From contig NZ_JADKSO010000001.1 in NCBI RefSeq assembly GCF_015351245.1, positions 62,001 to 126,000 on the forward strand: DNA of 64,000 nt, written 5' to 3'. Of the stretch, positions 1 to 64,000 are shown one piece after another. The notes beneath the pieces were generated by a model. That model saw only the letters and a list, made by a program, of their open reading frames with translations. It ran no database searches and was not told the DNA's origin. The first letter of the stretch is position 1. Each line of letters opens with the position of its first letter. The position numbers and the translations under genes are program-made. The stretch comes from Rathayibacter sp. VKM Ac-2879. GTDB taxonomy: Bacteria > Actinomycetota > Actinomycetes > Actinomycetales > Microbacteriaceae.

Positions 1-139
1 CTCCCTTGTCGATGATCTCGGCATTGAGGCTCGGCAGGTAGAGCGCCGCGAGGGTCGCGACGAGCTGCAGGACGACGACGGCGACGACCCATCGCAGGTA
101 GGGCTTCGCGTACGAGGACGCGAGGCGGAGCAGGATCAT
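1..139 (-). CDS. ABC transporter permease/ATPase, N-terminal part only
   Basis: Only the first 46 codons lie in the window; the gene runs off the left edge. The reading begins MILLRLASSYAKPYLRW and continues into a hydrophobic helix (about residues 14-36) and then LPSLNAEIIDKG. This is the usual start of the membrane domain of actinobacterial heterodimeric ABC exporters, where the first helix is followed by an N/D-x-I-I-D-x-G turn. An upstream GGAGGA lies at a suitable distance on the minus strand and supports this ATG. The ATP-binding domain and the substrate cannot be judged from this fragment. Confidence 0.65.
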   Translation of the reverse strand, partial: MILLRLASSYAKPYLRWVVAVVVLQLVATLAALYLPSLNAEIIDKG

Positions 140-395
140 CGGTCCTCCGAGGACAGGAGACGCCAGAGCACGGCGATCGACGCCGGCGATGGAGCGGATG
201 TACGGGCAGTGGGTTGTGGGGGAACAGCGCGACGACGGCGCTCGAGGAGCGGCAGAGGGCGCCGATCGGGGACAGCGCAAGACAACCATCGACCACCGAC
301 ACCGGTTCCGCAAGAGCCCGGCCGGACGGTCGGCGGCCGCCCGCGATCGGCGTCCCCGGTCGACGTCGCGCCGCGGAGTTGTCGGAGCCGCCTCC

Positions 396-401
396 TACAC
401 T
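396..401 (+). promoter_or_regulatory. -10 hexamer, leaderless start of xthA
   Basis: TACACT ends 6 bases before the ATG of xthA, so transcription should start at or next to the start codon. No Shine-Dalgarno sequence is present. The same arrangement recurs in front of at least eleven other genes here. Confidence 0.55.
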
Positions 402-407
402 TCGAGG

Positions 408-1247
408 ATGCGCATCGCCACCTGGAACGTGAACTCCATCCGGGCCCGCAGCGGCCGCACCATCGACTGGCTCGTGCGCGAGGACATCGATGTGCTGGCC
501 ATGCAGGAGCTGAAGTGCAAGCCCGAGCAGTTCCCGCACGAGGCCTTCGCCGAGGCCGGCTACCACGTCGACATGGTCGGCTATAGCCAGTGGAACGGCG
601 TCGGCATCGCCTCCCGCCTGCCGTTGGAGGATGTCGCGATCGGCTTCCCCGGGATGCCCGGCTTCGCCAAGGCGCCCCTCGAGGACGGCTCGTTCCCGCC
701 CGAGGCGCGCGCGATCGGCGCGACCGTCGACGGCGTCCGCGTCTGGAGCCTCTACGTCCCCAACGGCCGGGCCGTCGGCGATCCGCACTACGACTACAAG
801 CTCGAGTGGCTCGCGGCCCTCGAGGCGAGCACCCGCCAGTGGCTCGCGGCCGAGCCCGACCTTCCGCTCGCGCTGATGGGCGACTGGAACGTGGCTCCGC
901 TCGACAGCGACGTGGGCGACCCCTCGCTCGGGCCGGGATCCACGCACGTCTCAGCTCCGGAGCGCGCGGCCTTCGCGGCGTTCGTCGACGCCGGCATGCG
1001 GGACGTGGTGCGTCCCCTCGTACCCGAGGGCTACACCTACTGGGACTACAAGCAGCTGCGGTTTCCGCGCAACGAGGGCCTGCGGATCGACTTCGTGCTC
1101 GGCTCCCCCGCGTTCGGCGAGCTCGTCACCGGAGCGTCCATCCACCGCGACGAGCGCAAGGGCGACGCCCCGAGCGACCACGTTCCCGTCGTGGTCGACC
1201 TCGACCTCGACACGACGCTCGACGACGACCGACCGATGATCTTCTGA
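408..1247 (+). CDS. xthA: Exodeoxyribonuclease III
   Basis: 279 aa, full length for the ExoIII/AP-endonuclease family, which cuts the backbone at abasic sites in base excision repair and trims 3' ends. Family motifs appear in order: TWNVNSIRAR at the start (Asn7), MQELK with metal-ligand Glu34, the YVPNG tyrosine loop, GDWNVAP, RIDFVLG and a C-terminal SDHVPVVVDL containing the catalytic Asp-His. The frame is open further upstream, but the ATG chosen here puts MRIATWNVNS at the N-terminus as in the family, and a -10-like TACACT sits 6 bases before it. A small membrane-protein gene follows after 2 bases, so the two are probably co-transcribed. Confidence 0.93.
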   Translation: MRIATWNVNSIRARSGRTIDWLVREDIDVLAMQELKCKPEQFPHEAFAEAGYHVDMVGYSQWNGVGIASRLPLEDVAIGFPGMPGFAKAPLEDGSFPPEARAIGATVDGVRVWSLYVPNGRAVGDPHYDYKLEWLAALEASTRQWLAAEPDLPLALMGDWNVAPLDSDVGDPSLGPGSTHVSAPERAAFAAFVDAGMRDVVRPLVPEGYTYWDYKQLRFPRNEGLRIDFVLGSPAFGELVTGASIHRDERKGDAPSDHVPVVVDLDLDTTLDDDRPMIF

Positions 1248-1249
1248 CC

Positions 1250-1729
1250 GTGGCCTCCTCCGCAAAGAACCGCACGCCCCGCCAGCAGCCGCCGCCGCGT
1301 GCTCCCGTGCGCCCCACCGCCCACGACGAGCTGCGCGCGGAGGCGTACCGCTCGGTCCGAGAGAGGATCGCCGCCGGCCGCCCCCTCCGCCGCCGCTGGG
1401 ACCTCGCGCTCTCGGTGCTCGGCTGCCTGGCGCTCGGCCTGCTCTGCGTCGTGCTCGGCTATCTCGCGGCCATCCTCGCCGTGTTCCCGGCGCAGTGCGA
1501 AGGACAGAACTTCGCCTGCGACTTCGACCGCATCGACTGGGGAGTCACGATCGCGCTCCTCCTGCCCCCGAGCGTGGCGCTGATCGCCGTCGGCGTGACG
1601 ATCGTGCGCTACCTCGTCGGCCGCCGCGCCTTCTGGATCCCGGCCGTCGGCATCGTGCTGTGCATCGGAGCGGCCTACCTCGCGTCCTGGCTCGTCACGA
1701 GCTCGATCCCCGGCTCCGCGCTCGCCTGA
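1250..1729 (+). CDS. Small integral membrane protein, function unknown
   Basis: 159 aa from a GTG placed 2 bases after the xthA stop, so translational coupling is likely. The first 50 residues are basic and proline-rich (NRTPRQQPPPRAP). Three hydrophobic spans follow, near residues 48-75, 90-115 and 120-145, with two cysteines in the loop after the first span (QCEGQNFACDFD). I recognise no domain. Coupling to a DNA-repair gene does not by itself show a role in repair. The frame continues upstream inside xthA as antiparallel noise, so the GTG is chosen from position and spacing. Confidence 0.7.
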   Translation: MASSAKNRTPRQQPPPRAPVRPTAHDELRAEAYRSVRERIAAGRPLRRRWDLALSVLGCLALGLLCVVLGYLAAILAVFPAQCEGQNFACDFDRIDWGVTIALLLPPSVALIAVGVTIVRYLVGRRAFWIPAVGIVLCIGAAYLASWLVTSSIPGSALA

Positions 1730-1745
1730 CGCGGGCGGGGCCGGC

Positions 1746-1761
1746 CGGGCCGTGCGGCCCG
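1746..1761. terminator. Possible bidirectional terminator
   Basis: CGGGCC-GTGC-GGCCCG, a 6-bp stem with a 4-base loop, lies in the 39-base gap between two convergent genes. No T-tract follows, as is common in high-GC actinobacteria. Confidence 0.35.
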
Positions 1762-1768
1762 ATCGGCA

Positions 1769-3607
1769 TCAGCCCGCACAGTTCGCCTCGTCCTCGAGCT
1801 TCACGTCGGTCTTGTTGATCATCGGTGTGACGCGGACAGCCTGCTCACCGAAGCCGTTCGAATCGCCTGCCGTGAAAGTGACCGTGGCGGTGTCGGACTG
1901 ACCGGGGCTCAGCTGCAGCGAGAGCTTCATCACGGGTCGGCCGAGATCGTCGGTCGTCGACTCCACCCCCCCGAGGCCGCCGGCCCAGCTCGCGTCGGAG
2001 GTCGACGCGGTCGTGCCGGGAGGGCCGTAGACGTAGACGAGCGTGATGAAGTTGCCGAGCGGGATCGGCCCGCGCCCGCCTGCTGCGGCCACGTATGGCG
2101 GCAGCGTCTTGGCGATCGTGTCCGTGACGGTACTCGTGAGCTTCACCGTGGTCATGAAGGTCGCTCCGGAGGCGGCGCACCGGTTGGCGCTCGACTGCGT
2201 CACCGCGGTGTCGAGGTAGTAGTCCATCTTCGAGCCGATCGAGGCGTCCTGGAAGAACACGCCCGTGGTCGTGCTGTCGGCGTTCGTGGTCGGCAGCACC
2301 CCCGCGATGGGCGTCGGCGCAAGAAGGGCCTGCTCGTCACTGTTGGTGCTGTAGGCCAGGATCCGGCTCTCGCCGACCGCCTTCACGATGGCGGGCAGCA
2401 TCTTGGTCGGCTCCATGTCGCCGCCGAGGATCTTGCTGAGGATCGTCGCGCTCGCCTCGGCGAAGAACGCGTCGGTCTGCTTGGCGACCGTCGACTCCGG
2501 GTAGCGGAAGTAGATCTGGTTGAGCAGCGTCGAGACGGCGTTCTTGCTCGTCAGCTCCGTGCCGTCGGTCAAGGTGACCGGTCCGGTCGACGCGAGGAGG
2601 TAGGAGAGGGCGACCGGGTCGATCGCGAGGACGCCGTCGATCTTCTGCTCCGGGAACTTCTGCGCCCAGAACTGCGTCGCGATCGAGGCGGCCGTCGGGA
2701 AGTCGGGGCGGCTCGTCGACACGTTGAAGGTCGTCGCGAGGTTGGTGCCGAAGGTGTCGAGCGCGCTCTGGTCGACCGTCACGGGTTTCAGACCCCTGAA
2801 GTCGCTGCTCGACAGCTGCTCTCCGATCGAGATCGCGCCCCCGTCGACGTTCAGCTGCATGACCGAGGAGGCGCCGCCTCCGAGCGCCTGCGCCTCGGCC
2901 AGGTTCTGGAACATCACGAGGTAGTGCCGCGGGCCGCTCGCCCCGAGCGCATCGGGGAGGATCGTCGTGAGCGGCTCCACCTGGTCCATCGTCTTCGTGG
3001 CGGTCTCGAGCTGAGGCGCGAAGGCATCGAGAGCCGAGGCGACCTGCGGCACGAGCGCGCTGCGGTCGATCTGCGCGACCCGCGACTGGGCGCCGTCCAC
3101 GACTCCCTTGGCCGTCGTGATCTTCTGCGAGAGCTCGGTGATGGCCGAGATGTCGATCTTGCCGTCGACTGGTTTGAGCACGTCGAGCGAGGTCGACGAG
3201 AGCGGGCCGACGATCTTGTCCGAGACGTCGTCGGCGATCTCGGTCGCCGCCCGCACCGCAGAGAGGTTGGGGCCGAGGAAGGGCACGACCTCCATCACCC
3301 GCCACACCGGGTCGTCGGTCTGGTCGCGCGCCTCCTGCGTGAGCGTCGCGATCTGGCCGGCCGTCGCCTCCGCGCCGGCCGTGTCGAAACCGGTGAGCTG
3401 GTCGGCGACCTGCGAGACGAGGGGGATGGCCGAGGTGAGCTTGGCCCGCACCGTCATCGCCTTGTCATAGGTCTGCACGGCGAGGACGGCGGCCACCACG
3501 GCGGCGACGATCAGCACCAGGAGGATGCTGAGCGCGATCCAGAGGCCGCGACGCCGGCGACGGGGGCGACGGGAGGCGCGGCGAGAGGAGGTCGTCGTGG
3601 TGCTCAT
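1769..3607 (-). CDS. DUF4012 domain-containing membrane-anchored protein
   Basis: 612 aa. A Ser/Thr/Arg-rich cytoplasmic tail (residues 1-20) is followed by one transmembrane helix (about 22-44), then a large extracytoplasmic domain. The central stretch has the DUF4012 pattern: HYLVMFQNLAEAQALGGG, then LSSSDFRG, IATQFWAQKFPEQKIDGVLAIDP and LTSKNAVSTLLNQIYFRYP. DUF4012 proteins are common in Gram-positives and often lie near cell-envelope polysaccharide genes, but no biochemical role is established. It is transcribed alone and is convergent with the preceding gene. The minus-strand TAGGCT hexamer 7 bases before the ATG suggests a leaderless mRNA. Cysteines near the C-terminus could form a disulfide. 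Confidence 0.85.
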   Translation of the reverse strand: MSTTTTSSRRASRRPRRRRRGLWIALSILLVLIVAAVVAAVLAVQTYDKAMTVRAKLTSAIPLVSQVADQLTGFDTAGAEATAGQIATLTQEARDQTDDPVWRVMEVVPFLGPNLSAVRAATEIADDVSDKIVGPLSSTSLDVLKPVDGKIDISAITELSQKITTAKGVVDGAQSRVAQIDRSALVPQVASALDAFAPQLETATKTMDQVEPLTTILPDALGASGPRHYLVMFQNLAEAQALGGGASSVMQLNVDGGAISIGEQLSSSDFRGLKPVTVDQSALDTFGTNLATTFNVSTSRPDFPTAASIATQFWAQKFPEQKIDGVLAIDPVALSYLLASTGPVTLTDGTELTSKNAVSTLLNQIYFRYPESTVAKQTDAFFAEASATILSKILGGDMEPTKMLPAIVKAVGESRILAYSTNSDEQALLAPTPIAGVLPTTNADSTTTGVFFQDASIGSKMDYYLDTAVTQSSANRCAASGATFMTTVKLTSTVTDTIAKTLPPYVAAAGGRGPIPLGNFITLVYVYGPPGTTASTSDASWAGGLGGVESTTDDLGRPVMKLSLQLSPGQSDTATVTFTAGDSNGFGEQAVRVTPMINKTDVKLEDEANCAG

Positions 3608-3614
3608 TCGAGAG

Positions 3615-3620
3615 AGCCTA
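3615..3620 (-). promoter_or_regulatory. -10 hexamer, leaderless start of DUF4012 gene
   Basis: TAGGCT on the minus strand ends 7 bases before the ATG at 3607, with no ribosome binding site between. Confidence 0.5.
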
Positions 3621-3662
3621 GGCGACGGGCGCGCCCAGCGGTCGGAGAGCGCGCCACGGCCG

Positions 3663-4574
3663 TCACCCCAGCAGGAGAGACACCACGACGAGCACCGGCA
3701 CGGCCGCGACGGTCGTCACGAGGGCCGTGTCGCGAGCCACGGCGATGCCTCGGTCGTAGCGCGACGCGAAAGTGAAAATGTTCTGCGCCGTGGGCAGGGC
3801 GGCCGTCACCGTGACGGCGAAGAGGTGCTGGGCGTCGAGGGCGAAGACGAAGCGGCCCATCAGGTACGCGATCGCGGGCATGACCACCGCCTTGAGCGTG
3901 GACGCAACCGCGACCTCGACGCGCGCCGACCCTGCCTCCAGAGGCCGTTGCCCGCGCAACGACATGCCGAAGGCCATCAGGACGAGAGGGATCGACGCGT
4001 TCCCGATGATCGAGAACGGCGCGAGCACCGGGGCCGGCAGCGTCACTCCGGAGACCGCGACGACGAGGCCCAGCGCGGACGCGACGATCATCGGGTTCCG
4101 CAGCGGCTGGGTCAGGATCGCGCCCACCGAGGTGCGACCGCTGGTCGAGATGTCGAGCAGCGTCAGCACCGTCGGCGCCAGCACGATCAGCTGGAGGAGG
4201 AGGGTCGGCGCGACCCATTGCGGATCGCCGAGCACGTAGATCGCGACGGGGAGCCCGATGTTGTTGGCGTTGACGTAGACCGAGGCGGCCGTGCCGATGA
4301 CTGTCTCCGGCAGAGGGCGACGGAAGAACAGCCGCGACGCGAGCAGAGAGATCAGCGCGACGACGGCCACCGTGGCGAGCGACACAAGAAGGAAGGAGGA
4401 GAACAGCACCGTCACGTCGGCCTTCGCGAGCACCGTGAACAGCAGCGCGGGAGTGGTCACGAAGAACGCGATGCGCGAGAGCACCCCCCGCGCCTCCGGG
4501 GGCACGAGACCCCACCGCGCGGTCAGGTAGCCGACGCCGATGACGACCCCGATGATCGAGAAGCCGGTGAGCAC
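3663..4574 (-). CDS. AEC family transporter (auxin efflux carrier type)
   Basis: 303 aa from a GTG chosen so that the protein begins VLTGFSIIGVVIGVGYL, the first membrane helix. About ten hydrophobic spans cover the whole length, split by the short central loop DISTSGRTSVGAILTQPLRNPM. The VNANNIGLP segment around residue 90 and the LPTAQNIFTF segment near residue 260 match the two crossover Asn/Pro regions of the bile/arsenite/riboflavin/auxin permease fold. Relatives export or import organic acids and small metabolites; the substrate here is unknown. An upstream GTG at 4619 would add 15 basic residues but has no ribosome binding site. It ends 55 bases before the DUF4012 start. Confidence 0.85.
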   Translation of the reverse strand: MLTGFSIIGVVIGVGYLTARWGLVPPEARGVLSRIAFFVTTPALLFTVLAKADVTVLFSSFLLVSLATVAVVALISLLASRLFFRRPLPETVIGTAASVYVNANNIGLPVAIYVLGDPQWVAPTLLLQLIVLAPTVLTLLDISTSGRTSVGAILTQPLRNPMIVASALGLVVAVSGVTLPAPVLAPFSIIGNASIPLVLMAFGMSLRGQRPLEAGSARVEVAVASTLKAVVMPAIAYLMGRFVFALDAQHLFAVTVTAALPTAQNIFTFASRYDRGIAVARDTALVTTVAAVPVLVVVSLLLG

Positions 4575-4685
4575 TCCCTCCAGAGCGATCCTCCCTCGTC
4601 GTCGCGGCCGAGGGGCCACGGTGTGGTGCGCGAGCGCGCGGGTTCTCCCAGCCTAGGAGGCGCGCTCGCGACCCTCACGCGGGCG

Positions 4686-5210
4686 TCAGGCGACCGCCGC
4701 CAGATCGAACGCCCAGTCGGCGTAGACGCCGACGGGATCGCCCTGCTCGATCACGTCGACGCGGTCGAAGCCCGCCGCGAAGCACGTCGCGTTGACGTCC
4801 GCGTCGTCGGCGGGGACGTAGGCGTGGACGAAGCGCGGCATGGGGTATTCCGCTGCCTGCTCGAGCAAGAGCCGGACGGAGCGGGTCGCGATGCCGTGTG
4901 CCTCCGGGGCGATGCTCCAGGCGGCCTCGTAGGCGATCACGCCTCTCGACTGGCCGTACCAATAGCCGATGATGCCGACGCAGTGACCGTCGAGCTCGAT
5001 CGCATAGAAGAACGCTGTCTCGTCCGACCACGCGCGCAGGTAGCGCTCGTGGAGGGCGAGGAGGTCGCCTTCTGTCTTGAGTCCCCGCTCGACGGCGGCG
5101 CTGCGGAGCGCTGCAAGCTCCACCTGCGGCCACGGCACGAGGCGGGGGGACTCTGACTGCTGATCGATGCTGACTGCTCTGTGGTCGCTTCGGGGTTCGG
5201 GTCCCGTCAC
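4686..5210 (-). CDS. GNAT family N-acetyltransferase
   Basis: About 174 aa. The C-terminal two thirds fit a GNAT fold: FFYAIELDGHCVGIIGYWYGQSRGVIAYEAAWSI forms the central strands, APEAHGIATRSVRLLLEQA takes the place of the acetyl-CoA loop (R/Q-x-x-G-x-G/A), and VNATCFAAGFDRVDVIEQ is the usual end (N..A.. GF). The acetyl-CoA loop is weak, with HGIAT instead of RGxGxG. The start is uncertain. I chose the GTG that gives VTGPEPRSDHRAV, but the frame is open to 5459 and a later start near SPRLVPWPQ would still leave the fold whole. The acceptor is unknown. Confidence 0.7.
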   Translation of the reverse strand: MTGPEPRSDHRAVSIDQQSESPRLVPWPQVELAALRSAAVERGLKTEGDLLALHERYLRAWSDETAFFYAIELDGHCVGIIGYWYGQSRGVIAYEAAWSIAPEAHGIATRSVRLLLEQAAEYPMPRFVHAYVPADDADVNATCFAAGFDRVDVIEQGDPVGVYADWAFDLAAVA

Positions 5211-5581
5211 GCGTACCGATCCTCTCTCTCGGGATGGGCCGATCGTCGGACCACCCCGCCAGGGTTCGGAGCGTTCCACGGATCGAAGGGTCGCACTGGA
5301 GAGGCGACCGCGATCTCGCCCCATCATCGACCCATTCCGGGGGTCAGGCGCACCGCGTCGAGATTGTTGACCCAAAAGGGGGGCATGAGTCTCTACAAGG
5401 CCTGATCGAATGCTGACCCACTCGTGCGCGAGCAGGGCGGGACAGACGTGCGCTCGCACCCGAGATCGCGCGCGAAGGTCGACTCCCGACGCACGAAAAC
5501 CGCGTGGAGATATCCCTACGCTCGAAGAAGGGCCGCATCCGGCCCGTTCTACCCATTCCTACGAGCGTGAGGAGGATCACC
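5211..5581. other. Non-coding stretch upstream of DUF6421 gene
   Basis: 371 bases between divergent genes with no convincing coding frame. It contains TTGACC at 5367-5372 followed by a G-rich run and a six-codon frame (ATG AGT CTC TAC AAG GCC TGA at 5385-5405), which I do not regard as a shown gene. A perfect GGGCCG-CATC-CGGCCC hairpin at 5530-5545 lies about 35 bases before the DUF6421 ATG, inside the likely leader. Confidence 0.4.
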
Positions 5582-6985
5582 ATGTCGCCAGTCGTGCAGC
5601 GCACCGTCGTCGGAGAGCCCGAGGTCGTCGAAGACCGCATCGAATCCTCCGCCGCCTGGCTCGACCTCAAGGCCGCCGCGACCGAGCTGCAGACGCTCCA
5701 AGCGCAAGACGGCTCTCTCGCCGCGACCGAGAGCCGTGAGGAGGCGCGCGGCGCGCTCGCGCGGATCGTCGCCTCCGTCGCCGCCCTCGCCCCCGCCTTC
5801 CCCCACGACCGAAGCTACCTCGACGCCCTCGTGGTCGACCTCGAGCGGTGGAGTGCCGAGGGTCTGGGAGTGCCCGACTTCCTCGACTCCCTCACCGCTT
5901 TCCAGCCCCAGCTCGATCGGGTGGACGGGCTGCGCCACCTCGTCGTGTTCCCGATGTACACGCAGAACGGGAGCCGCGACCGCCACATCGAAGCGGTGCT
6001 CGTCGAGGTGGTGTGGCCGCGCTTCGTCGCCGAGCTCGAGGCGGGCGACTACTCCAACGCGCTGTTCGTCCCAGTGCGCTTCATCGACTTCACCTCGGGT
6101 TACGACACCGACAGCGCCGTGCTCTTCCCCGAGACGGTCGCGATGCGGGCGGTTCCCTCGTTCACCTGGGGCGCGATCTTCGCCGACCGTGAGGCGGCCC
6201 GATTCCGGCGTGTGGTGTCGGCTGCCGCCGCGGTCACCCGCCTCGAGCTCCCCGAGGAGGCGAGTCGTCTCCTGGCCGACCAGCGCCTCGCCGAGGAGTC
6301 CTTCGTCATGTGGGACCTCATCCACGACCGCACCCACATGCGCGGCGACCTGCCCTTCGACCCGTTCATGATCAAGCAGCGGATGCCGTTCTTCCTCTAC
6401 TCGCTCGAGGAGCTGCGCTGCGACCTGACCGCGTTCCGGGAGGCGGTCGCCATCGAGCGCCGGCTCGCGACGATCGAGGAGCGCAGCACCGAGGAGGAGG
6501 CCCTCGCCGAGCGCTCGCGCTTCGTCCAGTACGCGATCCTCTTCGACCGGCTCTTCCGCTTCCCGCTCACCGGTTCGCGCGTGCGCAACTACGACGGTCT
6601 GGGCGGCCAGCTGCTCTTCGCGTGGCTGCATCAGCGGGGGGTGCTGCACTGGACCGACACGCGACTCGCGATCGAGTGGGAGAACGTGGCCGATGTGGTC
6701 GTGGCGCTCTCGGATGCGATCGACGAGCTCTACTGGCGCTCCATCGATCGGCCGAAGACCGCGCACTGGCTGGCAGCGCACGCTCTGATCGCCGCCGTGG
6801 TCACCCCACACCCCGCCTCCGCGTGGGCACGGGGACTGCCAGACGAGGTGCTGCTCGGGGCGCCGCGCGGGCTCACCGACGCGGTGCTGGACGACGAGTT
6901 CCCGCTCTCGATGTTCTACGAGGCACTCGGCAAGAAGATGGGCGACGTGATCGGCTCGACCCGGGGAATCACCGGGCGCGACTGA
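5582..6985 (+). CDS. DUF6421 family protein
   Basis: 467 aa from an ATG preceded by GTGAGGAGGATCACC, a strong ribosome binding site. The frame runs 26 codons further upstream, but that part has no site. It is soluble, with no signal peptide or membrane span. Notable conserved-looking segments are HLVVFPMYTQNGSRDRHIEAV, VPVRFIDFTSGYDTDSAVLFPE, MWDLIHDRTHMRGDLPFDPFM and NYDGLGGQLLFAWLHQ. The HDRTHMRGD segment and its surrounding acidic residues look like a metal site, but this is my reading only. I recognise it as a family of unknown function found in actinobacteria. It appears to be a single-gene unit. Confidence 0.8.
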   Translation: MSPVVQRTVVGEPEVVEDRIESSAAWLDLKAAATELQTLQAQDGSLAATESREEARGALARIVASVAALAPAFPHDRSYLDALVVDLERWSAEGLGVPDFLDSLTAFQPQLDRVDGLRHLVVFPMYTQNGSRDRHIEAVLVEVVWPRFVAELEAGDYSNALFVPVRFIDFTSGYDTDSAVLFPETVAMRAVPSFTWGAIFADREAARFRRVVSAAAAVTRLELPEEASRLLADQRLAEESFVMWDLIHDRTHMRGDLPFDPFMIKQRMPFFLYSLEELRCDLTAFREAVAIERRLATIEERSTEEEALAERSRFVQYAILFDRLFRFPLTGSRVRNYDGLGGQLLFAWLHQRGVLHWTDTRLAIEWENVADVVVALSDAIDELYWRSIDRPKTAHWLAAHALIAAVVTPHPASAWARGLPDEVLLGAPRGLTDAVLDDEFPLSMFYEALGKKMGDVIGSTRGITGRD

Positions 6986-7046
6986 GCGGACCGCCTCCCC
7001 GGAGCCGGCCGCGTCGCCCCGCGTCGGCTGTCCGCTGCACGTCGAT

Positions 7047-7052
7047 TAGCGT
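7047..7052 (+). promoter_or_regulatory. -10 hexamer, leaderless start of histidine kinase
   Basis: TAGCGT ends 6 bases before the ATG at 7059; no ribosome binding site is present. Confidence 0.55.
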
Positions 7053-7058
7053 GGGCGC

Positions 7059-8429
7059 ATGTCCTCCGTCTCCGACCCGCTCGCCGCGGGCTGGGCGCGA
7101 CGAGCGCCCGCGCGGGCGGGCGCGCTCCACGACGCGGTCATCGCGGGAGTGCTGCTGGTGGCGACACTCGCCTCGGTCGCGCTGTACACCTCGGCGGGGT
7201 TCCCCGGTGCTGCGCACCCGACGATCAGCGCCGCCTGGGCGATCGCGCTGACGCTGCCGCTCGCGCTGCGGCGACGGTACCCGGCGACCGTCGCCGTGAC
7301 GGTCGCCGTGATCTACGTGCTCGGACTCGTCCTGCACGTCCCCGAGTCGCTGTTCAACCAGATCTGCCTGTTCCTTGCGATCTACACGGTCGGCGCGTGG
7401 GGCCGCGACCGGAGGGTCGCCCTCCTCGTGCGCGTGGTGATCGCCGTCGCGATGCTCGGGTGGCTCCTCACCTCGCTCGTGTCGGGTGACTGGCTCGGCC
7501 ACCCCGTCCCCTCTGCGGAGTCGTCGGGAGGGATGTCGCCCTACCTGGCCGAATCGGCGCTGGCCGTGCTGGTCAATCTGCTGTTCTTCGGCAGCGCCTT
7601 CTTCTTCGGCGAGGGCTCGTGGCAGTCGGCCCGTCGCCTCGAGGCGTTGGAGGCGCGCACGGCCGAGCTCGACGACGAGCGCGAGCGCTCCTCGCGTCAG
7701 GCGGTGTCGTCGGAGCGGCTGCGCATCGCCCGCGAGCTGCACGACGTCGTCGCCCACCATGTGAGCGTGATGGGCGTGCAGGCCGGAGCCGCGCGGCGCG
7801 TGCTCGCGCGAGACCCCGAGAAAGCGGCGGCCTCGCTGAGCGCGATCGAGAACGACGCTCGCTCGGCCATCGAGGAGCTGCACCGTATCCTCGTGGCGCT
7901 GCGCACCGAGGACGCACGACCCAACCCGCTCCACGACTCCGCCTCGACCCGCGGGGTCGCGCAGCTCGAAGAGCTCGTCGCCGCCTCCACCGGGTCGGGG
8001 TTACCCACCGAGTTCCGCACCCTCGGCGACCCTCGCGAGATCCCGGCAACGGTGGGGCTCAGCCTCTACCGCATCGCGCAGGAGTCGCTCACGAACGTGC
8101 GCAAGCACGCAGGGCGAGGCGCGCGGGTCGAGGTTCGTGTCCGCTACCTCGACGACGCCGTCGAGCTCGATGTGGCCGACGACGGAGGCGAGGCGTCGCA
8201 CCCGACGCCGGTGGCCTCCTGCGGCCTCGGCCAGACCGGCATGGCCGAGCGTGCAGCGGCCGTCGGCGGCTGGATCGAAGCAGGTCCGCGCGGGGACGGC
8301 TACCTCGTGCACGCCCATGTCCCCCTGGCCCCCGTTCGAGACCGGGGAGGGTCGAGCGCTCCCGACCCGGTAGCGTCGTCGGAGGTGTCGAGGGGACACC
8401 GTGACCGAGCGAGCGGGGGCCGCCCATGA
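7059..8429 (+). CDS. NarL-type sensor histidine kinase
   Basis: 456 aa. Residues about 20-185 hold five or six membrane helices with short loops and no large extracytoplasmic sensor domain, so the signal is probably sensed in or near the membrane. A coiled-coil linker (SARRLEALEARTAELDDERER) leads to the HisKA_3 dimerisation helix, with the phosphoacceptor in RELHDVVAHHVSVM. The ATPase domain follows: an N-box near AQESLTNVRKHAG, DVADDGG as the G1 box and CGLGQTGMAERAAAVGG as the G2 box. The last 35 residues are disordered. It overlaps the response regulator by four bases (ATGA). The signal and target genes cannot be told from sequence. Confidence 0.92.
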   Translation: MSSVSDPLAAGWARRAPARAGALHDAVIAGVLLVATLASVALYTSAGFPGAAHPTISAAWAIALTLPLALRRRYPATVAVTVAVIYVLGLVLHVPESLFNQICLFLAIYTVGAWGRDRRVALLVRVVIAVAMLGWLLTSLVSGDWLGHPVPSAESSGGMSPYLAESALAVLVNLLFFGSAFFFGEGSWQSARRLEALEARTAELDDERERSSRQAVSSERLRIARELHDVVAHHVSVMGVQAGAARRVLARDPEKAAASLSAIENDARSAIEELHRILVALRTEDARPNPLHDSASTRGVAQLEELVAASTGSGLPTEFRTLGDPREIPATVGLSLYRIAQESLTNVRKHAGRGARVEVRVRYLDDAVELDVADDGGEASHPTPVASCGLGQTGMAERAAAVGGWIEAGPRGDGYLVHAHVPLAPVRDRGGSSAPDPVASSEVSRGHRDRASGGRP

Positions 8430-9100
8430 CCGAGCATGTGCGCGTGCTGCTCGTCGACGATCAAGAGCTCGTCCGAGCCGGCTTCCGGATCATCCTCGAG
8501 TCCGAGCCCGGCATCGAGATCGTCGGGGAGGCGCGCACCGGCTGGGAGGCGATCCAGCGAGCCTCGGAGCTGTGCCCCGACGTCATCTGCATGGACGTGC
8601 AGATGCCCGGGCTCGACGGCCTGGCCGCTACCCGGGAGATCGTCCGCGACCCGCGCCTGTGCTCGAGCGTCCTGATCCTCACGACCTTCGATCGCGACGA
8701 CTACCTCTTCGAGGCGCTCTCGGCGGGCGCCAGCGGCTTCCTGCTCAAGAACGCGTCGCCCGAGGAGCTCGTCGAGGCCGTGCAGGTGGTCGCTCGCGGC
8801 GACGCGATGCTCGCTCCCGATGTGACCCGCCGGGTGATCGAGCGCTTCGCGGCCGAGCCGGAGCGTCCCTCCGCCTCCGAGCACCCGGGCGTCGCCGAGC
8901 TGACCGACCGCGAACGCGAGGTGCTGGTGTATCTGGCCCGCGGCTGGTCGAACGCCGAGATCGCCGCCGAACTCTTCGTCGGCGAGGCCACCGTGAAGAC
9001 CCACGTCTCGAAGATCCTCATGAAGCTGCGGGTGCGCGATCGGATCCAGGCGGTCGTCTTCGCGTATGAGCACGGGATCGCGGTGCCGGGACGCTCCTGA
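8426..9100 (+). CDS. NarL/LuxR-type response regulator
   Basis: 224 aa. The receiver domain occupies residues 1-120: VLLVDDQELVRAGFR supplies the acidic pair, DVICMDVQMPGLDG carries the phosphoacceptor Asp, then LTTF and FLLKNASPEEL with the conserved Lys. A linker leads to a LuxR-type helix-turn-helix at about 152-215 (ELTDREREVLVYLARGWSN, then GEATVKTHVSKILMKL). It is translationally coupled to the kinase, so it is the cognate regulator. The next gene is convergent, so no target operon is adjacent; autoregulation is possible but not shown. Confidence 0.94.
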   Translation: MTEHVRVLLVDDQELVRAGFRIILESEPGIEIVGEARTGWEAIQRASELCPDVICMDVQMPGLDGLAATREIVRDPRLCSSVLILTTFDRDDYLFEALSAGASGFLLKNASPEELVEAVQVVARGDAMLAPDVTRRVIERFAAEPERPSASEHPGVAELTDREREVLVYLARGWSNAEIAAELFVGEATVKTHVSKILMKLRVRDRIQAVVFAYEHGIAVPGRS

Positions 9101-9179
9101 CCGGACCGGGAGCAGGGCCGCGGTCGTCTACCGACATCCGACCCGCCCCAGGCTCACGAGGAGCGGCGACGAGGCGAGT

Positions 9180-9866
9180 TCAGGAGGCGGGGCGCCCTGG
9201 CACGCGGCGCACGAACTCCATGCGGACCTCCGGCGCGATCTTCCGATCGAGCACGACCGTCATATACCTGCCGTCGACGCGGGCACCGATCGCCACCACG
9301 TCCGGGTCGGTGTCGACGCGATAGCCGCGCATCGCCTCCCCGTCGACGATCACAGGAACGCCGCGCACGACATCCTCGTCGCGCAGCGCCGCAGCCACCA
9401 CCGGCATGCCTCCACGACGGGTACGCACGCGGCCCGGAAACGTGTTGCGGAGCACGTCGCCCATGTGCGCGGCGAGCCGCGACTCGAGCGGGCGACTGCG
9501 TTCCGCGGGAATGGGCACCGAGGTGCGCACCGCCTCCCACAGCACGGGGTAGCGCATGCGGGTCACCTGGTCGACCATCCACGGCGGGAGGCTGTCATTC
9601 TCGGCCCGATCGATGGCCCGCTTCTGCTCGGGAGTGAGCGGGACCTGGTTGACGGGATCCGCGTGATTGCGCGGATTCTTGAAGAACGAGTACGAGAGAG
9701 AGATCTCGACGAATCTCCCGAGAGCCATGGTCTGGGCGGCCGCGAACTCGTCGAGACGGGGTTGCGGCGCGAACGCCAGGACGGGGTCACCGAAGCGAGC
9801 CGCGATCTCGTCCACCCCGGGAGGGGCGGGCATGTCGCGGACTGTCCCCGAAGAGTCCCTGCGCAT
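9180..9866 (-). CDS. Conserved-looking hypothetical protein
   Basis: 228 aa, or 217 aa if the second ATG at 9833 (MPAPPGVDEIAARFG) is the true start. No signal peptide and no membrane span. The protein is rich in charged residues, with a Pro-containing middle (LPPWMVDQVTRMRYPVLWEAVRTSV) and a beta-rich C-terminal part (VRGVPVIVDGEAMRGYRVDTDPDVVAIGARVDGRYMTVVLDRK). Codon use matches its neighbours and the frame is clean, which argues for a real gene. I recognise no family. It is convergent with the two-component operon and divergent from the threonine aldolase gene. Confidence 0.7.
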   Translation of the reverse strand: MRRDSSGTVRDMPAPPGVDEIAARFGDPVLAFAPQPRLDEFAAAQTMALGRFVEISLSYSFFKNPRNHADPVNQVPLTPEQKRAIDRAENDSLPPWMVDQVTRMRYPVLWEAVRTSVPIPAERSRPLESRLAAHMGDVLRNTFPGRVRTRRGGMPVVAAALRDEDVVRGVPVIVDGEAMRGYRVDTDPDVVAIGARVDGRYMTVVLDRKIAPEVRMEFVRRVPGRPAS

Positions 9867-10022
9867 GAGACAAGAGTGGCCCTCCTCCCTGCCGATACCA
9901 ACTTCTTGACGACGATCCGGTCCTCTGTCCTGCCACTTCCCTCAATCAGGGGGCACGGCGAGCCTCGGTCTCTGCGGACGACAGCTCAGGATCGGCGCGC
10001 GCGAGGCTGCGAAGATGGGGGG

Positions 10023-11105
10023 ATGAGCGCTCTGCACCATCCCGACGTCCGTGGCTTCGCCTCCGACAACTACTCCGGAGTGCACGACGAGGTGCTGGCG
10101 GCGATCGCGTCCGCCAACGGCGCCCACCAGGTCGCCTACGGCGAGGACGTGTACACCGCGGCGCTCCAGGACGCGTTCCGCCGCGAGCTCGGCGAGCAGG
10201 CGGAGGCGTTCCCCGTCTTCAACGGAACCGGCGCCAACGTCACCGGCCTCCAGTCGATGCTCCCGCGCTGGGGAGCGGTCGTCTCGGCGGCCACCGCCCA
10301 CATCACCTCCGACGAGGGCGGCGCCCCCGAGAAGGTCGCTGGGATCAAGATCCTCACCGTCGGCACCCCCGACGGCAAGCTCACTCCCGCGCTCGTCGAC
10401 GAGGAGGCCTGGGGGTTCGGCGACGAGCACCGCGCGCAACCCCTCGTCGTCTCAATCACCCAGTCGACCGAGCTGGGCACCGTCTACACCCCCGAGGAGG
10501 TGCGCGCGCTGGCCGACCACGCGCACGCCAAGGGCATGCGGCTCCACATGGACGGCGCGCGGATCGCGAACGCCGCCGCCTCCCTCGGGTTGCCTTTGCG
10601 CTCGTTCACGAGCGACGCGGGAGTCGACGTGCTCTCGTTCGGCGGGACGAAGAACGGGCTCCTGCTCGGCGAAGCGATCGTCGTCCTCGACCCGGACGCG
10701 TCGAGCGGGCTCCACTACCTCCGCAAGACCAACATGCAGCTGTCGTCGAAGATGCGCTTCGTCTCGGCCCAGCTGCTCGCCCTGCTCGGCGACGGCGGCA
10801 ACGAGGAGCCGCTGTGGCTGCGCTCGGCGCGGCACGCGAATGCGATGGCGTCTCGCCTCCGCTCGCGCCTCGACGAGGGTGTGGAGGCCGGACGACTGAC
10901 CGGGCTGGCCTTCACCCAGCCGACGCAGGCGAACGCCGTGTTCGCGACGCTGCCCGCGGGAGTGGCCGACCGCCTCCGAGCCGCCTACCGCTTCTACGAC
11001 TGGAACCCTGCGACGGGGGAGGTGCGCTGGGTGTGCTCATTCGACACGACCGAGGACGACATCGACGCCTTCGCGGCGGCGATCGAGCGCGAGCTGGCCG
11101 CATGA
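10023..11105 (+). CDS. Low-specificity L-threonine aldolase-like PLP enzyme
   Basis: 360 aa, fold-type I PLP enzyme of the beta-eliminating lyase/threonine aldolase group. These split threonine or allo-threonine to glycine and acetaldehyde. Visible landmarks: FASDNYSGVHDEVLAAI at the N-terminus, FNGTGANVTGLQ at the phosphate-binding turn, HMDGARIANAAASLG with the PLP-pyridine Asp, and SFGGTKNGLLLGE with the Schiff-base Lys210. The C-terminal domain ends WNPATGEVRWVCSFDTTEDDIDAF. The start ATG follows a purine run (GATGGGGGG). It overlaps a lipoprotein gene by four bases. Exact stereospecificity cannot be judged. Confidence 0.85.
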   Translation: MSALHHPDVRGFASDNYSGVHDEVLAAIASANGAHQVAYGEDVYTAALQDAFRRELGEQAEAFPVFNGTGANVTGLQSMLPRWGAVVSAATAHITSDEGGAPEKVAGIKILTVGTPDGKLTPALVDEEAWGFGDEHRAQPLVVSITQSTELGTVYTPEEVRALADHAHAKGMRLHMDGARIANAAASLGLPLRSFTSDAGVDVLSFGGTKNGLLLGEAIVVLDPDASSGLHYLRKTNMQLSSKMRFVSAQLLALLGDGGNEEPLWLRSARHANAMASRLRSRLDEGVEAGRLTGLAFTQPTQANAVFATLPAGVADRLRAAYRFYDWNPATGEVRWVCSFDTTEDDIDAFAAAIERELAA

Positions 11106-12106
11106 GGGCGCGTACGACGGTCGCGGGCCTCGCGCTGCTCGTCGCCCTCGCGGGGTGCACGCCCGACGGGCCCATCGCTCAAGAGACGAGCGCGACTCCC
11201 ACGGCAAGCGCCACACCGACTCCGACCCCGACGATCACGACGACGCCGCGCACCCGCCTCGACTGCGATTCCCTCCTCCCGGCGTCGCGAGCCGCCACGG
11301 TGCTCGGTCTCGAGCGGAACGTGCTCGTAGGCTCGCGCGCGCAGCCCTTCCGCAGCTCCGCCGAGCTGATCCGAGAGTCGGCCGAGCACAACGGCGGCCT
11401 GCTGACCTGTTCCTGGTACGAGCAGAAGGGACTGGCCTCGATCACCGCCTCCGCCGCCGGCGATGCGGCCGAGGCCTTCGCCGGCCGCACCGGCACCAGG
11501 CTCGCCTCCGAGGTCGAGGCTTACGGTTCGTGCGCCGACGGCACCTGCGACGTCGAGCTGCTCGCCGGCACGACCTGGGTGTCCCTCCAGCTGACCGGTG
11601 CCCCGGCCGACATCGACCTCGCCGCGCTCGCGACCAGCACGGCCGCTTCGGCGATCGGCTCGTTCGACGAGCCCGAGACGGCGACCGCCCCGGTGTGCGC
11701 GACGCTGCTCACGCCCGAGCAGCTCAGCACGACCGCGGGACTCGTCCAGGCGACTCCCGGCAGCGGCACCGAAGGAACGACCCCTGCGACGGCCGTAGCC
11801 GCCGCCGCGGCCCGCGCCGGCTACGCCTCCTGTAGTTGGAGCGACGCCTCGAACAGCGCCTTCTCTGGGCTTACCGTGGACGCGCTGCCGAACGGCGAGG
11901 ACGGCTGGCGCAACCTCTCCCTCACCTCCGGGCTCTCGATCGTGCTCGAGCCGCTCGACGGCATCGGCGACAAGGCTCTCGCCGGATGCAGTGCCGGCTC
12001 GTGCGAGATCGACGTGCTCGACGACGAACTGTGGTGGCGGGTGGTCGTGACGGGCGATGAGGAGCGTGCCGAGGCCGTCACGCGCGCGGTGCTCGCCGCC
12101 TCCTGA
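11102..12106 (+). CDS. Secreted lipoprotein of unknown function
   Basis: 334 aa. A lipoprotein signal peptide ends at the lipobox LVALAGC (Cys19), followed by a Thr/Pro/Ser-rich spacer typical of surface lipoproteins. The mature part is a tandem of two related halves: DCDSLLPASRAATVLGL...LLTCSWYEQKG and VCATLLTPEQLSTTAGL...YASCSWSDASN. Each half has a pair of cysteines about 90 residues apart, so two disulfide-closed repeats are likely. An additional Cys pair occurs in each half (GSCADGTCDVELL and GCSAGSCEIDVLDDELWW). Translation is coupled to the aldolase gene by an ATGA overlap, but I see no metabolic link. Confidence 0.8.
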   Translation: MRARTTVAGLALLVALAGCTPDGPIAQETSATPTASATPTPTPTITTTPRTRLDCDSLLPASRAATVLGLERNVLVGSRAQPFRSSAELIRESAEHNGGLLTCSWYEQKGLASITASAAGDAAEAFAGRTGTRLASEVEAYGSCADGTCDVELLAGTTWVSLQLTGAPADIDLAALATSTAASAIGSFDEPETATAPVCATLLTPEQLSTTAGLVQATPGSGTEGTTPATAVAAAAARAGYASCSWSDASNSAFSGLTVDALPNGEDGWRNLSLTSGLSIVLEPLDGIGDKALAGCSAGSCEIDVLDDELWWRVVVTGDEERAEAVTRAVLAAS

Positions 12107-12109
12107 ACC

Positions 12110-12347
12110 TCAGCCACGGCGCCAGGGCTCGTACCACGAGGATTCGCCGCCGCCGAGGGAGGCGTAGAGACTCGGTGCGCCGATGTTGCCGGAGCACCTG
12201 CAACCAGAAACGCTCGATCCCGCGCTCGGCCGCCGCGGCCAGCAGCACGGCGATCACGGCGGAGGCGTGCCCGCGGCGACGCGCATCGGGCCGCGTCGCC
12301 AGGGCGAACAGTCCGCACCACTGCTCGCCTGTTGGGGTGGGAAGCCC
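12110..12347 (-). pseudogene. Broken GNAT acetyltransferase, C-terminal part
   Basis: The minus-strand reading GLPTPTGEQWCGLFALATRPDARRRG followed by HASAVIAVLLAAAAERGIERFWLQVL is a typical GNAT acetyl-CoA loop and helix. A one-base shift within the next few codons (near 12193) moves the rest to another frame, which reads GNIGAPSLYASLGGGES SWYEPWRRG and then stops at 12110, exactly how GNAT proteins end. The N-terminal half is missing: sequence upstream of about 12347 has no acetyltransferase features and lower GC. The gene is therefore both truncated and frameshifted. It marks the left edge of a recombination scar. Confidence 0.75.
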
Positions 12348-13021
12348 TCGCTTCTCGTGGCGCGTGTCGTAGATATCTAAAAGGTTGCGGCGTTGGGACA
12401 AGGGGTTGTGCCGAATCGTCCTGCTGGTGCCGGTACATTTCGCACCACGAGTACGATCGCACTGTTTGCGCAACTCGCGCCAAAAATGCAATTCGTGCTG
12501 TGAGCACCCCCTGGCGCCAGGCGACGCGTAACGAGATAGTGCGTCTAGCGCCACTCGTGCGATATTCACTGTCGGCGTTGTGGTTTCCCGCAAGAGGGGA
12601 GGTATCGGATCGCGATAACGCGTTGAGCGCGCCGAAAATGAAGGAATTCGGCGCGCCCATCGCGTTGGCGCTCGCGGCCGATGCAGGCACGGTGATCGTC
12701 GGCAGCAGGAGCAGGCCGGACGAGTCGATCAGGCCGGTGTAGCTCGTCTGATTGTTCGGGAACAGGTAGCCATTGGCGAGAGTCACAGTGACCTGCTCAT
12801 TCGCCGCGGGTGCAGTTCCGTCACTCGTCTTTCGCACCGTCACGCCCGTGATGGCTCCGCAGGCGGTGCCCGTGTAACTGTTCTGCGTGAAGGCGAGGGT
12901 CGGTGTTGTGCTCTCGGCGCATCGCCTCGATTCGGTCGACCAGATCGCCCGACGTTGCGCTGGGTTGACGGCGTGGTGCCGAGGCCCTCTGGGGTCAGCG
13001 GCGCGTTGCGGTGGGCGCGCG
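12348..13021. other. Scar region of lower GC with gene remnants
   Basis: 674 bases with no intact gene. The left part (12348-12600) has distinctly more A/T than its surroundings and no recognisable coding sequence on either strand. The middle holds a surface-protein repeat relic, listed separately. The right part (12920-13021) leads into the ArsR gene and again has no support for coding. A long minus-strand open frame spans the region but is stitched from unrelated segments. Confidence 0.5.
12600..12918 (-). pseudogene. Relic of an Ig-like/repeat surface protein
   Basis: The minus strand reads STTPTLAFTQNSYTGTACG, then VTVTLANGYLFPNNQTSYTG, then LIDSSGLLLLPTITVPASAAS and ends near PNSFIFGALNALS. 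The alternation VTVTL..GY.F....T.YTG..D.SG...LP.ITVPA is the pattern of Ig-like or Big-type repeats in large cell-surface proteins of Microbacteriaceae. There is no start codon, no signal peptide and no anchor, and flanking sequence in frame is unrelated. I read it as a stranded fragment of a larger gene. Family assignment is from pattern only. Confidence 0.45.
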
Positions 13022-13330
13022 TCATGACCGGAACCGATCACCCCACTCGTCGAGAGCGTCCAGCATGAATGCGCTGTCCAACGAATAGATCCGCTCCCGC
13101 CCCTGCAAGCCGACGGTGATGAGTCCTGCTTCCTCGAGCTGGCGGAGATGGCGGCTCGTCGTCTGCCAGCTGTTGTCCATCCGGCCAGCGATCTTTCCAG
13201 AGGTCTGAGAGCCACCGTTTGCCAGCAGCGTCACCAAGATTGCGCGCCGCGTCCGGTGCGACAGCGCTGCAAACAGGGCATCCAATCGATCCAGGTCGGC
13301 AAGACCCGGGATGGGGTCAGGCGACGACAT
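13022..13330 (-). CDS. ArsR-family transcriptional regulator
   Basis: 102 aa winged helix-turn-helix protein. DALFAALSHRTRRAILVTLL is the first helix pair of the fold, GKIAGRMDNSWQTTSRHLRQLEEAGLI the recognition helix region and GRERIYSLDSAFM the wing. There is no CxC metal site, so this is a non-metal ArsR of the type that often regulates a neighbouring START-domain or small-barrel gene. It overlaps the end of the upstream monooxygenase-like gene by 14 bases, so the two form one transcript. The palindrome GCTTACTGTAAGC just before the first gene of the pair is the likely operator, giving autorepression. Confidence 0.88.
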   Translation of the reverse strand: MSSPDPIPGLADLDRLDALFAALSHRTRRAILVTLLANGGSQTSGKIAGRMDNSWQTTSRHLRQLEEAGLITVGLQGRERIYSLDSAFMLDALDEWGDRFRS

Positions 13331-13667
13331 TCAGCACAACCGGCACGAACTCATCGAACACCAGCCCCCGGTCCACAACGGCAGGAGTGTGCGGCTCGAC
13401 GAGGTTCGTAAGCCGGGTCCAGATCGGGATCAGGTCGGGGTGCTCGTGCGCGGGACCCATCACCCCGGGGACCCACTTGGCAAGCTCGATGTACCGCAGC
13501 GGTTCGGACACCGAACGGAACAGCAGCGGCGCCTCTTCCGCGATGAAGCCCAGACGACGCAAGGCCGCCCAGCTCTCTGGCAGCACACGCTCAAACTCCT
13601 CGGCAGAACCCGCCCGAACGTAGTACGTGCCGAACGTCACTTCTTCCTCAACTCTTTTATCAGCCAT
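13317..13667 (-). CDS. Small monooxygenase-like (ABM dimeric barrel) protein
   Basis: 116 aa. The pattern EEVTFGTYYVRAGSAEEFERVLPESWAALRRLG, then PLRYIELAKWV and IPIWTRLTNLVEPH, matches a dimeric alpha/beta ferredoxin-like barrel of the antibiotic-biosynthesis-monooxygenase type: beta strand, amphipathic helix, strand, helix. Members oxidise quinones or other aromatics without a cofactor, or serve as binding folds; substrate unknown. The first codons (ATG GCT GAT AAA AGA GTT) are richer in A/T than neighbouring genes, hinting at recent arrival. A GTG nine codons later with GAGGAA in front is an alternative start. First gene of an operon with ArsR. Confidence 0.7.
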   Translation of the reverse strand: MADKRVEEEVTFGTYYVRAGSAEEFERVLPESWAALRRLGFIAEEAPLLFRSVSEPLRYIELAKWVPGVMGPAHEHPDLIPIWTRLTNLVEPHTPAVVDRGLVFDEFVPVVLNVVA

Positions 13668-13670
13668 ACT

Positions 13671-13683
13671 GCTTACTGTAAGC
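13671..13683. promoter_or_regulatory. Candidate ArsR operator
   Basis: GCTTAC-T-GTAAGC, a perfect 6-bp inverted repeat, begins 4 bases upstream of the monooxygenase-like ATG. A regulator bound here would block the core promoter or a leaderless start. Position and symmetry suit the downstream ArsR protein. Confidence 0.6.
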
Positions 13684-13757
13684 GAAATGGCTTAGCGAAT
13701 CAAGAGTCAGGGTGCGCGTCAACAACCTCATGGCCAGCACCAAGAGCAGCAGCCGTA

Positions 13758-13850
13758 CTACGTGCGACCGTCCGCGGTCGCCGCGGCATGCCACACGGCG
13801 TCCTCTTCCTGCGTGAGACGCACAGCGACGTTCTTCGTCCGCTCGCCGCG
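13758..13850 (-). pseudogene. Relic resembling a MobC/ribbon-helix-helix start
   Basis: The minus strand reads RGERTKNVAVRLTQEEDAVWHAAATADGRT and then TAG. R-T-K-x-V-x-V-R-L-T-x-E-E-x-x-x-W-x-x-A-A is the beginning of plasmid mobilisation MobC-type and related ribbon-helix-helix proteins. These normally continue for 80 residues or more. Here the reading stops at once and the sequence beyond is unrelated. No start codon is clear. It is the right-hand remnant of the scar that begins at the broken GNAT gene. Assignment is tentative. Confidence 0.35.
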
Positions 13851-13960
13851 CGGACCCGGAGCCGGCTCCTCTGGAGCGGGGAGCGTCCGGGTGCGTGAGG
13901 AGGAAACGCAGAAGGTCCCCGGCGCGGACGACGAGGACCTTCTGACGAGGAGCGCGAACC

Positions 13961-15361
13961 CTACATGTTGATCATGTGCCCCTTGAGACCGTGGAAGGCC
14001 TCCTGCAGCGCCTCCGACAGCGTCGGGTGGGTGTGCACGTTGCGGGCGAGCTCGGTGGCGGTGAGGTCCCACTTCTGCGCGAGCGTCAGCTCGGGGAGGA
14101 GCTCGGAGACGTCCGGTCCGATCATGTGCGCACCGAGCAGCTCGCCGTGCTTCTTGCTCGCGATGAGCTTGACGAAGCCGGTCGGCTCGCCGAGTCCGTG
14201 CGCCTTGCCATTGGCCATGAAGGGGAAGGTCGAGACCGTGATCTCGTGGCCCTCGTCGGTCGCCTGCTTCTCGGTGAGGCCGAAGGAGGCGATCTGCGGC
14301 TGGCAGAAGGTCGCCCGCGGCATCATGCGGTAGTCGCCCAGGGTCTGGGTCTCGGCGCCCGCGAGGGTCTCGGCGGCGACGACGCCCTGCGCCTCCGCGA
14401 CGTGCGCGAGCTGGAGCTTCGCGGTGACGTCACCGATCGCGTAGATGTGCGGGACGTTGGTGCGCATGTGGTCGTCGATCGCGATCGCCCCGCGCTCGGT
14501 GAGCTCGACGCCCGTGTTCTCGAGGCCGAAGCCCTCGGTGCGCGGCACCCAACCGATCGACATGAGCACCTTGTCGACTTCGAGGCTCGACTGCGTGCCG
14601 TCCTTCGCCGTGTAGGTGACGGTGACGTAGCCGTCCTTGTCGACGACCGACTCGACCTTGGTCGACGTGAGGATCTCGACGCCGAGCTTCTTGTACTGCT
14701 TCTGGATCTCCTTCGAGACGTCCGGGTCCTCGTTGGGGAGGGCGCGGTCCATGAACTCGATGATCGTCACGTCGACGCCGTAGTTCTTGAGGACGTAGGC
14801 GAACTCCATGCCGATAGCGCCCGCTCCCACGATGGCCATCGTGTCGGGCAGCTCGCGGGTCATGATCTGGGTCTCGTAGGTGACGACGTTCTCCGACAGC
14901 TCGACGCCCGGGAGGAGGCGCACGCTCGCGCCGGTCGCGATGATCGCGTCGTCGAAGGTGAGCGACTCCGTGCCACCGGCGCTGAGCTGGACGTCGAGGC
15001 CCTGGGGGCCGGTGAAGGAACCGACGCCGTCGAACTCGGCGATCTTGTTCTTCTTCATCAGGAAGTGCACGCCCTTGGTGCGGCCGTCCGCGACCGAGCG
15101 GCTGCGGTCGAAGGCCGCACCGAAGTCGAACGAGACGTCACCCGAGATGCCGAACTGCTTCGCCTGGGTGTGGAAGAGGTGGGCGAGCTCAGCATTGCGC
15201 AGAAGCGCCTTCGACGGGATACAGCCGACATTGAGGCAGACGCCGCCCCAGTACTGCTTCTCGACGACCGCGACCGACTTGCCGAGCTGTGCGGCACGGA
15301 TCGCAGCCACGTAACCGCCGGGGCCCGCCCCCAGGACGACGACGTCGAAGTGCTGGGACAT
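13961..15361 (-). CDS. lpdA: Dihydrolipoyl dehydrogenase
   Basis: 466 aa flavoprotein, the E3 component that reoxidises lipoamide with NAD in 2-oxoacid dehydrogenase complexes. Order of motifs: [21 protein letters not shown] (FAD), [17 protein letters not shown] with the redox Cys pair, [22 protein letters not shown] (NAD Rossmann), [24 protein letters not shown], and a C-terminal interface domain with [16 protein letters not shown] supplying the catalytic His-Glu. The start ATG has a GGAGGATCATCC site. The frame is open 59 codons further upstream, but that part is not homologous. It appears to be a single-gene unit. Confidence 0.95.
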
Positions 15362-15704
15362 GGATGATCCTCCATCAGATTCGTGATCGTTGGGTGCGCG
15401 GGGTGACCACGCCGCCTCCCACCGTACCGTTCCCAGGCTCGGAGGCGCCCCGGTCCTCCGCTTGTGGCGAACGCAGTCCGGCCCGAGAGCCGGAGCGTCC
15501 AGGGCGGCACGCAGTGGCGGGACAGCGCGCCAAAGCACGGCCCCAGCACCGCTCTTCCACGAGGGCCCGCTTCTCAGACCGGGTCCTCGTCACGGCTCAC
15601 AGGAGAGGACGCCGCAGGAATGCCCGTATGGAGCGCGCGGTTGGATTCTCACGGGCAACGGCGCCCCTCCCCGGTTCCCGCCAGACGCTCGAAGGATGCC
15701 CCCG
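15362..15704. other. Intergenic stretch between divergent lpdA and nitroreductase
   Basis: 343 bases. It must hold both promoters. I see no convincing -35/-10 pair, no RNA-like structure and no coding frame; open frames here are GC-driven noise. GAAGG at 15691-15695 is the ribosome binding site of the nitroreductase gene. Confidence 0.4.
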
Positions 15705-16292
15705 ATGACCCTCACCCTCCCCCGCACCGCAGAGACCAGCGCTCCGATCCTCGAAGTGCTCGCGGAACGCTGGAGCCCGCGCTCCTACCAGGCCGACGCC
15801 TCCGTCTCGGACGAGACGCTCGTCTCGCTGCTCGAGGCCGCCCGCTGGTCGCCCTCGGCCAACAACTCGCAGCCGTGGCGCTTCATCGTGGCGCGACGCG
15901 GCACGGAGGCGTTCGACGCGATCGCCGCGACGCTGATGGGGTTCAACGCGGAATGGGCGGGCTCCGCCTCCGTGCTGCTCGTCGCCCTCGCCGAGACGGT
16001 CAACACCGAGGGCGCCGCGCGTCCGTGGGCCCTTTACGACCTGGGGCAGTCCGTCGCCCACCTCAGCATCCAGGCGCACCACGAGGGACTGCACGTGCAC
16101 CAGATGGCCGGCTTCGGCAAGGAGGGGATCCGCCGCGCGTTCGACGTCGATTCCCGTTTCGAGCCGGTGACGGTCGCCACGATCGGCGTCGTCGCCGAGC
16201 CGGAGGCGCTCTCGAGCGATGCGCTGCGCGAGCGCGAGGTCGCGCCCCGCACGCGACTCCCGCTCGACGAGATCGTGCTCGTCCAGGCGTAG
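15705..16292 (+). CDS. Nitroreductase family protein
   Basis: 195 aa FMN-dependent oxidoreductase fold. RWSPRSYQADASVSDETLVSLLEAARWSPSANNSQPWRF is the classic N-terminal half, with RSY and SANNSQPWRF contacting FMN. DLGQSVAHLSIQAHHEGLHVHQMAGF and EPVTVATIGVVAEPE follow, with a short C-terminal arm (PRTRLPLDEIVLVQ). Such enzymes reduce nitro groups, quinones or enones with NAD(P)H. The chosen ATG is the second of two (MPPMTLTL) because GAAGG is at ideal spacing from it. Followed by a strong hairpin, so it is probably monocistronic. Confidence 0.88.
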   Translation: MTLTLPRTAETSAPILEVLAERWSPRSYQADASVSDETLVSLLEAARWSPSANNSQPWRFIVARRGTEAFDAIAATLMGFNAEWAGSASVLLVALAETVNTEGAARPWALYDLGQSVAHLSIQAHHEGLHVHQMAGFGKEGIRRAFDVDSRFEPVTVATIGVVAEPEALSSDALREREVAPRTRLPLDEIVLVQA

Positions 16293-16304
16293 CCCCGATC
16301 GTCC

Positions 16305-16338
16305 GAGGCCCCGGTCCGCTCTGACGGGCCGGGGCCTC
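16305..16338 (+). terminator. Rho-independent-like terminator after nitroreductase
   Basis: GAGGCCCCGG and CCGGGGCCTC form a perfect 10-bp stem around a 14-base loop, 12 bases after the stop codon, followed by TCTCTGTGTT. Confidence 0.7.
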
Positions 16339-16435
16339 TCTGTGTTACTCCCCATGTCGTCGCCCTCCGGCGGGTGTGCCGTGAGCTGCCTACGATCGGA
16401 CGATCCGTCTGCCCGCCCCGCCGCCCCGGAGCATC

Positions 16436-17245
16436 ATGCCCGCCACCCCCGCCCGCACGAGCCTGGCCTTCGACGCCAAGCTCGGCCAGTCGGCGTTCCC
16501 GCTGCGGTTCGAGGGAGTCGGCCGCACCTTCGCGCCCGGCGCACCGGTGCTCGCCGACGTGACGCTCGAGGTGACCGCTGGCGAGGTCATCGCGATCCTC
16601 GGGCCGAGCGGATGCGGCAAGTCGACCCTCTTGCGCATCGCCGCCGGGCTGGACTCGGCCAGCGAGGGCTCGGTGCTCATCGACGGGGCGCCCGTGTCGG
16701 GCATCGACCCGCGCTGCGCGGTGGCCTTCCAGGAGCCGCGGCTGCTGCCCTGGCGCACGATCGCCGACAACGTGGCGCTCGGGCTGCCGCGGGGCACCTC
16801 GCGCAGCGCCTCCCGCACCGCCGTCGACGAGCTGCTCTCGCTCGTAGGCCTCAGCGCGCACGCGAGCGCCCGTCCGCGCGAGGTGTCGGGAGGCATGGCC
16901 CAGCGCGCCTCCCTCGCCCGCGCCCTGGCACGGAACCCCGGCGTACTGCTGCTCGACGAGCCGTTCGGCGCCCTCGACGCGCTGACCCGTCTGCGGATGC
17001 AGGACCTGCTGCTCGATGTGCATGCCGCGGCGCCGGCGACGATCCTGCTCGTGACCCACGATGTCGACGAGGCGCTCCAGCTGGCCGACCGCATCGTCCT
17101 GCTCGGTCGCGACGAGCCGGGAGGTGTCTCTCGCATCCAGCGCGTCATGACGGTTCCCGGGGCACGGCCTCGAGACCGCGGCTCGGCCGAGCTCGCCGAG
17201 CGGCGGGTCGAGCTGCTCGAAGGTCTCGGGATCGAACGGCACTGA
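16436..17245 (+). CDS. NitT/TauT-family ABC transporter ATP-binding protein
   Basis: 269 aa ATPase of the nitrate/sulfonate/taurine importer class. Walker A GPSGCGKST, Q-loop FQEPRLLPWRTIADNV (the E-P-R-L-L-P-W string is diagnostic for this class), signature SGGMAQRASLARAL, Walker B VLLLDEPFGALDA, and H-loop LVTHDVDEALQLADR are all present. First gene of a four-gene run with a substrate-binding protein, a permease and an acyl-CoA ligase, all on the plus strand. A TACGAT at 16391 and an inverted CGGA-CGA-TCCG just after it may form promoter and operator, but this is weak. Confidence 0.92.
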   Translation: MPATPARTSLAFDAKLGQSAFPLRFEGVGRTFAPGAPVLADVTLEVTAGEVIAILGPSGCGKSTLLRIAAGLDSASEGSVLIDGAPVSGIDPRCAVAFQEPRLLPWRTIADNVALGLPRGTSRSASRTAVDELLSLVGLSAHASARPREVSGGMAQRASLARALARNPGVLLLDEPFGALDALTRLRMQDLLLDVHAAAPATILLVTHDVDEALQLADRIVLLGRDEPGGVSRIQRVMTVPGARPRDRGSAELAERRVELLEGLGIERH

Positions 17246-17370
17246 GCCGGGTCCCTCCCCAGGTCCGATTCGCCGCGGTTCTCCACAGATCCACCCGCTC
17301 TCCTCCTCCCCACCCTCCCCTGCACACACACTCGTTCCTGACCGGAACCGCATCCCGAAGCCGAGGCACC

Positions 17371-18429
17371 ATGTCGTTCACCAGCTCCCCCCTCACGCGC
17401 CGCACTGCGCTCGCCGGACTGTTCACCGCCGCCGCCGTCCCGCTGCTCGCGGGCTGCGTCCAAGGCGAGGGCGGCGCGGGCACCGCCGCGGCACCCGCGG
17501 GCACCGGCTCGACCACCCAGGGCGGCACGCTCACCCTCGACTTCGCGACTTACAACCCACTGAGCCTCGTCATCAAAGAGAAGGGCTGGCTCGAGGCTGC
17601 CCTCGCGAAGCAGCAGGTCACCGTGGCGTGGGTGCAATCGGCCGGCTCCAACAAGGCCAACGAGGCCCTGCGCGCCGGCGCGATCGACGTCGGGTCGACC
17701 GCCGGCTCCGCCGCGCTGCTCGCGCGGTCCAACGGCTCCCCGATCAAGACGATCGACATCTTCTCGCAGCCGGAGTGGTCGGCCCTCGTCGTCCCCGCGG
17801 GCTCACCCCTCACGTCGGTCGAGCAGCTCAAGGGCAAGCAGATCGCGGCCACCAAAGGCACCGACCCCTACTTCTTCCTGGTACAGGCGCTCGAAGCGGC
17901 GGGCCTCGGCATCGACGACGTCACCGTGCAGAACCTCCAGCACGCCGACGGCTGGGCCGCGCTGCAGAACGGCTCGGTCGACGCGTGGGCCGGGCTCGAC
18001 CCGATCATGGCCGGCGCCCAGGCCGCCGGTGCGACGCTCCTCTACCGCAACGTCGACTTCAACTCCTACGGGCTGCTCAACGCCACCGAGAGTTTCCTCT
18101 CGACCAAGCCCGACCTGGCGCAGACCGTCGTCAACGCCTACGAGCACGCTCGCGCCTGGGCGCTCGCGAACCAGGAAGAGACGGCGAGCATCCTCGCCTC
18201 CGTCGCGGGCCTCGACGTCGCGGTCGCCACGACGGTGATCACGCAGCGCAGCAACCTGGGAGTCGACAACGTACCCGGCTCGGCGCAGACCGACGTGCTC
18301 TCGGCGATCGGCCCGATCTTCGTGGCGAACGGCGACGTCGCCTCGCAGCAGAACGTCGACGCGGCACTCGGCTCGCTGCTCGAGCCCACGTATGCAAAGG
18401 CGGCCGATCCGAACGCGATCGGCGCCTGA
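17371..18429 (+). CDS. ABC transporter substrate-binding lipoprotein
   Basis: 352 aa. TRRTALAGLFTAAAVPLLAGC combines a twin-arginine-like signal with a lipobox (LLAGC), so it is exported and lipid-anchored. The mature part is a SsuA/NMT1-like fold: LTLDFATYNPLSLVIKEKGWLEAAL at the first lobe, SAGSNKANEALRAGAIDVGSTAGSAALLARSNG (ligand loop), LKGKQIAATKGTDPYFFL and LQHADGWAALQNGSVDAWAGLDP. This family binds alkanesulfonates, nitrate, thiamine precursors or aromatic acids; the ligand is not readable. Lies 125 bases after the ATPase gene and 61 before the permease. Confidence 0.9.
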   Translation: MSFTSSPLTRRTALAGLFTAAAVPLLAGCVQGEGGAGTAAAPAGTGSTTQGGTLTLDFATYNPLSLVIKEKGWLEAALAKQQVTVAWVQSAGSNKANEALRAGAIDVGSTAGSAALLARSNGSPIKTIDIFSQPEWSALVVPAGSPLTSVEQLKGKQIAATKGTDPYFFLVQALEAAGLGIDDVTVQNLQHADGWAALQNGSVDAWAGLDPIMAGAQAAGATLLYRNVDFNSYGLLNATESFLSTKPDLAQTVVNAYEHARAWALANQEETASILASVAGLDVAVATTVITQRSNLGVDNVPGSAQTDVLSAIGPIFVANGDVASQQNVDAALGSLLEPTYAKAADPNAIGA

Positions 18430-18490
18430 CTGAGCGGAGGCCGCTAGGCCCCCGACTCCCGCCACCTGCCCCGAGACCGAGGAGACGACG

Positions 18491-19381
18491 ATGACGATCC
18501 GCGACGACGACACGGCGACCGCCGACCCCGTACGCGGGAGCGCGTTTCCCCGCGTCGACGGGCTCGCCGTCGCCGGCGCCTCGCTCGGCGCCTCGCGACG
18601 AGGGGCCGACGCCTCCCACCCGCGGACCTCGCGGCGCTGGTTCGTCGTCGGGGGCGGCGCGGTCCTCCCGGCGCTGCTGCTCGCGGCCTGGCAGATCGCG
18701 ACGGCCACCGGAGCGGTCTCCCTCGCGGTGTTCCCCTCCCCCGCCATGGTGTGGGCGGCGGGCGTCGACCTCGCACAGCGCGGTGCGCTGGGTCAAGACG
18801 TCGCCATCTCGACCCAGCGCGTCCTCATCGGCTTCGCGCTCGGCTCGGCGCTGGGGCTCGTGATCGGCGCTCTCTTCGGGCTCTCACGGTTCTGGGAGGT
18901 CGTGCTCGCGCCGACGCTCGGAGCAATCCGAGCCGTGCCCTCGCTGGCCTGGGTTCCCCTGCTGCTGCTCTGGATGGGAATCGGCGAGGAGTCGAAGATC
19001 ACGCTCATCACCATCGGCGCGTTCTTCCCGGTGTTCACGACCGTCGCGACCGCCCTCGGGCACGTCGACCGCCACCTCGTGGAGGCGGGGCGGGCGTTCG
19101 GGCTCTCGGGCATCCGACTGTTCACCACGGTCCAGCTCCCCGCGGTGATCCCGTCCGTGATCTCCGGGCTGCGGCTCGCCCTCGCGCAGTCATGGTTGTT
19201 CCTCGTGGCCTCCGAGTTGATCGCCTCGTCGATGGGGCTGGGCTTCCGCCTCATCGACAGCCAGAACAACGGGCGGATCGATCGTGTGTTCCTCGCGATC
19301 ATCCTGCTCGCCGTGCTGGGCACACTGACCGACTCCGTGGTCGGGCTGTTCCAGCGCTATGCCGTGAGGAAGTGGGCATGA
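18491..19381 (+). CDS. ABC transporter permease (SsuC-like)
   Basis: 296 aa. A disordered 45-residue N-terminus precedes six membrane helices. The BPD_transp_1 core is clear: STQRVLIGFALGSALGLVIGALFGLSRFWEVVLAPTLGAIRAVPSLAWVPLLLLWMGIGEESK, and the EAA loop EAGRAFGLSGIRLFTTVQLPAVIPSVISGLRLALAQSW. It pairs with the ATPase and binding protein upstream. The stop overlaps the start of the ligase gene (ATGA), so all are co-translated. Specificity is that of the binding protein and unknown. Confidence 0.92.
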   Translation: MTIRDDDTATADPVRGSAFPRVDGLAVAGASLGASRRGADASHPRTSRRWFVVGGGAVLPALLLAAWQIATATGAVSLAVFPSPAMVWAAGVDLAQRGALGQDVAISTQRVLIGFALGSALGLVIGALFGLSRFWEVVLAPTLGAIRAVPSLAWVPLLLLWMGIGEESKITLITIGAFFPVFTTVATALGHVDRHLVEAGRAFGLSGIRLFTTVQLPAVIPSVISGLRLALAQSWLFLVASELIASSMGLGFRLIDSQNNGRIDRVFLAIILLAVLGTLTDSVVGLFQRYAVRKWA

Positions 19382-21423
19382 GCGCCCAGGAAGGCACACA
19401 GAGCGTGACGATCGCGAACCTGCTCGAAGAGCACCGGCGGTTCCCGCCTCCCGCCGCCTTCGCCGAGGCCGCCCACGTGGGCCCTGAGGAATACGCGCGC
19501 GCCGCCGCCGATCCGATCGCCTTCTGGGAAGAGGCGGCCCGCCGCTTGGACTGGGCCGAGCCGTGGCACACGGCCCACACCTGGGAGCCGGCCACCGCTC
19601 GCGCCGACGGCACGCTCTCGATACCGCGCGCGACCTGGTTCGAGGGCGGACGCCTCAACGTCGCCGTGAACTGCGTCGACCGGCACGTCGACGCCGGACG
19701 TGGCGACAAGGTCGCGCTGCACTTCGAGGGCGAGCGCGGCGACCGGCGCTCGATCACCTACGCCGAGCTCCAGCGCGACGTCGCGAAAGCAGCGAACGCC
19801 CTCACCTCCCTCGGCATCGGCCGCGGCGACCGCGTCGTGGTGTACCTGCCGGTGATCCCCGAGACGGTCGTCATCACCCTCGCCATCGCCCGCATCGGAG
19901 CGATCCACTCGCTCGTCTTCGGCGGCTTCTCCGCGGAGGCTGTGCGGTTCCGCGTCGAGGACACCGGCGCCAAGCTCCTGGTCACGACCGACGGGCAGTT
20001 CCGTCGCGGAGCGGCCGTGCCCGTCAAGGCCAACGCCGACCACGCGGTCGAGGGCGTCGAAACGGTCGAGCACGTCCTCGTCGTGCGCCGCACCGGCGAC
20101 GAGACGCCCGACCTCCCCTGGACCCCCGGCCGTGACGTCTGGTGGCACGACGTGGTCGACGCGCAGAGCGACGAGCACGAGGCTGAGGCCTTCGACTCCG
20201 AGACGCCGCTGTTCATCATCTACACCTCTGGCACCACCGGAAAGCCGAAAGGGCTCGTGCACACGAGCGGCGGCTACCTCACCCAGGCATCCTGGACCCA
20301 CTGGGCCGTGTTCGACGCGAAGCCCGACGACGTGCACTGGTGCACCGCCGATCTCGCCTGGGTCACGGCGCACACCTACGAGATCTACGGCCCGCTCTCG
20401 AACGGGCTCACCCAGGTGATCTACGAAGGCACCCCCCACACGCCTCACACTGCGCGACACTTCGAGATCATCGAGCGCTACGGAGTGACCGTCTACTACA
20501 CGGCACCGACCCTCATCCGCACGCTGATGACCTGGTTCCCCGAGGGCGTGCCGAGCCACTACGACCTGTCAAGCCTGCGGCTGCTCGGCACGGTCGGCGA
20601 GTCGATCAATCCGGAGGCGTGGGTCTGGTTCCACGAACGCATCGGCGGCGGACGCTGCCCCATCGTCGACACGTGGTGGCAGTCCGAGACCGGAGCCGCC
20701 GTCATGTGCCCGCTCCCCGGCGTCTCGACACTCAAACCCGGCTCCTCGCTCGGCGCGCTGCCCGGCCTCTCGACGCTCGTCGTCGACGACGACGGGCAGC
20801 GTGTGCCGAACGGCTCGGGAGGCTACCTCGTGGTCGACCGCACCGGTCCGGCGCTCGCGCGCACGGTCTGGGGCGATCCGGAACGGTACCGCGACTCCTA
20901 CTGGGCGCGCTTCGCCGCGCAGGGCTACTTCTTCTCGGGAGACGGCGCGAAGTACGACGCGGACGGCGACATCTGGGTGCTCGGCCGCGTCGACGACGTC
21001 ATCAACGTCTCCGGCCACCGGCTGTCGACGATCGAGATCGAGTCGGCGCTCGTCGCGCACCCGGCGGTCGGCGAAGCGGGAGTCGTCGGAGTCGCCGATG
21101 CCATGACCGGGCAGGCCATCGCGGCGTTCGTGATCCCCTCCGACGAGACGGTCGACCGGGCAGCCGCCGACCCGGAGTACTGGGTCGCGCTCGGAGACAC
21201 GCTCTCGTCGGTGCTGCGCGACCACGTGGCCACGGCCATCGGGCCGATCGCCAAACCCCGCGACGTCGTGGTGGTGCCCGACCTGCCCAAGACCCGCTCG
21301 GGCAAGATCATGCGGCGGCTGCTCGGCGACATCCGCGACGGTCGCGCGCTGGGAGACGTGACGAGCCTCCAGGACGACACCGTGCCGGCGCGGATCGCGC
21401 GCATCGTCGCAGCACGCGGCTGA
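19378..21423 (+). CDS. Acetyl-CoA-synthetase-like acyl-CoA ligase
   Basis: 681 aa, ANL superfamily adenylating enzyme that would turn a carboxylate plus CoA and ATP into an acyl-CoA. P-loop YTSGTTGKPKGLVHT, WWQSETGAAVMCPLPG, YFFSGDGAKYDADGDIWVLGRVDDVINVSGHR and the C-terminal SGKIMRRLL with the acetylatable Lys are all in place. In the acyl pocket the Acs-type WVTGHSY reads WVTAHTY and GVPNYP reads GTPHTPH, so the substrate may not be acetate. It overlaps the ABC permease gene by four bases, an unusual partner for Acs, suggesting that it activates the imported acid. Function within the family is inference. Confidence 0.85.
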   Translation: MSAQEGTQSVTIANLLEEHRRFPPPAAFAEAAHVGPEEYARAAADPIAFWEEAARRLDWAEPWHTAHTWEPATARADGTLSIPRATWFEGGRLNVAVNCVDRHVDAGRGDKVALHFEGERGDRRSITYAELQRDVAKAANALTSLGIGRGDRVVVYLPVIPETVVITLAIARIGAIHSLVFGGFSAEAVRFRVEDTGAKLLVTTDGQFRRGAAVPVKANADHAVEGVETVEHVLVVRRTGDETPDLPWTPGRDVWWHDVVDAQSDEHEAEAFDSETPLFIIYTSGTTGKPKGLVHTSGGYLTQASWTHWAVFDAKPDDVHWCTADLAWVTAHTYEIYGPLSNGLTQVIYEGTPHTPHTARHFEIIERYGVTVYYTAPTLIRTLMTWFPEGVPSHYDLSSLRLLGTVGESINPEAWVWFHERIGGGRCPIVDTWWQSETGAAVMCPLPGVSTLKPGSSLGALPGLSTLVVDDDGQRVPNGSGGYLVVDRTGPALARTVWGDPERYRDSYWARFAAQGYFFSGDGAKYDADGDIWVLGRVDDVINVSGHRLSTIEIESALVAHPAVGEAGVVGVADAMTGQAIAAFVIPSDETVDRAAADPEYWVALGDTLSSVLRDHVATAIGPIAKPRDVVVVPDLPKTRSGKIMRRLLGDIRDGRALGDVTSLQDDTVPARIARIVAARG

Positions 21424-21515
21424 CGCTCGATCCACCGCCTCCCTGCTCGAGACACCGCTCAGCCGGCGCGGGGGCGGTGTGGAGAGGCCAGCGGCGAGCG
21501 CGCAGACATCCGGAG

Positions 21516-21521
21516 TAGCGT
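21516..21521 (+). promoter_or_regulatory. -10 hexamer, leaderless start of nadE
   Basis: TAGCGT ends 6 bases before the GTG of nadE; no ribosome binding site. Confidence 0.55.
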
Positions 21522-21527
21522 GAGGGC

Positions 21528-22379
21528 GTGCGCGACGTCCAACAGCAGATCATCTCCGAGCTCCACGTCTCCCCCACCGTCGACCCGGCCGCCGAGGTCG
21601 AACGACGCAGCGGCTTCCTCGCCGACTACCTCCGACACACCGGCGCGAAAGGCCTCCTCCTCGGCATCAGCGGCGGCCAGGATTCGAGCCTGGCCGGGCG
21701 ACTGTGCCAGCTCGCGGTCGAGCAGGTACGCGCGAGCGGAGGCGACGCCTCCTTCATCGCCGTGCGCCTCCCCTACCGGATCCAGGCGGACGAGGAGGAT
21801 GCGCAGCTCGCACTGACGTTCATCCGCCCCGATCGGCAGATGACCTTCGACATCCAACAGGGCGTCGACGGCATCGCCGCCGCCTTCAACGCGGCGGCCG
21901 GCGAACCGATCTCGGACTTCGTCAAGGGCAACGTCAAGGCACGCGCCCGGATGGTCGCACAGTACGCGATCGCCGGACAGGCGGGCATGCTCGTCGTCGG
22001 CACCGACCATGCAGCAGAGGCAGTCACGGGCTTCTTCACCAAGTTCGGCGACGGCGGCGCCGACGTCCTCCCGCTCACGGGCCTCACCAAACGGCAGGGC
22101 CGCTCGCTGCTCGAGCACCTCAACGCGCCGGCCCGCCTCTACGAGAAGGCGCCGACGGCCGACCTGCTCGACGAGAACCCCGGCCAGACCGACGAGTCGA
22201 ACCTGGGGCTCGTCTACGCCGACCTCGACACCTACCTCGAGGGCGGCGAGGTCCAACCGGCCGTCGCCGAGGCGATCGAGACGCGGTACGCGGCGACCGA
22301 GCACAAGCGACAGGTGCCTCTCTCGATGTTCGACGACTGGTGGCACGCCTCCGCGACGTACACACCCGGTCACGACTGA
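21528..22379 (+). CDS. nadE: Ammonia-dependent NAD+ synthetase
   Basis: 283 aa, the single-domain form that amidates nicotinic acid adenine dinucleotide using ammonia. The PP-loop is [63 protein letters not shown] and [17 protein letters not shown] follow at family spacing. No glutaminase domain is present. Start GTG gives [12 protein letters not shown], the usual N-terminal helix of this family. It appears to be a single-gene unit, convergent with the deaminase gene across a small hairpin. Confidence 0.95.
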
Positions 22380-22385
22380 CGCCTC

Positions 22386-22399
22386 TCCCGCCCGCGGGA
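22386..22399. terminator. Possible bidirectional terminator
   Basis: TCCCGCCCGCGGGA, a self-complementary stem with a tight loop, lies in the 44-base gap between convergent nadE and the deaminase gene. Confidence 0.35.
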
Positions 22400-22423
22400 T
22401 CGCCGTCGCGAGAGCGAGCGGGG

Positions 22424-23038
22424 TCAGTCGGAGGCGGCGCGCGCGTTGTAGACGAGCGACCCGCCCGCGTCGACGGAGGCGCGGTAGGCCCGAAACACGT
22501 CCAGCGCCTCGGCACGGAGGACTCCGTCGACGACCTCGATGTGGCGGGCCTCGAACGCGGCGGCCCAGTCGTCGCGCATCGGGCCCTCATCGAAGGTGGT
22601 GATCTCCTCGAGCTCGGGTCCTGAGCCGGCGACGACGAGGCGCCGTACGCCCGACCAGAGCGTGGCTCCGTAGCACTGCACGCACGGACGCCAGTTGACG
22701 ACGAGTTCGTGTGCCGGGAGACCGTCGCCTCCGAGGTCCCAGGCACCGAGTGCAGTCTGCGCGAGACCGAGCGCGGTGACTTCCGCGTGGCCGGAGGATA
22801 TCCCGCTCGCAAGCACGACGTTCACACCCACCGCCACAAGACGGCCGGAGTCGCGCTCGACGACGATCGCCGCGAACGGGCCGCCGTTGCCCTCGCGGAA
22901 ATTGCGGTCGGCGAGCGCGTGCACGAGCGCCATCCGCTCCTCCAGCGTCGGCAGGACCTCGGGGATGTCGCGCACGGCGTCGCCGATCCACTCGGGCAGC
23001 GTGATCTCGAAGCGGGTGGCGAGCCGGTCGATGTTCAC
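22424..23038 (-). CDS. Cytidine/deoxycytidylate-type deaminase family protein
   Basis: 204 aa. The zinc site of the CDA fold is clear: ISSGHAEVTALGLAQ (zinc His and catalytic Glu) and NWRPCVQCYGATLWSGV (two zinc Cys). Upstream, GNGGPFAAIVVERDSGRLVAVGVN matches the guanine/cytosine/tRNA-adenosine deaminase start. The tail MRDDWAAAFEARHIEVVDGVLRAEALDVFRAY is close to guanine-deaminase-like members. The substrate is probably a nucleobase or nucleoside but cannot be fixed. The GTG start has AGGAG at 5 bases. A TACGCT hexamer lies about 12 bases above that. Confidence 0.85.
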   Translation of the reverse strand: MNIDRLATRFEITLPEWIGDAVRDIPEVLPTLEERMALVHALADRNFREGNGGPFAAIVVERDSGRLVAVGVNVVLASGISSGHAEVTALGLAQTALGAWDLGGDGLPAHELVVNWRPCVQCYGATLWSGVRRLVVAGSGPELEEITTFDEGPMRDDWAAAFEARHIEVVDGVLRAEALDVFRAYRASVDAGGSLVYNARAASD

Positions 23039-23095
23039 GGGGACTCCTGGTGAGCGTAATGAGCGGACGGAAGGGCGCTGCTCCGCGACCTCCCG

Positions 23096-23183
23096 CGTTC
23101 ACTGTGCAGGACGGATCGTCCGCTCGTCACCACGGCACGCCGATCGGCGGACCGCATCGAGGATCCGTCCTGCAGAGTGAACG
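23096..23183. repeat. Long imperfect palindrome, candidate dispersed intergenic repeat
   Basis: Two 22-base arms (23096-23117 and 23162-23183) are inverted copies with a single mismatch, separated by 44 bases that contain the smaller palindrome CCGATCGG. The arms begin CGTTCACT and end GGACGGATC. It sits between the stop of the alcohol dehydrogenase gene and the start of the deaminase gene, both on the minus strand. It could act as a strong hairpin terminator or be one copy of a dispersed palindromic element. No second copy occurs in this window. Confidence 0.65.
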
Positions 23184-23189
23184 AGCAGG

Positions 23190-24239
23190 CTACGGCCGCA
23201 CGAGCGTCTTGATCGCGCGGCGCTCGTCCATCGCGGCGTACGCCTCCGCGATCTCGTCGAGCGGCAGCTCGAGGTCGAAGACGAGTCCCGGCTCGATGGC
23301 ACCGCTCAGCACATCGGGGAGCAGCTCCGCCATGTAACCGCGGACGGGCGCGACACCGCCGTTGACGCCGACGTTGGAGCCGAACATCTGGCGCACGGGC
23401 AGCTCGGGGCCGCCGTTGGGCACGCCGACGTAGCCGACCATCCCGCCGGGCCGGGCCGAGTCCAATGCCTGCTGCATCGACTCCTTCGTGCCGACGCACT
23501 CCAGGACGCAGTCGGCGCCGATCCCGTCGGTCAGCTCGCGCACGCGAGCGACCCCCTCGTCGCCGCGGGCCTCGACGATGTGCGTCGCGCCGAAGCGACG
23601 CGCGAGGTTCTGTCGCGACTCGTGCCGTGACATCGCGATGATCGTGGTGGCGCCCAAACGCTTGGCCGCGAGGACGGCGCAGAGGCCGACCGCGCCGTCG
23701 CCCACGACCGCGACGGTCGAACCCGAGCCGACCCCGGCCGACACGGCGGCGTGGTGACCGGTGCCCATCACGTCGGCGAGGGTCAGCAAGCTCGGGATCA
23801 GCTCAGGGGCGGGGTCGGCGCCCACGCGAAAGAGCGTGCCGTCAGCCAGCGGCACGCGGACCTTCTCACCCTGTGCGCCGTCGGCGAAGCCCTCCTCGCG
23901 CACGTCCGAGCCCCACCAGCCGCCGTTCAGGCACGAGGTCGAGACTCCGTTCGCACAGTGGGCGCAGGTGCCGTCGCACACGTAGAACGGAGCGATCACG
24001 AAGTCGCCCACCGCGATGTCGCGCACCTCCTCGCCGACGGCCTCGACCACTCCCACGAACTCGTGGCCGATGCGGTGCGCCTCCTTCGTGGGCGTCACGC
24101 CGCGATAGGGCCACAGGTCGGAGCCGCAGACGCAGGCGGCGGTCACGCGGACGATGGCGTCACGGCCGGTAGACAGTTGCGGTTCGGGGACCTCCTCGAC
24201 TCGGATGTCGCGCTCGCCGTGGATGAGTGTTGCTCGCAT
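23190..24239 (-). CDS. Zinc-dependent alcohol dehydrogenase family protein
   Basis: 349 aa medium-chain dehydrogenase. The catalytic zinc site uses VCGSDLWPYRG and IGHEFVGVVEAVG. The structural zinc lobe is CDGTCAHCANGVSTSC with four Cys. The NAD(P) Rossmann turn is VAVVGDGAVGLCAVLAAKRLGA, followed by MSRHESRQNLARRFGATHIVE. The signature GGWWGSDVREEGFADGAQGEKVRVP is typical of a zinc ADH subgroup often annotated for aldehyde/alcohol redox. The basic MSRHESR after the Rossmann turn suggests NADP preference (inference). The ATG has a GGAGCATC site. Monocistronic, ending 6 bases before the long palindrome. Confidence 0.88.
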   Translation of the reverse strand: MRATLIHGERDIRVEEVPEPQLSTGRDAIVRVTAACVCGSDLWPYRGVTPTKEAHRIGHEFVGVVEAVGEEVRDIAVGDFVIAPFYVCDGTCAHCANGVSTSCLNGGWWGSDVREEGFADGAQGEKVRVPLADGTLFRVGADPAPELIPSLLTLADVMGTGHHAAVSAGVGSGSTVAVVGDGAVGLCAVLAAKRLGATTIIAMSRHESRQNLARRFGATHIVEARGDEGVARVRELTDGIGADCVLECVGTKESMQQALDSARPGGMVGYVGVPNGGPELPVRQMFGSNVGVNGGVAPVRGYMAELLPDVLSGAIEPGLVFDLELPLDEIAEAYAAMDERRAIKTLVRP

Positions 24240-24362
24240 GATGCTCCTGCTCGGGAGAGAGGTGATGACCCGACCACGCTACGCCCGAGCGTCGTGCTCG
24301 CCCCCGGGAGAGCGGGGGCTTGCACGAACGCGCACTCGCGACTCCGACGGTGGAGCAGTGCG

Positions 24363-24980
24363 TCAGGGAGGCGCCTCCGCCCCCTCGGCGAGCGCCCGGG
24401 TGGCCGCGCGGTCGGAGGGGAGGATCGCCGCCGCGCCCGGATGGTTGTGCGCGAGACCGATGCCGCTCGCGCCTCGGCCGAGCACCTCGGCGAGGACCGC
24501 TGAGACGGGCACCTCGGCGTGCCCGGGACTGCCATCGGCGAGGGTGAGCACGTCGCGAACCGCGCCCGAGTCGGCGAGCGCCACGGCGAGCACCGTCTCG
24601 ACAGGACGGGCAGCGAGCAGGGGAGTGACGAGCGCCGCGAGTTCGGCCGCGCTCGTGATGCGCGCCGCCCGCGAGGCGCGGTTCATGCGACGACGCAGCT
24701 CGAAGGAGGCGACGATCCGGCATGCGGCGACCTCGCCCACTCCGCGCTGGCGCACCAGGTCGGTGACTCCGGCGCGCGCCACCGCGTCGATGCCGCCGAA
24801 GCGAGCAAGGAGGCGCTGCGCCACGACGGTCGCGTTGGCGCCGCGTATCCCCGCGCCGATGAGCACGGCCAGCGTCTCGGCGTCGGTCAGTGCCTCGGGC
24901 CCACGGGCTTGCAAGCGCTCGCGGGGCCTCTGCTCGGGAGCGAGGTCGGCCATGCGAGGGGCGGGGGTTCCGAACGACAT
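24363..24980 (-). CDS. RadC-like JAB-domain protein, short C-terminus
   Basis: 205 aa. Residues 10-85 are the UPF0758 helix-hairpin-helix region (RPRERLQARGPEALTDAETLAVLIGAGIRG and VTDLVRQRGVGEVAACRI). The JAMM part shows the metal-ligand HNHP followed by LPSDRAATRAL. Normal RadC proteins have about 30 further residues (LGI.L.DHLIVG) after this point; here the reading ends in AEGAEAPP. Neither other frame supplies the missing piece, so this looks like true loss. RadC has no firm role in repair. A TAGCGT on the minus strand lies 6 bases before the ATG. Function may be reduced. Confidence 0.75.
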   Translation of the reverse strand: MSFGTPAPRMADLAPEQRPRERLQARGPEALTDAETLAVLIGAGIRGANATVVAQRLLARFGGIDAVARAGVTDLVRQRGVGEVAACRIVASFELRRRMNRASRAARITSAAELAALVTPLLAARPVETVLAVALADSGAVRDVLTLADGSPGHAEVPVSAVLAEVLGRGASGIGLAHNHPGAAAILPSDRAATRALAEGAEAPP

Positions 24981-24986
24981 GCGGCG

Positions 24987-24992
24987 ACGCTA
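24987..24992 (-). promoter_or_regulatory. -10 hexamer, leaderless start of radC-like gene
   Basis: TAGCGT on the minus strand ends 6 bases before the ATG at 24980. Confidence 0.5.
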
Positions 24993-25050
24993 CGCAGGCG
25001 GCGACCCGCGCCGGTGCTCGGACGCCTCGATTGTGGACGACTGGCGGGTC

Positions 25051-25080
25051 AGCGGCCCTGTGGAGGAGCCTCCAGCCGCT
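25051..25080 (-). terminator. Terminator hairpin after clpB
   Basis: AGCGGC and GCCGCT enclose an inner TGGAG-GAGC-CTCCA stem, with one bulged segment (CCTG), starting 3 bases past the clpB stop codon on the minus strand. Confidence 0.5.
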
Positions 25081-25083
25081 GCC

Positions 25084-27237
25084 TTATGCGTCGCGCATCC
25101 CCGCCGTCACCACGAGGCTTTCGCCGTCCTCGGCCACGTCGACCAGCACAACGTCACCGTCGCGGATCGCGCCGCTCAACAGCGCCGTGGCGAGCTGATC
25201 GTCGATCGTGCGCTGCATGAGTCGCCGCAGCGGTCGCGCCCCGTAGTTCGGGTCGTAGCCGCGCTCGGCCAGCCAGCCGCGGGCCGCGGGCGTGACCGCC
25301 AGATCGAGCCGACGCTCCGCCAGCCGCCTCGAGAGCCGGTCGACGTAGAGCGACACGATCTCGCCCAGCTCGGTGCGGTCGAGCGCCTCGAAGATCACGA
25401 TGTCGTCGAGCCTGTTCACGAACTCGGGCTTGAAGGCCTGCCGCACCAGCTGCTGCACCGCCTCCTCCTTCTGAGCCCGCGAGAGCGTCTGATCGACGAG
25501 GAACTGCGAGCCCAGGTTGGAGGTCAGGATGAGGATCGTGTTGCGGAAGTCGACCGTGCGACCCTGGCCGTCGGTGAGCCGGCCGTCGTCGAGAACCTGC
25601 AACAGCACGTCGAACACCTCGGGGTGCGCCTTCTCGATCTCGTCGAGAAGCACCACCGAGTAGGGGCGACGTCGCACCGCCTCGGTCAACTGGCCGCCCT
25701 GCTCGTAGCCGATGTACCCGGGAGGCGCGCCCACCAGCCGCGAGACGGCGAACTTCTCGCCGTACTCCGACATGTCGATGCGGACCATCGCCTTCTCGTC
25801 GTCGAAGAGGTGGTCGGCGAGCGCCTTCGCCAGCTCCGTCTTGCCGACTCCGGTGGGGCCGAGGAACAAGAACGAGCCGGTGGGCCGGTCGGGATCCGAG
25901 ATCCCCGCCCGCGTGCGGCGGACGGCATCGGACACGGCCGAGACCGCCTCGTCCTGCCCGATCAGGCGACGGTGCAGCTCGGTCTCGAGGTGGAGGAGCT
26001 TCTCGGTCTCACCCTGCAGGAGGCGGCCGACCGGGATGCCGGTCCACGCGGCGATCACGGCCGCGATGTCGTCGGCGGTGACCTGCTCGTTGACCATGCG
26101 ACCCTCGGCGGGATCCTCCTCCGCCTCGGCCGCGGCGAGCTCCCGCTCAATCACGGGGATGTCGCCGTAGAGCAGCTTCGACGCGCGCTCGAGCTTGCCC
26201 TCGCGCTGGGCCCGTTCGGCGGCGATGCGCAGCGCGTCGAGCCTGTTCTTCAGATCGCCCACGCGGTTGAGGGAGGCGCGCTCCCGCTCCCAGCGCTGCT
26301 GCAGCTCATCGAGCTGGGCGCCTCGGCGAGCGAGGTCCTCGCGCAGCTTCTCGAGCCGCGCCTTCGAGGCCTCGTCCTTCTCCTTCTTCAGCGCCAGCTC
26401 CTCGAGCTTCAGCCGGTCGACGGAGCGGCGGAGCTCGTCGATCTCGACGGGCGCGGAGTCGATCTCCATCCGGAGGCGCGAGGCAGCCTCGTCGATCAGG
26501 TCGATGGCCTTATCGGGCAGTTGGCGTGCGGTGATGTAGCGGTTCGAGAGGGAGGCGGCGGCGACCAATGCGGAGTCGGCGATGGCGACCTTGTGGTGCG
26601 CCTCGTACCGCTCCTTCAGACCGCGGAGGATCGCGACGGTGTCCTCCACGCTGGGCTCGCCGACGAACACCTGCTGGAACCGTCGCTCGAGCGCGGCGTC
26701 CTTCTCGATGTACTGGCGGTATTCGTCGAGTGTCGTGGCACCGATCATCCGGAGCTCGCCGCGGGCCAGCATGGGCTTGAGCATGTTCGCCGCGGCGACC
26801 GAACCCTCGCCGCCGCCCGCACCCATGAGGGTGTGCAGCTCGTCGATGAAGGTGATGATGCGCCCCTCGGACTCCTCGATTTCGTGGAGGACGGCCTTGA
26901 GGCGCTCCTCGAACTCGCCGCGGTACTTCGCGCCGGCGATGAGGGCCGAGAGGTCGAGGCTGACGAGCTGCTTGCCCTTGAGGCTCTCGGCGACGTCGCC
27001 CGCGACGATCCTCTGGGCGAGGCCTTCGACGACGGCGGTCTTGCCGACGCCGGGCTCGCCGATGAGGACGGGGTTGTTCTTGGTTCGGCGGGTCAGCACC
27101 TGGCTGACACGTCGGATCTCGGCGTCGCGTCCGATCACCGGGTCGAGCTTGCCGCTCGCGGCGATAGCGGTGAGGTTGACGCCGTACTGCTCGAGGGCGG
27201 ACTTCTCATCCTGCTGGGGTGTCCGACCGGCCTGCAT
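25084..27237 (-). CDS. clpB: ClpB-type disaggregase without the Clp N-domain
   Basis: 717 aa AAA+ chaperone that, with DnaK, pulls proteins out of aggregates. Nucleotide-binding domain 1 has GEPGVGKT (60-67) and [17 protein letters not shown]. The coiled-coil M-domain (about 270-400, [21 protein letters not shown] and [13 protein letters not shown]) identifies ClpB rather than ClpC or ClpA. Domain 2 has [19 protein letters not shown], the pore loop GYIGYEQGG and [40 protein letters not shown]. It begins directly with QYGVNLT, so the Clp-N double repeat is absent. The ATG is set by GAGGAG six bases upstream. A HAIR operator precedes it. Confidence 0.93.
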
Positions 27238-27258
27238 GGTGGTCTCCTCTGTGGTCAA

Positions 27259-27283
27259 AAGTTGAGTACGACTGACTCAACTT
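27259..27283 (-). promoter_or_regulatory. HAIR operator (HspR site) upstream of clpB
   Basis: AAGTTGAGT-N7-ACTCAACTT, perfect 9-bp arms. The HspR-associated inverted repeat consensus is CTTGAGT-N7-ACTCAAG; spacing and six of seven core bases per arm agree. It ends 22 bases before the clpB start codon, where bound HspR would block transcription until heat shock. Confidence 0.85.
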
Positions 27284-27344
27284 TACCCCTCGGGCGGCTA
27301 TTCCCGGAGGAGATGCTCCCGGTCCGAGCCGGCCAGCGCGAGCA

Positions 27345-28187
27345 TCACAGTCGTGGCCAGCGGGCCCGGGCGAAGCAGAACAGCCCATAGGCGATGAGGC
27401 CGACCGCCACGAACGTCAGCAGCACGACTCCCGCCGGCAGCCCGACCAGCGACGTCAACGCCTCGTCGAGGCCGCCCGCCTGCCCGGGATCGTGCTGCAC
27501 CGCAGCCACGATGAGCAGCACCCCGAACACGCCGAGCACGATGCCCTTCGCGATGTACCCGGCGATGCCGAGGCCCGTGACGACCCGGCCCGCAGTCCCT
27601 CCGGGTTGAGCGACGTTCTCGAGGAACGTCCGACTCCCTCCTCGGTAGACGAAGACGACGCCGACCGCGAAGACGGCGAGACCCACGACGACGAGCACCG
27701 CGACTCCGCCCGGCGCCGCCAGGACCTGGGCGCTCGCGCTCTCGGACGATTGCGACGAATTCGAGCTCCCCCCGGAGGCGAAGGTCAGCGCCGTCACGCC
27801 CAGCGCCGCGTAGACCACGGCCTTCGCCGCCTCCTTGAGCCTGGCGCCCCACGTCGCCATCGCGCTCGTGCGGCGAGGCACGAGGAACGCCTCCAGGAGC
27901 CCCCAGACGGCGAGCCCGAAGAGCCCCGCCGTGCACGTCCAGAGCACTGCGGCACCGCCGGGCTGCGCGGCAAGCGAGCCGAGGGCACCGCTCTGATCGG
28001 CCTCGCCTCCGCCGCCCCCCGCGACACCCAGCGCGATGAGGCCGATGACGACGTGGACGAGGCCGTTGGCGGCATAGCCGAATCGCGCGAGCGTGCGCAC
28101 CGCGGTCGAGTCCTGGACATCATCGGCCGTGCGTTTCGCTCGGCTGCTGGTCGGAGTGTTCACAGGGCGGACCGTACGCGTTTCCAC
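27345..28187 (-). CDS. DUF1206 family membrane protein
   Basis: About 280 aa with six membrane helices arranged as three internal two-helix repeats: VRTLARFGYAANGLVHVVIGLIALGVA, LKEAAKAVVYAALGVTALTFAS and VVTGLGIAGYIAKGIVLGVFGVLL. The repeated G-Y/V-x-A-x-G-x-V-x-x-x-I-G pattern identifies DUF1206, a family of unknown function in actinobacteria. Ser/Gly-rich loops lie between repeats (GGSSNSSQSSESAS). Two GTG starts are possible (28187 or 28163) and neither has a good ribosome binding site. It ends about 85 bases before the clpB promoter and is probably monocistronic. Confidence 0.82.
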   Translation of the reverse strand: METRTVRPVNTPTSSRAKRTADDVQDSTAVRTLARFGYAANGLVHVVIGLIALGVAGGGGGEADQSGALGSLAAQPGGAAVLWTCTAGLFGLAVWGLLEAFLVPRRTSAMATWGARLKEAAKAVVYAALGVTALTFASGGSSNSSQSSESASAQVLAAPGGVAVLVVVGLAVFAVGVVFVYRGGSRTFLENVAQPGGTAGRVVTGLGIAGYIAKGIVLGVFGVLLIVAAVQHDPGQAGGLDEALTSLVGLPAGVVLLTFVAVGLIAYGLFCFARARWPRL

Positions 28188-28264
28188 AGGGCTGCGCAGC
28201 CCCTTGCCGACGACATCGGTGCAGTGGAGGCGTTCGCTCGCGCGGACGACTCACGTCACTCGCG

Positions 28265-28307
28265 GTTGTGCACCGGTTATCCCCCGTTGTCCACAGAGTT
28301 GTCCACA
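28265..28307. promoter_or_regulatory. DnaA-box cluster
   Basis: TTGTCCACA occurs perfectly at 28287-28295 and 28299-28307 in the same orientation, 12 bases apart. Near matches are TTATCCCCC at 28277-28285 and TTGTGCACC at 28265-28273. TTGTCCACA is the high-GC actinobacterial DnaA box. It lies upstream of the DUF1206 gene and beyond the stop of the DUF2017 gene. No dnaA, dnaN or AT-rich unwinding element is nearby, so this is not an origin. Confidence 0.6.
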
Positions 28308-28328
28308 GCTGTGGAGTGGCTAGAGCGC

Positions 28329-28853
28329 CTAGACGTCGATGGCGCGGACGAGCCCGTCCTGGATCCCGCCGAGCCAGTCGTAGACGCTCCGGATGGCCGC
28401 GCCCGCGTCGTCCGTCGGCTCGACGTCGTCGCTGTGCTCGATGCCGAGTCGCGCGGCCAGCGCCAAGCGCATGTCGGTCAACGCGCGGAGCCACGCGAGC
28501 GCCTGCGGAGGGTCGAGACGCACCGCTACCTCGCCCAGGCCCGCGAAGACGCCGCTGTGACCCGATCCGTCGCCGGAGTCGAGGGCGGCGGCGACAGCGC
28601 GGGCATCGTCCATCTTGCGCCCGGCGAGGTCCGGCGCCGTGAATCGGCGGAACTCGGCGGCAGCCTCGGGGTCGTCTCGGTACGCGTCGGGCAGGAGGCG
28701 CGCGAGCGCAGGATCCGCGAGCGCCTCCTCCGAGGACCCCCCGCGGTCGAGGAGCTCGAGCATCTCCCCCGCGAGGTGCCGGAGGATCCCCGCCTCCTCG
28801 CGATCGAAGCGGGCGACGGCGGCGCCCGACGAGTCACGCCGGAAGGCCCGCAT
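28329..28853 (-). CDS. DUF2017 family protein
   Basis: 174 aa, mainly helical, acidic and soluble. The start MRAFRRDSSGAAVARFDREEAGILRHLAGEMLELL is the standard beginning of DUF2017. Later segments (LARLLPDAYRDDPEAAAEFRRFT and AWLRALTDMRLALAARLGIEHSDD, then SVYDWLGGIQDGLVRAI) fit the family. In M. tuberculosis the same pair occurs as Rv1331 (clpS) and Rv1332. The gene begins 28 bases after clpS, in the same operon. Members are sometimes named transcriptional regulators, but no DNA-binding motif is visible. A link to ClpS-dependent proteolysis is inferred from conserved neighbourhood. Confidence 0.85.
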   Translation of the reverse strand: MRAFRRDSSGAAVARFDREEAGILRHLAGEMLELLDRGGSSEEALADPALARLLPDAYRDDPEAAAEFRRFTAPDLAGRKMDDARAVAAALDSGDGSGHSGVFAGLGEVAVRLDPPQALAWLRALTDMRLALAARLGIEHSDDVEPTDDAGAAIRSVYDWLGGIQDGLVRAIDV

Positions 28854-28881
28854 CAGAGTCCGCCTCCGGAGACGGCCGCGC

Positions 28882-29172
28882 TCACGCGTCCGCCTTCTGC
28901 AGGGTCGCCCACAGGCCGTAGCCGTGCATCGCCTCCACGTGCCTCTCCATCTCTTCGCGATTGCCGGTCGCGACCACGGCGCGCCCCTCCGTGTGCACCT
29001 GCAACATGAGGCGCTCGGACTCGGCACGGCTGAAGCCGAAGTAGCTGCGGAACACGAAGGACACGTACGACATCAGGTTGACGGGGTCGTCCCAGACGAG
29101 CACGATCCACGGCATGTCGGCCGCCGAGCGGGTCACCAGCCGTTCGTCCGCACGTTCGATCGTGTCCGCCAC
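28882..29172 (-). CDS. clpS: ATP-dependent Clp protease adaptor ClpS
   Basis: 96 aa N-end-rule adaptor that hands substrates to the ClpCP/ClpAP protease. PWIVLVWDDPVNLMSYVSFVFRSYFG contains the D-D-P-V-N segment of the ligand pocket. LMLQVHTEGRAVVATGNREEMERHVEAMHGYGLWATLQ is the matching second half, with V-H-T-E-G as the contact loop to the Clp N-domain. The GTG start lies 6 bases after a minus-strand TAGGCT, so a leaderless mRNA is expected. The GGAGGA between them is too close to serve as a Shine-Dalgarno. First gene of an operon with DUF2017. Confidence 0.93.
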   Translation of the reverse strand: MADTIERADERLVTRSAADMPWIVLVWDDPVNLMSYVSFVFRSYFGFSRAESERLMLQVHTEGRAVVATGNREEMERHVEAMHGYGLWATLQKADA

Positions 29173-29178
29173 TCCTCC

Positions 29179-29184
29179 AGCCTA
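29179..29184 (-). promoter_or_regulatory. -10 hexamer, leaderless start of clpS
   Basis: TAGGCT on the minus strand ends 6 bases before the GTG at 29172. Confidence 0.55.
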
Positions 29185-29231
29185 GGTCGGCGGCGCGGTG
29201 TCGTGGCGTCGGAGGCGGAGGGCCGCCCGGG

Positions 29232-30158
29232 TCAGCCGGCCAACGGGGACAGCACCTCGCGGGCGAAGAAGTCGAGGTGATCGAGGTCGTGCAGATCCAG
29301 GAACTGGAGGTAGACGCGCTCGACGCCCGCGTCGCGGAGGGAGCCGAGGCGGTCCACCGTCTCCTGTACTCCGCCTGCGATGCCGTGTTCGCGGAGCTCG
29401 GCCGGCTCGCGCCCGACGGCCGAGGCGCGGCGCGTGAACTCGGCCTCGTCGTGTCCGCCGACCGCGACGAGCGCCACGGAGTGCACGAGCGAGGAGGGCT
29501 CGCGGCCGATGGCCCGGCAGGCGTCATCGACACGGTCGAATGCCGCGGGAATCGCGTCGAACTCGGGGAAGGGAAGGTTGAACTCGCTCGCGAAGCGGGC
29601 GGCGAGAGCGGGCGTCCGCTTCGGGCCGCCTCCACCCACGATGATCGGCAGGGGGAGGCGCGCCGGCTTGGGCAGGGCAGGCGAGTCGGTGAGCGTGTAG
29701 TGCTCGCCCGCGAACGAGTAGCGCTCGCCGACCGGGGTCGACCAGAGGCCGGTGACGATCTCGAGCTGCTCCTCGAGCAGATCGAAACGCCGCGGCGGGA
29801 ACGGGATGCCGGCGGCCGCGTGCTCCTGCTCGAACCAGCCGGTGCCGAGGCCCAGCTCCGCACGGCCGCCGGACATCGCGTCGACTTGCGCGACCTGGAT
29901 CGCGAGGATTCCCGGCTGGCGGTAGGTGACGGAGGAGACGAGGGTGCCGAGCGCGATCCGCGTGGTCTCGCGCGCGAGGCCCGCGAGGCTCGTCCACGCG
30001 TCGGAGGGCCCGACTCCGGGATCGCCCTCGCCCATGCGGAGGTAGTGATCGGAGCGGAAGAACCCGTCGTAGCCGAGAGATTCGGTGGCCTGGGCGACGG
30101 CGAGGAGATCGTCGTAGCTCGCGCCCTGTTGGGGTTCGGTGAAGACTCTGAACTGCAC
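29232..30158 (-). CDS. LLM-class F420-dependent oxidoreductase
   Basis: 308 aa luciferase-like TIM barrel. VQFRVFTEPQQGASYDDLLAVAQATESLGYDGFFRSDHYLRMG, then TTRIALGTLVSSVTYRQPGILAIQVAQVDAMSGGRAELGLGTGWFEQEH and PLPIIVGGGGPKRTPALAARFASEFN are diagnostic of the F420-using branch (GTGWFEQEHxxxGIPFPP). These reduce or oxidise metabolites with coenzyme F420; the substrate is unknown. I place the start at the GTG giving VQFRVFTEP because family members begin there, rather than six codons upstream. It is followed by clpS on the same strand after 59 bases, and clpS has its own promoter. Confidence 0.88.
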   Translation of the reverse strand: MQFRVFTEPQQGASYDDLLAVAQATESLGYDGFFRSDHYLRMGEGDPGVGPSDAWTSLAGLARETTRIALGTLVSSVTYRQPGILAIQVAQVDAMSGGRAELGLGTGWFEQEHAAAGIPFPPRRFDLLEEQLEIVTGLWSTPVGERYSFAGEHYTLTDSPALPKPARLPLPIIVGGGGPKRTPALAARFASEFNLPFPEFDAIPAAFDRVDDACRAIGREPSSLVHSVALVAVGGHDEAEFTRRASAVGREPAELREHGIAGGVQETVDRLGSLRDAGVERVYLQFLDLHDLDHLDFFAREVLSPLAG

Positions 30159-30214
30159 CCGACCAGCCTCGCGCACACGCTGGGCTCGCGCGAGCCCCCG
30201 GGTGCGGAGCGGGC

Positions 30215-30418
30215 TCAGCTGGGCGAGGGGACGACCGGATGCTCCGGCGGGTCCTGCTCATCGCCGAGGCGAGCGTCGGCGCCCTCGTCCAGGGCCTCGT
30301 CGAGTGCCTCCGGGTCGTCGACCTCAGCCGGATCCTCTGGCGGCACAGGCAGAGAGTCGACGTCGGGTCGCGTGGTGTCGGTGACGTTCTCGGGGGCGTC
30401 GAAGCCGAAGCTGCTCAT
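30215..30418 (-). CDS. Small acidic protein, unknown
   Basis: 67 aa, strongly acidic and proline-rich (PVPPEDPAEVDDPEALDEALDEGADARLGDEQDPPEHP), with no hydrophobic segment; likely disordered. The ATG has AGAGG five bases upstream, which supports a real gene despite its size. It lies 56 bases before the LLM oxidoreductase gene on the same strand and could be co-transcribed with it. I recognise no family. Confidence 0.55.
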   Translation of the reverse strand: MSSFGFDAPENVTDTTRPDVDSLPVPPEDPAEVDDPEALDEALDEGADARLGDEQDPPEHPVVPSPS

Positions 30419-30591
30419 GGTTGCCTCTCCGCGGCGCGCCGGGGAGGCGGCGCCGCTGGGGGCAGCCTAGGTCGCGCTGTCGGAGCAGTCACGGCCTTGA
30501 CGCATGAGCGAACGCACACGGGAGAAGAGGCGACCGGCAGTCTCCGGAGGCGCCGGCGTCCTAGAGTGTGCGACGACGGGGAGGGGCCGGG

Positions 30592-31338
30592 ATGGCGATC
30601 AAGCCCGAGGGCGACTACGGCATCGATGCACCGTGGGTGCCGTGGATGTGGGTCGGCTACACCGTCCTCTACGCCGCGCTCACCGCGGCGGCGGCGACCC
30701 TCTGGAACGACGAGTGGTGGGTGGTCGCGCTCTTCGCCCTGCTCACCGTCGTGTTCGCAGCGGCGGCGGCGCTCTACTGGTATGTCTCCCTCCGCGGCAA
30801 GTTCGTCCTCTGGGATCGACTCCTGTCCACTGTCGCGCTGCCCTCCGGGGCCAGAGTGCTCGACCTCGGATGCGGACACGGGATGGTCTCGATCATGACG
30901 GCGCTGCGCTCACCCGAGAGCACCGTCACCGGCATCGATCTCTGGCGGTCCATCGACCAGTCCGGCAACACACCGGATGCCGCCCGCAGCAATGCCGAAC
31001 TGAACGGCGTGGGCGATCGCGTGCGCTTCGACACCGGCGACATGACAAAGCTGCCGTACCCCGACGGCTCCTTCGACCTCGTCACCGCGAGCGTCTCGAT
31101 CCACAACATCCGCAGCAGGGAGGGGCGACGCACCGCGATCGCCGAGGCGGCCCGCGTGCTCGCCCCCGGAGGCCGCATCGTCGCCGCCGACATCCGGCGG
31201 ACCACGGAGTACGCCGACGACCTCCGCTCGGCGGGATTCGCCGTCACGACCCTCCCGCTCGGCTGGCGCGGCTGGTGGAGCGGACCGTGGATGAGCACGA
31301 CCGCCGTCAGCGCAGCGATGCCGAGCCGCCCGGCCTGA
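30592..31338 (+). CDS. Membrane-anchored class I SAM methyltransferase
   Basis: 248 aa. Two membrane helices come first (about residues 18-38 and 44-66: WMWVGYTVLYAALTAAAATLW and WWVVALFALLTVVFAAAAALYWY). The catalytic domain follows: VLDLGCGHGMVSIMTAL (motif I), VTGIDLWRSIDQSGNTPDAARSNAELNGV, VRFDTGDMTKLPYPDGSFDLVTASVSIHNI (motif II) and RVLAPGGRIVAADI (motif III). The methyl acceptor is unknown; membrane anchoring suggests a lipid or quinone-like substrate, as inference. The ATG is chosen for the GAGGGG site; a TAGAGT about 24 bases upstream may be its -10. Confidence 0.85.
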   Translation: MAIKPEGDYGIDAPWVPWMWVGYTVLYAALTAAAATLWNDEWWVVALFALLTVVFAAAAALYWYVSLRGKFVLWDRLLSTVALPSGARVLDLGCGHGMVSIMTALRSPESTVTGIDLWRSIDQSGNTPDAARSNAELNGVGDRVRFDTGDMTKLPYPDGSFDLVTASVSIHNIRSREGRRTAIAEAARVLAPGGRIVAADIRRTTEYADDLRSAGFAVTTLPLGWRGWWSGPWMSTTAVSAAMPSRPA

Positions 31339-31369
31339 GGTCACGCCCCCGTCGGTCGGCGGGAGGCGC

Positions 31370-32269
31370 TCAGTGCACGTACTCGAGGAGGTCGACGCCG
31401 AGGGTGCGCATGCCCTCGAGGACCGAGAGGCGGTAGCGGAGACTCGCGTCGTCGAACTGGGTGAGCAACGCGTACGAGACGCTCGCGCGGGGGCCGCGCA
31501 GCACCCCCGCCTCCGCTCGGATGCCCACGTCGACGCCGACCGTGTTGACGACGAGCACCCCGTGGTCGGGCGCGCGGTGGGCCAACGGGTCGAGGCCGAA
31601 GGCGGAGGCGACCATCGACTGATCGGTGTTGAGCGACAGCCAGCCGATCACACGAGAACTCACCGCGGAGTCGACGATCTCGCCATTGGCGAGCGTCGCC
31701 AGCAGCCAGGTCAGTTCACGCGCCGAGCCGATCGAGAGCTGCGGCGCATCGTCGGGGCCGCGCTCGTCGCGGACGACGTCGAGCAGGGCGGTGCGGGAGA
31801 GGCCGAGCGCCTCCGCCCGCTCGCGCACGGCGTCGAGGCCGACGCGACGGAGGAGGACGTTGGTGGCCAGAGAGTCGCTCGTCGCGCCGACCAGTGCCGC
31901 GAGGTCGGCGATGGGCATCGACGGCACCTGGAGGTGTTGCCAGAGCCCGGAGCCGCTCACCGCGTCCGCGGCGGTGCGGTCGACGAGGCGCAGGTTCTCT
32001 TGAGGTTCGGCTGCGAGCCGTGCGGCGACCTCGATGAGCAGGACGATCGTGCCGATCGACGCGGTCGGCATCGAGACGGAGTCGTCGACGGCGAACAGGA
32101 TGCGACCGGTCGCGAGGTCGACGGCGCGGGCCGAGACCACGACTCCGTCGAGAGCCAGCCGGCCGAGAGCGTCGAAGCCGCGCTGGAAGTTGTCGTGCTC
32201 GTTCGCTCCCTTGTGGCGCCCCCGGCGGGCACGTCGGTTCTCACGGCGGGTCGTGTGGGTGGGGATCAC
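31370..32269 (-). CDS. Class A beta-lactamase-fold protein lacking catalytic motifs
   Basis: 299 aa from a GTG with a basic N-terminal tail, no signal peptide. The fold is that of serine hydrolases of the class A beta-lactamase type: FAVDDSVSMPTASIGTIVLLIEVAARL aligns with the SxxK helix, ATSDSLATNVLLRRVGLDAV with the SDN loop, IGSARELTWLLATLANGEIVDSAVS and VNTVGVDVGIRAEAGVLRGP with the KTG strand. In this copy SxxK reads S-I-G-T, SDN reads S-D-S and KTG reads N-T-V. All three catalytic motifs have lost key residues, so hydrolysis is unlikely. A binding or regulatory role is possible. The start codon is uncertain. Confidence 0.75.
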   Translation of the reverse strand: MIPTHTTRRENRRARRGRHKGANEHDNFQRGFDALGRLALDGVVVSARAVDLATGRILFAVDDSVSMPTASIGTIVLLIEVAARLAAEPQENLRLVDRTAADAVSGSGLWQHLQVPSMPIADLAALVGATSDSLATNVLLRRVGLDAVRERAEALGLSRTALLDVVRDERGPDDAPQLSIGSARELTWLLATLANGEIVDSAVSSRVIGWLSLNTDQSMVASAFGLDPLAHRAPDHGVLVVNTVGVDVGIRAEAGVLRGPRASVSYALLTQFDDASLRYRLSVLEGMRTLGVDLLEYVH

Positions 32270-32434
32270 TGCGATTGCGGCCCCTCTACGGGTGATGGAA
32301 CGGTTGTGCTGGGGGGACCGAGGTCCCTCGACGCGCCGGAGGGACGCGCGATGAGCGAACGAACCCGAGGCGACGGTCGGCTCTCGCTGCCCGGGGGAAC
32401 TCGTCCGCGGTGCGGTGAGCAGTGTCGACGGCGA

Positions 32435-34399
32435 CTACCAGATGACGACGCGATCGCTCGGCGGGAGCCAGAGGGAGTCGCCTTCGGTGACGTCAAAAGT
32501 AGCGTAGAACGCGTCGATGTTGCGGACGATCTGGTTGCAGCGGAACTCAGCCGGAGCGTGCGGATCGATCGCGAGCAGACGGATCGTCTCTTCGTCGCGG
32601 GACGTCTGCTGCCACGCCTGTGCCCACGAGAGGAAGAAGCGCTGCGCGCCGGTCAGCCCGTCGATCACGGCCGGCTCGCGACCCTCGAGCGAGAGGAGGT
32701 AGGCCTTCCACGCGATGCCGAGACCGCCGAGATCGCCGATGTTCTCGCCGATCGTGAGCGCGCCGTTGACGTGGTGGCCGGGCGTCGTGGCCGGGGCGAG
32801 TGCGTCGTACTGCGCGATGAGCGCCTTAGTGCGCTCCTCGAAGGCGGCACGGTCGTCTGCGGTCCACCAGTCGGTGAGGCGGCCGTCGCCGTCGAAGCGC
32901 GAGCCCTGGTCGTCGAAGCCGTGGCCGATCTCGTGGCCGATCACCGCGCCGATGGCGCCGTAGTTGGCGGCATCGTCGCGGTTCTCGTCGAAGAAGGGGT
33001 ACTGCAGGATCGCCGCGGGGAACACGATCTCGTTGAAACCGGGGTTGTAGTACGCGTTGATGGTCTGCGGAGTCATGAACCACTCGTCGCGGTCGAGCGG
33101 ACGCCCGATCTTGCCGAGCTCGCGGTCGAACTCGAACGCGGCCACGCGACGGGAGTTGCCCACCAGATCGGTCGGGTCGATCGACAGGGCGGAGTAGTCG
33201 CGCCAGCGGACGGGATAGCCGATCTTGGGCGTGAACATGGCGAGCTTCTCGAGAGCGCGCTCACGGGTCGCCGCCCCCATCCACTCGAGGTCGACGATCG
33301 AGCGGCGATAGGCCTCGATGAGGTTGGCCACCAGAACATCCATCGCCGATTTGGCACTCTCGGGGAAGTGCCGGGCCACATAGGTGCGGCCCACCGCCTC
33401 GCCGAGCGAGCCCTCGACGAGCGAGACGCCGCGCTTCCAGCGCTCGCGCTTCTGCGGGGTGCCGGTGAGGGTGCGGCCGTAGAAGTCGAAGTTGGCGTCG
33501 ACGAACTCGCTCGAGAGATAGGCGGCGGACCCTCGGACGACCTGCCACGCGAGCCAGTCGCGCCAGGCCGGGAGGCGCTCGTCGGTCAGCAGCCCCGCGA
33601 GACCCTCGATGAAGCTCGGCTGGCGCACGACGACCTCGGCGAGCGCCCCCTCCGGAGCACCCATCGCCGTGAGCCAGACGCCCAGATCGATGCCCGCGGC
33701 GAGCTCCTCGACCTCGGCCCACGTGCGCAGGTTGTAGGTGGCCTGGCTGTCGCGACTGCGGACCTTGTCCCAGTGCGCCGCCGCGATCTCGGTCTCGAGG
33801 GCCATGACGCGTTCGGCTCGCGCCTCGGCGGAGTCGAGGCCCGCGAGGCCGAGCATGCGTGCGACGAAGGGCGTGTAGGCCTCGCGCACCGAGGCGAACT
33901 CCTCCTCGCGGTAGTAGCTCTCGTCGGGCAGACCCAAGCCGCCCTGGTTGACGAAGACGAGGTAGCGCTCGGGGCTGCCCGGGTCGTTGTCGACGAAGAG
34001 GCCGACGAGCCCGGGCACGCCCGAGCGCTCGAACTCGCCGACCGCCCGCAGCAGGCCCGGGATGGAGTCGACGCGGTGCACCGCGGCGAGGTCGTCGGCG
34101 ATCGGCGCGGCACCGAGTTCCTCGGCACGCGCCTCGTCCATGAAGGAGGCGTAGAGGTCGCCGAACAGACGCCCCTCGGTGCCATCCTCGGCCGTCTGCG
34201 CCTCGACGATGATGTCGCGCACGGCCTTCTCGGCCTCCTCCTGGAGGACATGGAAGGAGCCATAGCGCGCCTTGTCGGCGGGGATCTCGGTGCGATCGAT
34301 CCACAGGCCGTTGACGTGGCGGTAGAGATCGTCCTGCGGGCGCGTCGCGGGGTCGAGTTCGGAGAGGTCGATACCGGAGCGAGGCGTCGTCGAGGTCAT
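32435..34399 (-). CDS. M13 family metallopeptidase (PepO/neprilysin-like)
   Basis: 654 aa. GIDLSELDPATRPQDDLYRHVNGLWIDRTEIPADKARYGSF is the usual start of bacterial M13 peptidases. The N-terminal helical domain occupies about 1-400. The zinc catalytic region has NAYYNPGFNEIVFPAAILQYPFF, then VIGHEIGHGFDDQGSRFDGDGRLTDWW (HExxH) and TIGENIGDLGGL (third zinc ligand in ExxxD). The C-terminus ends DSLWLPPSDRVVIW, matching the conserved CxxW-like end. No signal peptide is seen, so the enzyme may be cytosolic, cutting oligopeptides. Leaderless TAGGCT lies 7 bases before the ATG. Confidence 0.93.
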   Translation of the reverse strand: MTSTTPRSGIDLSELDPATRPQDDLYRHVNGLWIDRTEIPADKARYGSFHVLQEEAEKAVRDIIVEAQTAEDGTEGRLFGDLYASFMDEARAEELGAAPIADDLAAVHRVDSIPGLLRAVGEFERSGVPGLVGLFVDNDPGSPERYLVFVNQGGLGLPDESYYREEEFASVREAYTPFVARMLGLAGLDSAEARAERVMALETEIAAAHWDKVRSRDSQATYNLRTWAEVEELAAGIDLGVWLTAMGAPEGALAEVVVRQPSFIEGLAGLLTDERLPAWRDWLAWQVVRGSAAYLSSEFVDANFDFYGRTLTGTPQKRERWKRGVSLVEGSLGEAVGRTYVARHFPESAKSAMDVLVANLIEAYRRSIVDLEWMGAATRERALEKLAMFTPKIGYPVRWRDYSALSIDPTDLVGNSRRVAAFEFDRELGKIGRPLDRDEWFMTPQTINAYYNPGFNEIVFPAAILQYPFFDENRDDAANYGAIGAVIGHEIGHGFDDQGSRFDGDGRLTDWWTADDRAAFEERTKALIAQYDALAPATTPGHHVNGALTIGENIGDLGGLGIAWKAYLLSLEGREPAVIDGLTGAQRFFLSWAQAWQQTSRDEETIRLLAIDPHAPAEFRCNQIVRNIDAFYATFDVTEGDSLWLPPSDRVVIW

Positions 34400-34406
34400 G
34401 GCGGAC

Positions 34407-34412
34407 AGCCTA
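34407..34412 (-). promoter_or_regulatory. -10 hexamer, leaderless start of M13 peptidase
   Basis: TAGGCT on the minus strand ends 7 bases before the ATG at 34399. Confidence 0.55.
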
Positions 34413-34504
34413 CGACCGGGCACCGACACGGAGCCTCCGACGAGGGAAGGATGTCGCCGCGCACGCCCGGATCACGGAAGGGGGCGTGCGCGACGAGCCT
34501 CGGC

Positions 34505-35362
34505 TCAGCGTCCGAGCTGTTCCTCGACGAAGCGGCGGATCGGCGTGGTCGAGTGCCCGATCAAGCGCGCGAGCGAGCCATCGGTCTCGCCGAGCAGGCC
34601 CTCGGCGATGTTGGTGTCGAGGCCGACGACGAAGCCGACCGCGCCCTCCGGGACGCCCGCCTCGGCGAGGAGGCGCGCATGCTCCTCCGCGGACACGTGC
34701 GTGATGGCGGTCTCGCGCCCCGCGACCTCGCCGACCAGCGCGGCGAGCTCGTCGACGCTCCATGCCGCGTCGCCCGAGAGCTCGTGCACCGTGCCCACGA
34801 GGGAGGCGTCGGCCAGGGCGATCGCGGCGGCCTCGGCGTAGTCGGCGCGCGCTGCACTCGACACGCGACCCTCACCGGCGCTAGAGAGCGTGGTGCCGGT
34901 GGCGGCGAGCTCAGCGACCGTCTGCGCGTAGTTCTCGTTGTACCAGCCGTTGCGGAGGATCGTGGCGGGGACGCCCGCGGCGGCGATCGCCTCCTCCGTG
35001 GCCTTGTGGTCGGGGGCCAGCAGCAACGGGCTGGTCGTCGCCTTCGGGGCGCTGGTGTAGACCAGGCGGGCGCCGGCACGAGCGATCGCCTCGATCACGG
35101 CCGTGTGCTGAGCGACGCGCTTGCCCACCTCCGACCCCGAGACCAAGAGGACCGCCTCGGCGCCGGCGAAGGCCGCGTCGAGCGAGGCCGGGTCGTCGAA
35201 GTCGGCGACTGCGGTGTGGACTCCGAGCTCGGCGAGCCCGGCGAGCTTCGCGGCGTCGCGACCGGTGGCGACGAGGTCGGAGGCGGAGATGCCGCGGGAG
35301 AGCAGGTGGTCGAGGGCGAGGCGGCCGAGGTGGCCGGTGGCTCCGGTGACGACGAGGGTCAT
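34505..35362 (-). CDS. NmrA-like SDR oxidoreductase (QOR2/YtfG type)
   Basis: 285 aa. TLVVTGATGHLGRLALDHLLSRG is an extended-SDR Rossmann start (TGATGxLG), followed by VATGRDAAKLAGLAELGVHTAVADFDDPASLDAAFAGAEAVLLVSG. LVYTSAPKATTSPLLLAPDHKATEEAIAAAGVPATILRNGWYNENYAQTV has the substrate-domain start, with ILRNGWYNEN shared with YtfG-type NADPH quinone reductases. RISSAARADYAEAAAIAL-like text then supports the family. The probable job is reduction of quinones with NADPH. It lies 105 bases upstream of the M13 gene on the same strand, but that gene has its own promoter. Confidence 0.88.
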   Translation of the reverse strand: MTLVVTGATGHLGRLALDHLLSRGISASDLVATGRDAAKLAGLAELGVHTAVADFDDPASLDAAFAGAEAVLLVSGSEVGKRVAQHTAVIEAIARAGARLVYTSAPKATTSPLLLAPDHKATEEAIAAAGVPATILRNGWYNENYAQTVAELAATGTTLSSAGEGRVSSAARADYAEAAAIALADASLVGTVHELSGDAAWSVDELAALVGEVAGRETAITHVSAEEHARLLAEAGVPEGAVGFVVGLDTNIAEGLLGETDGSLARLIGHSTTPIRRFVEEQLGR

Positions 35363-35527
35363 GAGGGTCCTTCCGTGCAGGTGCGGCGGGCTCTGCGCCG
35401 CCGTGGGGTGCAACCGAGGCGTGCCGGGGATGCTTCCCTCGCGAGGGCCCGAAAGCCGACGCACGGGCTTCGACGCCGCCCGTCCGGCGAGTTCACTGCA
35501 TCCTCGTCCGCGGCGTCCAGGAAGGCG

Positions 35528-35533
35528 TACAGT
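35528..35533 (+). promoter_or_regulatory. -10 hexamer, leaderless start of small protein
   Basis: TACAGT ends 6 bases before the ATG at 35540; supports a real gene and a leaderless message. Confidence 0.5.
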
Positions 35534-35539
35534 CCGACT

Positions 35540-35830
35540 ATGAGTGCACAGACCAGAACGACACCGGTCATCGCCGGCGGGCACGTCGCACCACAACTCC
35601 CTCTTGTCCTCTCCCCGACGACGACCGCGAACGGGCGCGATAGCGGCCCTCTCGCGGCGAAGGAGGCGCGTCGCTTCGTCCAGTTCTGGAAGTCCTACGA
35701 CGCGGACCCCGTCTCACGCACCGCGTGGGCGGATGCCGCCCACCGGGCGTGGCTGGACCCGGGGATTGGTCGCCGTGACGTACCGGACGTCGATCGGTGG
35801 AACGACGAGGGCGGCGCGGACCCGGAGTGA
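35540..35830 (+). CDS. Small protein of unknown function
   Basis: 96 aa, soluble. The first half is Thr/Pro-rich and probably flexible; the second half (AAKEARRFVQFWKSYDADPVSRTAWADAAHRAWLDP) is amphipathic helical with several Trp residues. A -10 hexamer 6 bases before the ATG gives the gene good support despite its size. A longer open frame runs through it from far upstream, but that is the shadow of minus-strand genes. I recognise no family. Confidence 0.6.
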   Translation: MSAQTRTTPVIAGGHVAPQLPLVLSPTTTANGRDSGPLAAKEARRFVQFWKSYDADPVSRTAWADAAHRAWLDPGIGRRDVPDVDRWNDEGGADPE

Positions 35831-35856
35831 CGCCTGCGACCGGAGGCGTGGCGTCG

Positions 35857-36642
35857 TCACGATGTCGGATGACGGTCGAGGAAGTCGGTCGTGTGTGAGA
35901 CCGAGAAGGCGCTCAGCGCGCTCTGCGCCAGCGCGAGTTCCTCTTCGTCCAGCCGCTGCCTCGCGGAGGCGGACGGCATGTATTTGCCGAGGAACATCGC
36001 CCGCAGCGAGGTGAGCCTCACGCGCCATCGCCAGCCCGACACCGCGCTCACTAGGACGACTCCCGATCGGCTCAATTCCTTGTTCCGGTGCAGGGGGCTC
36101 GTCCGGTAGTAGGTGCAGGCTCCCGCGCCCAGTCGTCGCACGCGCATTCCCCACCGATAGCCGAGTTTCGCGGACCTCAGCAAGATGAACGGATCGAGGC
36201 GCGCGGCGAGCTCGATGACACGAGGATGCGTCTGGCCGTGCAGGTCTCGCTCCCTCACCGCACCCTGATCGATGAGAGCCGCGATGTCATTGAGCCGGTT
36301 GACCAACTGGATCGCGCTGCTCACTCCCTCGTCCGTCATGCTGTGCCCCTCGTCGAGGAAGTCGTTCAACCGCCCCGTGCACGTCGTGGATCGCGGAATA
36401 GGGAAAGCGGCGTAGACCTCCCGGGCGAGCGCCCGGAAGTCCGGGTCGCGGAGCTCCTCGATCACGCGGAGCAACGACTCGCTCCGCCGCTGCAGGACGA
36501 CTCGACGCAGGCTGAGGACCGCGACGGGGACGGTGACGATGACGCTCGCGGAGCTGAGGATCCCCAAGACCTGGGCGATGGTCGTCAACGTCGGGTCCGC
36601 CTCGACGGCCGAGACCACCGACGTGAGTATCTGCTGGTGCAT
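35857..36642 (-). CDS. DUF4760-like membrane-anchored protein, unknown
   Basis: 261 aa from an ATG preceded by a G-run (GGGGGG, two bases away). One transmembrane helix near residues 22-45 (LTTIAQVLGILSSASVIVTVPVAVLSL) is followed by a basic segment and a mostly helical cytoplasmic domain. RRSESLLRVIEELRDPDFRALAREVYAAF and MTDEGVSSAIQLVNRLNDIAALIDQGAVRERDL resemble the DUF4760 arrangement of a membrane helix and a helical bundle. The second half (LGYRWGMRVRRLGAGACTYYRTSPLHR) is more variable. Role unknown. It is convergent with the small protein gene and divergent from phoX. Confidence 0.65.
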   Translation of the reverse strand: MHQQILTSVVSAVEADPTLTTIAQVLGILSSASVIVTVPVAVLSLRRVVLQRRSESLLRVIEELRDPDFRALAREVYAAFPIPRSTTCTGRLNDFLDEGHSMTDEGVSSAIQLVNRLNDIAALIDQGAVRERDLHGQTHPRVIELAARLDPFILLRSAKLGYRWGMRVRRLGAGACTYYRTSPLHRNKELSRSGVVLVSAVSGWRWRVRLTSLRAMFLGKYMPSASARQRLDEEELALAQSALSAFSVSHTTDFLDRHPTS

Positions 36643-36770
36643 GGCCCCCCAAGCTGGAGCGACGGATCGCCGGACGACGATCGACCTCACCGCCGGGTGT
36701 CGCGACACCAGATCCTGGCATCCGCGGCGTGGCGGCGCCAGTCCCGTCAGCCAGGTCACCCTCGCCTTCG

Positions 36771-36786
36771 TGTGAAAACGTTCACA
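36771..36786. promoter_or_regulatory. Palindromic operator upstream of phoX
   Basis: TGTGAAAACGTTCACA, perfect 6-bp arms around AACG. It matches the cre/LacI-type pattern TGWNANCGNTNWCA at every defined base and also the TGTGA-N6-TCACA form of CRP sites. The overlapping GTTCACATTCC and GTTTAGGGGGA form a weak two-repeat PHO-box-like array. Which regulator binds is open. Confidence 0.5.
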
Positions 36787-36880
36787 TTCCGTTTAGGGGG
36801 ACGTCTCCGGCGAGTGACATCTCGGTCCCCTCCGCCTGTTTTCCTCGGTCGCACCCTCTGCCTGCGACCGAAGGACTCCC

Positions 36881-39271
36881 ATGTCAGACACCGCCCGTCG
36901 TCCGCTCCTCCTCCCCATGGCGGGGCACGTGCGCGGCAAGCGCAGCCCCGTCACCTGCGCCCTCAAGTGCGCGAACGCGTGCTCGACCGCGACCTGCAAC
37001 ACCTCGCACAACGGCTACTTCCGCGACATCGTCTCGTCGCAGCTCTCGCGCCGCAGCGCGCTCGGCCTGGGCCTCGCCGGCGCGGTCACCGTCGCCGTGG
37101 CGTCGGCGGGAGGCGCGCCCACGGCGGAGGCGGCCGTCGCGGGAGCCGCGCCCGGCGCCTCCCCGCTCGCCTTCACCCCGATCGCCCCGGTCCCCTACAC
37201 GGTCGACGAGTTCACCGTCCCGCAGGGCTTCGCCTGGCGCCCGATCATCCGTTGGGGCGACCCCCTCTTCGCCGACAGCCCCTCCTTCGACATCGAGAAC
37301 CAGACAGAGGCGGCGCAGGCCGCGCAATTCGGCTACAACAACGACTACACCGACATCGTCGAGATCCCCGGCTCGAAGCGCCTGCGTGCGCTGCTCGTGG
37401 TCAACCACGAGTACACCAACGAGAACATCATGTTTCCGGCGGCGCAGCTGGAGTCGGAGCCGGAGCGAGTCCGGGCCGTCGCCCGCGCCGCCCACGGACT
37501 CAGCGTGGTCGAGCTCGTCCGCACCGCCGTCGACCGCCCCTGGTCGTACGTGCGCGGCGGCCAGCACAACCGGCGCTACCTCATCGACACGCCCTACGAG
37601 ATCACGGGTGCTGCGGCGGGATCCGAGCTGGTGAAGACCGTGGCCGACCCCGAGGGTCGGACCGTCCTCGGCACGCTCGGCAACTGCTCCGGAGGCACCA
37701 CCCCGTGGGGCACGATCCTCTCGGGCGAGGAGAACTTCAACGGCTACTTCCGCGCCACTGCGACCAGCGCGGCGGAGAAGCGCTACGGACTCGCCGACGC
37801 CGCCACCTCCCGCGAGTGGGAGCTCGACGACCCCCGTTTCGACGCCCGCACCGCGGGCTACGAGAACGAGCCCAACCGCTTCGGCTGGATCGTCGAGTTC
37901 GATCCCTTCGACCCCACGTCGACTCCCAAGAAGCACACCGCCCTCGGCCGCCTCAAGCACGAGGGCGCCAACGTCATCATCGCTCCGGACGGCCGCGTGG
38001 TCGCCTACCAGGGCGACGACGAGCGCTTCGACTACCTCTACAAGTTCGTCTCGAAGAAGCGCTACATCGAGGGCGACCGTGCGCACAACAAGACACTGCT
38101 CGAGGAGGGTGACCTCTACGTCGCGGCGTTCACCGGCGACTCCCCCGTCGCCGAGATCACCGGGACCGGCGCGGTCCCCTCCGACGGCGGCTTCGACGGC
38201 ATCGGCGAATGGCTGCCGCTCGTCGTGGGCGGCGTCTCGGCCATCGCCGGGATGAGCGTCGCGGAGGTGCTCGTGCACACCCGCATGGCGGCCGACATCG
38301 CCGGCGCGACCAAGATGGACCGCTGCGAAGACGTGCAGCCGAGCCTCGTCAGCGGACGGATCTACGTAGCCTGCACCAACAACTCCAGCCGCGGCACCGC
38401 GGGCAAGGAGGGGCCGACCGAGATCAACCCGCGTACCGAGAACCGCGACGGGCACATCGTCGAGATCATCGAGGACGGAGGCGACCAGACGGGCCGGACC
38501 TTCACCTGGAACCTGGTCATGCTCTGCGGCGACCAGGCACAGGGTGACGCGGTCTACTTCTCGGGATTCCCGGCCGACAAGGTCTCGCCGATCTCGTGCC
38601 CGGACAACCTGGCCTTCGACTCCGTCGGCAACCTCTGGATCTCGACCGACGGTGCGCCCAGCGGCATCGGCTACAACGATGGCCTGTTCAAGGTGACTCT
38701 GGACGGCCCCGATCGCGGCAACGTCCAGCAGTTCCTCTCCGTACCCCGCGACGCCGAGACGTGCGGCCCGATCGTCCACGACCTCGACCAGCACGTCTTC
38801 GTCGCCGTGCAGCACCCGGGCGAGGAGGGCACCTTCGAGGAGCCGCACTCGTACTTCCCCGACTTCGCGGCCTCGGGAGCGATCGCGGCCGGAACGGTGG
38901 CGGCACCGCGTCCGGCGATCGTGCAGATCCTGCCGGCGTCGCAGCTCGTCGAGCCCACCCCCACCCCGACGGTCGGCCCGACGACGACGCCGACCGCCAC
39001 TCCGACGGCGACGCCGACCGCCTCGCCCACCGCAGGTCCGACGGCGACGCCGACCGGCACTCCGACGGCTGCGCCCACGTCGACTCCGACGGGCACCGCC
39101 GTACCCCTGCCGACCGGTGGGAGCGGCGGCCCGCTGGCGTCGACGGGCGTCGAGACGGTGGGCGTCGTGGCGGGAGCGGCAGCCTTGCTCGCCGCCGGCG
39201 CGAGCGCCCTCGGCTTCGGTGCGCGCCGACGTGCGGCCGACAAGCGCTCGGAGGCCGAGCCCGAGGCCTGA
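36881..39271 (+). CDS. phoX: PhoX-type alkaline phosphatase, Tat-exported and LAxTG-anchored
   Basis: 796 aa. SRRSALGLGLAGAVTVAVASAGG (from about residue 57) is a twin-arginine signal set in a long N-terminus, as in PhoX proteins (DUF839). The catalytic beta-propeller spans about 95-680: LVVNHEYTNENIM, GTLGNCSGGTTPWGTILSGEENFNGYF, YENEPNRFGWIVEFDPFDPTSTPKKHTALGR and CPDNLAFDSVGNLWISTDG. PhoX uses Fe(III) and Ca to hydrolyse phosphate esters outside the cell. A Pro/Thr repeat (EPTPTPTVGPTTTPTATPT onward) then leads to PLASTG, a membrane helix and an Arg-rich tail, the layout of a class E sortase LAxTG signal. Confidence 0.9.
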   Translation: MSDTARRPLLLPMAGHVRGKRSPVTCALKCANACSTATCNTSHNGYFRDIVSSQLSRRSALGLGLAGAVTVAVASAGGAPTAEAAVAGAAPGASPLAFTPIAPVPYTVDEFTVPQGFAWRPIIRWGDPLFADSPSFDIENQTEAAQAAQFGYNNDYTDIVEIPGSKRLRALLVVNHEYTNENIMFPAAQLESEPERVRAVARAAHGLSVVELVRTAVDRPWSYVRGGQHNRRYLIDTPYEITGAAAGSELVKTVADPEGRTVLGTLGNCSGGTTPWGTILSGEENFNGYFRATATSAAEKRYGLADAATSREWELDDPRFDARTAGYENEPNRFGWIVEFDPFDPTSTPKKHTALGRLKHEGANVIIAPDGRVVAYQGDDERFDYLYKFVSKKRYIEGDRAHNKTLLEEGDLYVAAFTGDSPVAEITGTGAVPSDGGFDGIGEWLPLVVGGVSAIAGMSVAEVLVHTRMAADIAGATKMDRCEDVQPSLVSGRIYVACTNNSSRGTAGKEGPTEINPRTENRDGHIVEIIEDGGDQTGRTFTWNLVMLCGDQAQGDAVYFSGFPADKVSPISCPDNLAFDSVGNLWISTDGAPSGIGYNDGLFKVTLDGPDRGNVQQFLSVPRDAETCGPIVHDLDQHVFVAVQHPGEEGTFEEPHSYFPDFAASGAIAAGTVAAPRPAIVQILPASQLVEPTPTPTVGPTTTPTATPTATPTASPTAGPTATPTGTPTAAPTSTPTGTAVPLPTGGSGGPLASTGVETVGVVAGAAALLAAGASALGFGARRRAADKRSEAEPEA

Positions 39272-39320
39272 TGCGGCCGGGCGGCGGAGCGGACCCTCCG
39301 TCGCCCCTCCGGTCGTGCGC

Positions 39321-39326
39321 TAGGTT
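39321..39326 (+). promoter_or_regulatory. -10 hexamer, leaderless start of PAP2 gene
   Basis: TAGGTT ends 7 bases before the ATG at 39334; no ribosome binding site. Confidence 0.45.
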
Positions 39327-39333
39327 GATCGCG

Positions 39334-39855
39334 ATGTCGACCCTCAGGAGCCGCGAGTCGGCGCTCATCGTCGGCGTGCAGCGCGCGCCGCTGACGCGCC
39401 CTCTCCTCCCCGTGGCCCGTGGGCTGAGCCTCTTCGGCGAGCACGCCGCGGGCTGGCTGCTCCTCGGGGTGATCGGGGCCCTCGTCGATCCGTCGCGGTG
39501 TGGGGCGTGGGCGCTCTGCGACGTCGCGATCGTGGTGGCGCACGGGCTGTCGATCGTGGTCAAGCGTCTCGTGCGCCGTCCCCGCCCCGCCGGCGAGGGG
39601 GTGGAGGTGCGCGGCACGGCCCCGAGCAAGCTCAGCTTCCCGAGTTCGCACGCCTCGTCGACCACCGCCGCCGCGATCGTGTTCGCGGTGATGCTGCCGA
39701 TGCTGTGGCCCGTCGCGGTGATCGTCGTGGTGGTGATGCTGCTCTCGCGGCTCGCGCTCGGCATGCACTTCCCGACAGATGTGCTCGCCGGCGCGGTGCT
39801 CGGCGCCCTGTCGGCGGTGGCGGTTCTGCCGCTGCTGCCGCTCGTGTCGTCCTAG
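39334..39855 (+). CDS. PAP2-family membrane phosphatase
   Basis: 173 aa with about five membrane helices. The acid phosphatase motifs are complete: KRLVRRPRP (motif 1), FPSSHASSTTAAA (motif 2) and SRLALGMHFPTDVLAGAVLG (motif 3). Its size and order match Rv3807c-like phosphatases that act on decaprenyl-phosphoryl-5-phosphoribose, and a ubiA/dprE1/dprE2 set lies 6 kb downstream; this link is inference. An insertion sequence begins at the third base of its TAG stop. Removing the element would still leave TAG (TA plus the G that follows the right end), so the protein is unchanged. Undecaprenyl-diphosphate phosphatase is an alternative role. Confidence 0.88.
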   Translation: MSTLRSRESALIVGVQRAPLTRPLLPVARGLSLFGEHAAGWLLLGVIGALVDPSRCGAWALCDVAIVVAHGLSIVVKRLVRRPRPAGEGVEVRGTAPSKLSFPSSHASSTTAAAIVFAVMLPMLWPVAVIVVVVMLLSRLALGMHFPTDVLAGAVLGALSAVAVLPLLPLVSS

Positions 39856-39870
39856 AGCGTGTTGCTAAAC
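39855..39870 (+). repeat. Left terminal inverted repeat of the IS
   Basis: GAGCGTGTTGCTAAAC; its first G is also the last base of the PAP2 stop codon. Confidence 0.85.
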
Positions 39871-39891
39871 ACATTTCGGTGGTTCGCGGGT

Positions 39892-40498
39892 GTGTCGCGT
39901 GATGTGATTTCCGATGAGGCCTGGGCTGTGATCGGTCCGTTGTTCCCGGGGGTGAATTCGACCGGTCGGCCGCCGGTGGATCGTTGCTCGGTCGTTGAGG
40001 CGACGGCGTGGCGGTTTCGCACGGGAGCGTCGTGGCGTGATGTGCCGGAGCAGTTCGGGAACTGGAACACGATCTACAAGAACGTCAACCGCTGGGCCGA
40101 CCAGGGCGTCTGGGCGCAGGTGCTGGAGAGAGTGCAGTCTCCTGCGCAGCAGTCCGGCGACCTGGACGGGGTCGCATCGATCGATTCCACGATTGTGCGC
40201 GTGCATCAGCACGGCGCGACCCTCCCGTGGGTCACGGGGGGCTCTGCAGAATGACAAGAAATTCGGTGACGAGCCACCCGATCATACGATCGGCCGTTCC
40301 CGTGGCGGGTTGACGACGACTTCGGTCACGACCAACGCGACCGTTACCGCGGTCGTCACGTCGTCGAGCGATGTTTCAACACGCTCAAGCAATGGCGCGG
40401 CATCGCGATGAGATCAGACAAACTCGCCCGCAACTACCACGTGGGTCTTTGCCGTGCCGCGACCCTGCACTGGCGTATCAGCAGTCCCAGGGCCCCTG
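39892..40498 (+). pseudogene. IS5/IS427 transposase, internally deleted
   Basis: The first reading frame begins at GTG 39892 (the frame is also open from GTG 39859 inside the left repeat) and gives VSRDVISDEAWAVIGPLFPG, RTGASWRDVPEQFGNWNTIY and SIDSTIVRVHQHGA with the first catalytic Asp. It stops at 40254, where a programmed or real frameshift into LQNDKKFGDEPPDHTIGRSRGGLTT is normal for this group. At about 40313-40318 the reading jumps straight to DFGHDQRDRYRGRHVVERCFNTLKQWRGIAMRSDK, the extreme C-terminal part with the catalytic Glu. The roughly 110 residues between, including the second Asp, are gone and the frame is broken. Non-functional. Confidence 0.85.
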
Positions 40499-40792
40499 CT
40501 ATCCCCGCTCAATCAACGTGACCCGAGCGGGGCCGTCACGGAAAGGCGGGCTCGTCGCATCGGCTTCAACCATGTGCGCCGTTACCTCGTGGGCCGAGAG
40601 CGCGTCGTGCGATGACCACCACTCGAGGATGACGAAGCGATCCTTATCGCCAACGACAGGATGCAGCTCGTAGCTCAAGCAACCGGCCTCGGCTCGCACA
40701 AGAGGAGCAATCCGATTGAAAAGCTTAACCTGTTCGTTCGCGAGGCCCGCCTGCACCCGGACCGAGACGATGACACCAACTGACTTGTCCAC
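40499..40792 (-). CDS. Antibiotic-biosynthesis-monooxygenase (YgiN-like) passenger gene
   Basis: 97 aa. VGVIVSVRVQAGLANEQVKLFNRIAPLVRAEAGCLSYELHPVVGDKDRFVILEWWSSHDALSAHE is a full ABM ferredoxin-like barrel, with G-C-L-x-Y-E-L-H and F-x-I-L-E-W-W as in quinol monooxygenases of the YgiN type. The GTG start has AGGA at 8 bases. It lies inside the insertion sequence in opposite orientation. Its stop codon touches the tail of the transposase remnant, and only 64 bases separate its start from the right terminal repeat. It may oxidise quinols or degrade an aromatic compound. The sequence is intact and probably expressed from its own promoter. Confidence 0.8.
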   Translation of the reverse strand: MDKSVGVIVSVRVQAGLANEQVKLFNRIAPLVRAEAGCLSYELHPVVGDKDRFVILEWWSSHDALSAHEVTAHMVEADATSPPFRDGPARVTLIERG

Positions 40793-40855
40793 ACTGAAAT
40801 CCTCAGGGCCATCTGGTTCGCGTTGGAGCCTTCACCCACCAGGATACGTAAGGCG

Positions 40856-40871
40856 GTTTAGCAACACGCCC
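40856..40871 (-). repeat. Right terminal inverted repeat of the IS
   Basis: GTTTAGCAACACGCCC, complementary to the left end except one base, followed by the duplicated TA. Confidence 0.85.
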
Positions 40872-40873
40872 TA

Positions 40874-41467
40874 GTGGAGGTGCTTCGTCAGCGGACGCCA
40901 CACGCGCCGACTGCAGCAACCGGTACGACAGCGCCGCAGGGCTCAGAGTGTTCGCGGTCAGATTGAAGGGCTACACCAGCCCCACGCAGATCGTGGTGCG
41001 GATGCACGCCGACGTTGATGAGGCCCGTCCCGCGCGCGAAGCGCTCACGGCGCATTCGAGGCCGAGTCGCGGCAAGGGTGATGCGCCGTCATCCAGGGCC
41101 GTACAGGGGACCGCGGCAATTGCAGCCGGGACCGCGAAGGCCGAGGCCGGGGAGGGGCCGATACGGCAGCATCCCATTAAAAATGCAATCCGATTGTAGA
41201 AGGAGCCGATGACTTAGTGGCTTCCGCCCGATATCCTTGAGTTCCGGTTTTCACATCCGGGCCCGGGATGCCGTCGGGGTCAGGCGGAAATTGGGACGTC
41301 TGTTTTGGAGTTAGGTGCATGAGACGAAGAAGAGAAAGGAACTTTTGCCAACAGGCTTTGACCAGGCGCATTACCACCTCGCTTTCTCGTGGAGAATTAT
41401 AAATCCACGCTACCCTGCTGAAGATTTCAGGTGAATGGAGTTGGGTAATCTCTTCCATGCGGCCGCC
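40874..41467. other. Gene-poor stretch with an AT-rich half
   Basis: 594 bases without a supportable gene. The left part is GC-rich; its minus strand contains NLTANTLSPAALSYRLLQSARVASADEA near 40880-40965, which looks like the tail of some protein but has no start. The right half (about 41165-41460) is clearly AT-richer than anything around it except the scar at 12.4 kb. It includes short runs such as TTAAAAATGCAATCC. A frame reading MEEITQLHSPEIFSRV exists on the minus strand, but codon use and content do not support it. Probably foreign or decayed DNA. Confidence 0.45.
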
Positions 41468-42115
41468 TCAGAGCAAGCGCCGCACCGAGGCCCAGGCGGT
41501 GAGCTCGTAGCGCGACGAGAGCTGGAGCTTGCGGAGCACCGCGGACACGTGGGACTCGACGGTCTTGACCGAGATGAAGAGCTCGGCAGCAGCCTCCTTG
41601 TAGGCGTAGCCGCGCGCGATGAGCCTCATCACCTCCCGCTCGCGGGCCGAAAGGCGGTCGAGTTCGTCGACCGACTCCGCTTGTTCGCCCGAGAGGGCAC
41701 CGAACGCGTCGAGGACGAAGCCGGCCAGACGGGGCGAGAAGACAGCGTCGCCTCCGGCTACCGCGAGCACCGCACGGCTGACCTCGGCGCCCGAACTGGC
41801 CTTGGTGATGTAGCCACGGGCGCCGGCACGGATCACACCGACGACGTCCTCGGCGGCGTCGGAGACGCTGAGCGCCAGGAAGCGCACCGCGTCGAGGAGC
41901 GCAGCGCTGCGCCGGAGCACCTCGGCACCGCCTCCGCCTGCGCCGCCCGGCAGGTGCACGTCGAGCAGCACGACGTCAGGTCTCAGGGCGACGACGAGCT
42001 CGACAGCCGCGTCGACATCGGCCGCCTCACCCACGACGTCGAGCTCGGGGGAGAGATCGGTGCGGAGCCCCGAGCGGAAGATCGAATGGTCGTCGACCAG
42101 CACGACGCGGATCAC
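41468..42115 (-). CDS. LuxR-type response regulator of PspC-kinase pair
   Basis: 215 aa. Receiver domain residues 1-118: VVLVDDHSIFRSGLR, PDVVLLDVHLPGGAG (phosphoacceptor Asp), LALSVSDAAEDVVGVIRAGARGYITKAS (conserved Lys). A Gly-rich insertion (GGAGGGGAEVL) widens the loop after the Asp. DNA-binding LuxR domain about 150-212: RLSAREREVMRLIARGYAYKEAAAELFISVKTVESHVSAVLRKL. The GTG start overlaps the kinase stop (GTGA), so they are co-translated. By comparison with related operons it probably controls the divergent PspC genes or envelope-stress genes; not shown. Confidence 0.92.
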   Translation of the reverse strand: MIRVVLVDDHSIFRSGLRTDLSPELDVVGEAADVDAAVELVVALRPDVVLLDVHLPGGAGGGGAEVLRRSAALLDAVRFLALSVSDAAEDVVGVIRAGARGYITKASSGAEVSRAVLAVAGGDAVFSPRLAGFVLDAFGALSGEQAESVDELDRLSAREREVMRLIARGYAYKEAAAELFISVKTVESHVSAVLRKLQLSSRYELTAWASVRRLL

Positions 42116-43281
42116 CTCTGCGCCTCTGCCGGAAGCCGCACGTGCACCTCGGTACCCGAGCCGCCCGCCCCTGGCCTGACCGTCGCGCTGCCACCCGCGC
42201 GGGCCATCCGCCCGATGATCGACTCCCGGATGCCGAGACGCTCGCCGGGCACCGCACCCAGATCGACGCCGGGGCCGCGGTCGTGGACGAAGACGTCGAC
42301 CCCGGCGGCGGAGGACTCCAGATAGACCGACACCTCGCCTCCCGCGTGTCGCGCGGCGTTGAGCATCGCCTCCCGGGTCGCGGCGAGCACGGAGGCGGCA
42401 CCCGGCACCGACGCGCCCACCGCGACCACGTCGAGCTGCGCCGGGTAGTCGAGCTCGATCGCCGCGGCGATGGCGCGGACCTCGGCCGCCAGGTCGTTCG
42501 CAACGGGCACGTCGCGCTCGAAGAGCCAGTCACGCAGCTCCCGTTCTTGAGCGCGTGCGATGCGGGCGACCTCGCTCGAGGCTCCCGCGCGGTTCTGGAT
42601 GAGCGCGAGCGTCTGCAGCACCGAGTCGTGAAGATGGGCGGCGATCTCGGCGCGCTGCTCCTCGCGCACGCGTGCGGCACGTTCGCCCATCAACTCGGTC
42701 CACAGCGTCAGGATGCGGGGCGCGGCGAGCACGCCCGCGGCGATCAGCAGCACCCCGACGGCGAGGACGGCATTGATCGCGCTCGGCCGCGCCGCCAGCA
42801 CAGCGGCTCCGGCGACGACGAGTGCCGCGCAGGAGGCGAGACGCACGAAGGAGGAGGAGCGCGCGGACCGCGACGGATCCCCGCGATCGGGACCGAGACT
42901 CCAGGCAACGGCTCCGCCGGAGAACAGCGCGGCGGCCGCGAGCGCGCGGGTGACGTCTCCGTCGTCGCCACGACGCAAGGCCAGGGCGACCGCGATCGCC
43001 GCGCCTCCCGCGGCGACGGCGAGGAGGGCGGCGACGGGGACTCGTCGGCGCACGCCCGGCTCCTCGTGGACGTCACGGAGAGGGACGAAGGCCCAGAGCC
43101 ACAGGTAGAGGAGCGCCCCGCCGCCACCCAGAGCGGTCGCGACCACCGCGAAGAAGCGGATCGACCCCGGGGCGCGACCCAGATGCTCGGCGAGCGCCGC
43201 ACACACGCCACCGAGGACGACCCTGCGGGGTCGACGCAGCGGCGGACGGACCGCTGTGCTCGAGAGGGAGGGAGTGCTCAC
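42112..43281 (-). CDS. PspC-domain sensor histidine kinase
   Basis: 389 aa from GTG (a TTG four codons earlier is possible). A PspC domain comes first (RPRRVVLGGVCAALAEHLGRAPGSIRFFAVVATALGGGGALLYLWLWAFVPL), then further membrane helices to about residue 190. A HisKA_3-like helix follows (EEQRAEIAAHLHDSVLQTLALIQNRAG, phosphoacceptor His), and a HATPase with REAMLNAARHAGG, VFVHDRGPGVDLGAVPGERLGIRESIIGRM. The LHDSVLQTLALIQ form is the usual one in actinobacterial PspC kinases. A PspC domain in the sensor suggests detection of membrane stress. Divergent from a second PspC protein 104 bases away. Confidence 0.9.
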   Translation of the reverse strand: MSTPSLSSTAVRPPLRRPRRVVLGGVCAALAEHLGRAPGSIRFFAVVATALGGGGALLYLWLWAFVPLRDVHEEPGVRRRVPVAALLAVAAGGAAIAVALALRRGDDGDVTRALAAAALFSGGAVAWSLGPDRGDPSRSARSSSFVRLASCAALVVAGAAVLAARPSAINAVLAVGVLLIAAGVLAAPRILTLWTELMGERAARVREEQRAEIAAHLHDSVLQTLALIQNRAGASSEVARIARAQERELRDWLFERDVPVANDLAAEVRAIAAAIELDYPAQLDVVAVGASVPGAASVLAATREAMLNAARHAGGEVSVYLESSAAGVDVFVHDRGPGVDLGAVPGERLGIRESIIGRMARAGGSATVRPGAGGSGTEVHVRLPAEAQR

Positions 43282-43385
43282 TGCAGCATCCAAACAGGTC
43301 GCCGGGGTCGCCGGGGTGTGAGTCAGGGTCGGATCAGGGGTTCCCCCGATGGTCGACGGCGGTGGAGGAGCGGGACACTCTCACC

Positions 43386-44939
43386 ATGACAGCAACGAGC
43401 ACGCCCGAGGCAGCCGACCCAGGGCCTTCGACACCGGACCCGAGCGACACCGGCCCCGCCGACCCCAACCGGGCCGCCGCGCCCGAGAACCGCTTCCTGC
43501 TCTGGCTCCGGTCGCTCGACCTGTCGCGCCGGCCCGGGTGGATCGGTGGCGTCTGCGCAGGCGTCGCCGAGCGTCTGGGCATCGATCCGCTCATCGTCCG
43601 CGGCGTCTTCGTGGTGGTCGCTGTGCTCGGCGGCCCGGCGTTCCTCTTCTACGCCGCCGCATGGCTGCTGCTGCCCGACGACGAGGGCATCCTTCCGATC
43701 GAACAACTCCTCAGGAGGCGCCTGGACCGCGTGCACGCCGGCATCGGCGTGCTGGTGCTCGCGTCGATGCTTCCCGTCGCGCAGGGGTTCTGGTCGCTCG
43801 GTGGCGCCTTCACCGGGGCGGCGCCCTGGGTCCCCGCCACTGGCCGGGCCCTGTGGACGGCGGTCGTGCTGGGCCTCATCGTCGTGTTCGTGGTCTGGAT
43901 CGCCCGCCGAGCGGGTCGGGCCGAGCGCACTCCTCCGCCCGGCCAGAGCCCCGCGACCGATGCCGCCTCGGGCGGAACGCCGTCGAGCGCAGCGCCCCTC
44001 CTCCCCCCGCAGCGCCCGACCGAGTTGCGGCCGACCTCCCCCGAAGAGCTCACCGTGTGGCGGGAGCGTCAGGAGACATGGAAGGCCGAGCGGGAGGCGT
44101 TCCGCGCCCAGGAGATCGCTACCGCACGCGCGACAGCGCAGGCGCGAGCTGAGGAGGCGCGTGCGCGGGCCCACGCGATCACTGCGGCCCGTCTCGAGCG
44201 CCGGCGCCTCCGCCGCGAGGCGAACCCTCGGCTCCGAGCGGGCGCGACCCTACTCGCGCTGGGGGCCTCCGCTCTCGCCGGTGCCCTTGTCTCGCTCACC
44301 GCCTCGGGATCGACCTCGGTCGTCGTCGGTTTCAGCGTTGCGACACTCGTGCTCGCCGTCGCGATCGTCGCCGCCGGGGTCCTCCGCCGACGCGCGATCC
44401 TGCTCATCGCGGTCTCGGTGGTGACGGTGCTGACAGCATCGACCGCTTCGCTGCTGCCGCCCGACCGTCAGCTGCTGCCCCCGGGCGGCTCGTCGACGCT
44501 CTCGAGCGCCTCCCCCGGCAACTACGCGATGCTCGCGGGCACTCTGCAGATCACGGTCAATCCGAAGCAGGGCGGTTCCCTCGACGTCTGGCAGGGAGGG
44601 GGCCACATCACCATCACGGCGCAAAAGGGTGCCGCCGTTCGCGTCGAGTCGACGATGGCGAACGGCTCTATCTGGGTCATCAGGCACACACCGAACGGCG
44701 ATGTCGCGGAGGAGCCGCAGGGCGTTGTCTACAGTCGCGACTCCACGAGCTGGTCTCAGACTTTCGGCACTCCCGATGCCGAGCCCTTCGTGGTGCGGGT
44801 CGCTCAGGGACACGGGTCGATCGGCGTCTACGACACCAGCGGAGCCGACACGACGACCGACTCCACCCCGCGGGGCGCGGACGTCCGCACGACGCGCTCC
44901 ACCGCCGAGACGCCGATCAGCACGGAGGCAGGACGATGA
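43386..44939 (+). CDS. PspC-domain membrane protein with C-terminal beta domain
   Basis: 517 aa. After a Pro/Asp-rich 35 residues comes a PspC domain (RRPGWIGGVCAGVAERLGIDPLIVRGVFVVVAVLGGPAFLFYAAAWLLLPDDEG), two more helices, and a long cytoplasmic stretch rich in Arg/Glu/Ala that should be a coiled coil (about 215-275, WRERQETWKAEREAFRAQEIATARATAQARAEEARARAHAI). Four helices then lead to an outer domain (MLAGTLQITVNPKQGGSLDVWQGGGHITITAQKGAAVRVEST). Its repeated short strands resemble the toast-rack/DUF4097 fold of LiaF-like proteins; that match is inference. Divergent from the PspC kinase, so probably part of the same sensing unit. Confidence 0.82.
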   Translation: MTATSTPEAADPGPSTPDPSDTGPADPNRAAAPENRFLLWLRSLDLSRRPGWIGGVCAGVAERLGIDPLIVRGVFVVVAVLGGPAFLFYAAAWLLLPDDEGILPIEQLLRRRLDRVHAGIGVLVLASMLPVAQGFWSLGGAFTGAAPWVPATGRALWTAVVLGLIVVFVVWIARRAGRAERTPPPGQSPATDAASGGTPSSAAPLLPPQRPTELRPTSPEELTVWRERQETWKAEREAFRAQEIATARATAQARAEEARARAHAITAARLERRRLRREANPRLRAGATLLALGASALAGALVSLTASGSTSVVVGFSVATLVLAVAIVAAGVLRRRAILLIAVSVVTVLTASTASLLPPDRQLLPPGGSSTLSSASPGNYAMLAGTLQITVNPKQGGSLDVWQGGGHITITAQKGAAVRVESTMANGSIWVIRHTPNGDVAEEPQGVVYSRDSTSWSQTFGTPDAEPFVVRVAQGHGSIGVYDTSGADTTTDSTPRGADVRTTRSTAETPISTEAGR

Positions 44940-45178
44940 CCACACCGACCACGACTACAGAACGTCCCCGGGTCCGCTGGGGCGCCATCATCTGGGGGCT
45001 GGTCCAGGTCGCCGTCGCGATCCTCCTGCTGCTGATCGCCACCGACCCGGGGCTTCGGCGCATCGTCGTCGATGGCGCGCTCTCGCTCCAGCCCGCGGGG
45101 TTCGCCGCGATCGCGATCGCCGCCCTCGGCACCGTCGCCCTGCTGATCGGGCTGGTCAGGGTGCTCCACCGCAGGTGA
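44936..45178 (+). CDS. Two-helix small membrane protein
   Basis: 80 aa overlapping the end of the PspC gene by four bases (ATGA), so co-translated. A Thr-rich N-terminus is followed by two hydrophobic helices (WGAIIWGLVQVAVAILLLLIA and FAAIAIAALGTVALLIGLV) and a short basic tail VLHRR. Similar two-helix proteins follow PspC genes in other actinobacteria and may assist the sensing complex. No named family is evident. Confidence 0.75.
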   Translation: MTTPTTTTERPRVRWGAIIWGLVQVAVAILLLLIATDPGLRRIVVDGALSLQPAGFAAIAIAALGTVALLIGLVRVLHRR

Positions 45179-45190
45179 CGCGCGATACCG

Positions 45191-45238
45191 GCCGAGGGGG
45201 CCTGTCAGCGACCATGTCGCAGGACAGGGCCCCTCGGC
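45191..45238. terminator. Strong bidirectional terminator
   Basis: GCCGAGGGGGCCTGTC (45191-45206) and GACAGGGCCCCTCGGC (45223-45238) pair in 15 of 16 positions around a 16-base loop, between the convergent PspC operon and ubiA gene. Confidence 0.75.
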
Positions 45239-45262
45239 GCGCTGGCTCACGACGGAGCCGGC

Positions 45263-46144
45263 TCAGCCCGTCGTCCGCGTCAGGATCGCGACGATGAACA
45301 GCGCCGCCCACAGACCGCCGCACACCAGAAGTCGCACGTTCCCGAGCACGATGTCCTCGGGAGTCGACGCCCGCCCCCGCTCGATGTCGAGCGCATACAG
45401 GAACAGCGCAGCGCCGAACGGCAGCACCGAGGCCATCGACAGCAGCGAGTTCTCGCCGTTGATGAACAGCGCCCACAGCGCATAGGAGATCATCGTCAGC
45501 GACGCCGCGACGGACCAGACGAAGCGCAGGTATCCCGGCGTATACACCGCGAGAGTCGTCCGGGTGTGGCTGTCCTCGCGCCCCTCGCTCTCCAGCTTCT
45601 CGGAGTAGCGCTTGCCGGCCACCATGAACAGCGAGCCCGACGAGACGGCGAGCAGGAACCACTGCGTCAGCGGGATGTCCGCGACCGCCGCGCCGGAGAT
45701 CGCGCGCAGCACGAATCCGCCGGCCACGATCAGGATGTCGAGCACCGGCTCGTGCTTGAGCCAGATGCAGTACGAGACCTGCATCACGAGGTACGCGGCG
45801 AGCGTGAGCGCGAACCACGTGTATCCGGCGAGGAAGGTCACGAGCATCGGCACGACCATCAGCACGAGGGAGGCGACCCACGCGACGCGCAGGGGCAGGT
45901 CGCCCGAGGCGATGGCCCGGAAGCGCTTCGTCGGGTGCAGGCGATCGGACTCGATGTCGAGGAGGTCGTTGAGCAGGTATCCACCCGAGGAGGCGAGGCT
46001 GAACGCGACCACCGCGAGGAGGCTGGCGAGGAGAATCGGCGGTTCGACGATGCGGGCCGAGGCAACGGGAGCGGCGAGCACGAGGACGTTCTTCAGCCAC
46101 TGTCGGGGACGCATGGCGGCGATCAGCGCGCGAGCGGTATTCAC
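45263..46144 (-). CDS. ubiA: Decaprenyl-phosphate phosphoribosyltransferase-like UbiA protein
   Basis: 293 aa, nine membrane helices. First Asp-rich motif SSGGYLLNDLLDIESDRLHPTKRFRAIASGDL matches the N-D-x-x-D-x-x-x-D-R-x-H-P-x-K-R-x-R-x-I-A form of Rv3806c, which adds 5-phosphoribose to decaprenyl phosphate, the first step to decaprenyl-phospho-arabinose. Second motif lies in VAGKRYSEKLESEGREDSHTRTTLAVYTPGYLRFVWS. The H-P-x-K-R-x-R signature separates it from quinone and heme UbiA enzymes. It starts at GTG and is divergent from gtrA-dprE1-dprE2 across 138 bases, which strengthens the assignment. Confidence 0.88.
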   Translation of the reverse strand: MNTARALIAAMRPRQWLKNVLVLAAPVASARIVEPPILLASLLAVVAFSLASSGGYLLNDLLDIESDRLHPTKRFRAIASGDLPLRVAWVASLVLMVVPMLVTFLAGYTWFALTLAAYLVMQVSYCIWLKHEPVLDILIVAGGFVLRAISGAAVADIPLTQWFLLAVSSGSLFMVAGKRYSEKLESEGREDSHTRTTLAVYTPGYLRFVWSVAASLTMISYALWALFINGENSLLSMASVLPFGAALFLYALDIERGRASTPEDIVLGNVRLLVCGGLWAALFIVAILTRTTG

Positions 46145-46217
46145 GGCGTCTCCCCCTTTGGAGAACAGGGCCGGCGGGGCGGCCGATCGGTTAGGTCACG
46201 GTGTCGCGGGGCCAACC

Positions 46218-46223
46218 TACAAT
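46218..46223 (+). promoter_or_regulatory. -10 hexamer of the gtrA-dprE1-dprE2 operon
   Basis: TACAAT, five of six bases of the consensus, lies 59 bases upstream of the gtrA start in the divergent gap; no clear -35 is seen. Confidence 0.45.
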
Positions 46224-46282
46224 CAGGGGGAACGTGCCGGATCCGCGCCGTTCCAGCGATCGACACCCTGGGGGAGGCTCGG

Positions 46283-46693
46283 ATGCGAACCGCCTCCCTG
46301 TACGTTTTCTTCGCGATCCTTGCAACGGCGGTCAACCTGGGCACCCAGATGCTCGCCGAACTCGTGCTGAGCGGCGGCTGGGCGACCCCGATCGCCGTGC
46401 TCTGCGGCACCCTGACGGGGGTGATCACGAAGTACGTCCTCGACAAGCGCTACATCTTCCGGCACGAGACGATGAATGCAGCACACGGCATCAAGACCTT
46501 CGTCCTCTACGGCGTGATGAGCGGCGTGACGACCCTCGTCTTCTGGGGCTTCGAGTTCGGTTTCGAGGCCCTGTTCGGCACCGACCTCGCCCGCTACACG
46601 GGGGCGGTGATCGGCTTGGCCATCGGCTACGCCGCCAAGTACTTCCTCGACAAGAACATCACCTTCCAAGGCCCCCGAGAGGAGCCCGCATGA
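46283..46693 (+). CDS. GtrA family membrane protein
   Basis: 136 aa with four membrane helices: LYVFFAILATAVNLGTQMLAELVL, WATPIAVLCGTLTGVITKYVLDKRYIF, IKTFVLYGVMSGVTTLVFWGFEFGFEALF and YTGAVIGLAIGYAAKYFLDKNITF. The paired K-Y-x-L-D-K-R/N-x-x-F ends are the GtrA hallmark. In M. tuberculosis the GtrA protein Rv3789 precedes dprE1 and dprE2 and is proposed to help handle or scaffold decaprenyl-phospho-arabinose synthesis. The same order occurs here, and the stop overlaps dprE1 by four bases. Confidence 0.88.
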   Translation: MRTASLYVFFAILATAVNLGTQMLAELVLSGGWATPIAVLCGTLTGVITKYVLDKRYIFRHETMNAAHGIKTFVLYGVMSGVTTLVFWGFEFGFEALFGTDLARYTGAVIGLAIGYAAKYFLDKNITFQGPREEPA

Positions 46694-47988
46694 CCGTCGC
46701 CGTCTCGTCGTGGGGGCTGCTCTCGCATGATCGGCACCGGGTCGTCGCCATCACGAGCGCCGAGCAGGCGCAGACCGAGCTGGCCCGCGGCGAGGGAGGC
46801 GTGGCCCGCGGCGCGGGCCGCAGTTACGGGGATGTCGCGCTCAACGGCGGCGGGGCGCTCTGGGACTTCAGCGGATTCGACCGGCTGCTGGGGTTCGAGG
46901 AGGAGACAGGGGTACTCCGCGCCGAGCCGGGCGTCCTCCTCAAGGACATCCAGGCCGTCTTCGCCCCCCGCGGCTGGATGCTGCCCGTCACCCCGGGCAC
47001 CAAGAACGTGACGCTCGCCGGCGCGATCGCAAACGACGTGCACGGCAAGAACCACTCCTCCGCGGGCACGTTCGGACGGCATCTGGTGTCGTTCACGCTC
47101 ATGCGCAGCGACGGCTCGTCGTCGCGCTGCACACCGACCGAGAACGTCGCGCTGTTCGAGGCGACGGTCGGCGGCCTCGGACTCACCGGCCTGATCGTCG
47201 AGGTCGAGCTGGCGCTCGCGCGTGTTCCCGGGCCGTGGCTCGTGACCGAGGACGTGCCCTTCGCGTCGCTCGAGCAGTACCTCGCGCTCGTCGACGAGTC
47301 GAGGGACGTCTTCGAGCACACGGTCGCGTGGATCGACGTGACCACGGGAGGCGGCCGGCGCGGCGTGTACTCGCGCGGCGACTCGACCGCCGCTCCCGAG
47401 CTGCACGTGACCCGCGGGCGCAGCGTACGCGTGCCGTTCGAGTTCCCGCTCTCGGTGGTCAACCGGGCGACGCTGCCGCTGCTCAACCGCGCGTACTACC
47501 GGCTGAAGGCGAGCCGCGCCGGCCGCTCGGTGCAGCACTACGAGCAGTTCTACTACCCGCTCGACGCGATCGAGGGCTGGAACGGCATGTACGGCCCGCG
47601 CGGCTTCTACCAGTACCAGAGCACGGTGCCGTGGGAGGGGGCGCTCGAGGTCACGCGTTCGATGCTCGCGACGATCGCCGCCTCGGGCACCGGCTCGTTC
47701 CTCGGGGTACTCAAGTCCTTCGGCGAGCTGGAGTCTCCGGGACTGTTGAGCTTCCCCGCGCCGGGCGTGTGCTTCGCGCTCGACTTCCCCCGCACCTCCG
47801 CCGCGCTCCCACTGTTCGAGCGCCTCGACGAGCTCGTGCTCGCCGTCGGCGGTCGTCTCTACCCCGCCAAGGACGCGCGCATGTCGCGCGAGATGTTCGA
47901 GGCCGGCTACCCGCGCCTCGCCGATTTCACCGCCCAGCGCGACCCGGGAATCTCCTCCGGCTTCTCGCGCCGAGTACTCGGGAGCTGA
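46690..47988 (+). CDS. dprE1: DprE1-like FAD oxidase (decaprenylphospho-ribose 2'-oxidase)
   Basis: 432 aa, vanillyl-alcohol-oxidase type flavoprotein. ARGEGGVARGAGRSYGDVALNGGGALWDFSGFDRLLGF is the FAD-binding segment, and TPGTKNVTLAGAIANDVHGKNHSSAGTFGRHLVSFTLMRSDG contains the G-x-x-x-x-D-V-H-G-K-N-H signature of DprE1. QFYYPLDAIEGWNGMYGPRGFYQYQ and GGRLYPAKDARMSREMFEAGYPRL also match. In a by-eye alignment, the Cys of the benzothiazinone site (PGWNICVDFP in M. tuberculosis) is Ala here (PGVCFALDFP). Together with dprE2 it converts the ribose to an arabinose form. Overlaps gtrA by ATGA. Confidence 0.88.
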   Translation: MTVAVSSWGLLSHDRHRVVAITSAEQAQTELARGEGGVARGAGRSYGDVALNGGGALWDFSGFDRLLGFEEETGVLRAEPGVLLKDIQAVFAPRGWMLPVTPGTKNVTLAGAIANDVHGKNHSSAGTFGRHLVSFTLMRSDGSSSRCTPTENVALFEATVGGLGLTGLIVEVELALARVPGPWLVTEDVPFASLEQYLALVDESRDVFEHTVAWIDVTTGGGRRGVYSRGDSTAAPELHVTRGRSVRVPFEFPLSVVNRATLPLLNRAYYRLKASRAGRSVQHYEQFYYPLDAIEGWNGMYGPRGFYQYQSTVPWEGALEVTRSMLATIAASGTGSFLGVLKSFGELESPGLLSFPAPGVCFALDFPRTSAALPLFERLDELVLAVGGRLYPAKDARMSREMFEAGYPRLADFTAQRDPGISSGFSRRVLGS

Positions 47989-47989
47989 C

Positions 47990-48739
47990 ATGACCACTGG
48001 AACCCCCTCGAAGATCGTCGTGGTCGGAGCGACCTCGGCCATCGCCGAGCGCACGTTGCGGCTCTGGCTCGGCACCGGAGCCCGCTCCGCGCTGCTGGTC
48101 GGGCGCGACTCCGCCCGGCTTGAGGCGCTCGCGACCGACCTGCGGGTGCGCTACCCCGCCGCCGATCTCGCCATCGAGGCCGTCGACCTCACCGATCCGG
48201 CCGCGATCGCCTCCGTGGTCGCCTCCTCGCTGACGGGCGGGGCACCCGACACCGTGCTGATCGCGCACGGCGCGATGACGAGCCAGGAGGAGGCGTCCGC
48301 CGACCTCGCCGTCGCCCGCGACGTGCTCGTGGTCACCGGAGTCTCGGTGGCGCTGTGGATGGAGGCGTACGCGAACGCGCTCGTCTCGGGCACCATCGGC
48401 GTGATCGGCTCGGTCGCCGGCGACCGCGGCCGCAAGACCAACTACGTCTACGGCTCCGCGAAGGGGCTCGTCGAGCGTTTCGCGCAGGGGCTCCAGCACC
48501 GCCTCGCCGGCTCTCGGCTCTCGGTCGTGCTGATCAAGCCGGGACCGACCGACACTCCGATGACCGCCCACCTCAAGCAGTCCGGCGCCTCACTCGCGTC
48601 GGTGGAGTCGGTGGCGAAGGACGTCGCTGCGGCCCTCTCGAGCGGCAGGCCCGTCGCCTACACCCCCGCGAAGTGGCGCGTCATCATGACGGTGATCACG
48701 CTGCTCCCAGCGCCTGTCTTCAACCGCCTCAACATCTGA
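47990..48739 (+). CDS. dprE2: DprE2-like SDR 2'-ketoreductase
   Basis: 249 aa short-chain dehydrogenase. KIVVVGATSAIAERTLRLWLGTGARSALLVGRD is the Rossmann start, with the G-A-T-S-A-I-A form characteristic of DprE2. The catalytic Ser-Tyr-Lys set lies in IGVIGSVAGDRGRKTNYVYGSAKGLVERFAQGLQHRL. IKPGPTDTPMTAH follows. The C-terminal amphipathic end MTVITLLPAPVFNRLNI is also as in DprE2. It reduces the keto intermediate from DprE1 to decaprenyl-phospho-arabinose. It begins one base after the dprE1 stop. Confidence 0.9.
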   Translation: MTTGTPSKIVVVGATSAIAERTLRLWLGTGARSALLVGRDSARLEALATDLRVRYPAADLAIEAVDLTDPAAIASVVASSLTGGAPDTVLIAHGAMTSQEEASADLAVARDVLVVTGVSVALWMEAYANALVSGTIGVIGSVAGDRGRKTNYVYGSAKGLVERFAQGLQHRLAGSRLSVVLIKPGPTDTPMTAHLKQSGASLASVESVAKDVAAALSSGRPVAYTPAKWRVIMTVITLLPAPVFNRLNI

Positions 48740-48784
48740 GACGCTGGCTGCGCGCCCCGCGGAGCGCCCGGCACCGAAGAGTGC

Positions 48785-48801
48785 GAAGAGCGATGCTCTT
48801 C
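48785..48801. terminator. Terminator hairpin after dprE2
   Basis: GAAGAGC-GAT-GCTCTTC, perfect 7-bp stem, between the convergent dprE2 and the next minus-strand gene. Confidence 0.5.
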
Positions 48802-48866
48802 ATCGGATCCAGATAAAGCGGCATTGACCTTGTCACAATGCTCCAATGGCGAAGGAGCAGGACGAG

Positions 48867-49562
48867 TCAGGAATCGGGACCCGCGGAGGTGAGCACCTCG
48901 CTGTCGATGAAGTCCAACAGCTCCCGCGATCCCTTCACCGGCCCGGGCTTGAGTTCTTGAGTCGGACCGCTGTCGAGCAGTTCCGCGCGCAAGAAGTACT
49001 CGACGCCGCGGGGCGGCGCTATGAGCCAACACCGCCACGCCACGCCGTCCTCGTCGGCAGCCGGTGACTTGTTGTCGCACGTCGCGGAGAAGTCGCCCTC
49101 AGTCATCGGGAGGGGGACGCGAATGTGGGTCGTCGCATCGTACGCGGTGACCGCCAGCGAATAGGACCGGTCCTCGAATCCGTAGAGCTTGGCGTGGACG
49201 ATGACGACGAGTCCGCGCTCCGGTGGGTTCGATTTCTCCTCGTCGGCCGCAGGGACGATCCCTTGCACGCCCTCGTATTCCCCGTAGTGCACGCCTTGAG
49301 CGATCGCGATGCGATCGAGTTCGGCGCCGAGCTTCTCGCGCGGAGCAAGCTGTGGCGCCACGATGAAAAGGGCGGCAGCGACGGCTGTTATCGCGCCGGC
49401 CAACGCGACGACGGCTCCCAGAAGGGCCTTGCCGATTGTGCGAACACGGCTCAACACGGTCACGTCCGAGGCACTCTCGCGCCGAGTGGGCCGCCGGCCG
49501 GTCCATCGCTCCGCGCTGGAGGCGCGCAGTCGTCGAGGTGAAGTCGGTCGTTCATGGGCCAC
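48867..49562 (-). CDS. Single-pass membrane protein, unknown
   Basis: 231 aa from GTG (a GTG at 49463, giving VTVLSRVRTIGKALL, is also possible). The N-terminal 35 residues are Arg/Ser-rich. One helix spans about residues 42-66 (IGKALLGAVVALAGAITAVAAALFIV), followed by an outside domain with alternating strands: GLVVIVHAKLYGFEDRSYSLAVTAYDATTHIRVPLP, then FSATCDNKSPAADEDGVAWRCWLIAPP. The two cysteines could pair. The C-terminus is acidic. I recognise no family. It is convergent with dprE2. Confidence 0.65.
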   Translation of the reverse strand: MAHERPTSPRRLRASSAERWTGRRPTRRESASDVTVLSRVRTIGKALLGAVVALAGAITAVAAALFIVAPQLAPREKLGAELDRIAIAQGVHYGEYEGVQGIVPAADEEKSNPPERGLVVIVHAKLYGFEDRSYSLAVTAYDATTHIRVPLPMTEGDFSATCDNKSPAADEDGVAWRCWLIAPPRGVEYFLRAELLDSGPTQELKPGPVKGSRELLDFIDSEVLTSAGPDS

Positions 49563-49640
49563 GGGGAGAGCGTGCCATCCGCGAGCCCGCTTCGGGAACC
49601 CCTCCGCGACACCGGATGAACGACCTGCCGGAGCCCGCGA

Positions 49641-50195
49641 TCAGCCGGAGGTGCCGAGCTTGCAGGTCTGAATGGTCCAGCCGACGAAGGCGATGTAGTT
49701 CGGGTCGGTGGCCGCCTCCTGGGCGACGGAGGCGAACCGCGGGTCGCTCCCGACCTCGGCGACGGCGCTGTCCGACGGGAACTGCTGGAGCACCTCGACC
49801 GTCGCGTCGGCGCTGTCGGCGAACGCCTCCGCACCCGCCGCCACCTCGCTGGGGGCTCCGGACAGCGGGAGAAGCGCGCGGGTCGCAGCGGCCTGCGCCT
49901 GCGTCGCGGTGATGTCGTCGGCGACCGAGCCGCTCTTCGCGGCGGCAGACGCGCGAGTGGCATCACAGTACGCGTCGTAGCCGGCCGCCCCTGCGGAGGC
50001 GCTGGGCGCCTCGGACGCGGTGGGAGCGGTCGAGGCGGTGGTCGCCCCCGGAGCGCTCGACCCGCTGCCGGAGTCGTCGCCCGCCGATGTGCAGCCGGCG
50101 AGGCCCACGCAGAGCAGCGAGGCTGCTCCGATCATCACGAATCGCGGTCCCCGCGTTCCTCGCACTTGTCCCTCCAGCGCACGCTCGACAATCAT
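49641..50195 (-). CDS. Small secreted lipoprotein
   Basis: 184 aa. FVMIGAASLLCVGLAGC is the lipoprotein signal, with lipobox V-G-L-A-G-C at about residue 35. The Ser/Ala/Thr/Gly-rich linker after it is typical of surface lipoproteins. The mature domain is Ala-rich and helical (AAGYDAYCDATRASAAAKSG and TQAQAAATRALLPLSGAPSEVAAGAEAFADSADATVEVLQQFPSDSAVAEVG), ending IQTCKLGTSG, with two Cys that may pair. The ATG chosen gives a suitable n-region MIVERALEGQVRG. It lies downstream of nothing obvious; role unknown. Confidence 0.75.
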   Translation of the reverse strand: MIVERALEGQVRGTRGPRFVMIGAASLLCVGLAGCTSAGDDSGSGSSAPGATTASTAPTASEAPSASAGAAGYDAYCDATRASAAAKSGSVADDITATQAQAAATRALLPLSGAPSEVAAGAEAFADSADATVEVLQQFPSDSAVAEVGSDPRFASVAQEAATDPNYIAFVGWTIQTCKLGTSG

Positions 50196-50468
50196 CCGAC
50201 TCCCCCTCCACGGCTCACGTCGCCGCCCGGCGACCCCATAAGTGCCTTCCACTGTACTCAGGGAGCTCTCCGCGATCTCCTCGCCCATCCAGTGCGCGTC
50301 GTCGAAGAACTGCGTCGGACTGCAGACGCCGGCCGACGATCGCAGAGACCCACCCGACGTCGGGAGTCACGATGGCGCGGCTGGGTGCTTTGGTCGACGC
50401 GTCGACCGGGTCATCGCCGCCGAGCGCGGTACGCCGACAAGGAGGTGCGACGCGCCACAGCGCGCCCT
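50196..50468. other. Gap between lipoprotein and synthase operon
   Basis: 273 bases with no supportable gene. It follows the stop of the GT2 synthase on the minus strand and precedes the lipoprotein start. GTCGACGCGTCGAC at 50394-50407 is a perfect palindrome and could be a binding site or part of a terminator. Confidence 0.35.
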
Positions 50469-52403
50469 TTATGCGGGCGCGCCGATCGTGGACTCGTACT
50501 CCTCGGTGAGCCCGTGCGGCGTCTTCTCCCATTTGTGCGGGCTGAAGACGATCTGCCAGGCCGCGCGCCATGCCGCGATCGAGTGCAGCACCCAGTACAC
50601 CGGGTTCAGGAGCGCGAAGGCGGCGATGCGCCAGTTGTAGCGCTTCCACGCCGCGATTCCCGACACCACGATCATCAGGGCATTCGAGAACAGCATGTTC
50701 GTGGTGCCCGCGATGATGAGCCACTCCGGGATGTCGAGCCCGATGAATTGCACCCCGATGTAGGTGACGATCGTGAAGCCCAGCACGAGCGGGTAGAGGA
50801 GGAACGCCACCGGCGTGCCCATGATGAGCGCCACGAGGCTCAGCGAACCCAGGATCCCGTTGACCCGGAACCAGCGGATCGGGTGCCGCGTGTTCACCCC
50901 CGCGGTCATCATGTAGCCCTTGATCCAGCGGGTGCGCTGACGGATCCACGCGGGAACCTCCGCGCACGCCTCCTCCCAGGTGTTCGAGTTGACGACGCCG
51001 ACGCGGTAGCCGTGAGCGGCGACCCGCAGGCCCAGATCGGCGTCCTCGGTGACGTTGTACGGGTCCCACGCGCCCAGCTCCCGCAACACCCTCGTGTCGA
51101 AGTGGTTCGAGGTGCCGCCGAGCGGGATGGGGAGGTGCGACTGGTCGAGGCCAGGCAGCATCGCGCCGAACCAGTGCGCGTACTCGACCGCGAACATCCG
51201 GGTGAGCACGTTGTAGTCGGCGTTGAAGTAGCTCAGCGCGCCCTGGAGGCAGACGAGCTGCTTCTGCGACGGATCCACGTGCTCGCGCTCGAAGGCGTCG
51301 GCGCGGAACAGCCGCACGCACATGCGGAGCTGGTCGGGGTCGGGGCGGTCCTCGGCGTCGTAGATCACCACGAATTCGCCGCGGGCGAAGCTGAGGCCGT
51401 AATTGCACGCACGAGGCTTGGTCTGCGGGCCGCCGGGCGGCACGATGACCATGCGCACATACTCGGGCGGGTTCATCCTCCGCACCGCCGAGATGGTCTC
51501 GTCGTCGTCCGCCTCGAGCAGCACGAGCACCTCGAGCTTGGCCTGCGGATAGTCGAGGGCGCCGATGTTCACCAGCAGCTTGCTGATGATGTTCGCCTCT
51601 TTGTAGGCGGGGATGAGGATCGTGTAGACGGGCAGCTCCTCGTCGCCCATGCGGGGAGGCACCACGGGCAGGCCGCGCCGGCCGCGCTCGATCGACACCT
51701 CCTCCTCCCACGCACGCACCGAGCTCTGGTTGAGTGGGGCACGCAGCCCGGCGAGCGCCTTGAAGGCGATGTTCATCAAGAACAGGAGGTTCGCGGCAGC
51801 GAGCACGATCACGAACGTGATGCTGGGGGCGAGCACGGCCCCCACGATCACGATCGCCGCCACGACGAGCGGAGTGACCACCTGCCACCGCCGAAGGCCC
51901 GACTTCGCCGATTCGTCGCCGCTCCCGACGGCGAGGGAGTCGGCGGCCCCGAACAGCAGCGCCGCGCGGCAGGCGTTCTCGACGGCCTGGTAGATGTCCC
52001 AGTCGGTCGTGGTGCGCACGCCGACCACTGTGACGTCGAGGAGGGCGCGGGCCTCGGCGAGCATCTCCTCCGTCGGGGGCACGGAGGTGGCGATCACCCC
52101 GGTGCCGTCGGGCAGCACGCGCCAGGGCACCCAGCCCGCGCCGATGAGGGTTTCGGCGCCGATCCGGGCGAGCAGCTCGGCGGCAGGCGGCTCCTCGACG
52201 AGATCGAGCATCGGGGCGTCCCACTGTTCGGCGAGCGCCGCATACATCTCGCGGCGGGTGACAGCCTGGTCGATGATGAGGTGCCGACCGAGCAGGCCGC
52301 CCTCGCGCGCCTGGCGAGCGAGGGCCGTGTCGAGCTGCTCCTGCGTGACGAGGCCGCGGTCGAGGAGGATCTCGCCGACGCGCGCCGTTCGGGTGGTGCC
52401 CAT
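50469..52403 (-). CDS. GT2 polysaccharide synthase with N-terminal MshEN-like domain
   Basis: 644 aa. Residues about 8-70 carry two successive L-G-x-x-L...L-x-x-A-L-x-x-Q units (RVGEILLDRGLVTQEQLDTALARQ and LLGRHLIIDQAVTRREMYAALAEQ), the pattern of MshEN domains, which bind c-di-GMP. Two membrane helices (about 180-225) precede a processive GT2 domain: YTILIPAYKEANIISKLL, LEADDDET, VVIYDAEDRPDPDQL (DxD), TEDADLGLR and IRQRTRWIKGYM (QxxRW). Four more helices follow. There is no PilZ domain. Last gene of a three-gene operon with a BcsB-like protein. The ATG is set by family alignment and lies 2 bases after the preceding stop. Sugar unknown. Confidence 0.88.
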   Translation of the reverse strand: MGTTRTARVGEILLDRGLVTQEQLDTALARQAREGGLLGRHLIIDQAVTRREMYAALAEQWDAPMLDLVEEPPAAELLARIGAETLIGAGWVPWRVLPDGTGVIATSVPPTEEMLAEARALLDVTVVGVRTTTDWDIYQAVENACRAALLFGAADSLAVGSGDESAKSGLRRWQVVTPLVVAAIVIVGAVLAPSITFVIVLAAANLLFLMNIAFKALAGLRAPLNQSSVRAWEEEVSIERGRRGLPVVPPRMGDEELPVYTILIPAYKEANIISKLLVNIGALDYPQAKLEVLVLLEADDDETISAVRRMNPPEYVRMVIVPPGGPQTKPRACNYGLSFARGEFVVIYDAEDRPDPDQLRMCVRLFRADAFEREHVDPSQKQLVCLQGALSYFNADYNVLTRMFAVEYAHWFGAMLPGLDQSHLPIPLGGTSNHFDTRVLRELGAWDPYNVTEDADLGLRVAAHGYRVGVVNSNTWEEACAEVPAWIRQRTRWIKGYMMTAGVNTRHPIRWFRVNGILGSLSLVALIMGTPVAFLLYPLVLGFTIVTYIGVQFIGLDIPEWLIIAGTTNMLFSNALMIVVSGIAAWKRYNWRIAAFALLNPVYWVLHSIAAWRAAWQIVFSPHKWEKTPHGLTEEYESTIGAPA

Positions 52404-52405
52404 GC

Positions 52406-54088
52406 TCAGCCTCCGAGCCGCTCGTAGATGACGTAGAGACCCTGGCGGAACACCGGGCGGTAGCGCGTGTCGAAGGAGGAGTCGCGCGTGATCGCGTCGT
52501 AGACCAGGTCGGCGACTCCCGTCTCGCTGAGCTCGGGGGCGTCGGCGGTCGTCACGAACACCCACTTGTCGTGCGTGTAGGGCGCGGCGAGGGCCTCATC
52601 GAAGAGCTCGCCGGCCGAGCGGTTGTCGTACTCGGCCAGCGGGATGCCGATCTCGGGGAGCAGGGCGTTGCCGGCGGCGCTCTCGTCGATGAGGATGCCG
52701 CCTCCGTCGTAGTGGTCGTGGAGGAAGCGGGCGGCGGCCGTGGCGCCCGACGCCTCCTTGAGCGCGACATAGCCCGTGGCCTCAGCGATCACGGCGTTGC
52801 GGTTGAGGTCCTGCGCCCACCAGGCCGTCTGAGCGGCGAGCAGCGCCACGACCATGCCGAGAGCGGCGACTCCCCAGCGTGGGATGCGCCGCAAGGCGTC
52901 GACCAGCACCGCCGCGAGCACCGCCAAGAACGGCAGCACCGAGAGCGCGTAGCGGTTGTTCCACCAGTTCGTGGGCAGGGTGTGGTCGTTGTTCATGTGG
53001 GTCTGGCCGAGGTAGAGGCTGAGCAGCGAGAACGCGTAGGAGACGATCATGAGCCAGATCACGAGGGCGTCGTCGGAGATGCCACGACGCCACGCGAGCA
53101 CGAGGGCGCCGCCGATCCCGAGAGCCACGGTGAGCAGTCCCGAGGTCTCGAGCACGGCCCAGTTGTACGACCAGAGCGTCAGCCCCGCGTTGCCCTGGTA
53201 GGCGAGCAGCCCCGCATCGGCCACCGCCTTCTGCAGGTTGGCGGCCGAGTACTGCCCGTTCATGAACTCGAGCGGGTTGGCGTAGACGGCGTAGTTGTAG
53301 ACGAGCCACCAGAGGATGGCGATCAGCGGGAGGATCCCGAACGCCGCGGCCATCTTGACCGCGTAGACGATCGAGCGTTTGCGCCGCCACGCCACGATCA
53401 GGACGACCAGGGTCCCGCCGACCACGAGAACCCAGCCCTCATAGCGTGAGAGGGTCGCGGCGGCGGCAGGAAGCCCCGAGAACACCATCATCTCGCCGGC
53501 GCTGAGCGAGCGACGGCTGGTGATCCAGTGCGCCAGCCCCGCGAAGCAAGCGACCATCGTGACGATGAGCACCGGCTCCGTCATCGCGGTCGTGAACGCG
53601 TACAGCACGCCCGGATTCGCCAGCACGAGCAGCACCGCGGTGATCCGGCCCGCGCGGAGGTGCCCCACGCGCGCCGAGATCCGGTAGACGCCGCACGCGG
53701 TGCCGGCGAGACAGATCATCCCGAGCAGCCCCGCGGCCCAGCCGGTGTGCCAGAGCCAGAGCGACTGGGCGAACGGGATGAGCACGAGGCTCGGGACGGG
53801 CAGCCACACCGTGCCGAGCTGGCTGAACCCTGGGGCCTTCGAGTCGACGATGCGCCGCGAGATCGAGAGGTGGCTCTGCGTGTCGGCGTAGGCGAGGTTG
53901 ATGCCGGAGGAGGTGGTCACCAGGCAGGCGACGAAGCCCACTGTCAGCGCCAGGACGAGCACGACCACCGTGCCGGGAACCTGGCGGCCGGTCACCGGCT
54001 CTCCGAGCGCCTCCCACGCACGCCGCCACCAGCGACGGCGGGAGGTGGTGGAGGCGCGGCGCGGCGGCGCGGCGAGCGCGGCGGTCAT
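52406..54088 (-). CDS. Multi-span membrane protein, GT39/GT83-like
   Basis: 560 aa with about eleven membrane helices. After a basic tail and the first helix, the large loop INLAYADTQSHLSISRRIVDSKAPGFSQLGTVWLPVPSLV has the acidic D-T-Q-S-H pair and following aromatic loop seen in polyprenyl-phosphate-dependent GT-C glycosyltransferases (ArnT/GT39 type). LSRYEGWVLVVGG and LGQTHMNNDHTLPTNWWNNRYALSVLPFLAVL also fit. The C-terminal 130 residues form a soluble domain. It overlaps the BcsB-like gene by four bases and ends 2 bases before the GT2 synthase. I infer that it decorates or starts the polymer. Confidence 0.8.
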   Translation of the reverse strand: MTAALAAPPRRASTTSRRRWWRRAWEALGEPVTGRQVPGTVVVLVLALTVGFVACLVTTSSGINLAYADTQSHLSISRRIVDSKAPGFSQLGTVWLPVPSLVLIPFAQSLWLWHTGWAAGLLGMICLAGTACGVYRISARVGHLRAGRITAVLLVLANPGVLYAFTTAMTEPVLIVTMVACFAGLAHWITSRRSLSAGEMMVFSGLPAAAATLSRYEGWVLVVGGTLVVLIVAWRRKRSIVYAVKMAAAFGILPLIAILWWLVYNYAVYANPLEFMNGQYSAANLQKAVADAGLLAYQGNAGLTLWSYNWAVLETSGLLTVALGIGGALVLAWRRGISDDALVIWLMIVSYAFSLLSLYLGQTHMNNDHTLPTNWWNNRYALSVLPFLAVLAAVLVDALRRIPRWGVAALGMVVALLAAQTAWWAQDLNRNAVIAEATGYVALKEASGATAAARFLHDHYDGGGILIDESAAGNALLPEIGIPLAEYDNRSAGELFDEALAAPYTHDKWVFVTTADAPELSETGVADLVYDAITRDSSFDTRYRPVFRQGLYVIYERLGG

Positions 54089-56154
54089 CGCGGGGTGTCG
54101 GGGGAGGGGGAGGTCGGCGGCTGGTCGGCGTCGGCCGCGGGGTCCGCGTCGGCCGCGGGGTCCGCGCCTGGCTCTTCGGCGGCGGCGCGCTCCTGGGCGT
54201 CGACGTACGCGGCCACCCGGCGCGAACGCCTCCGTCGTGCCAGCGCGCCGAGCAGGATGAGCCCCCCGATCACCACGACGGCGACCACGAACCAGATCGC
54301 CTGGGAGGAGTAGTCGTCCTTCACCTGTGCCTGGGGGGTGATCTCGTTGCTGTCGATCTGCACCGGATCCTTGGCGGCGGAACCGCTGACCGCGAGGTTC
54401 CCCGAGAGCACCGTCCATCCTTCTCGGCCTGCGTAGCGGGCGATCGACGCCTGAAGGGCGGACGAGTCGGTCGCGCCCTGATCGGGGCTCCACCCGCCGA
54501 GCAGCACGAGGTCGCGGCCATCGGTCGAGAAGGCTTCGAGGGCCGCGTAGGGCGCTTGCGTGCCGACCCCGTAGTCGAGGCGGGAGGAGTCGATCGCGGT
54601 GAACGGGGCGAGGCGCAGCGGGGTGCGCAGGGCCTCCGCCTCGTTCTCGCCGGCGCCGACGACCAGGCCCGAGCGGTCCGAGCCGATGAAGTCATCGAGG
54701 CCCACGACCGAGACCGCGAGGGGGTGGGAGTCGACCCGCTGCAGCGCCGCAATCAGCTCGCCCGCGCTGCGCAGCGCGTCGGCGCCCGTCGCCGAGGAGC
54801 CGAAGGCGACGAGCAGCTCGCCTCCGAACGCCTGCGGGAAGCGCCCGAAGCCGGGTGCGGCCGACTCGCCGCGCACGCCCGTGACGCGGGAGGAGCCTCC
54901 GTCGACGAAGAACTCGATCGGCACAGAGTCGGCCGAGCCGATGCACAGGCCGTCGCTCGCCCGCACCGCCGAGAGGCGCACCGAGAGTCCGTTCGAGGAG
55001 GCGAGTTGTCCCGTGGGCACCGAGAGTTCGAGGTCGACGGCGGTGTCCGTGCCGAGCACGGTCGAGCCGATCAGGAAATCGTTCCAGTAGACGTTCGCGG
55101 TCGCGGTGATGCCCTGCGGGACGGCCGAGTGTGTGCCGAGGAGGTGCAGCGCGACCGACGAGACGGGGCCGCCGAAGGCCGACTGGGTGATGGTGGTGAA
55201 GCTGGCGGACGAACCGGTGCTCGAGAGCGCGATCCGATCGGCGCCGAAGTCGGCCAGCGAGTGCTCGAGCGAGCTCGAGGGGATCACCTTCTGCGAGAGA
55301 CCGGTGGTGGTGGCGCTCGAGGCCAGGCCCGCGTATTCGCTGCCGAGCGCGGCGCCGGCGGGAGCGAGGCCCGCCTCCGCTCCGGTGAGGGTGAGGACCG
55401 GCACGCCTCCGTCGTCACTGATCGACGTGACGACATCGCCGTCGCCCGTCTCGAACCGGACGATGCGACCGGTCGCCGCGTCGAGCGCGGGGCGGCCCTC
55501 GGTCGCGCTCTGCTCGCTCACGGCGAGGTCGACGCCGGAGGGGTAGCGCGAGGCGAGCGAGGCGGTGGCCGCCAATCCCGCGGCCCGCAGCGCATCGTCG
55601 GCGCCGTCGGGCACGACGATCGACACGGCGGTGACGGCGTCGGCGAAGAAGTCGCCCACGGTGGTCGGAGGGGTGGGCGAGCCCTCGCCGATCACGCCAA
55701 AGCTCGAGAGGGTGAGCGAGCGGCCGGCGACCTCGCAGAGCGCGCCGGTGCCGGTGGTGCCGCCGGTGAGCTGGAAGCCGAGCGCGAGGACTCCATCGAC
55801 GACGTCTCCGGCCTGCACCGGGATGTCGAGAGTCGTGGCGGTGCCCTCAGCGCTCAGCACGGTGCGCCCCGAGACGACGACGGAGAGCGAGCCCGCGAGG
55901 GCGGCATCGGCGCGGACCGAGGCGAGCACTCGCGTCGGCGTGGTCCCGGCGGCGATGGGGAGGGTGAGGTAGCGGATCGACGCGCCGGCGGTGACGGTGA
56001 GGGAGGCGTCGCTCGTCGCGGCCTGCACGACCGCACCGGTCGCCGGGTCGATGACGTCGGCGGCTGCCGCTCCCTGCGCCGAGGCGAGGGCGAGGCCGAG
56101 GCACAGCACTCCGGTGACGGCGGCGCTGAACGGACGGAGGAGGGAGGAGTGCAT
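54085..56154 (-). CDS. BcsB-like cell-surface accessory protein
   Basis: 689 aa. A Sec signal peptide (SAAVTGVLCLGLALASAQGAAAA) is followed by a large beta-rich outside region with two similar halves: LTVTAGASIRYLTLPIAAGTTPTRVLASVRADAAL and IALSSTGSSASFTTITQSAFGGPVSSVALHLLGT. This arrangement and SVTVWDFLIGSTVLG-like text (VYWNDFLIGSTVLGTD) resemble cellulose synthase subunit BcsB. One helix near 625-650 (AIWFVVAVVVIGGLILLGALA) and a charged cytoplasmic tail with PAADAD repeats end the protein. First gene of the operon. It probably guides the polymer out of the GT2 synthase. Confidence 0.78.
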   Translation of the reverse strand: MHSSLLRPFSAAVTGVLCLGLALASAQGAAAADVIDPATGAVVQAATSDASLTVTAGASIRYLTLPIAAGTTPTRVLASVRADAALAGSLSVVVSGRTVLSAEGTATTLDIPVQAGDVVDGVLALGFQLTGGTTGTGALCEVAGRSLTLSSFGVIGEGSPTPPTTVGDFFADAVTAVSIVVPDGADDALRAAGLAATASLASRYPSGVDLAVSEQSATEGRPALDAATGRIVRFETGDGDVVTSISDDGGVPVLTLTGAEAGLAPAGAALGSEYAGLASSATTTGLSQKVIPSSSLEHSLADFGADRIALSSTGSSASFTTITQSAFGGPVSSVALHLLGTHSAVPQGITATANVYWNDFLIGSTVLGTDTAVDLELSVPTGQLASSNGLSVRLSAVRASDGLCIGSADSVPIEFFVDGGSSRVTGVRGESAAPGFGRFPQAFGGELLVAFGSSATGADALRSAGELIAALQRVDSHPLAVSVVGLDDFIGSDRSGLVVGAGENEAEALRTPLRLAPFTAIDSSRLDYGVGTQAPYAALEAFSTDGRDLVLLGGWSPDQGATDSSALQASIARYAGREGWTVLSGNLAVSGSAAKDPVQIDSNEITPQAQVKDDYSSQAIWFVVAVVVIGGLILLGALARRRRSRRVAAYVDAQERAAAEEPGADPAADADPAADADQPPTSPSPDTPR

Positions 56155-56280
56155 CAGGCGATGCTCCGATCGGCGAACGGGAGCGCCGGGACGATGCCGG
56201 GCTCGAAGACCAAGAACCGAACGGTCGCCGCTCCCTCGGCGAGGCCGGGCGAGCGGTACGCAGCGGAGCCCGTTCTCAGC

Positions 56281-58617
56281 TCAGTCTAAGGAGGCGATCG
56301 CGGACGATCCGGTGGTGTGCAATCGGTGTTCCGCCCCCGTTCGAGTGTCAGGACGACCGAACAGGTATCCCTGGACATCGGTCACGCCCAGCTCGCCGAG
56401 AATCGCCACGGTGGCGTCGTCCTCTGCTCCTTCGACGATCACGCGGATGCCGACCGCGACCGCGAAACCCTGGAGCGCTCGCACGATCTCTTGCTTGCGC
56501 TGCTCCGTCGCGAGGTCGGCGAGGAGCGTGCGATCGAGCTTGAGGATGTCGAGCGGAAAAGTGGCGACGGCCGCGACCGAGGTGCCTTTCGCGCCGTAGT
56601 CGTCGAGAGCGATCAGCAGACCGGCGTCGCGCAGGCGCTGAGCCTGATCGCGGAGCGAGTCGTCGGCCTCGTCGACGGAGCGCTCGTTGAGCTCGACGCA
56701 CACGCGGATCTCCGGGAACCGCTCCGGGAGTCCGGCGAAGTAGCCGCCCAGCCGCTCGACCGCGAGCTGCTCGAGGTCGACGTTGACGGCCATGCAGTCG
56801 ATGCCCGGCACCCAGGCACGGAAGCTCACCGCGGCGTGCATCGCCTTCTCGACGACCTGCATCGTGAGCTCGTCGAGCAGGCCGAGCTCGCGCACCGCCG
56901 ACACGAGGGCGGGAGGGTCGATGGAGCCGAGCGCCGGGTCTTCGAGGCGTACGAGCGCCTCGAAGGCCCAGATCCGGCCGGACGAGAGCTCGACCACGGG
57001 CTGGAACGCGACATCGAGCGACTCCTCGCGCACCGCCCGGGCGGCGGCCGCCCGAAGCGGGTCCCGGACGACGGAGGTGACGTCGAGAGCGCTCGCCCGC
57101 TCGCGCCCGGAGCGGCTCCTCGTCCGCTTGAGCGCGAGCATGCTGCGATCGGCCTCGATCACGATCGTCGACGGGTCCGCCTCCTCGTGCGCCGAGAACG
57201 CGACTCCCACGCTCACCACCGGAGCGAGGGTGTCGCCCTCGACGGTCTCGGGCGCACTGATCATCTCGACGAGCAGTTGGGCGCGCCGTCGGGCGTCGTC
57301 GGCCGAGCGCAGACCGCGCAGGATCACGACGAACTCGTCACCGCCCACTCGCGCCGCGAACCCGCCGTCCGCGTCGACCGCCTCGCCGAGACGCCTACCG
57401 ACCATGCGCAGCATCTTGTCGCCGACGTGGTGTCCGCGACCGTCGTTGAGGTCCTTGAAGTCGTCGAGGTCGAGGAACAGCACCGCGATCCCCTCGAACG
57501 GACGCCGGTCGCGGTTGGCGACGGCGAGCGCCGACTGGAACGCCCTCCGGTTGGGCAGTCCCGTCAAGGCGTCACGGTCGACGTAGCGGCGCAGCGACTC
57601 CACATCGTCGCGCGCGCTCAGGGTGTCGGTGCCCATGTGCGCGAGCGCGTCGAGGATCTGCTCGTCCTCGGTGTCGAACGGCACGGCGCTCATCCGCTGG
57701 GAGGCGACGAGGTAGCGGCTCCTGCCACCCGGCAGCAGCAGCGCCGAGCCGATCTCGTTGCCCGAGGCCGGCTCGTCGCGCACCTCGAGCACGTCGGCGG
57801 CGATGGAGGTGCGCGCGTGCGCGACCAGCGCCCGCTCCGCCTCCGAGACGCCTCCCCAGGGCAGCTCGAGCGCTGCGTCGAGCACACCCGCCAGCCGGCG
57901 CCGCACGCGCCGCACCTCGATCCGCTTCGCGACACTGAACACGAGGGCGCCCGCGACCAGCACGAGCATCGGGCTCTGCTCGAGCCCCGGAGTCGCCGCC
58001 ATCGCCGGCACGACGGCGCTGTCGAGGAACCACAGCGCGGTGGCGAAGAGCCACAGCAGGAGGAACAGAGCGGCCACACGGCGCGGGACGAGCGCGCCGG
58101 TCCCCACCTCCCCGTCGAGGCCCCAGCGCCCCCGCTGGCGCACGAAGTCGACGGCCAGCACGAAGGCCAGGAACGCGGCCGTCGCGAGGAGGAGCGCCAC
58201 GGGAACCCACACCACCCCGCGCAGAGCGTCGTAGAGGACGAGATACGCGAACGTCGCGAGGGAGCCGAGCCCCGTGATGTAGCCGGCGACCGCCGCGTTG
58301 CGCGTCTTCACGAGCTGGACGAGGAGCGTCGCAGCCGTCCAGATCCCGAGGACCCGCAGAGGGTCGGCGTCGGGGGAGACGATCACCACGAGAGCGACGC
58401 CGACGCCCGAGAGCGGCATCCCCGAGCGACGCCCCAGCTCGATGCGGAAGGAGGCGGTCAGCGCCACGGCCACGCCGAAGGCGACGACGTACGCCCAGCT
58501 CTGCGGAGGCTCCGCGATCAGCAGCACAGCGGAGCGCGCGATCACGGCGAGCGCGACCAGGCTGAGCACACCCGCGAAGACCACATCGAGGACGTCGAGT
58601 CCGTGCGAACGCTGCAT
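56281..58617 (-). CDS. GGDEF-EAL c-di-GMP synthase/phosphodiesterase, membrane
   Basis: 778 aa. About seven membrane helices occupy residues 10-235. GGDEF domain roughly 330-495: DALTGLPNRRAFQSAL, FLDLDDFKDLNDGRGHHVGDKMLRMVGRRL and RVGGDEFVVIL, with the active G-G-D-E-F intact. EAL domain roughly 515-765: FEALVRLEDP, AVNVDLEQLA, CVELNERSV, ALDDYGAKGTS, ILKLDRTLL, IVEGAEDD and VQGYLFGRP, so the metal and catalytic residues appear kept. Both activities are possible; which dominates is unknown. It precedes the BcsB/GT39/GT2 operon on the same strand. Leaderless TAGCAT lies 6 bases before the ATG. Confidence 0.92.
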   Translation of the reverse strand: MQRSHGLDVLDVVFAGVLSLVALAVIARSAVLLIAEPPQSWAYVVAFGVAVALTASFRIELGRRSGMPLSGVGVALVVIVSPDADPLRVLGIWTAATLLVQLVKTRNAAVAGYITGLGSLATFAYLVLYDALRGVVWVPVALLLATAAFLAFVLAVDFVRQRGRWGLDGEVGTGALVPRRVAALFLLLWLFATALWFLDSAVVPAMAATPGLEQSPMLVLVAGALVFSVAKRIEVRRVRRRLAGVLDAALELPWGGVSEAERALVAHARTSIAADVLEVRDEPASGNEIGSALLLPGGRSRYLVASQRMSAVPFDTEDEQILDALAHMGTDTLSARDDVESLRRYVDRDALTGLPNRRAFQSALAVANRDRRPFEGIAVLFLDLDDFKDLNDGRGHHVGDKMLRMVGRRLGEAVDADGGFAARVGGDEFVVILRGLRSADDARRRAQLLVEMISAPETVEGDTLAPVVSVGVAFSAHEEADPSTIVIEADRSMLALKRTRSRSGRERASALDVTSVVRDPLRAAAARAVREESLDVAFQPVVELSSGRIWAFEALVRLEDPALGSIDPPALVSAVRELGLLDELTMQVVEKAMHAAVSFRAWVPGIDCMAVNVDLEQLAVERLGGYFAGLPERFPEIRVCVELNERSVDEADDSLRDQAQRLRDAGLLIALDDYGAKGTSVAAVATFPLDILKLDRTLLADLATEQRKQEIVRALQGFAVAVGIRVIVEGAEDDATVAILGELGVTDVQGYLFGRPDTRTGAEHRLHTTGSSAIASLD

Positions 58618-58623
58618 GGGGGC

Positions 58624-58629
58624 ATGCTA
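58624..58629 (-). promoter_or_regulatory. -10 hexamer, leaderless start of GGDEF-EAL gene
   Basis: TAGCAT on the minus strand ends 6 bases before the ATG at 58617. Confidence 0.5.
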
Positions 58630-58755
58630 GAGGTCCCCTCGGCCGGCGCCCGCGTGTCCGCTGCTCCCGAGAGGGGGGGAGCCGACGATCTGTGCCGCAC
58701 CAAGGCCCCTGTTCGGAGGTCGGTGTGAGCGCCTCCGAGAGCCGACCGTGAGCGC

Positions 58756-60012
58756 ATGCCCCTCTTCACCGCCGTCGCCGCAGAGCTCACCCGCCGCAGC
58801 CTCTTCGCCACTCCCCTTGGCGCGACCCTGCTCACCTCCTCCCCCGCCCCGTCCGACCCGGTGCCGATGTCGGCCGTCGGCTCCCCCGGCGGTGTCGCCG
58901 CGCTCGACGCGACCGGCTCGATCCCCCTCCCGCAACTGCCGGACGAGGTGCTCACCGACACCGGCGAGCGACCCGTCGCCAAGGGCGAGCTGGTCTACAA
59001 CGTGCACGACTACGGAGCGACCGGCGACGGCACGACCGATGACCTGCCGGCCATCGACGCCGCGATCGACGCAGCCGTCGCCTCGTTCGGAGGCGTCGTC
59101 TACTTCCCGCGAGGCATCTACCGCATCGCCGGCTCGATCGGCCGCGCGTCGGGACTCTCGAGCGTCGTCTTCCGCGGCGCAGGCGAGCTCTCGACCCGGG
59201 TGCAGTCGCTGACGAACGCTCCCGTCGTCAGCGGCGCTTTCACCTCCTGCCGTCTCGACAATCTGATCCTCGATGCGAACGGCCTGGGCTCGCCCTGCAT
59301 CTCGGCGCACCTCGACAAGTCGGTGCTCGACTCCCTTCAGCTCTACGGCTGGACCGACTACGGCATGCGCTTGAACGACGGCACCTTCGGCGACCTGGGG
59401 CTGCTCAACCGCATCCAGCGCTGCAGCATCGACCAGTGCACGGGGACCGGAATCTGGGCGAGCTACCGGATGATCGACTCCTGGATCGTCGAGAACAACG
59501 TCGGCGCCAGCTACGCCGACATCTCGGTCGAGGGCGGCCCGTTGCGCATCCTCGGGAACCATCTCGACGGCTCGCCCCAGCTCAATATCGAGCTCCGCGG
59601 CAATCGGAGGATCACGATCGCGAACAACATCATGGAGGGCGCGCGCCGCCAGTCTCTCGTGTACACGATGCCGCCGTGGCTCGACGAGGACCTCGCGCAG
59701 ATCCAGATCGTGGGCAACGCGATCAGCAACGGAGGAAAAGGCGCGGCGAATACCTACCCCGCCATCCAGATCCTCGGAGTCTCGCCGAGCGCGCGCACCG
59801 CCGGCTTCAGCGTCACCGGCAACATCTTCGCCTGCGAGGACGACGGCGCCGGCTGGACGCACTGCGTGGAGGCGGTGAACGCGCGGGCGGTCTCGGTGCT
59901 CGGCAACCAGTGGGCGACCGGGCATCTGAGCGCGCACCCGGTGCGCGCCGTGGGCAGCACTGCCTACGAGGTGATCGGGAACCACGGCGACAACGCGGTG
60001 ACGACGGTCTGA
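58756..60012 (+). CDS. Right-handed beta-helix protein (pectate-lyase-3/GH28-like)
   Basis: 418 aa. TRRSLFATPLGATLLTSS is a twin-arginine-like signal. VYNVHDYGATGDGTTDDLPAIDAAIDAAVASFGGVVYFPRGIYRIAGSI is the hallmark start of pectate_lyase_3/glycosyl hydrolase 28-like folds. The rest shows short repeated strands with Asn ladders (LDNLILDANGLGSPC, VENNVGASYADISVEGG, RITIANNIMEGARR, FSVTGNIFACEDD). Such proteins cut or bind acidic or complex polysaccharides. Divergent from the GGDEF-EAL gene at the edge of the exopolysaccharide locus, so it might act on that polymer; this is inference. Catalytic residues cannot be fixed by eye. Confidence 0.8.
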   Translation: MPLFTAVAAELTRRSLFATPLGATLLTSSPAPSDPVPMSAVGSPGGVAALDATGSIPLPQLPDEVLTDTGERPVAKGELVYNVHDYGATGDGTTDDLPAIDAAIDAAVASFGGVVYFPRGIYRIAGSIGRASGLSSVVFRGAGELSTRVQSLTNAPVVSGAFTSCRLDNLILDANGLGSPCISAHLDKSVLDSLQLYGWTDYGMRLNDGTFGDLGLLNRIQRCSIDQCTGTGIWASYRMIDSWIVENNVGASYADISVEGGPLRILGNHLDGSPQLNIELRGNRRITIANNIMEGARRQSLVYTMPPWLDEDLAQIQIVGNAISNGGKGAANTYPAIQILGVSPSARTAGFSVTGNIFACEDDGAGWTHCVEAVNARAVSVLGNQWATGHLSAHPVRAVGSTAYEVIGNHGDNAVTTV

Positions 60013-60040
60013 CCCGGGGAGCGGAGGTCGGCCGTCGCGC

Positions 60041-60046
60041 TAGCGT
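60041..60046 (+). promoter_or_regulatory. -10 hexamer, leaderless start of MATE transporter
   Basis: TAGCGT ends 6 bases before the GTG at 60053. Confidence 0.55.
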
Positions 60047-60052
60047 CGAGGC

Positions 60053-61363
60053 GTGACCCTGCTGCGACGCGAGCTCGACCGGAGCATCCTCCGCCTGGCC
60101 GTGCCCGCGCTGGGCGCTCTCGTCGCCGAGCCGCTGTTCCTGCTCACCGACTCGGCGCTGGTCGGGCATCTGGGTGCCGTGCCCCTCGCGGGGCTCGCTC
60201 TCGGCGGGGCGGTTCTGCAGACCGTCGTCGGCCTGATGGTCTTCCTCGCCTACAGCACGACGCCCCGCGTCGGACGGGCGCTGGGCGAGGGCGACGAGCG
60301 CCGTGCGGTGGCGGCGGGGATCGACGGCGGCTGGCTCGCGCTGCTGCTCGGCGCGGCGATCGCCGTCGTCGGCGCCGCCGTCGCTCCCTCCGTCATCTCG
60401 CTGTTCGGGGCGGAGGCGGCGGTCGCGGAGGCGGGCACACGCTACCTCGCGGTCAGCATGGCCGGGATCCCTGCGATGCTCGGCGTCTTCGCGCTCACCG
60501 GGCTGCTCCGCGGCTTCCAGGACACCCGCACCCCGCTGGTGATCGCGGCGGCCGGCTTCACGCTGAATGCGGGGCTGAATGCGGCCCTGATCTACGTCGC
60601 CGGCCTGGGGATAACCGGGTCGGCTCTGGGGACGGTGCTTGCGCAGTGGGCGATGTTCGCCGCCTACGCGGTCGTCACGCTCCGGCTCGCCCGGCGGGTG
60701 GGGGCGCCGGTGCGACCGCATCGCGCGGGGCTGCGCTCCTCGGCCGGGTCAGGCGGGTGGATGCTCGTGCGCACCGCGAGCCTTCGGGCGGCGATCGTGC
60801 TCGCCGTCGCGACGGCGACGTCGCTCGGGGCGGAGGAGCTCGGCGCGTTCCAGGTGGCGATGACGCTCTTCTCGACGGTTGCCTTCGCGCTCGACGCTGT
60901 GGCGATCGCAGCGCAGGCGCTCCTCGGGCGCCTCCTCGGCGAGGGCGACCACGAGCGAGCGCGTGCCGTGACGAAACGGTGCGTGACCTGGGGAATCGGC
61001 GCGGGAATCGTCCTCGGAGCCGTCGTAACCGGACTGAGTGGTGTCTTGCCTCTCGTCTTCACGAGCGATCCGGAGGTGGTGCGTCTGCTGCCCCCGACCC
61101 TCGCGGTGGTCGGCCTCACGGCCCCGCTCGGCGGCTTCGTGTTCGTGCTCGACGGCGTGCTGATCGGCGCGGGCGATGGCCGCTATCTCGCACTCAGCGG
61201 TCTCGTGAACCTCGCGATCTTCGCCCCGCTGGCCCTTGCGGCGCCGCTCGCGCCGCCCGAGTGGCGCCTCCTCGCCCTGTGGCTGACCTTCGCCGTGGGG
61301 TTCCTCGGCGCCCGGGCGCTCACCCTCGGCCTGCGCGTGCGCAGCGACGCGTGGCTGCGCTGA
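60053..61363 (+). CDS. MATE family efflux transporter (DinF-like)
   Basis: 436 aa with twelve membrane helices. LDRSILRLAVPALGALVAEPLFLLTDSALVGHLGAVPLAGLALGGAVLQT is the standard MATE start, with P-L-F-L-L-T-D-S-A-x-V-G-H. The second bundle begins with MLVRTASLRAAIVLAVATATSLGAEELGAFQVAMTLFSTVAFALDAVAIAAQALLGRLLGEG. Length and the DinF-type A-x-Q-A-L-L-G-R suggest the DNA-damage-inducible F subgroup, which expels toxic compounds with Na+ or H+. Substrates are unknown. It starts at GTG, appears leaderless, and is convergent with the LacI gene. Confidence 0.92.
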   Translation: MTLLRRELDRSILRLAVPALGALVAEPLFLLTDSALVGHLGAVPLAGLALGGAVLQTVVGLMVFLAYSTTPRVGRALGEGDERRAVAAGIDGGWLALLLGAAIAVVGAAVAPSVISLFGAEAAVAEAGTRYLAVSMAGIPAMLGVFALTGLLRGFQDTRTPLVIAAAGFTLNAGLNAALIYVAGLGITGSALGTVLAQWAMFAAYAVVTLRLARRVGAPVRPHRAGLRSSAGSGGWMLVRTASLRAAIVLAVATATSLGAEELGAFQVAMTLFSTVAFALDAVAIAAQALLGRLLGEGDHERARAVTKRCVTWGIGAGIVLGAVVTGLSGVLPLVFTSDPEVVRLLPPTLAVVGLTAPLGGFVFVLDGVLIGAGDGRYLALSGLVNLAIFAPLALAAPLAPPEWRLLALWLTFAVGFLGARALTLGLRVRSDAWLR

Positions 61364-61427
61364 ACCTCGTCCCGAGGCCTCTGCGCCTGTGGACAGACCT
61401 GGGGACAACTCCGGCTCGCGTCGCGCC

Positions 61428-62528
61428 TCAGCGCGGCGGCGCGCTCGTGTTGCCGCGGTGGAAGACGGCCTCGAAGCACACCGGCTCGGCCTCGTCGCCC
61501 GCGAGCAGCACGATCACCGCTCGCCCCGCCGCACGGCCCTTCTCGACCGCCGGCTGCACCATCGTCGTGAGGTCGTAGCCGCTCGCGAGGCCCGGCACCT
61601 GCACCCCGTCGAAGCCGACCACCGAGAGGTCGTCGGGAACCCGCAGCCCGAGCTGCTCGGCCGCGAGCACGACTCCCGCCGCCAGCAAATCGCTCTGCGC
61701 GACGATCGCGGTCGGAGGCTCGGCCACCCCGAGCAGCGCCAGGCCCGCGGCGAGACCCTCGTCGACCGCGCTCGCCGCCGCCGTGACCGCCACCACCGGG
61801 CCGAAGACGTCGCGCACTCCCCGCAGCCGATCGACCGCCGTGATGCTCGAGCTCGCTTCCCACTCTTCGGGCAGCACTCCGCGCGGACGATCCTTCGCGA
61901 ACGGGAGCGTGACCGCCGCGACCCGGCGATGGCCCAGTTCGTGCAGGTGCTCGGCCAGCGTGCGGCTCGCCTCCCGGTTGTCGAGCGAGACGACGGCCGC
62001 CCCGAGGTCCGAGAGGCCTTCGACCACCACCACCGGCACCCCTCTGCGCTTCAGCACCGCGACGGAGTCGTCGACCGAGGGGCTGCAGCCCACCAGGACC
62101 ATGGCGTCGACCGGAGCCGTCGCGAGCAGGCCCGAGCCCCCCTCCGTGTCGGTGAGGAGGAGGATGCCGGCGTCGACACCGCCGAGCACGTCGGCGATGC
62201 CGTCGAGCATCGCGATCTTGATCGGGTCGCGGAAGGCGTGCAGGACCCGCTCGTCCACGACGACTCCGACGATGCCCGAGCGACCCCGGCGCAGCGACTG
62301 CGCACGAGGATCCGGGCCCGCGTAGTCGAGCTCGGCGGCCGCACGTAGCACGCGCTCGCGCGTCTCGGGTGAGATGGGTCCCCCGCTGAAGGCGAGGGAG
62401 GCGGTCGACGGCGAGACGCCGGCACGGGCGGCGACGCGCGCGAGGGTCGGTCGCAGAGCCTGGAGGGCATGCGGCGGGCGAGGGTCCGGAGCGTCCACGG
62501 CCGGCACGTCGTCAGGCTCTGCGTCCAC
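61428..62528 (-). CDS. LacI-family transcriptional regulator
   Basis: 366 aa. After a 25-residue Pro/Asp-rich tail comes the LacI helix-turn-helix (PTLARVAARAGVSPSTASLAFSGGPISPETRERVLRAAAELDYAGPDPRAQSLRRGRSGIVGVVV), then a periplasmic-binding-protein-like ligand domain with LVGCSPSVDDSVAVLKRRGVPVVVVEG and FDGVQVPGLASGYDLTTMVQP. The usual hinge Leu-Ala is L-R-R-G here. The GTG start is set by GAGGAG upstream. It is divergent from the MFS gene across 174 bases containing two perfect palindromes, so it is likely to repress that transporter and itself. Effector unknown. Confidence 0.9.
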   Translation of the reverse strand: MDAEPDDVPAVDAPDPRPPHALQALRPTLARVAARAGVSPSTASLAFSGGPISPETRERVLRAAAELDYAGPDPRAQSLRRGRSGIVGVVVDERVLHAFRDPIKIAMLDGIADVLGGVDAGILLLTDTEGGSGLLATAPVDAMVLVGCSPSVDDSVAVLKRRGVPVVVVEGLSDLGAAVVSLDNREASRTLAEHLHELGHRRVAAVTLPFAKDRPRGVLPEEWEASSSITAVDRLRGVRDVFGPVVAVTAAASAVDEGLAAGLALLGVAEPPTAIVAQSDLLAAGVVLAAEQLGLRVPDDLSVVGFDGVQVPGLASGYDLTTMVQPAVEKGRAAGRAVIVLLAGDEAEPVCFEAVFHRGNTSAPPR

Positions 62529-62580
62529 GGTTTCTCCTCGTCGGGCGACCACGTCGGCGGCCTCGTGGCGCGCGGGCGCC

Positions 62581-62609
62581 TTGACCGCCTCCGGCGTTCT
62601 GGATAGCTT
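62581..62609 (+). promoter_or_regulatory. Promoter of MFS gene
   Basis: TTGACC (62581-62586) and TAGCTT (62604-62609) with a 17-base spacer. The start point would fall in the palindromes that follow. Confidence 0.45.
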
Positions 62610-62611
62610 AG

Positions 62612-62638
62612 ACCGACGTCGGTCGAATCGATTCGACC
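62612..62638. promoter_or_regulatory. Twin palindromes, candidate LacI-family operators
   Basis: ACCGACGTCGGT (62612-62623) is a perfect 12-bp palindrome and overlaps GGTCGAATCGATTCGACC (62621-62638), a perfect 18-bp palindrome with the central CG typical of LacI-family sites. Confidence 0.7.
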
Positions 62639-62702
62639 CTCTCTTCGCCCCCGTGCCCCGAGGGAGGAGCGATTGCGTCGCGCCCATCCAGGAAGCCCCG
62701 TC

Positions 62703-63938
62703 ATGACCTCCACCACCGCGCTGACCCGCGCCCAGCTCGTCGCCTGGCGCAATGCCGTCTTCACGATCTTCGTGCTCAGCGGGATCTCGATAGCGACCTG
62801 GATCTCGCGCACCCCCGCGATCCGCGACGAGCTGCAGCTCACGACAGCGGGAGTCGGGCTGCTCATCCTCGCGATGTCGATCGGGGCGATCGTCGGCCTC
62901 GCGCTCTCCACGCCGATCCTGGGAGCGCTCGGCGCGCGCCGCGGGATGGCCGCGGGGCTCGTGGTGAGCGCCTCCGGGCTCGCGATCCTCGGCCTCGCGG
63001 CCGACACGGTCGGCGTGCTGCCGCTCGCCTTCGCCGGCATGGTCCTCCTCGGCTTCGGCAATGGTGCCGTCGACGTCATGATGAACGTCGAAGGCGCCGC
63101 CAACGAGGCCGCGTTCGGCACCACCCTGCTCCCCCTCTTCCACGCCTTCTTCAGTCTCGGCACGGTCGCGGGCGCGCTGATGGGCGCGGGTGCCTCCGCC
63201 CTCGCGATCCCTGTCGCGGCACACCTCGGCGTCGTCGGAGCGATCATCGCCGTCACGGCCGTGGTCGCTATCCGTTTCGTGCCGCTGCGGGAGGAGCTCG
63301 ACACCTCGGGCGTCTCGGTGGCGCGCCCCCCGGTGCGCGAACGCGTCGCCGCCTCCCTCGGTGTCTGGCGCGACGGGCGACTCGTGCTCATCGGCATCAT
63401 CATGCTCGGGATGGCCTTCGCGGAGGGCTCGGCGAACGACTGGCTGACCCTCGCGATGGTCGACGGGCATGGCACCGACAAGACCACCGCGGCCATCGTC
63501 TTCGGCGTGTTCGTCGCCGCGATGACGATCGGCCGCGTGATCGGCGGCCCCGTGCTCGACCGGTTCGGCCGCGTGCCCGTGCTGCGGGCCTCGGCGCTGC
63601 TCGCCGTCGTCGGAATCCTGCTCTTCGTGCTCGGGCCGATCGACGCGCTCGTCATCGTCGGAGCGGTCGCCTGGGGGCTCGGCTGCTCGCTCGGCTTCCC
63701 CGTCGGCATGTCCGCCGCGGCGGAGGGACCCCACTCGGCAGCACGCGTCAGCGCGGTCGCCATGCTCGGCTACGTCGCTTTCCTCGTCGGACCTCCCGCG
63801 ATCGGCTTCCTCGGCGAGCACTTCGGCATCCTGAACGCACTGTTCCTGGTGCTCGCGCTGGTCGTGGTCGCCGGCATCGCCTCCCCGGCCGCTCGCAGCA
63901 CCCGCCTCGACGCCCGCGACGAGACTGCCGCCGCCTAG
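62703..63938 (+). CDS. MFS transporter
   Basis: 411 aa with twelve membrane helices. FTIFVLSGISIATWISRTPAIRDELQLTTAGVGLLILAMSIGAIVGL begins the first bundle. The loop LGALGARRGMAAGLVVSASGL is the motif A region, and VDVMMNVEGAANEAAFGTTLLPLFHAFFSLGTVAGALMGA matches the FucP/YbjJ-like group, which includes putative sugar and organic-acid carriers. The second bundle starts GRLVLIGIIMLGMAFAEGSANDWLTLAMVDGHG. Divergent from LacI, which probably controls it. The ATG is used rather than an upstream in-frame codon because it begins MTSTTALTRAQLVAWRNA. Confidence 0.88.
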   Translation: MTSTTALTRAQLVAWRNAVFTIFVLSGISIATWISRTPAIRDELQLTTAGVGLLILAMSIGAIVGLALSTPILGALGARRGMAAGLVVSASGLAILGLAADTVGVLPLAFAGMVLLGFGNGAVDVMMNVEGAANEAAFGTTLLPLFHAFFSLGTVAGALMGAGASALAIPVAAHLGVVGAIIAVTAVVAIRFVPLREELDTSGVSVARPPVRERVAASLGVWRDGRLVLIGIIMLGMAFAEGSANDWLTLAMVDGHGTDKTTAAIVFGVFVAAMTIGRVIGGPVLDRFGRVPVLRASALLAVVGILLFVLGPIDALVIVGAVAWGLGCSLGFPVGMSAAAEGPHSAARVSAVAMLGYVAFLVGPPAIGFLGEHFGILNALFLVLALVVVAGIASPAARSTRLDARDETAAA

Positions 63939-63969
63939 ACGGCGCCCGCGCCGGAGGACGCGCCGTCTA
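63936..63969 (+). terminator. Terminator-like hairpin after MFS gene
   Basis: TAGACGGCGC and GCGCCGTCTA form a perfect 10-bp stem around 14 bases. The left arm starts at the MFS stop codon and the right arm runs into the -10 hexamer of the next gene. Confidence 0.6.
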
Positions 63970-63973
63970 TCCT
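63968..63973 (+). promoter_or_regulatory. -10 hexamer, leaderless start of nucS
   Basis: TATCCT ends 6 bases before the GTG at 63980. Confidence 0.5.
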
Positions 63974-63979
63974 CGTCGG

Positions 63980-64000
63980 GTGCGTCTCGTCATCGCGCGC
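63980..64000 (+). CDS. nucS: Endonuclease NucS, first seven codons
   Basis: GTG then CGT CTC GTC ATC GCG CGC reads MRLVIAR, the invariant start of actinobacterial NucS (MRLVIARCSVDYAGR), the mismatch-specific endonuclease that takes the place of MutSL in this phylum. The rest lies beyond the window. The -10 hexamer 6 bases before the GTG supports the start. Only seven residues can be seen, so the identification rests on this match alone. Confidence 0.55.

Follow-up and report, generated by a model that had tools for sequence, protein, structure and literature searches.

An N-terminal MshEN domain on a Rathayibacter polysaccharide synthase, encoded beside a GGDEF-EAL gene, is linked one-way to GGDEF proteins across genomes

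The stretch of Rathayibacter sp. VKM Ac-2879 DNA analyzed here, a window of 64,000 nucleotides, carries four genes on its minus strand from 58617 to 50469, in the order GGDEF-EAL, BcsB-like, GT-C-like and GT2 (Table 1), which confirms the place and gene set given by an earlier, sequence-only reading. The BcsB-like, GT-C-like and GT2 genes form a tightly packed trio: the GT-C start codon (ATG) overlaps the stop codon of the BcsB-like gene, and the likely GT2 start, an ATG at 52403 with GGAGG just 5' of it, lies 2 bases past the GT-C stop (the earlier reading had begun this ORF at a GTG at 52565). That reading had also described one overlapping operon with a GGDEF-EAL neighbor. The GT-C/BcsB overlap and the adjoining position of the GGDEF-EAL gene both hold, but 126 bp separate the end of the GGDEF-EAL gene from the BcsB-like start, so that co-transcription of these two genes is possible and nothing stronger. 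Promoter and terminator scans of the locus returned nothing above chance, and no DNA match to the window was found among plasmids. Next to the cassette, the beta-helix protein matches PF12708 at 53.1 bits (cut-off 27), and a homologue is present in the locus of 10 relatives (L144-L153). UbiA, FAD-oxidase and SDR genes lie about 2-5 kb off in the window, and near the GT2 in 11 relatives as well; they are the kind of genes that make polyprenyl-phosphate sugars.

Table 1. Features of the cassette and its flank, in window coordinates.
Feature	Position	Strand	Basis
GGDEF-EAL membrane protein (778 aa), probable local diguanylate cyclase / phosphodiesterase	56281..58617	-	Pfam GGDEF + EAL
GGDEF domain, residues 347-500	57118..57579	-	Pfam coordinates
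EAL domain, residues 524-756	56350..57048	-	Pfam coordinates
BcsB-type extracytoplasmic partner (689 aa), one C-terminal membrane helix	54085..56154	-	fold + profile
GT-C-like membrane protein, ~10 membrane helices; possible side-chain transferase (role inferred)	52406..54088	-	sub-threshold PMT_2, synteny
Processive GT2 polysaccharide synthase with N-terminal MshEN (644 aa)	50469..52403	-	Pfam PF13641, model, fold
MshEN N-subdomain, two predicted 24-residue c-di-GMP motifs, residues 8-60	52224..52382	-	NF053729, model helices
MshEN C-subdomain, residues 62-144	51972..52220	-	PF05157
GT2 catalytic domain, residues 260-496: D300, DAED, TED, Q..RW	50916..51626	-	PF13641, alignment
WEKTxHG stretch, residues 625-631, candidate gating loop	50511..50531	-	conservation; role inferred
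Divergent beta-helix (pectate-lyase-like) protein, possible polymer-acting enzyme	58756..60012	+	PF12708

All the signatures of a processive GT2, namely D, a DxD-type motif (as DAED), TED and QxxRW, are present together with a synthase fold. The protein matches PF13641 at 94 bits, and the best PDB matches of its AlphaFold model (pLDDT 91.0, pTM 0.90) are hyaluronan and cellulose synthases. Among 39 aligned sequences, the window's included, D300, D349, E351, D352, T452-E453-D454, Q489 and W493 are invariant and R492 nearly so; W625, K627, T628, H630 and G631 are invariant in the same alignment. Two named synthases were tried and rejected as identities for this protein: NfrB, since the full-length model NF008411 gives 23.4 bits against a cut-off of 1170, matches the MshEN part only, and the MshEN here is N-terminal; and the BcsA cellulose synthase (NF008558, 33.9 bits, cut-off 992; no PilZ).

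The claim of an MshEN domain at the N-terminus of a PilZ-free synthase is supported by two curated libraries. NCBIfam NF053729 (c-di-GMP-binding, MshE-related) matches GT2 residues 8-60 at 52.8 bits (cut-off 38, E 2.5e-14), Pfam PF05157 (MshEN) matches residues 62-144 at 29.7 bits (cut-off 23.1, E 6.4e-7), and none of the four cassette proteins has a Pfam match to PilZ. In the model, helices of the N-subdomain span residues 9-15, 21-34, 38-44 and 50-60. The published motif is RLGxx(L/V/I)(L/V/I)xxG(L/V/I)(L/V/I)xxxxLxxxLxxQ, present in two copies with a 5-residue spacer (PMC5013675). In the window, motif I has R8, V9, G10, G17, L24, L28 and Q31, with V replacing L at position 2; motif II has L37, L38, G39, Q46, M53, L57 and Q60, where L takes the place of R (position 1), Q that of the turn Gly (position 10) and M that of L (position 17). 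Thus V9, L37, Q46 and M53 are off consensus, and the key residues are present in both motifs (Gly-3 as G10 and G39; Gln-24 as Q31 and Q60). L37 should be tolerated, because PilF GSPII-B has L at this position and binds at 6 nM, and its authors extended the consensus to (R/K/L)LG (PMC11731258). For a Q46-type substitution we found no binding precedent in the accessible text of the literature on MshEN motifs; the non-binding of PilF GSPII-A goes with loss of both Gln plus other changes (PMC12002112). Where the window has Q46, five of its six closest relatives (89-91% GT2 identity) have Gly and the sixth has Ala, which puts the window slightly off its clade norm. The key Gly and Gln are kept in all 17 close relatives that have the domain.

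The BcsB-like label of the sequence-only reading was borne out by fold and by profile convergence. The first 22 PDB matches of the model (pLDDT 84.8, pTM 0.79) are BcsB or cellulose-synthase-complex chains, with TM-scores of 0.34-0.58 by query length. Profiles started from the window protein (P0003) alone and from the Geobacillus BcsB (P0006) alone each converge on 71 ORFs, and the Geobacillus-seeded profile takes in the window gene. Pfam PF03170 (BcsB) matches the Geobacillus homologue at 43.4 bits and gives no match to the window protein itself. Fold and homology support its assignment as a BcsB-type protein. The GT-C assignment, made from sequence, is weaker. The claimed GT-C-like membrane protein does have about 10 membrane helices, and in 114 of the 131 loci examined, from many phyla, a counterpart is encoded on the strand of the GT2 and within 300 bp of it. 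The profile behind this count expanded over four rounds from 49 ORFs to 162 and may have drifted in part to other membrane proteins. A BcsB lies within 3 kb of the GT2 in 62 of the 131, and the misses for either partner include contig ends and short loci. What did not hold up is a Pfam family match: PMT_2 reaches 18.2 bits (cut-off 26.1) in the window protein and at most 24.4 bits in nine relatives, all under the cut-off. The Geobacillus homologue is annotated as GT39. As for the fourth protein, described earlier as an intact GGDEF-EAL enzyme beside the synthase, its GGDEF (118.9 bits) and EAL (162.5 bits) domains are recognized by Pfam with motifs intact (RVGGDEF and EALVR). About 7 hydrophobic stretches lie N-terminal to the GGDEF domain, and an RxxD I-site before GGDEF is absent from this protein.

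The polysaccharide machine, called Gram-positive in the earlier reading, proved not to be specific to Gram-positive bacteria. A scan of GTDB contigs gave 589 confirmed loci, and the best 80 of these by score, which owing to that choice are not a random sample, come from Actinomycetota, Chloroflexota, Acidobacteria, Gemmatimonadetes, Aquificota, Bacteroidota, Synergistaceae, Bacillota and Proteobacteria. The set is thus found also in Bacteroidota, Alphaproteobacteria, Chloroflexota and other groups, and a Gram-positive-only set was rejected. A Geobacillus plasmid, typed as conjugative, carries consecutive genes for a sugar nucleotidyltransferase, BcsB, MshEN-GT2 and GT39, and a Hyphomicrobiales plasmid carries a similar gene set.

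A recognizable MshEN on the GT2 is linked one-way to the presence of GGDEF proteins, and this link is the strongest new point of the analysis together with the very small signaling set of close relatives. The pooled sample of 151 GT2-bearing genomes (80 + 51 + 20) comprises the best 80 of 589 loci; the family of Pseudoclavibacter caeni (G001), the Microbacteriaceae, where 54 of 398 genomes have a homologue of the window GT2 (P0001, E < 1e-60) and 51 were added, the other 3 having come in with the 80; and another 20 GT2-bearing Actinomycetota. GGDEF was counted as PF00990 at E up to 0.001, and the weak matches in L030, L056, L069 and L140 were counted as GGDEF-bearing. By a profile criterion of at least 36 bits, a line set after the scores were known, all 62 MshEN-bearing genomes have GGDEF, 30 genomes have GGDEF without MshEN, and none of the 59 GGDEF-less genomes has MshEN; the profile was trained on 30 sequences outside Microbacteriaceae, of which 28 come from the 151 genomes and are among the 62 positives. 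By a residue criterion of at least 3 of the 4 key residues (Gly-3 and Gln-24 of each motif) and more than 30 bits, the corresponding figures in the same sample, again including the best 80 of 589 loci, are 59/59, 33 and 0/59. The sequence-only reading would, on its own terms, have been contradicted by synthases with this N-terminus in genomes devoid of GGDEF proteins; by both criteria none turned up among the 59. The borderline case is the GGDEF-less genome G202 (L107/L166): its NF053729 score is 39.1 bits (cut-off 38) and its score with our own profile 35.5, and it has 0/4 key residues. L009, whose GT2 is broken by Ns, counts as MshEN-less in both tabulations and was excluded from the tree tests. 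Incomplete MAGs could only yield false exceptions, and none were seen.

Fisher p-values were set aside because they ignore kinship. On the GT2 tree, MshEN undergoes at least 10 changes and GGDEF at least 14; since this is a gene tree used for a genome trait, transfer of the cassette weakens all the tests made on it. A Pagel-type comparison (one starting point, midpoint root) gave LR 23.0 and p 1.3e-4. With GGDEF simulated alone at fitted rates, 0 of 3000 kept runs were without an MshEN+/GGDEF- tip (mean 20.2). A sign test on independent pairs was not significant; the pairs never disagree and are too few. The 30 genomes with GGDEF and the GT2 but no MshEN indicate that the synthase can manage without MshEN control.

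In the GGDEF-less GT2-bearing genomes, the domain is decayed or gone and the synthase is kept, which suggests a sensor working as a switch. Two grades of loss are seen in Microbacteriaceae. In the first, the helix pattern is kept and the Gly and Gln are gone (e.g. L159-L169). In the second, the match starts only at residue 59-87 of the window GT2, so that the N-subdomain must be gone or unrecognizable while much of the C-subdomain is left; this is the case in 13 genomes, all 13 without GGDEF, and 10 of the 13 truncated-match ORFs are just 552-582 aa. Decayed versions persist in clades II of Microbacteriaceae and elsewhere. The 26 Bacteroidota rows within the best 80 of 589 loci have no MshEN, and GGDEF is absent from 24 of them.

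Close relatives of the window have a very small signaling set. Seventeen Microbacteriaceae genomes have an intact MshEN-GT2. In these, NF053729 domains were found on the synthases only, one per genome except for two genomes that carry a second GT2 copy and with it a second such domain, and PilZ was found in 0/17; receptors were counted as MshEN plus PilZ. GGDEF domains number 1-6 per genome, and 2-6 in most clade members. A GGDEF gene lies near the GT2 in the stretches examined of 14/17 genomes, against a chance expectation of 0.23 for the 17 stretches of that count, and of 15/17 when G165 is represented by its other GT2 copy (L118). By comparison, no GGDEF gene is near the GT2 in any of 10 family members that have GGDEF but a decayed domain. 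Arrangements vary: the GGDEF-EAL gene may be upstream of BcsB (e.g. L144) or directly after the GT2 (L007), and in L149-L153 separate EAL and GGDEF genes stand beside the beta-helix gene rather than upstream of BcsB. Four genomes (G001, G280, G084 and G400) have one GGDEF and one EAL domain each. In G001 and G280 the two domains make up one protein beside the cassette and no further GGDEF was found in the genome, apparently a minimal c-di-GMP circuit. In G084 the GGDEF/EAL enzyme is on another contig than the GT2, and the G400 cassette has no GGDEF-EAL gene at the locus, its EAL domain lying about 611 kb from the GT2.

We consider it likely that the cassette encodes a self-sufficient exopolysaccharide machine that is controlled locally by c-di-GMP, with c-di-GMP binding, activation and product as predicted parts of this reading. 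The sequence-only reading was right about the contents of the cassette and, on present evidence, most likely about what it does. The GGDEF-EAL protein would set the local c-di-GMP level, and c-di-GMP would bind the MshEN four-helix bundle. The bound bundle could then shift against its C-subdomain and the GT domain and open the active site, with the invariant WEKTxHG stretch as a candidate gating loop. The polymer would be extruded through the synthase and guided by BcsB, and the GT-C-like protein may add side sugars outside the membrane from polyprenyl-phosphate donors. In the closest relatives, no MshEN/PilZ-type receptor other than the synthase was found.

Four rival readings stand against this scheme. 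MshEN may stay on the synthase without binding c-di-GMP: motif II of the window carries Q46 and M53, the persistence of decayed versions shows that the domain can stay without binding, and in the Gram-positive GT2 RiGT2 of Romboutsia a PilZ with its key residues kept showed no c-di-GMP binding in the reported assays (PMC10374906). Yet the window keeps all four key residues, the key Gly and Gln are kept in the 17 close relatives with the domain, and among the 151 genomes a recognizable domain is found solely where GGDEF occurs, with a GGDEF gene nearby in 15/17 close relatives; we find a non-binding domain very improbable. If the domain does bind, its ligand might come from other cyclases, the adjoining GGDEF-EAL protein being a bystander or mainly a phosphodiesterase. 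The G400 cassette, the placement of the EAL and GGDEF genes in L149-L153, the gap of 126 bp in the window and the 2-6 GGDEF domains of most clade members all fit such a view. The 15/17 relatives with a GGDEF gene near the GT2, against 0.23 expected, and the lack of a second GGDEF in G001 and G280 speak for a local source, and we regard supply from elsewhere as rather unlikely.

The direction of control and the nature of the product can be argued in the same way. That c-di-GMP inhibits the synthase or steers its assembly, rather than activating it, seems distinctly unlikely to us: the c-di-GMP-controlled EPS synthases described in the accessible text of the cited work are activated (PMC8669469, PMC8669472, PMC5567048, PMC7064775), although the domain-less family members that keep the synthase fit release from inhibition as well as they fit constitutive activity. 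Alternatively, the GT2 and GT-C could build wall-linked material, an envelope glycan or glycolipid, instead of a free exopolysaccharide. The UbiA, FAD-oxidase and SDR genes at 2-5 kb, recurring in 11 relatives, would suit this product; they are absent from the stretch seen in L007, L117, L118 and L158, and the BcsB-fold partner and the likeness of the GT2 to hyaluronan and cellulose synthases speak against it. We hold a wall-linked product to be rather improbable. Local activation of exopolysaccharide synthesis through MshEN is the reading that we prefer.

A broader proposal, which we hold with a shade less than even confidence, is one of reduction: the recognizable c-di-GMP system of these Microbacteriaceae would have shrunk to very few enzymes, in some species to a single GGDEF and a single EAL domain, with MshEN on the synthase as its sole receptor, encoded in some cases beside the enzyme. 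Across phyla, the MshEN N-subdomain would have been lost from the synthase in messenger-less lineages. If true, this would amount to a minimal c-di-GMP circuit occurring in nature and would document how a receptor decays once its messenger is lost. Networks of c-di-GMP are usually too redundant for one enzyme to be assigned to one output; with apparently one GGDEF-EAL protein, no PilZ and one MshEN on the adjoining synthase, G001 and G280 could make that idea testable. Relatives with and without the domain are ready comparisons for how MshEN gates a synthase. For the actinobacterial family Microbacteriaceae, for which we found no paper joining c-di-GMP, exopolysaccharide and GGDEF among those with an open licence, the synthase of this cassette is in addition a likely c-di-GMP receptor.

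Among open-licence papers, supplementary tables aside, we found no description of an N-terminal MshEN-GT2/GT-C/BcsB cassette or of joint loss of MshEN and GGDEF. The BcsA-BcsB cellulose synthase pairs a processive GT2 with a BcsB partner and has a c-di-GMP-binding PilZ domain at the C-terminus of BcsA. The window cassette resembles it in having a processive GT2, a BcsB partner and a c-di-GMP-type domain, and differs in having no PilZ match. Fusion of MshEN to glycosyltransferases has been stated before (PMC5013675), and a close parallel is E. coli NfrB/NfrA, the system of the NGR polysaccharide (phage N4 receptor): GT2 and MshEN share one polypeptide, c-di-GMP is bound at about 1 uM, a motif Gly substitution abolishes or strongly reduces function, activity depends on c-di-GMP with a dedicated DGC, DgcJ, and rare Gram-positive homologues are mentioned in Eggerthella lenta (PMC8669469, PMC8669472). 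The MshEN of NfrB is C-terminal, however, whereas that of the window is N-terminal, and its partners are NfrA and YbcH, with no GT-C. Sinorhizobium BgsA, a mixed-linkage glucan synthase, is likewise a GT2 with a built-in, non-PilZ c-di-GMP-binding region, but that region, as described in the accessible text, is a C-terminal tail of another kind and not MshEN (PMC5567048). Listeria PssA-E and Bacillus YdaJKLMN share with the window a Gram-positive GT2 and c-di-GMP-controlled EPS, and Listeria PssD is a BcsB orthologue; there, a GGDEF-type protein apart from the synthase (PssE with an I-site, YdaK) serves as the receptor, whereas the receptor candidate in the window is a domain of the synthase itself (PMC4125290, PMC7064775).

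The cassette encoding the BcsB-like protein, the GT-C-like protein and the MshEN-GT2 synthase can travel, because a plasmid of Geobacillus that was classed as conjugative (locus L001, CP128455.1) bears BcsB, MshEN-GT2 and GT39 genes together with a sugar nucleotidyltransferase gene.

Among the family genomes, two GT2 copies are present in G102 (loci L117/L156), G165 (L118/L158) and G126 (L165), and in both G102 and G165 each copy carries MshEN. In G135, a short ORF lies close to the full-length GT2 gene and, judged by its match to the GT2 C-terminus, is a partial duplicate.

In a Chloroflexota-type group (L011, L012, L013, L016, L023) the MshEN motifs are retained with the second Gln replaced by Leu, the site reading AEL or AKL rather than AEQ. 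In two Paenibacillus loci (L073, L086) the GT2 N-terminus contains three or more units resembling the motif, a pattern that looks like a duplication of half the MshEN repeat.

Features near GT2 genes
Feature	Location	Strand	Remarks
UbiA prenyltransferase (PF01040), FAD oxidase (PF01565) and SDR (PF00106) genes	window 45263-48739
Beta-helix, pectate-lyase-like protein (PF12708)	window 58756-60012	+	divergent from GGDEF-EAL gene
119-aa ORF, partial GT2	L146 6715-7074 (G135)		93% over GT2 residues 548-633

Ten relatives have a homologue of the beta-helix gene in the GT2 locus, and in five of these it adjoins EAL and GGDEF genes that are separate from each other. In 11 relatives, homologues of UbiA and SDR are found close to GT2. 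In the window, the UbiA, FAD oxidase and SDR genes look like a decaprenyl-phosphate-pentose cluster of the DprE1/DprE2 type.
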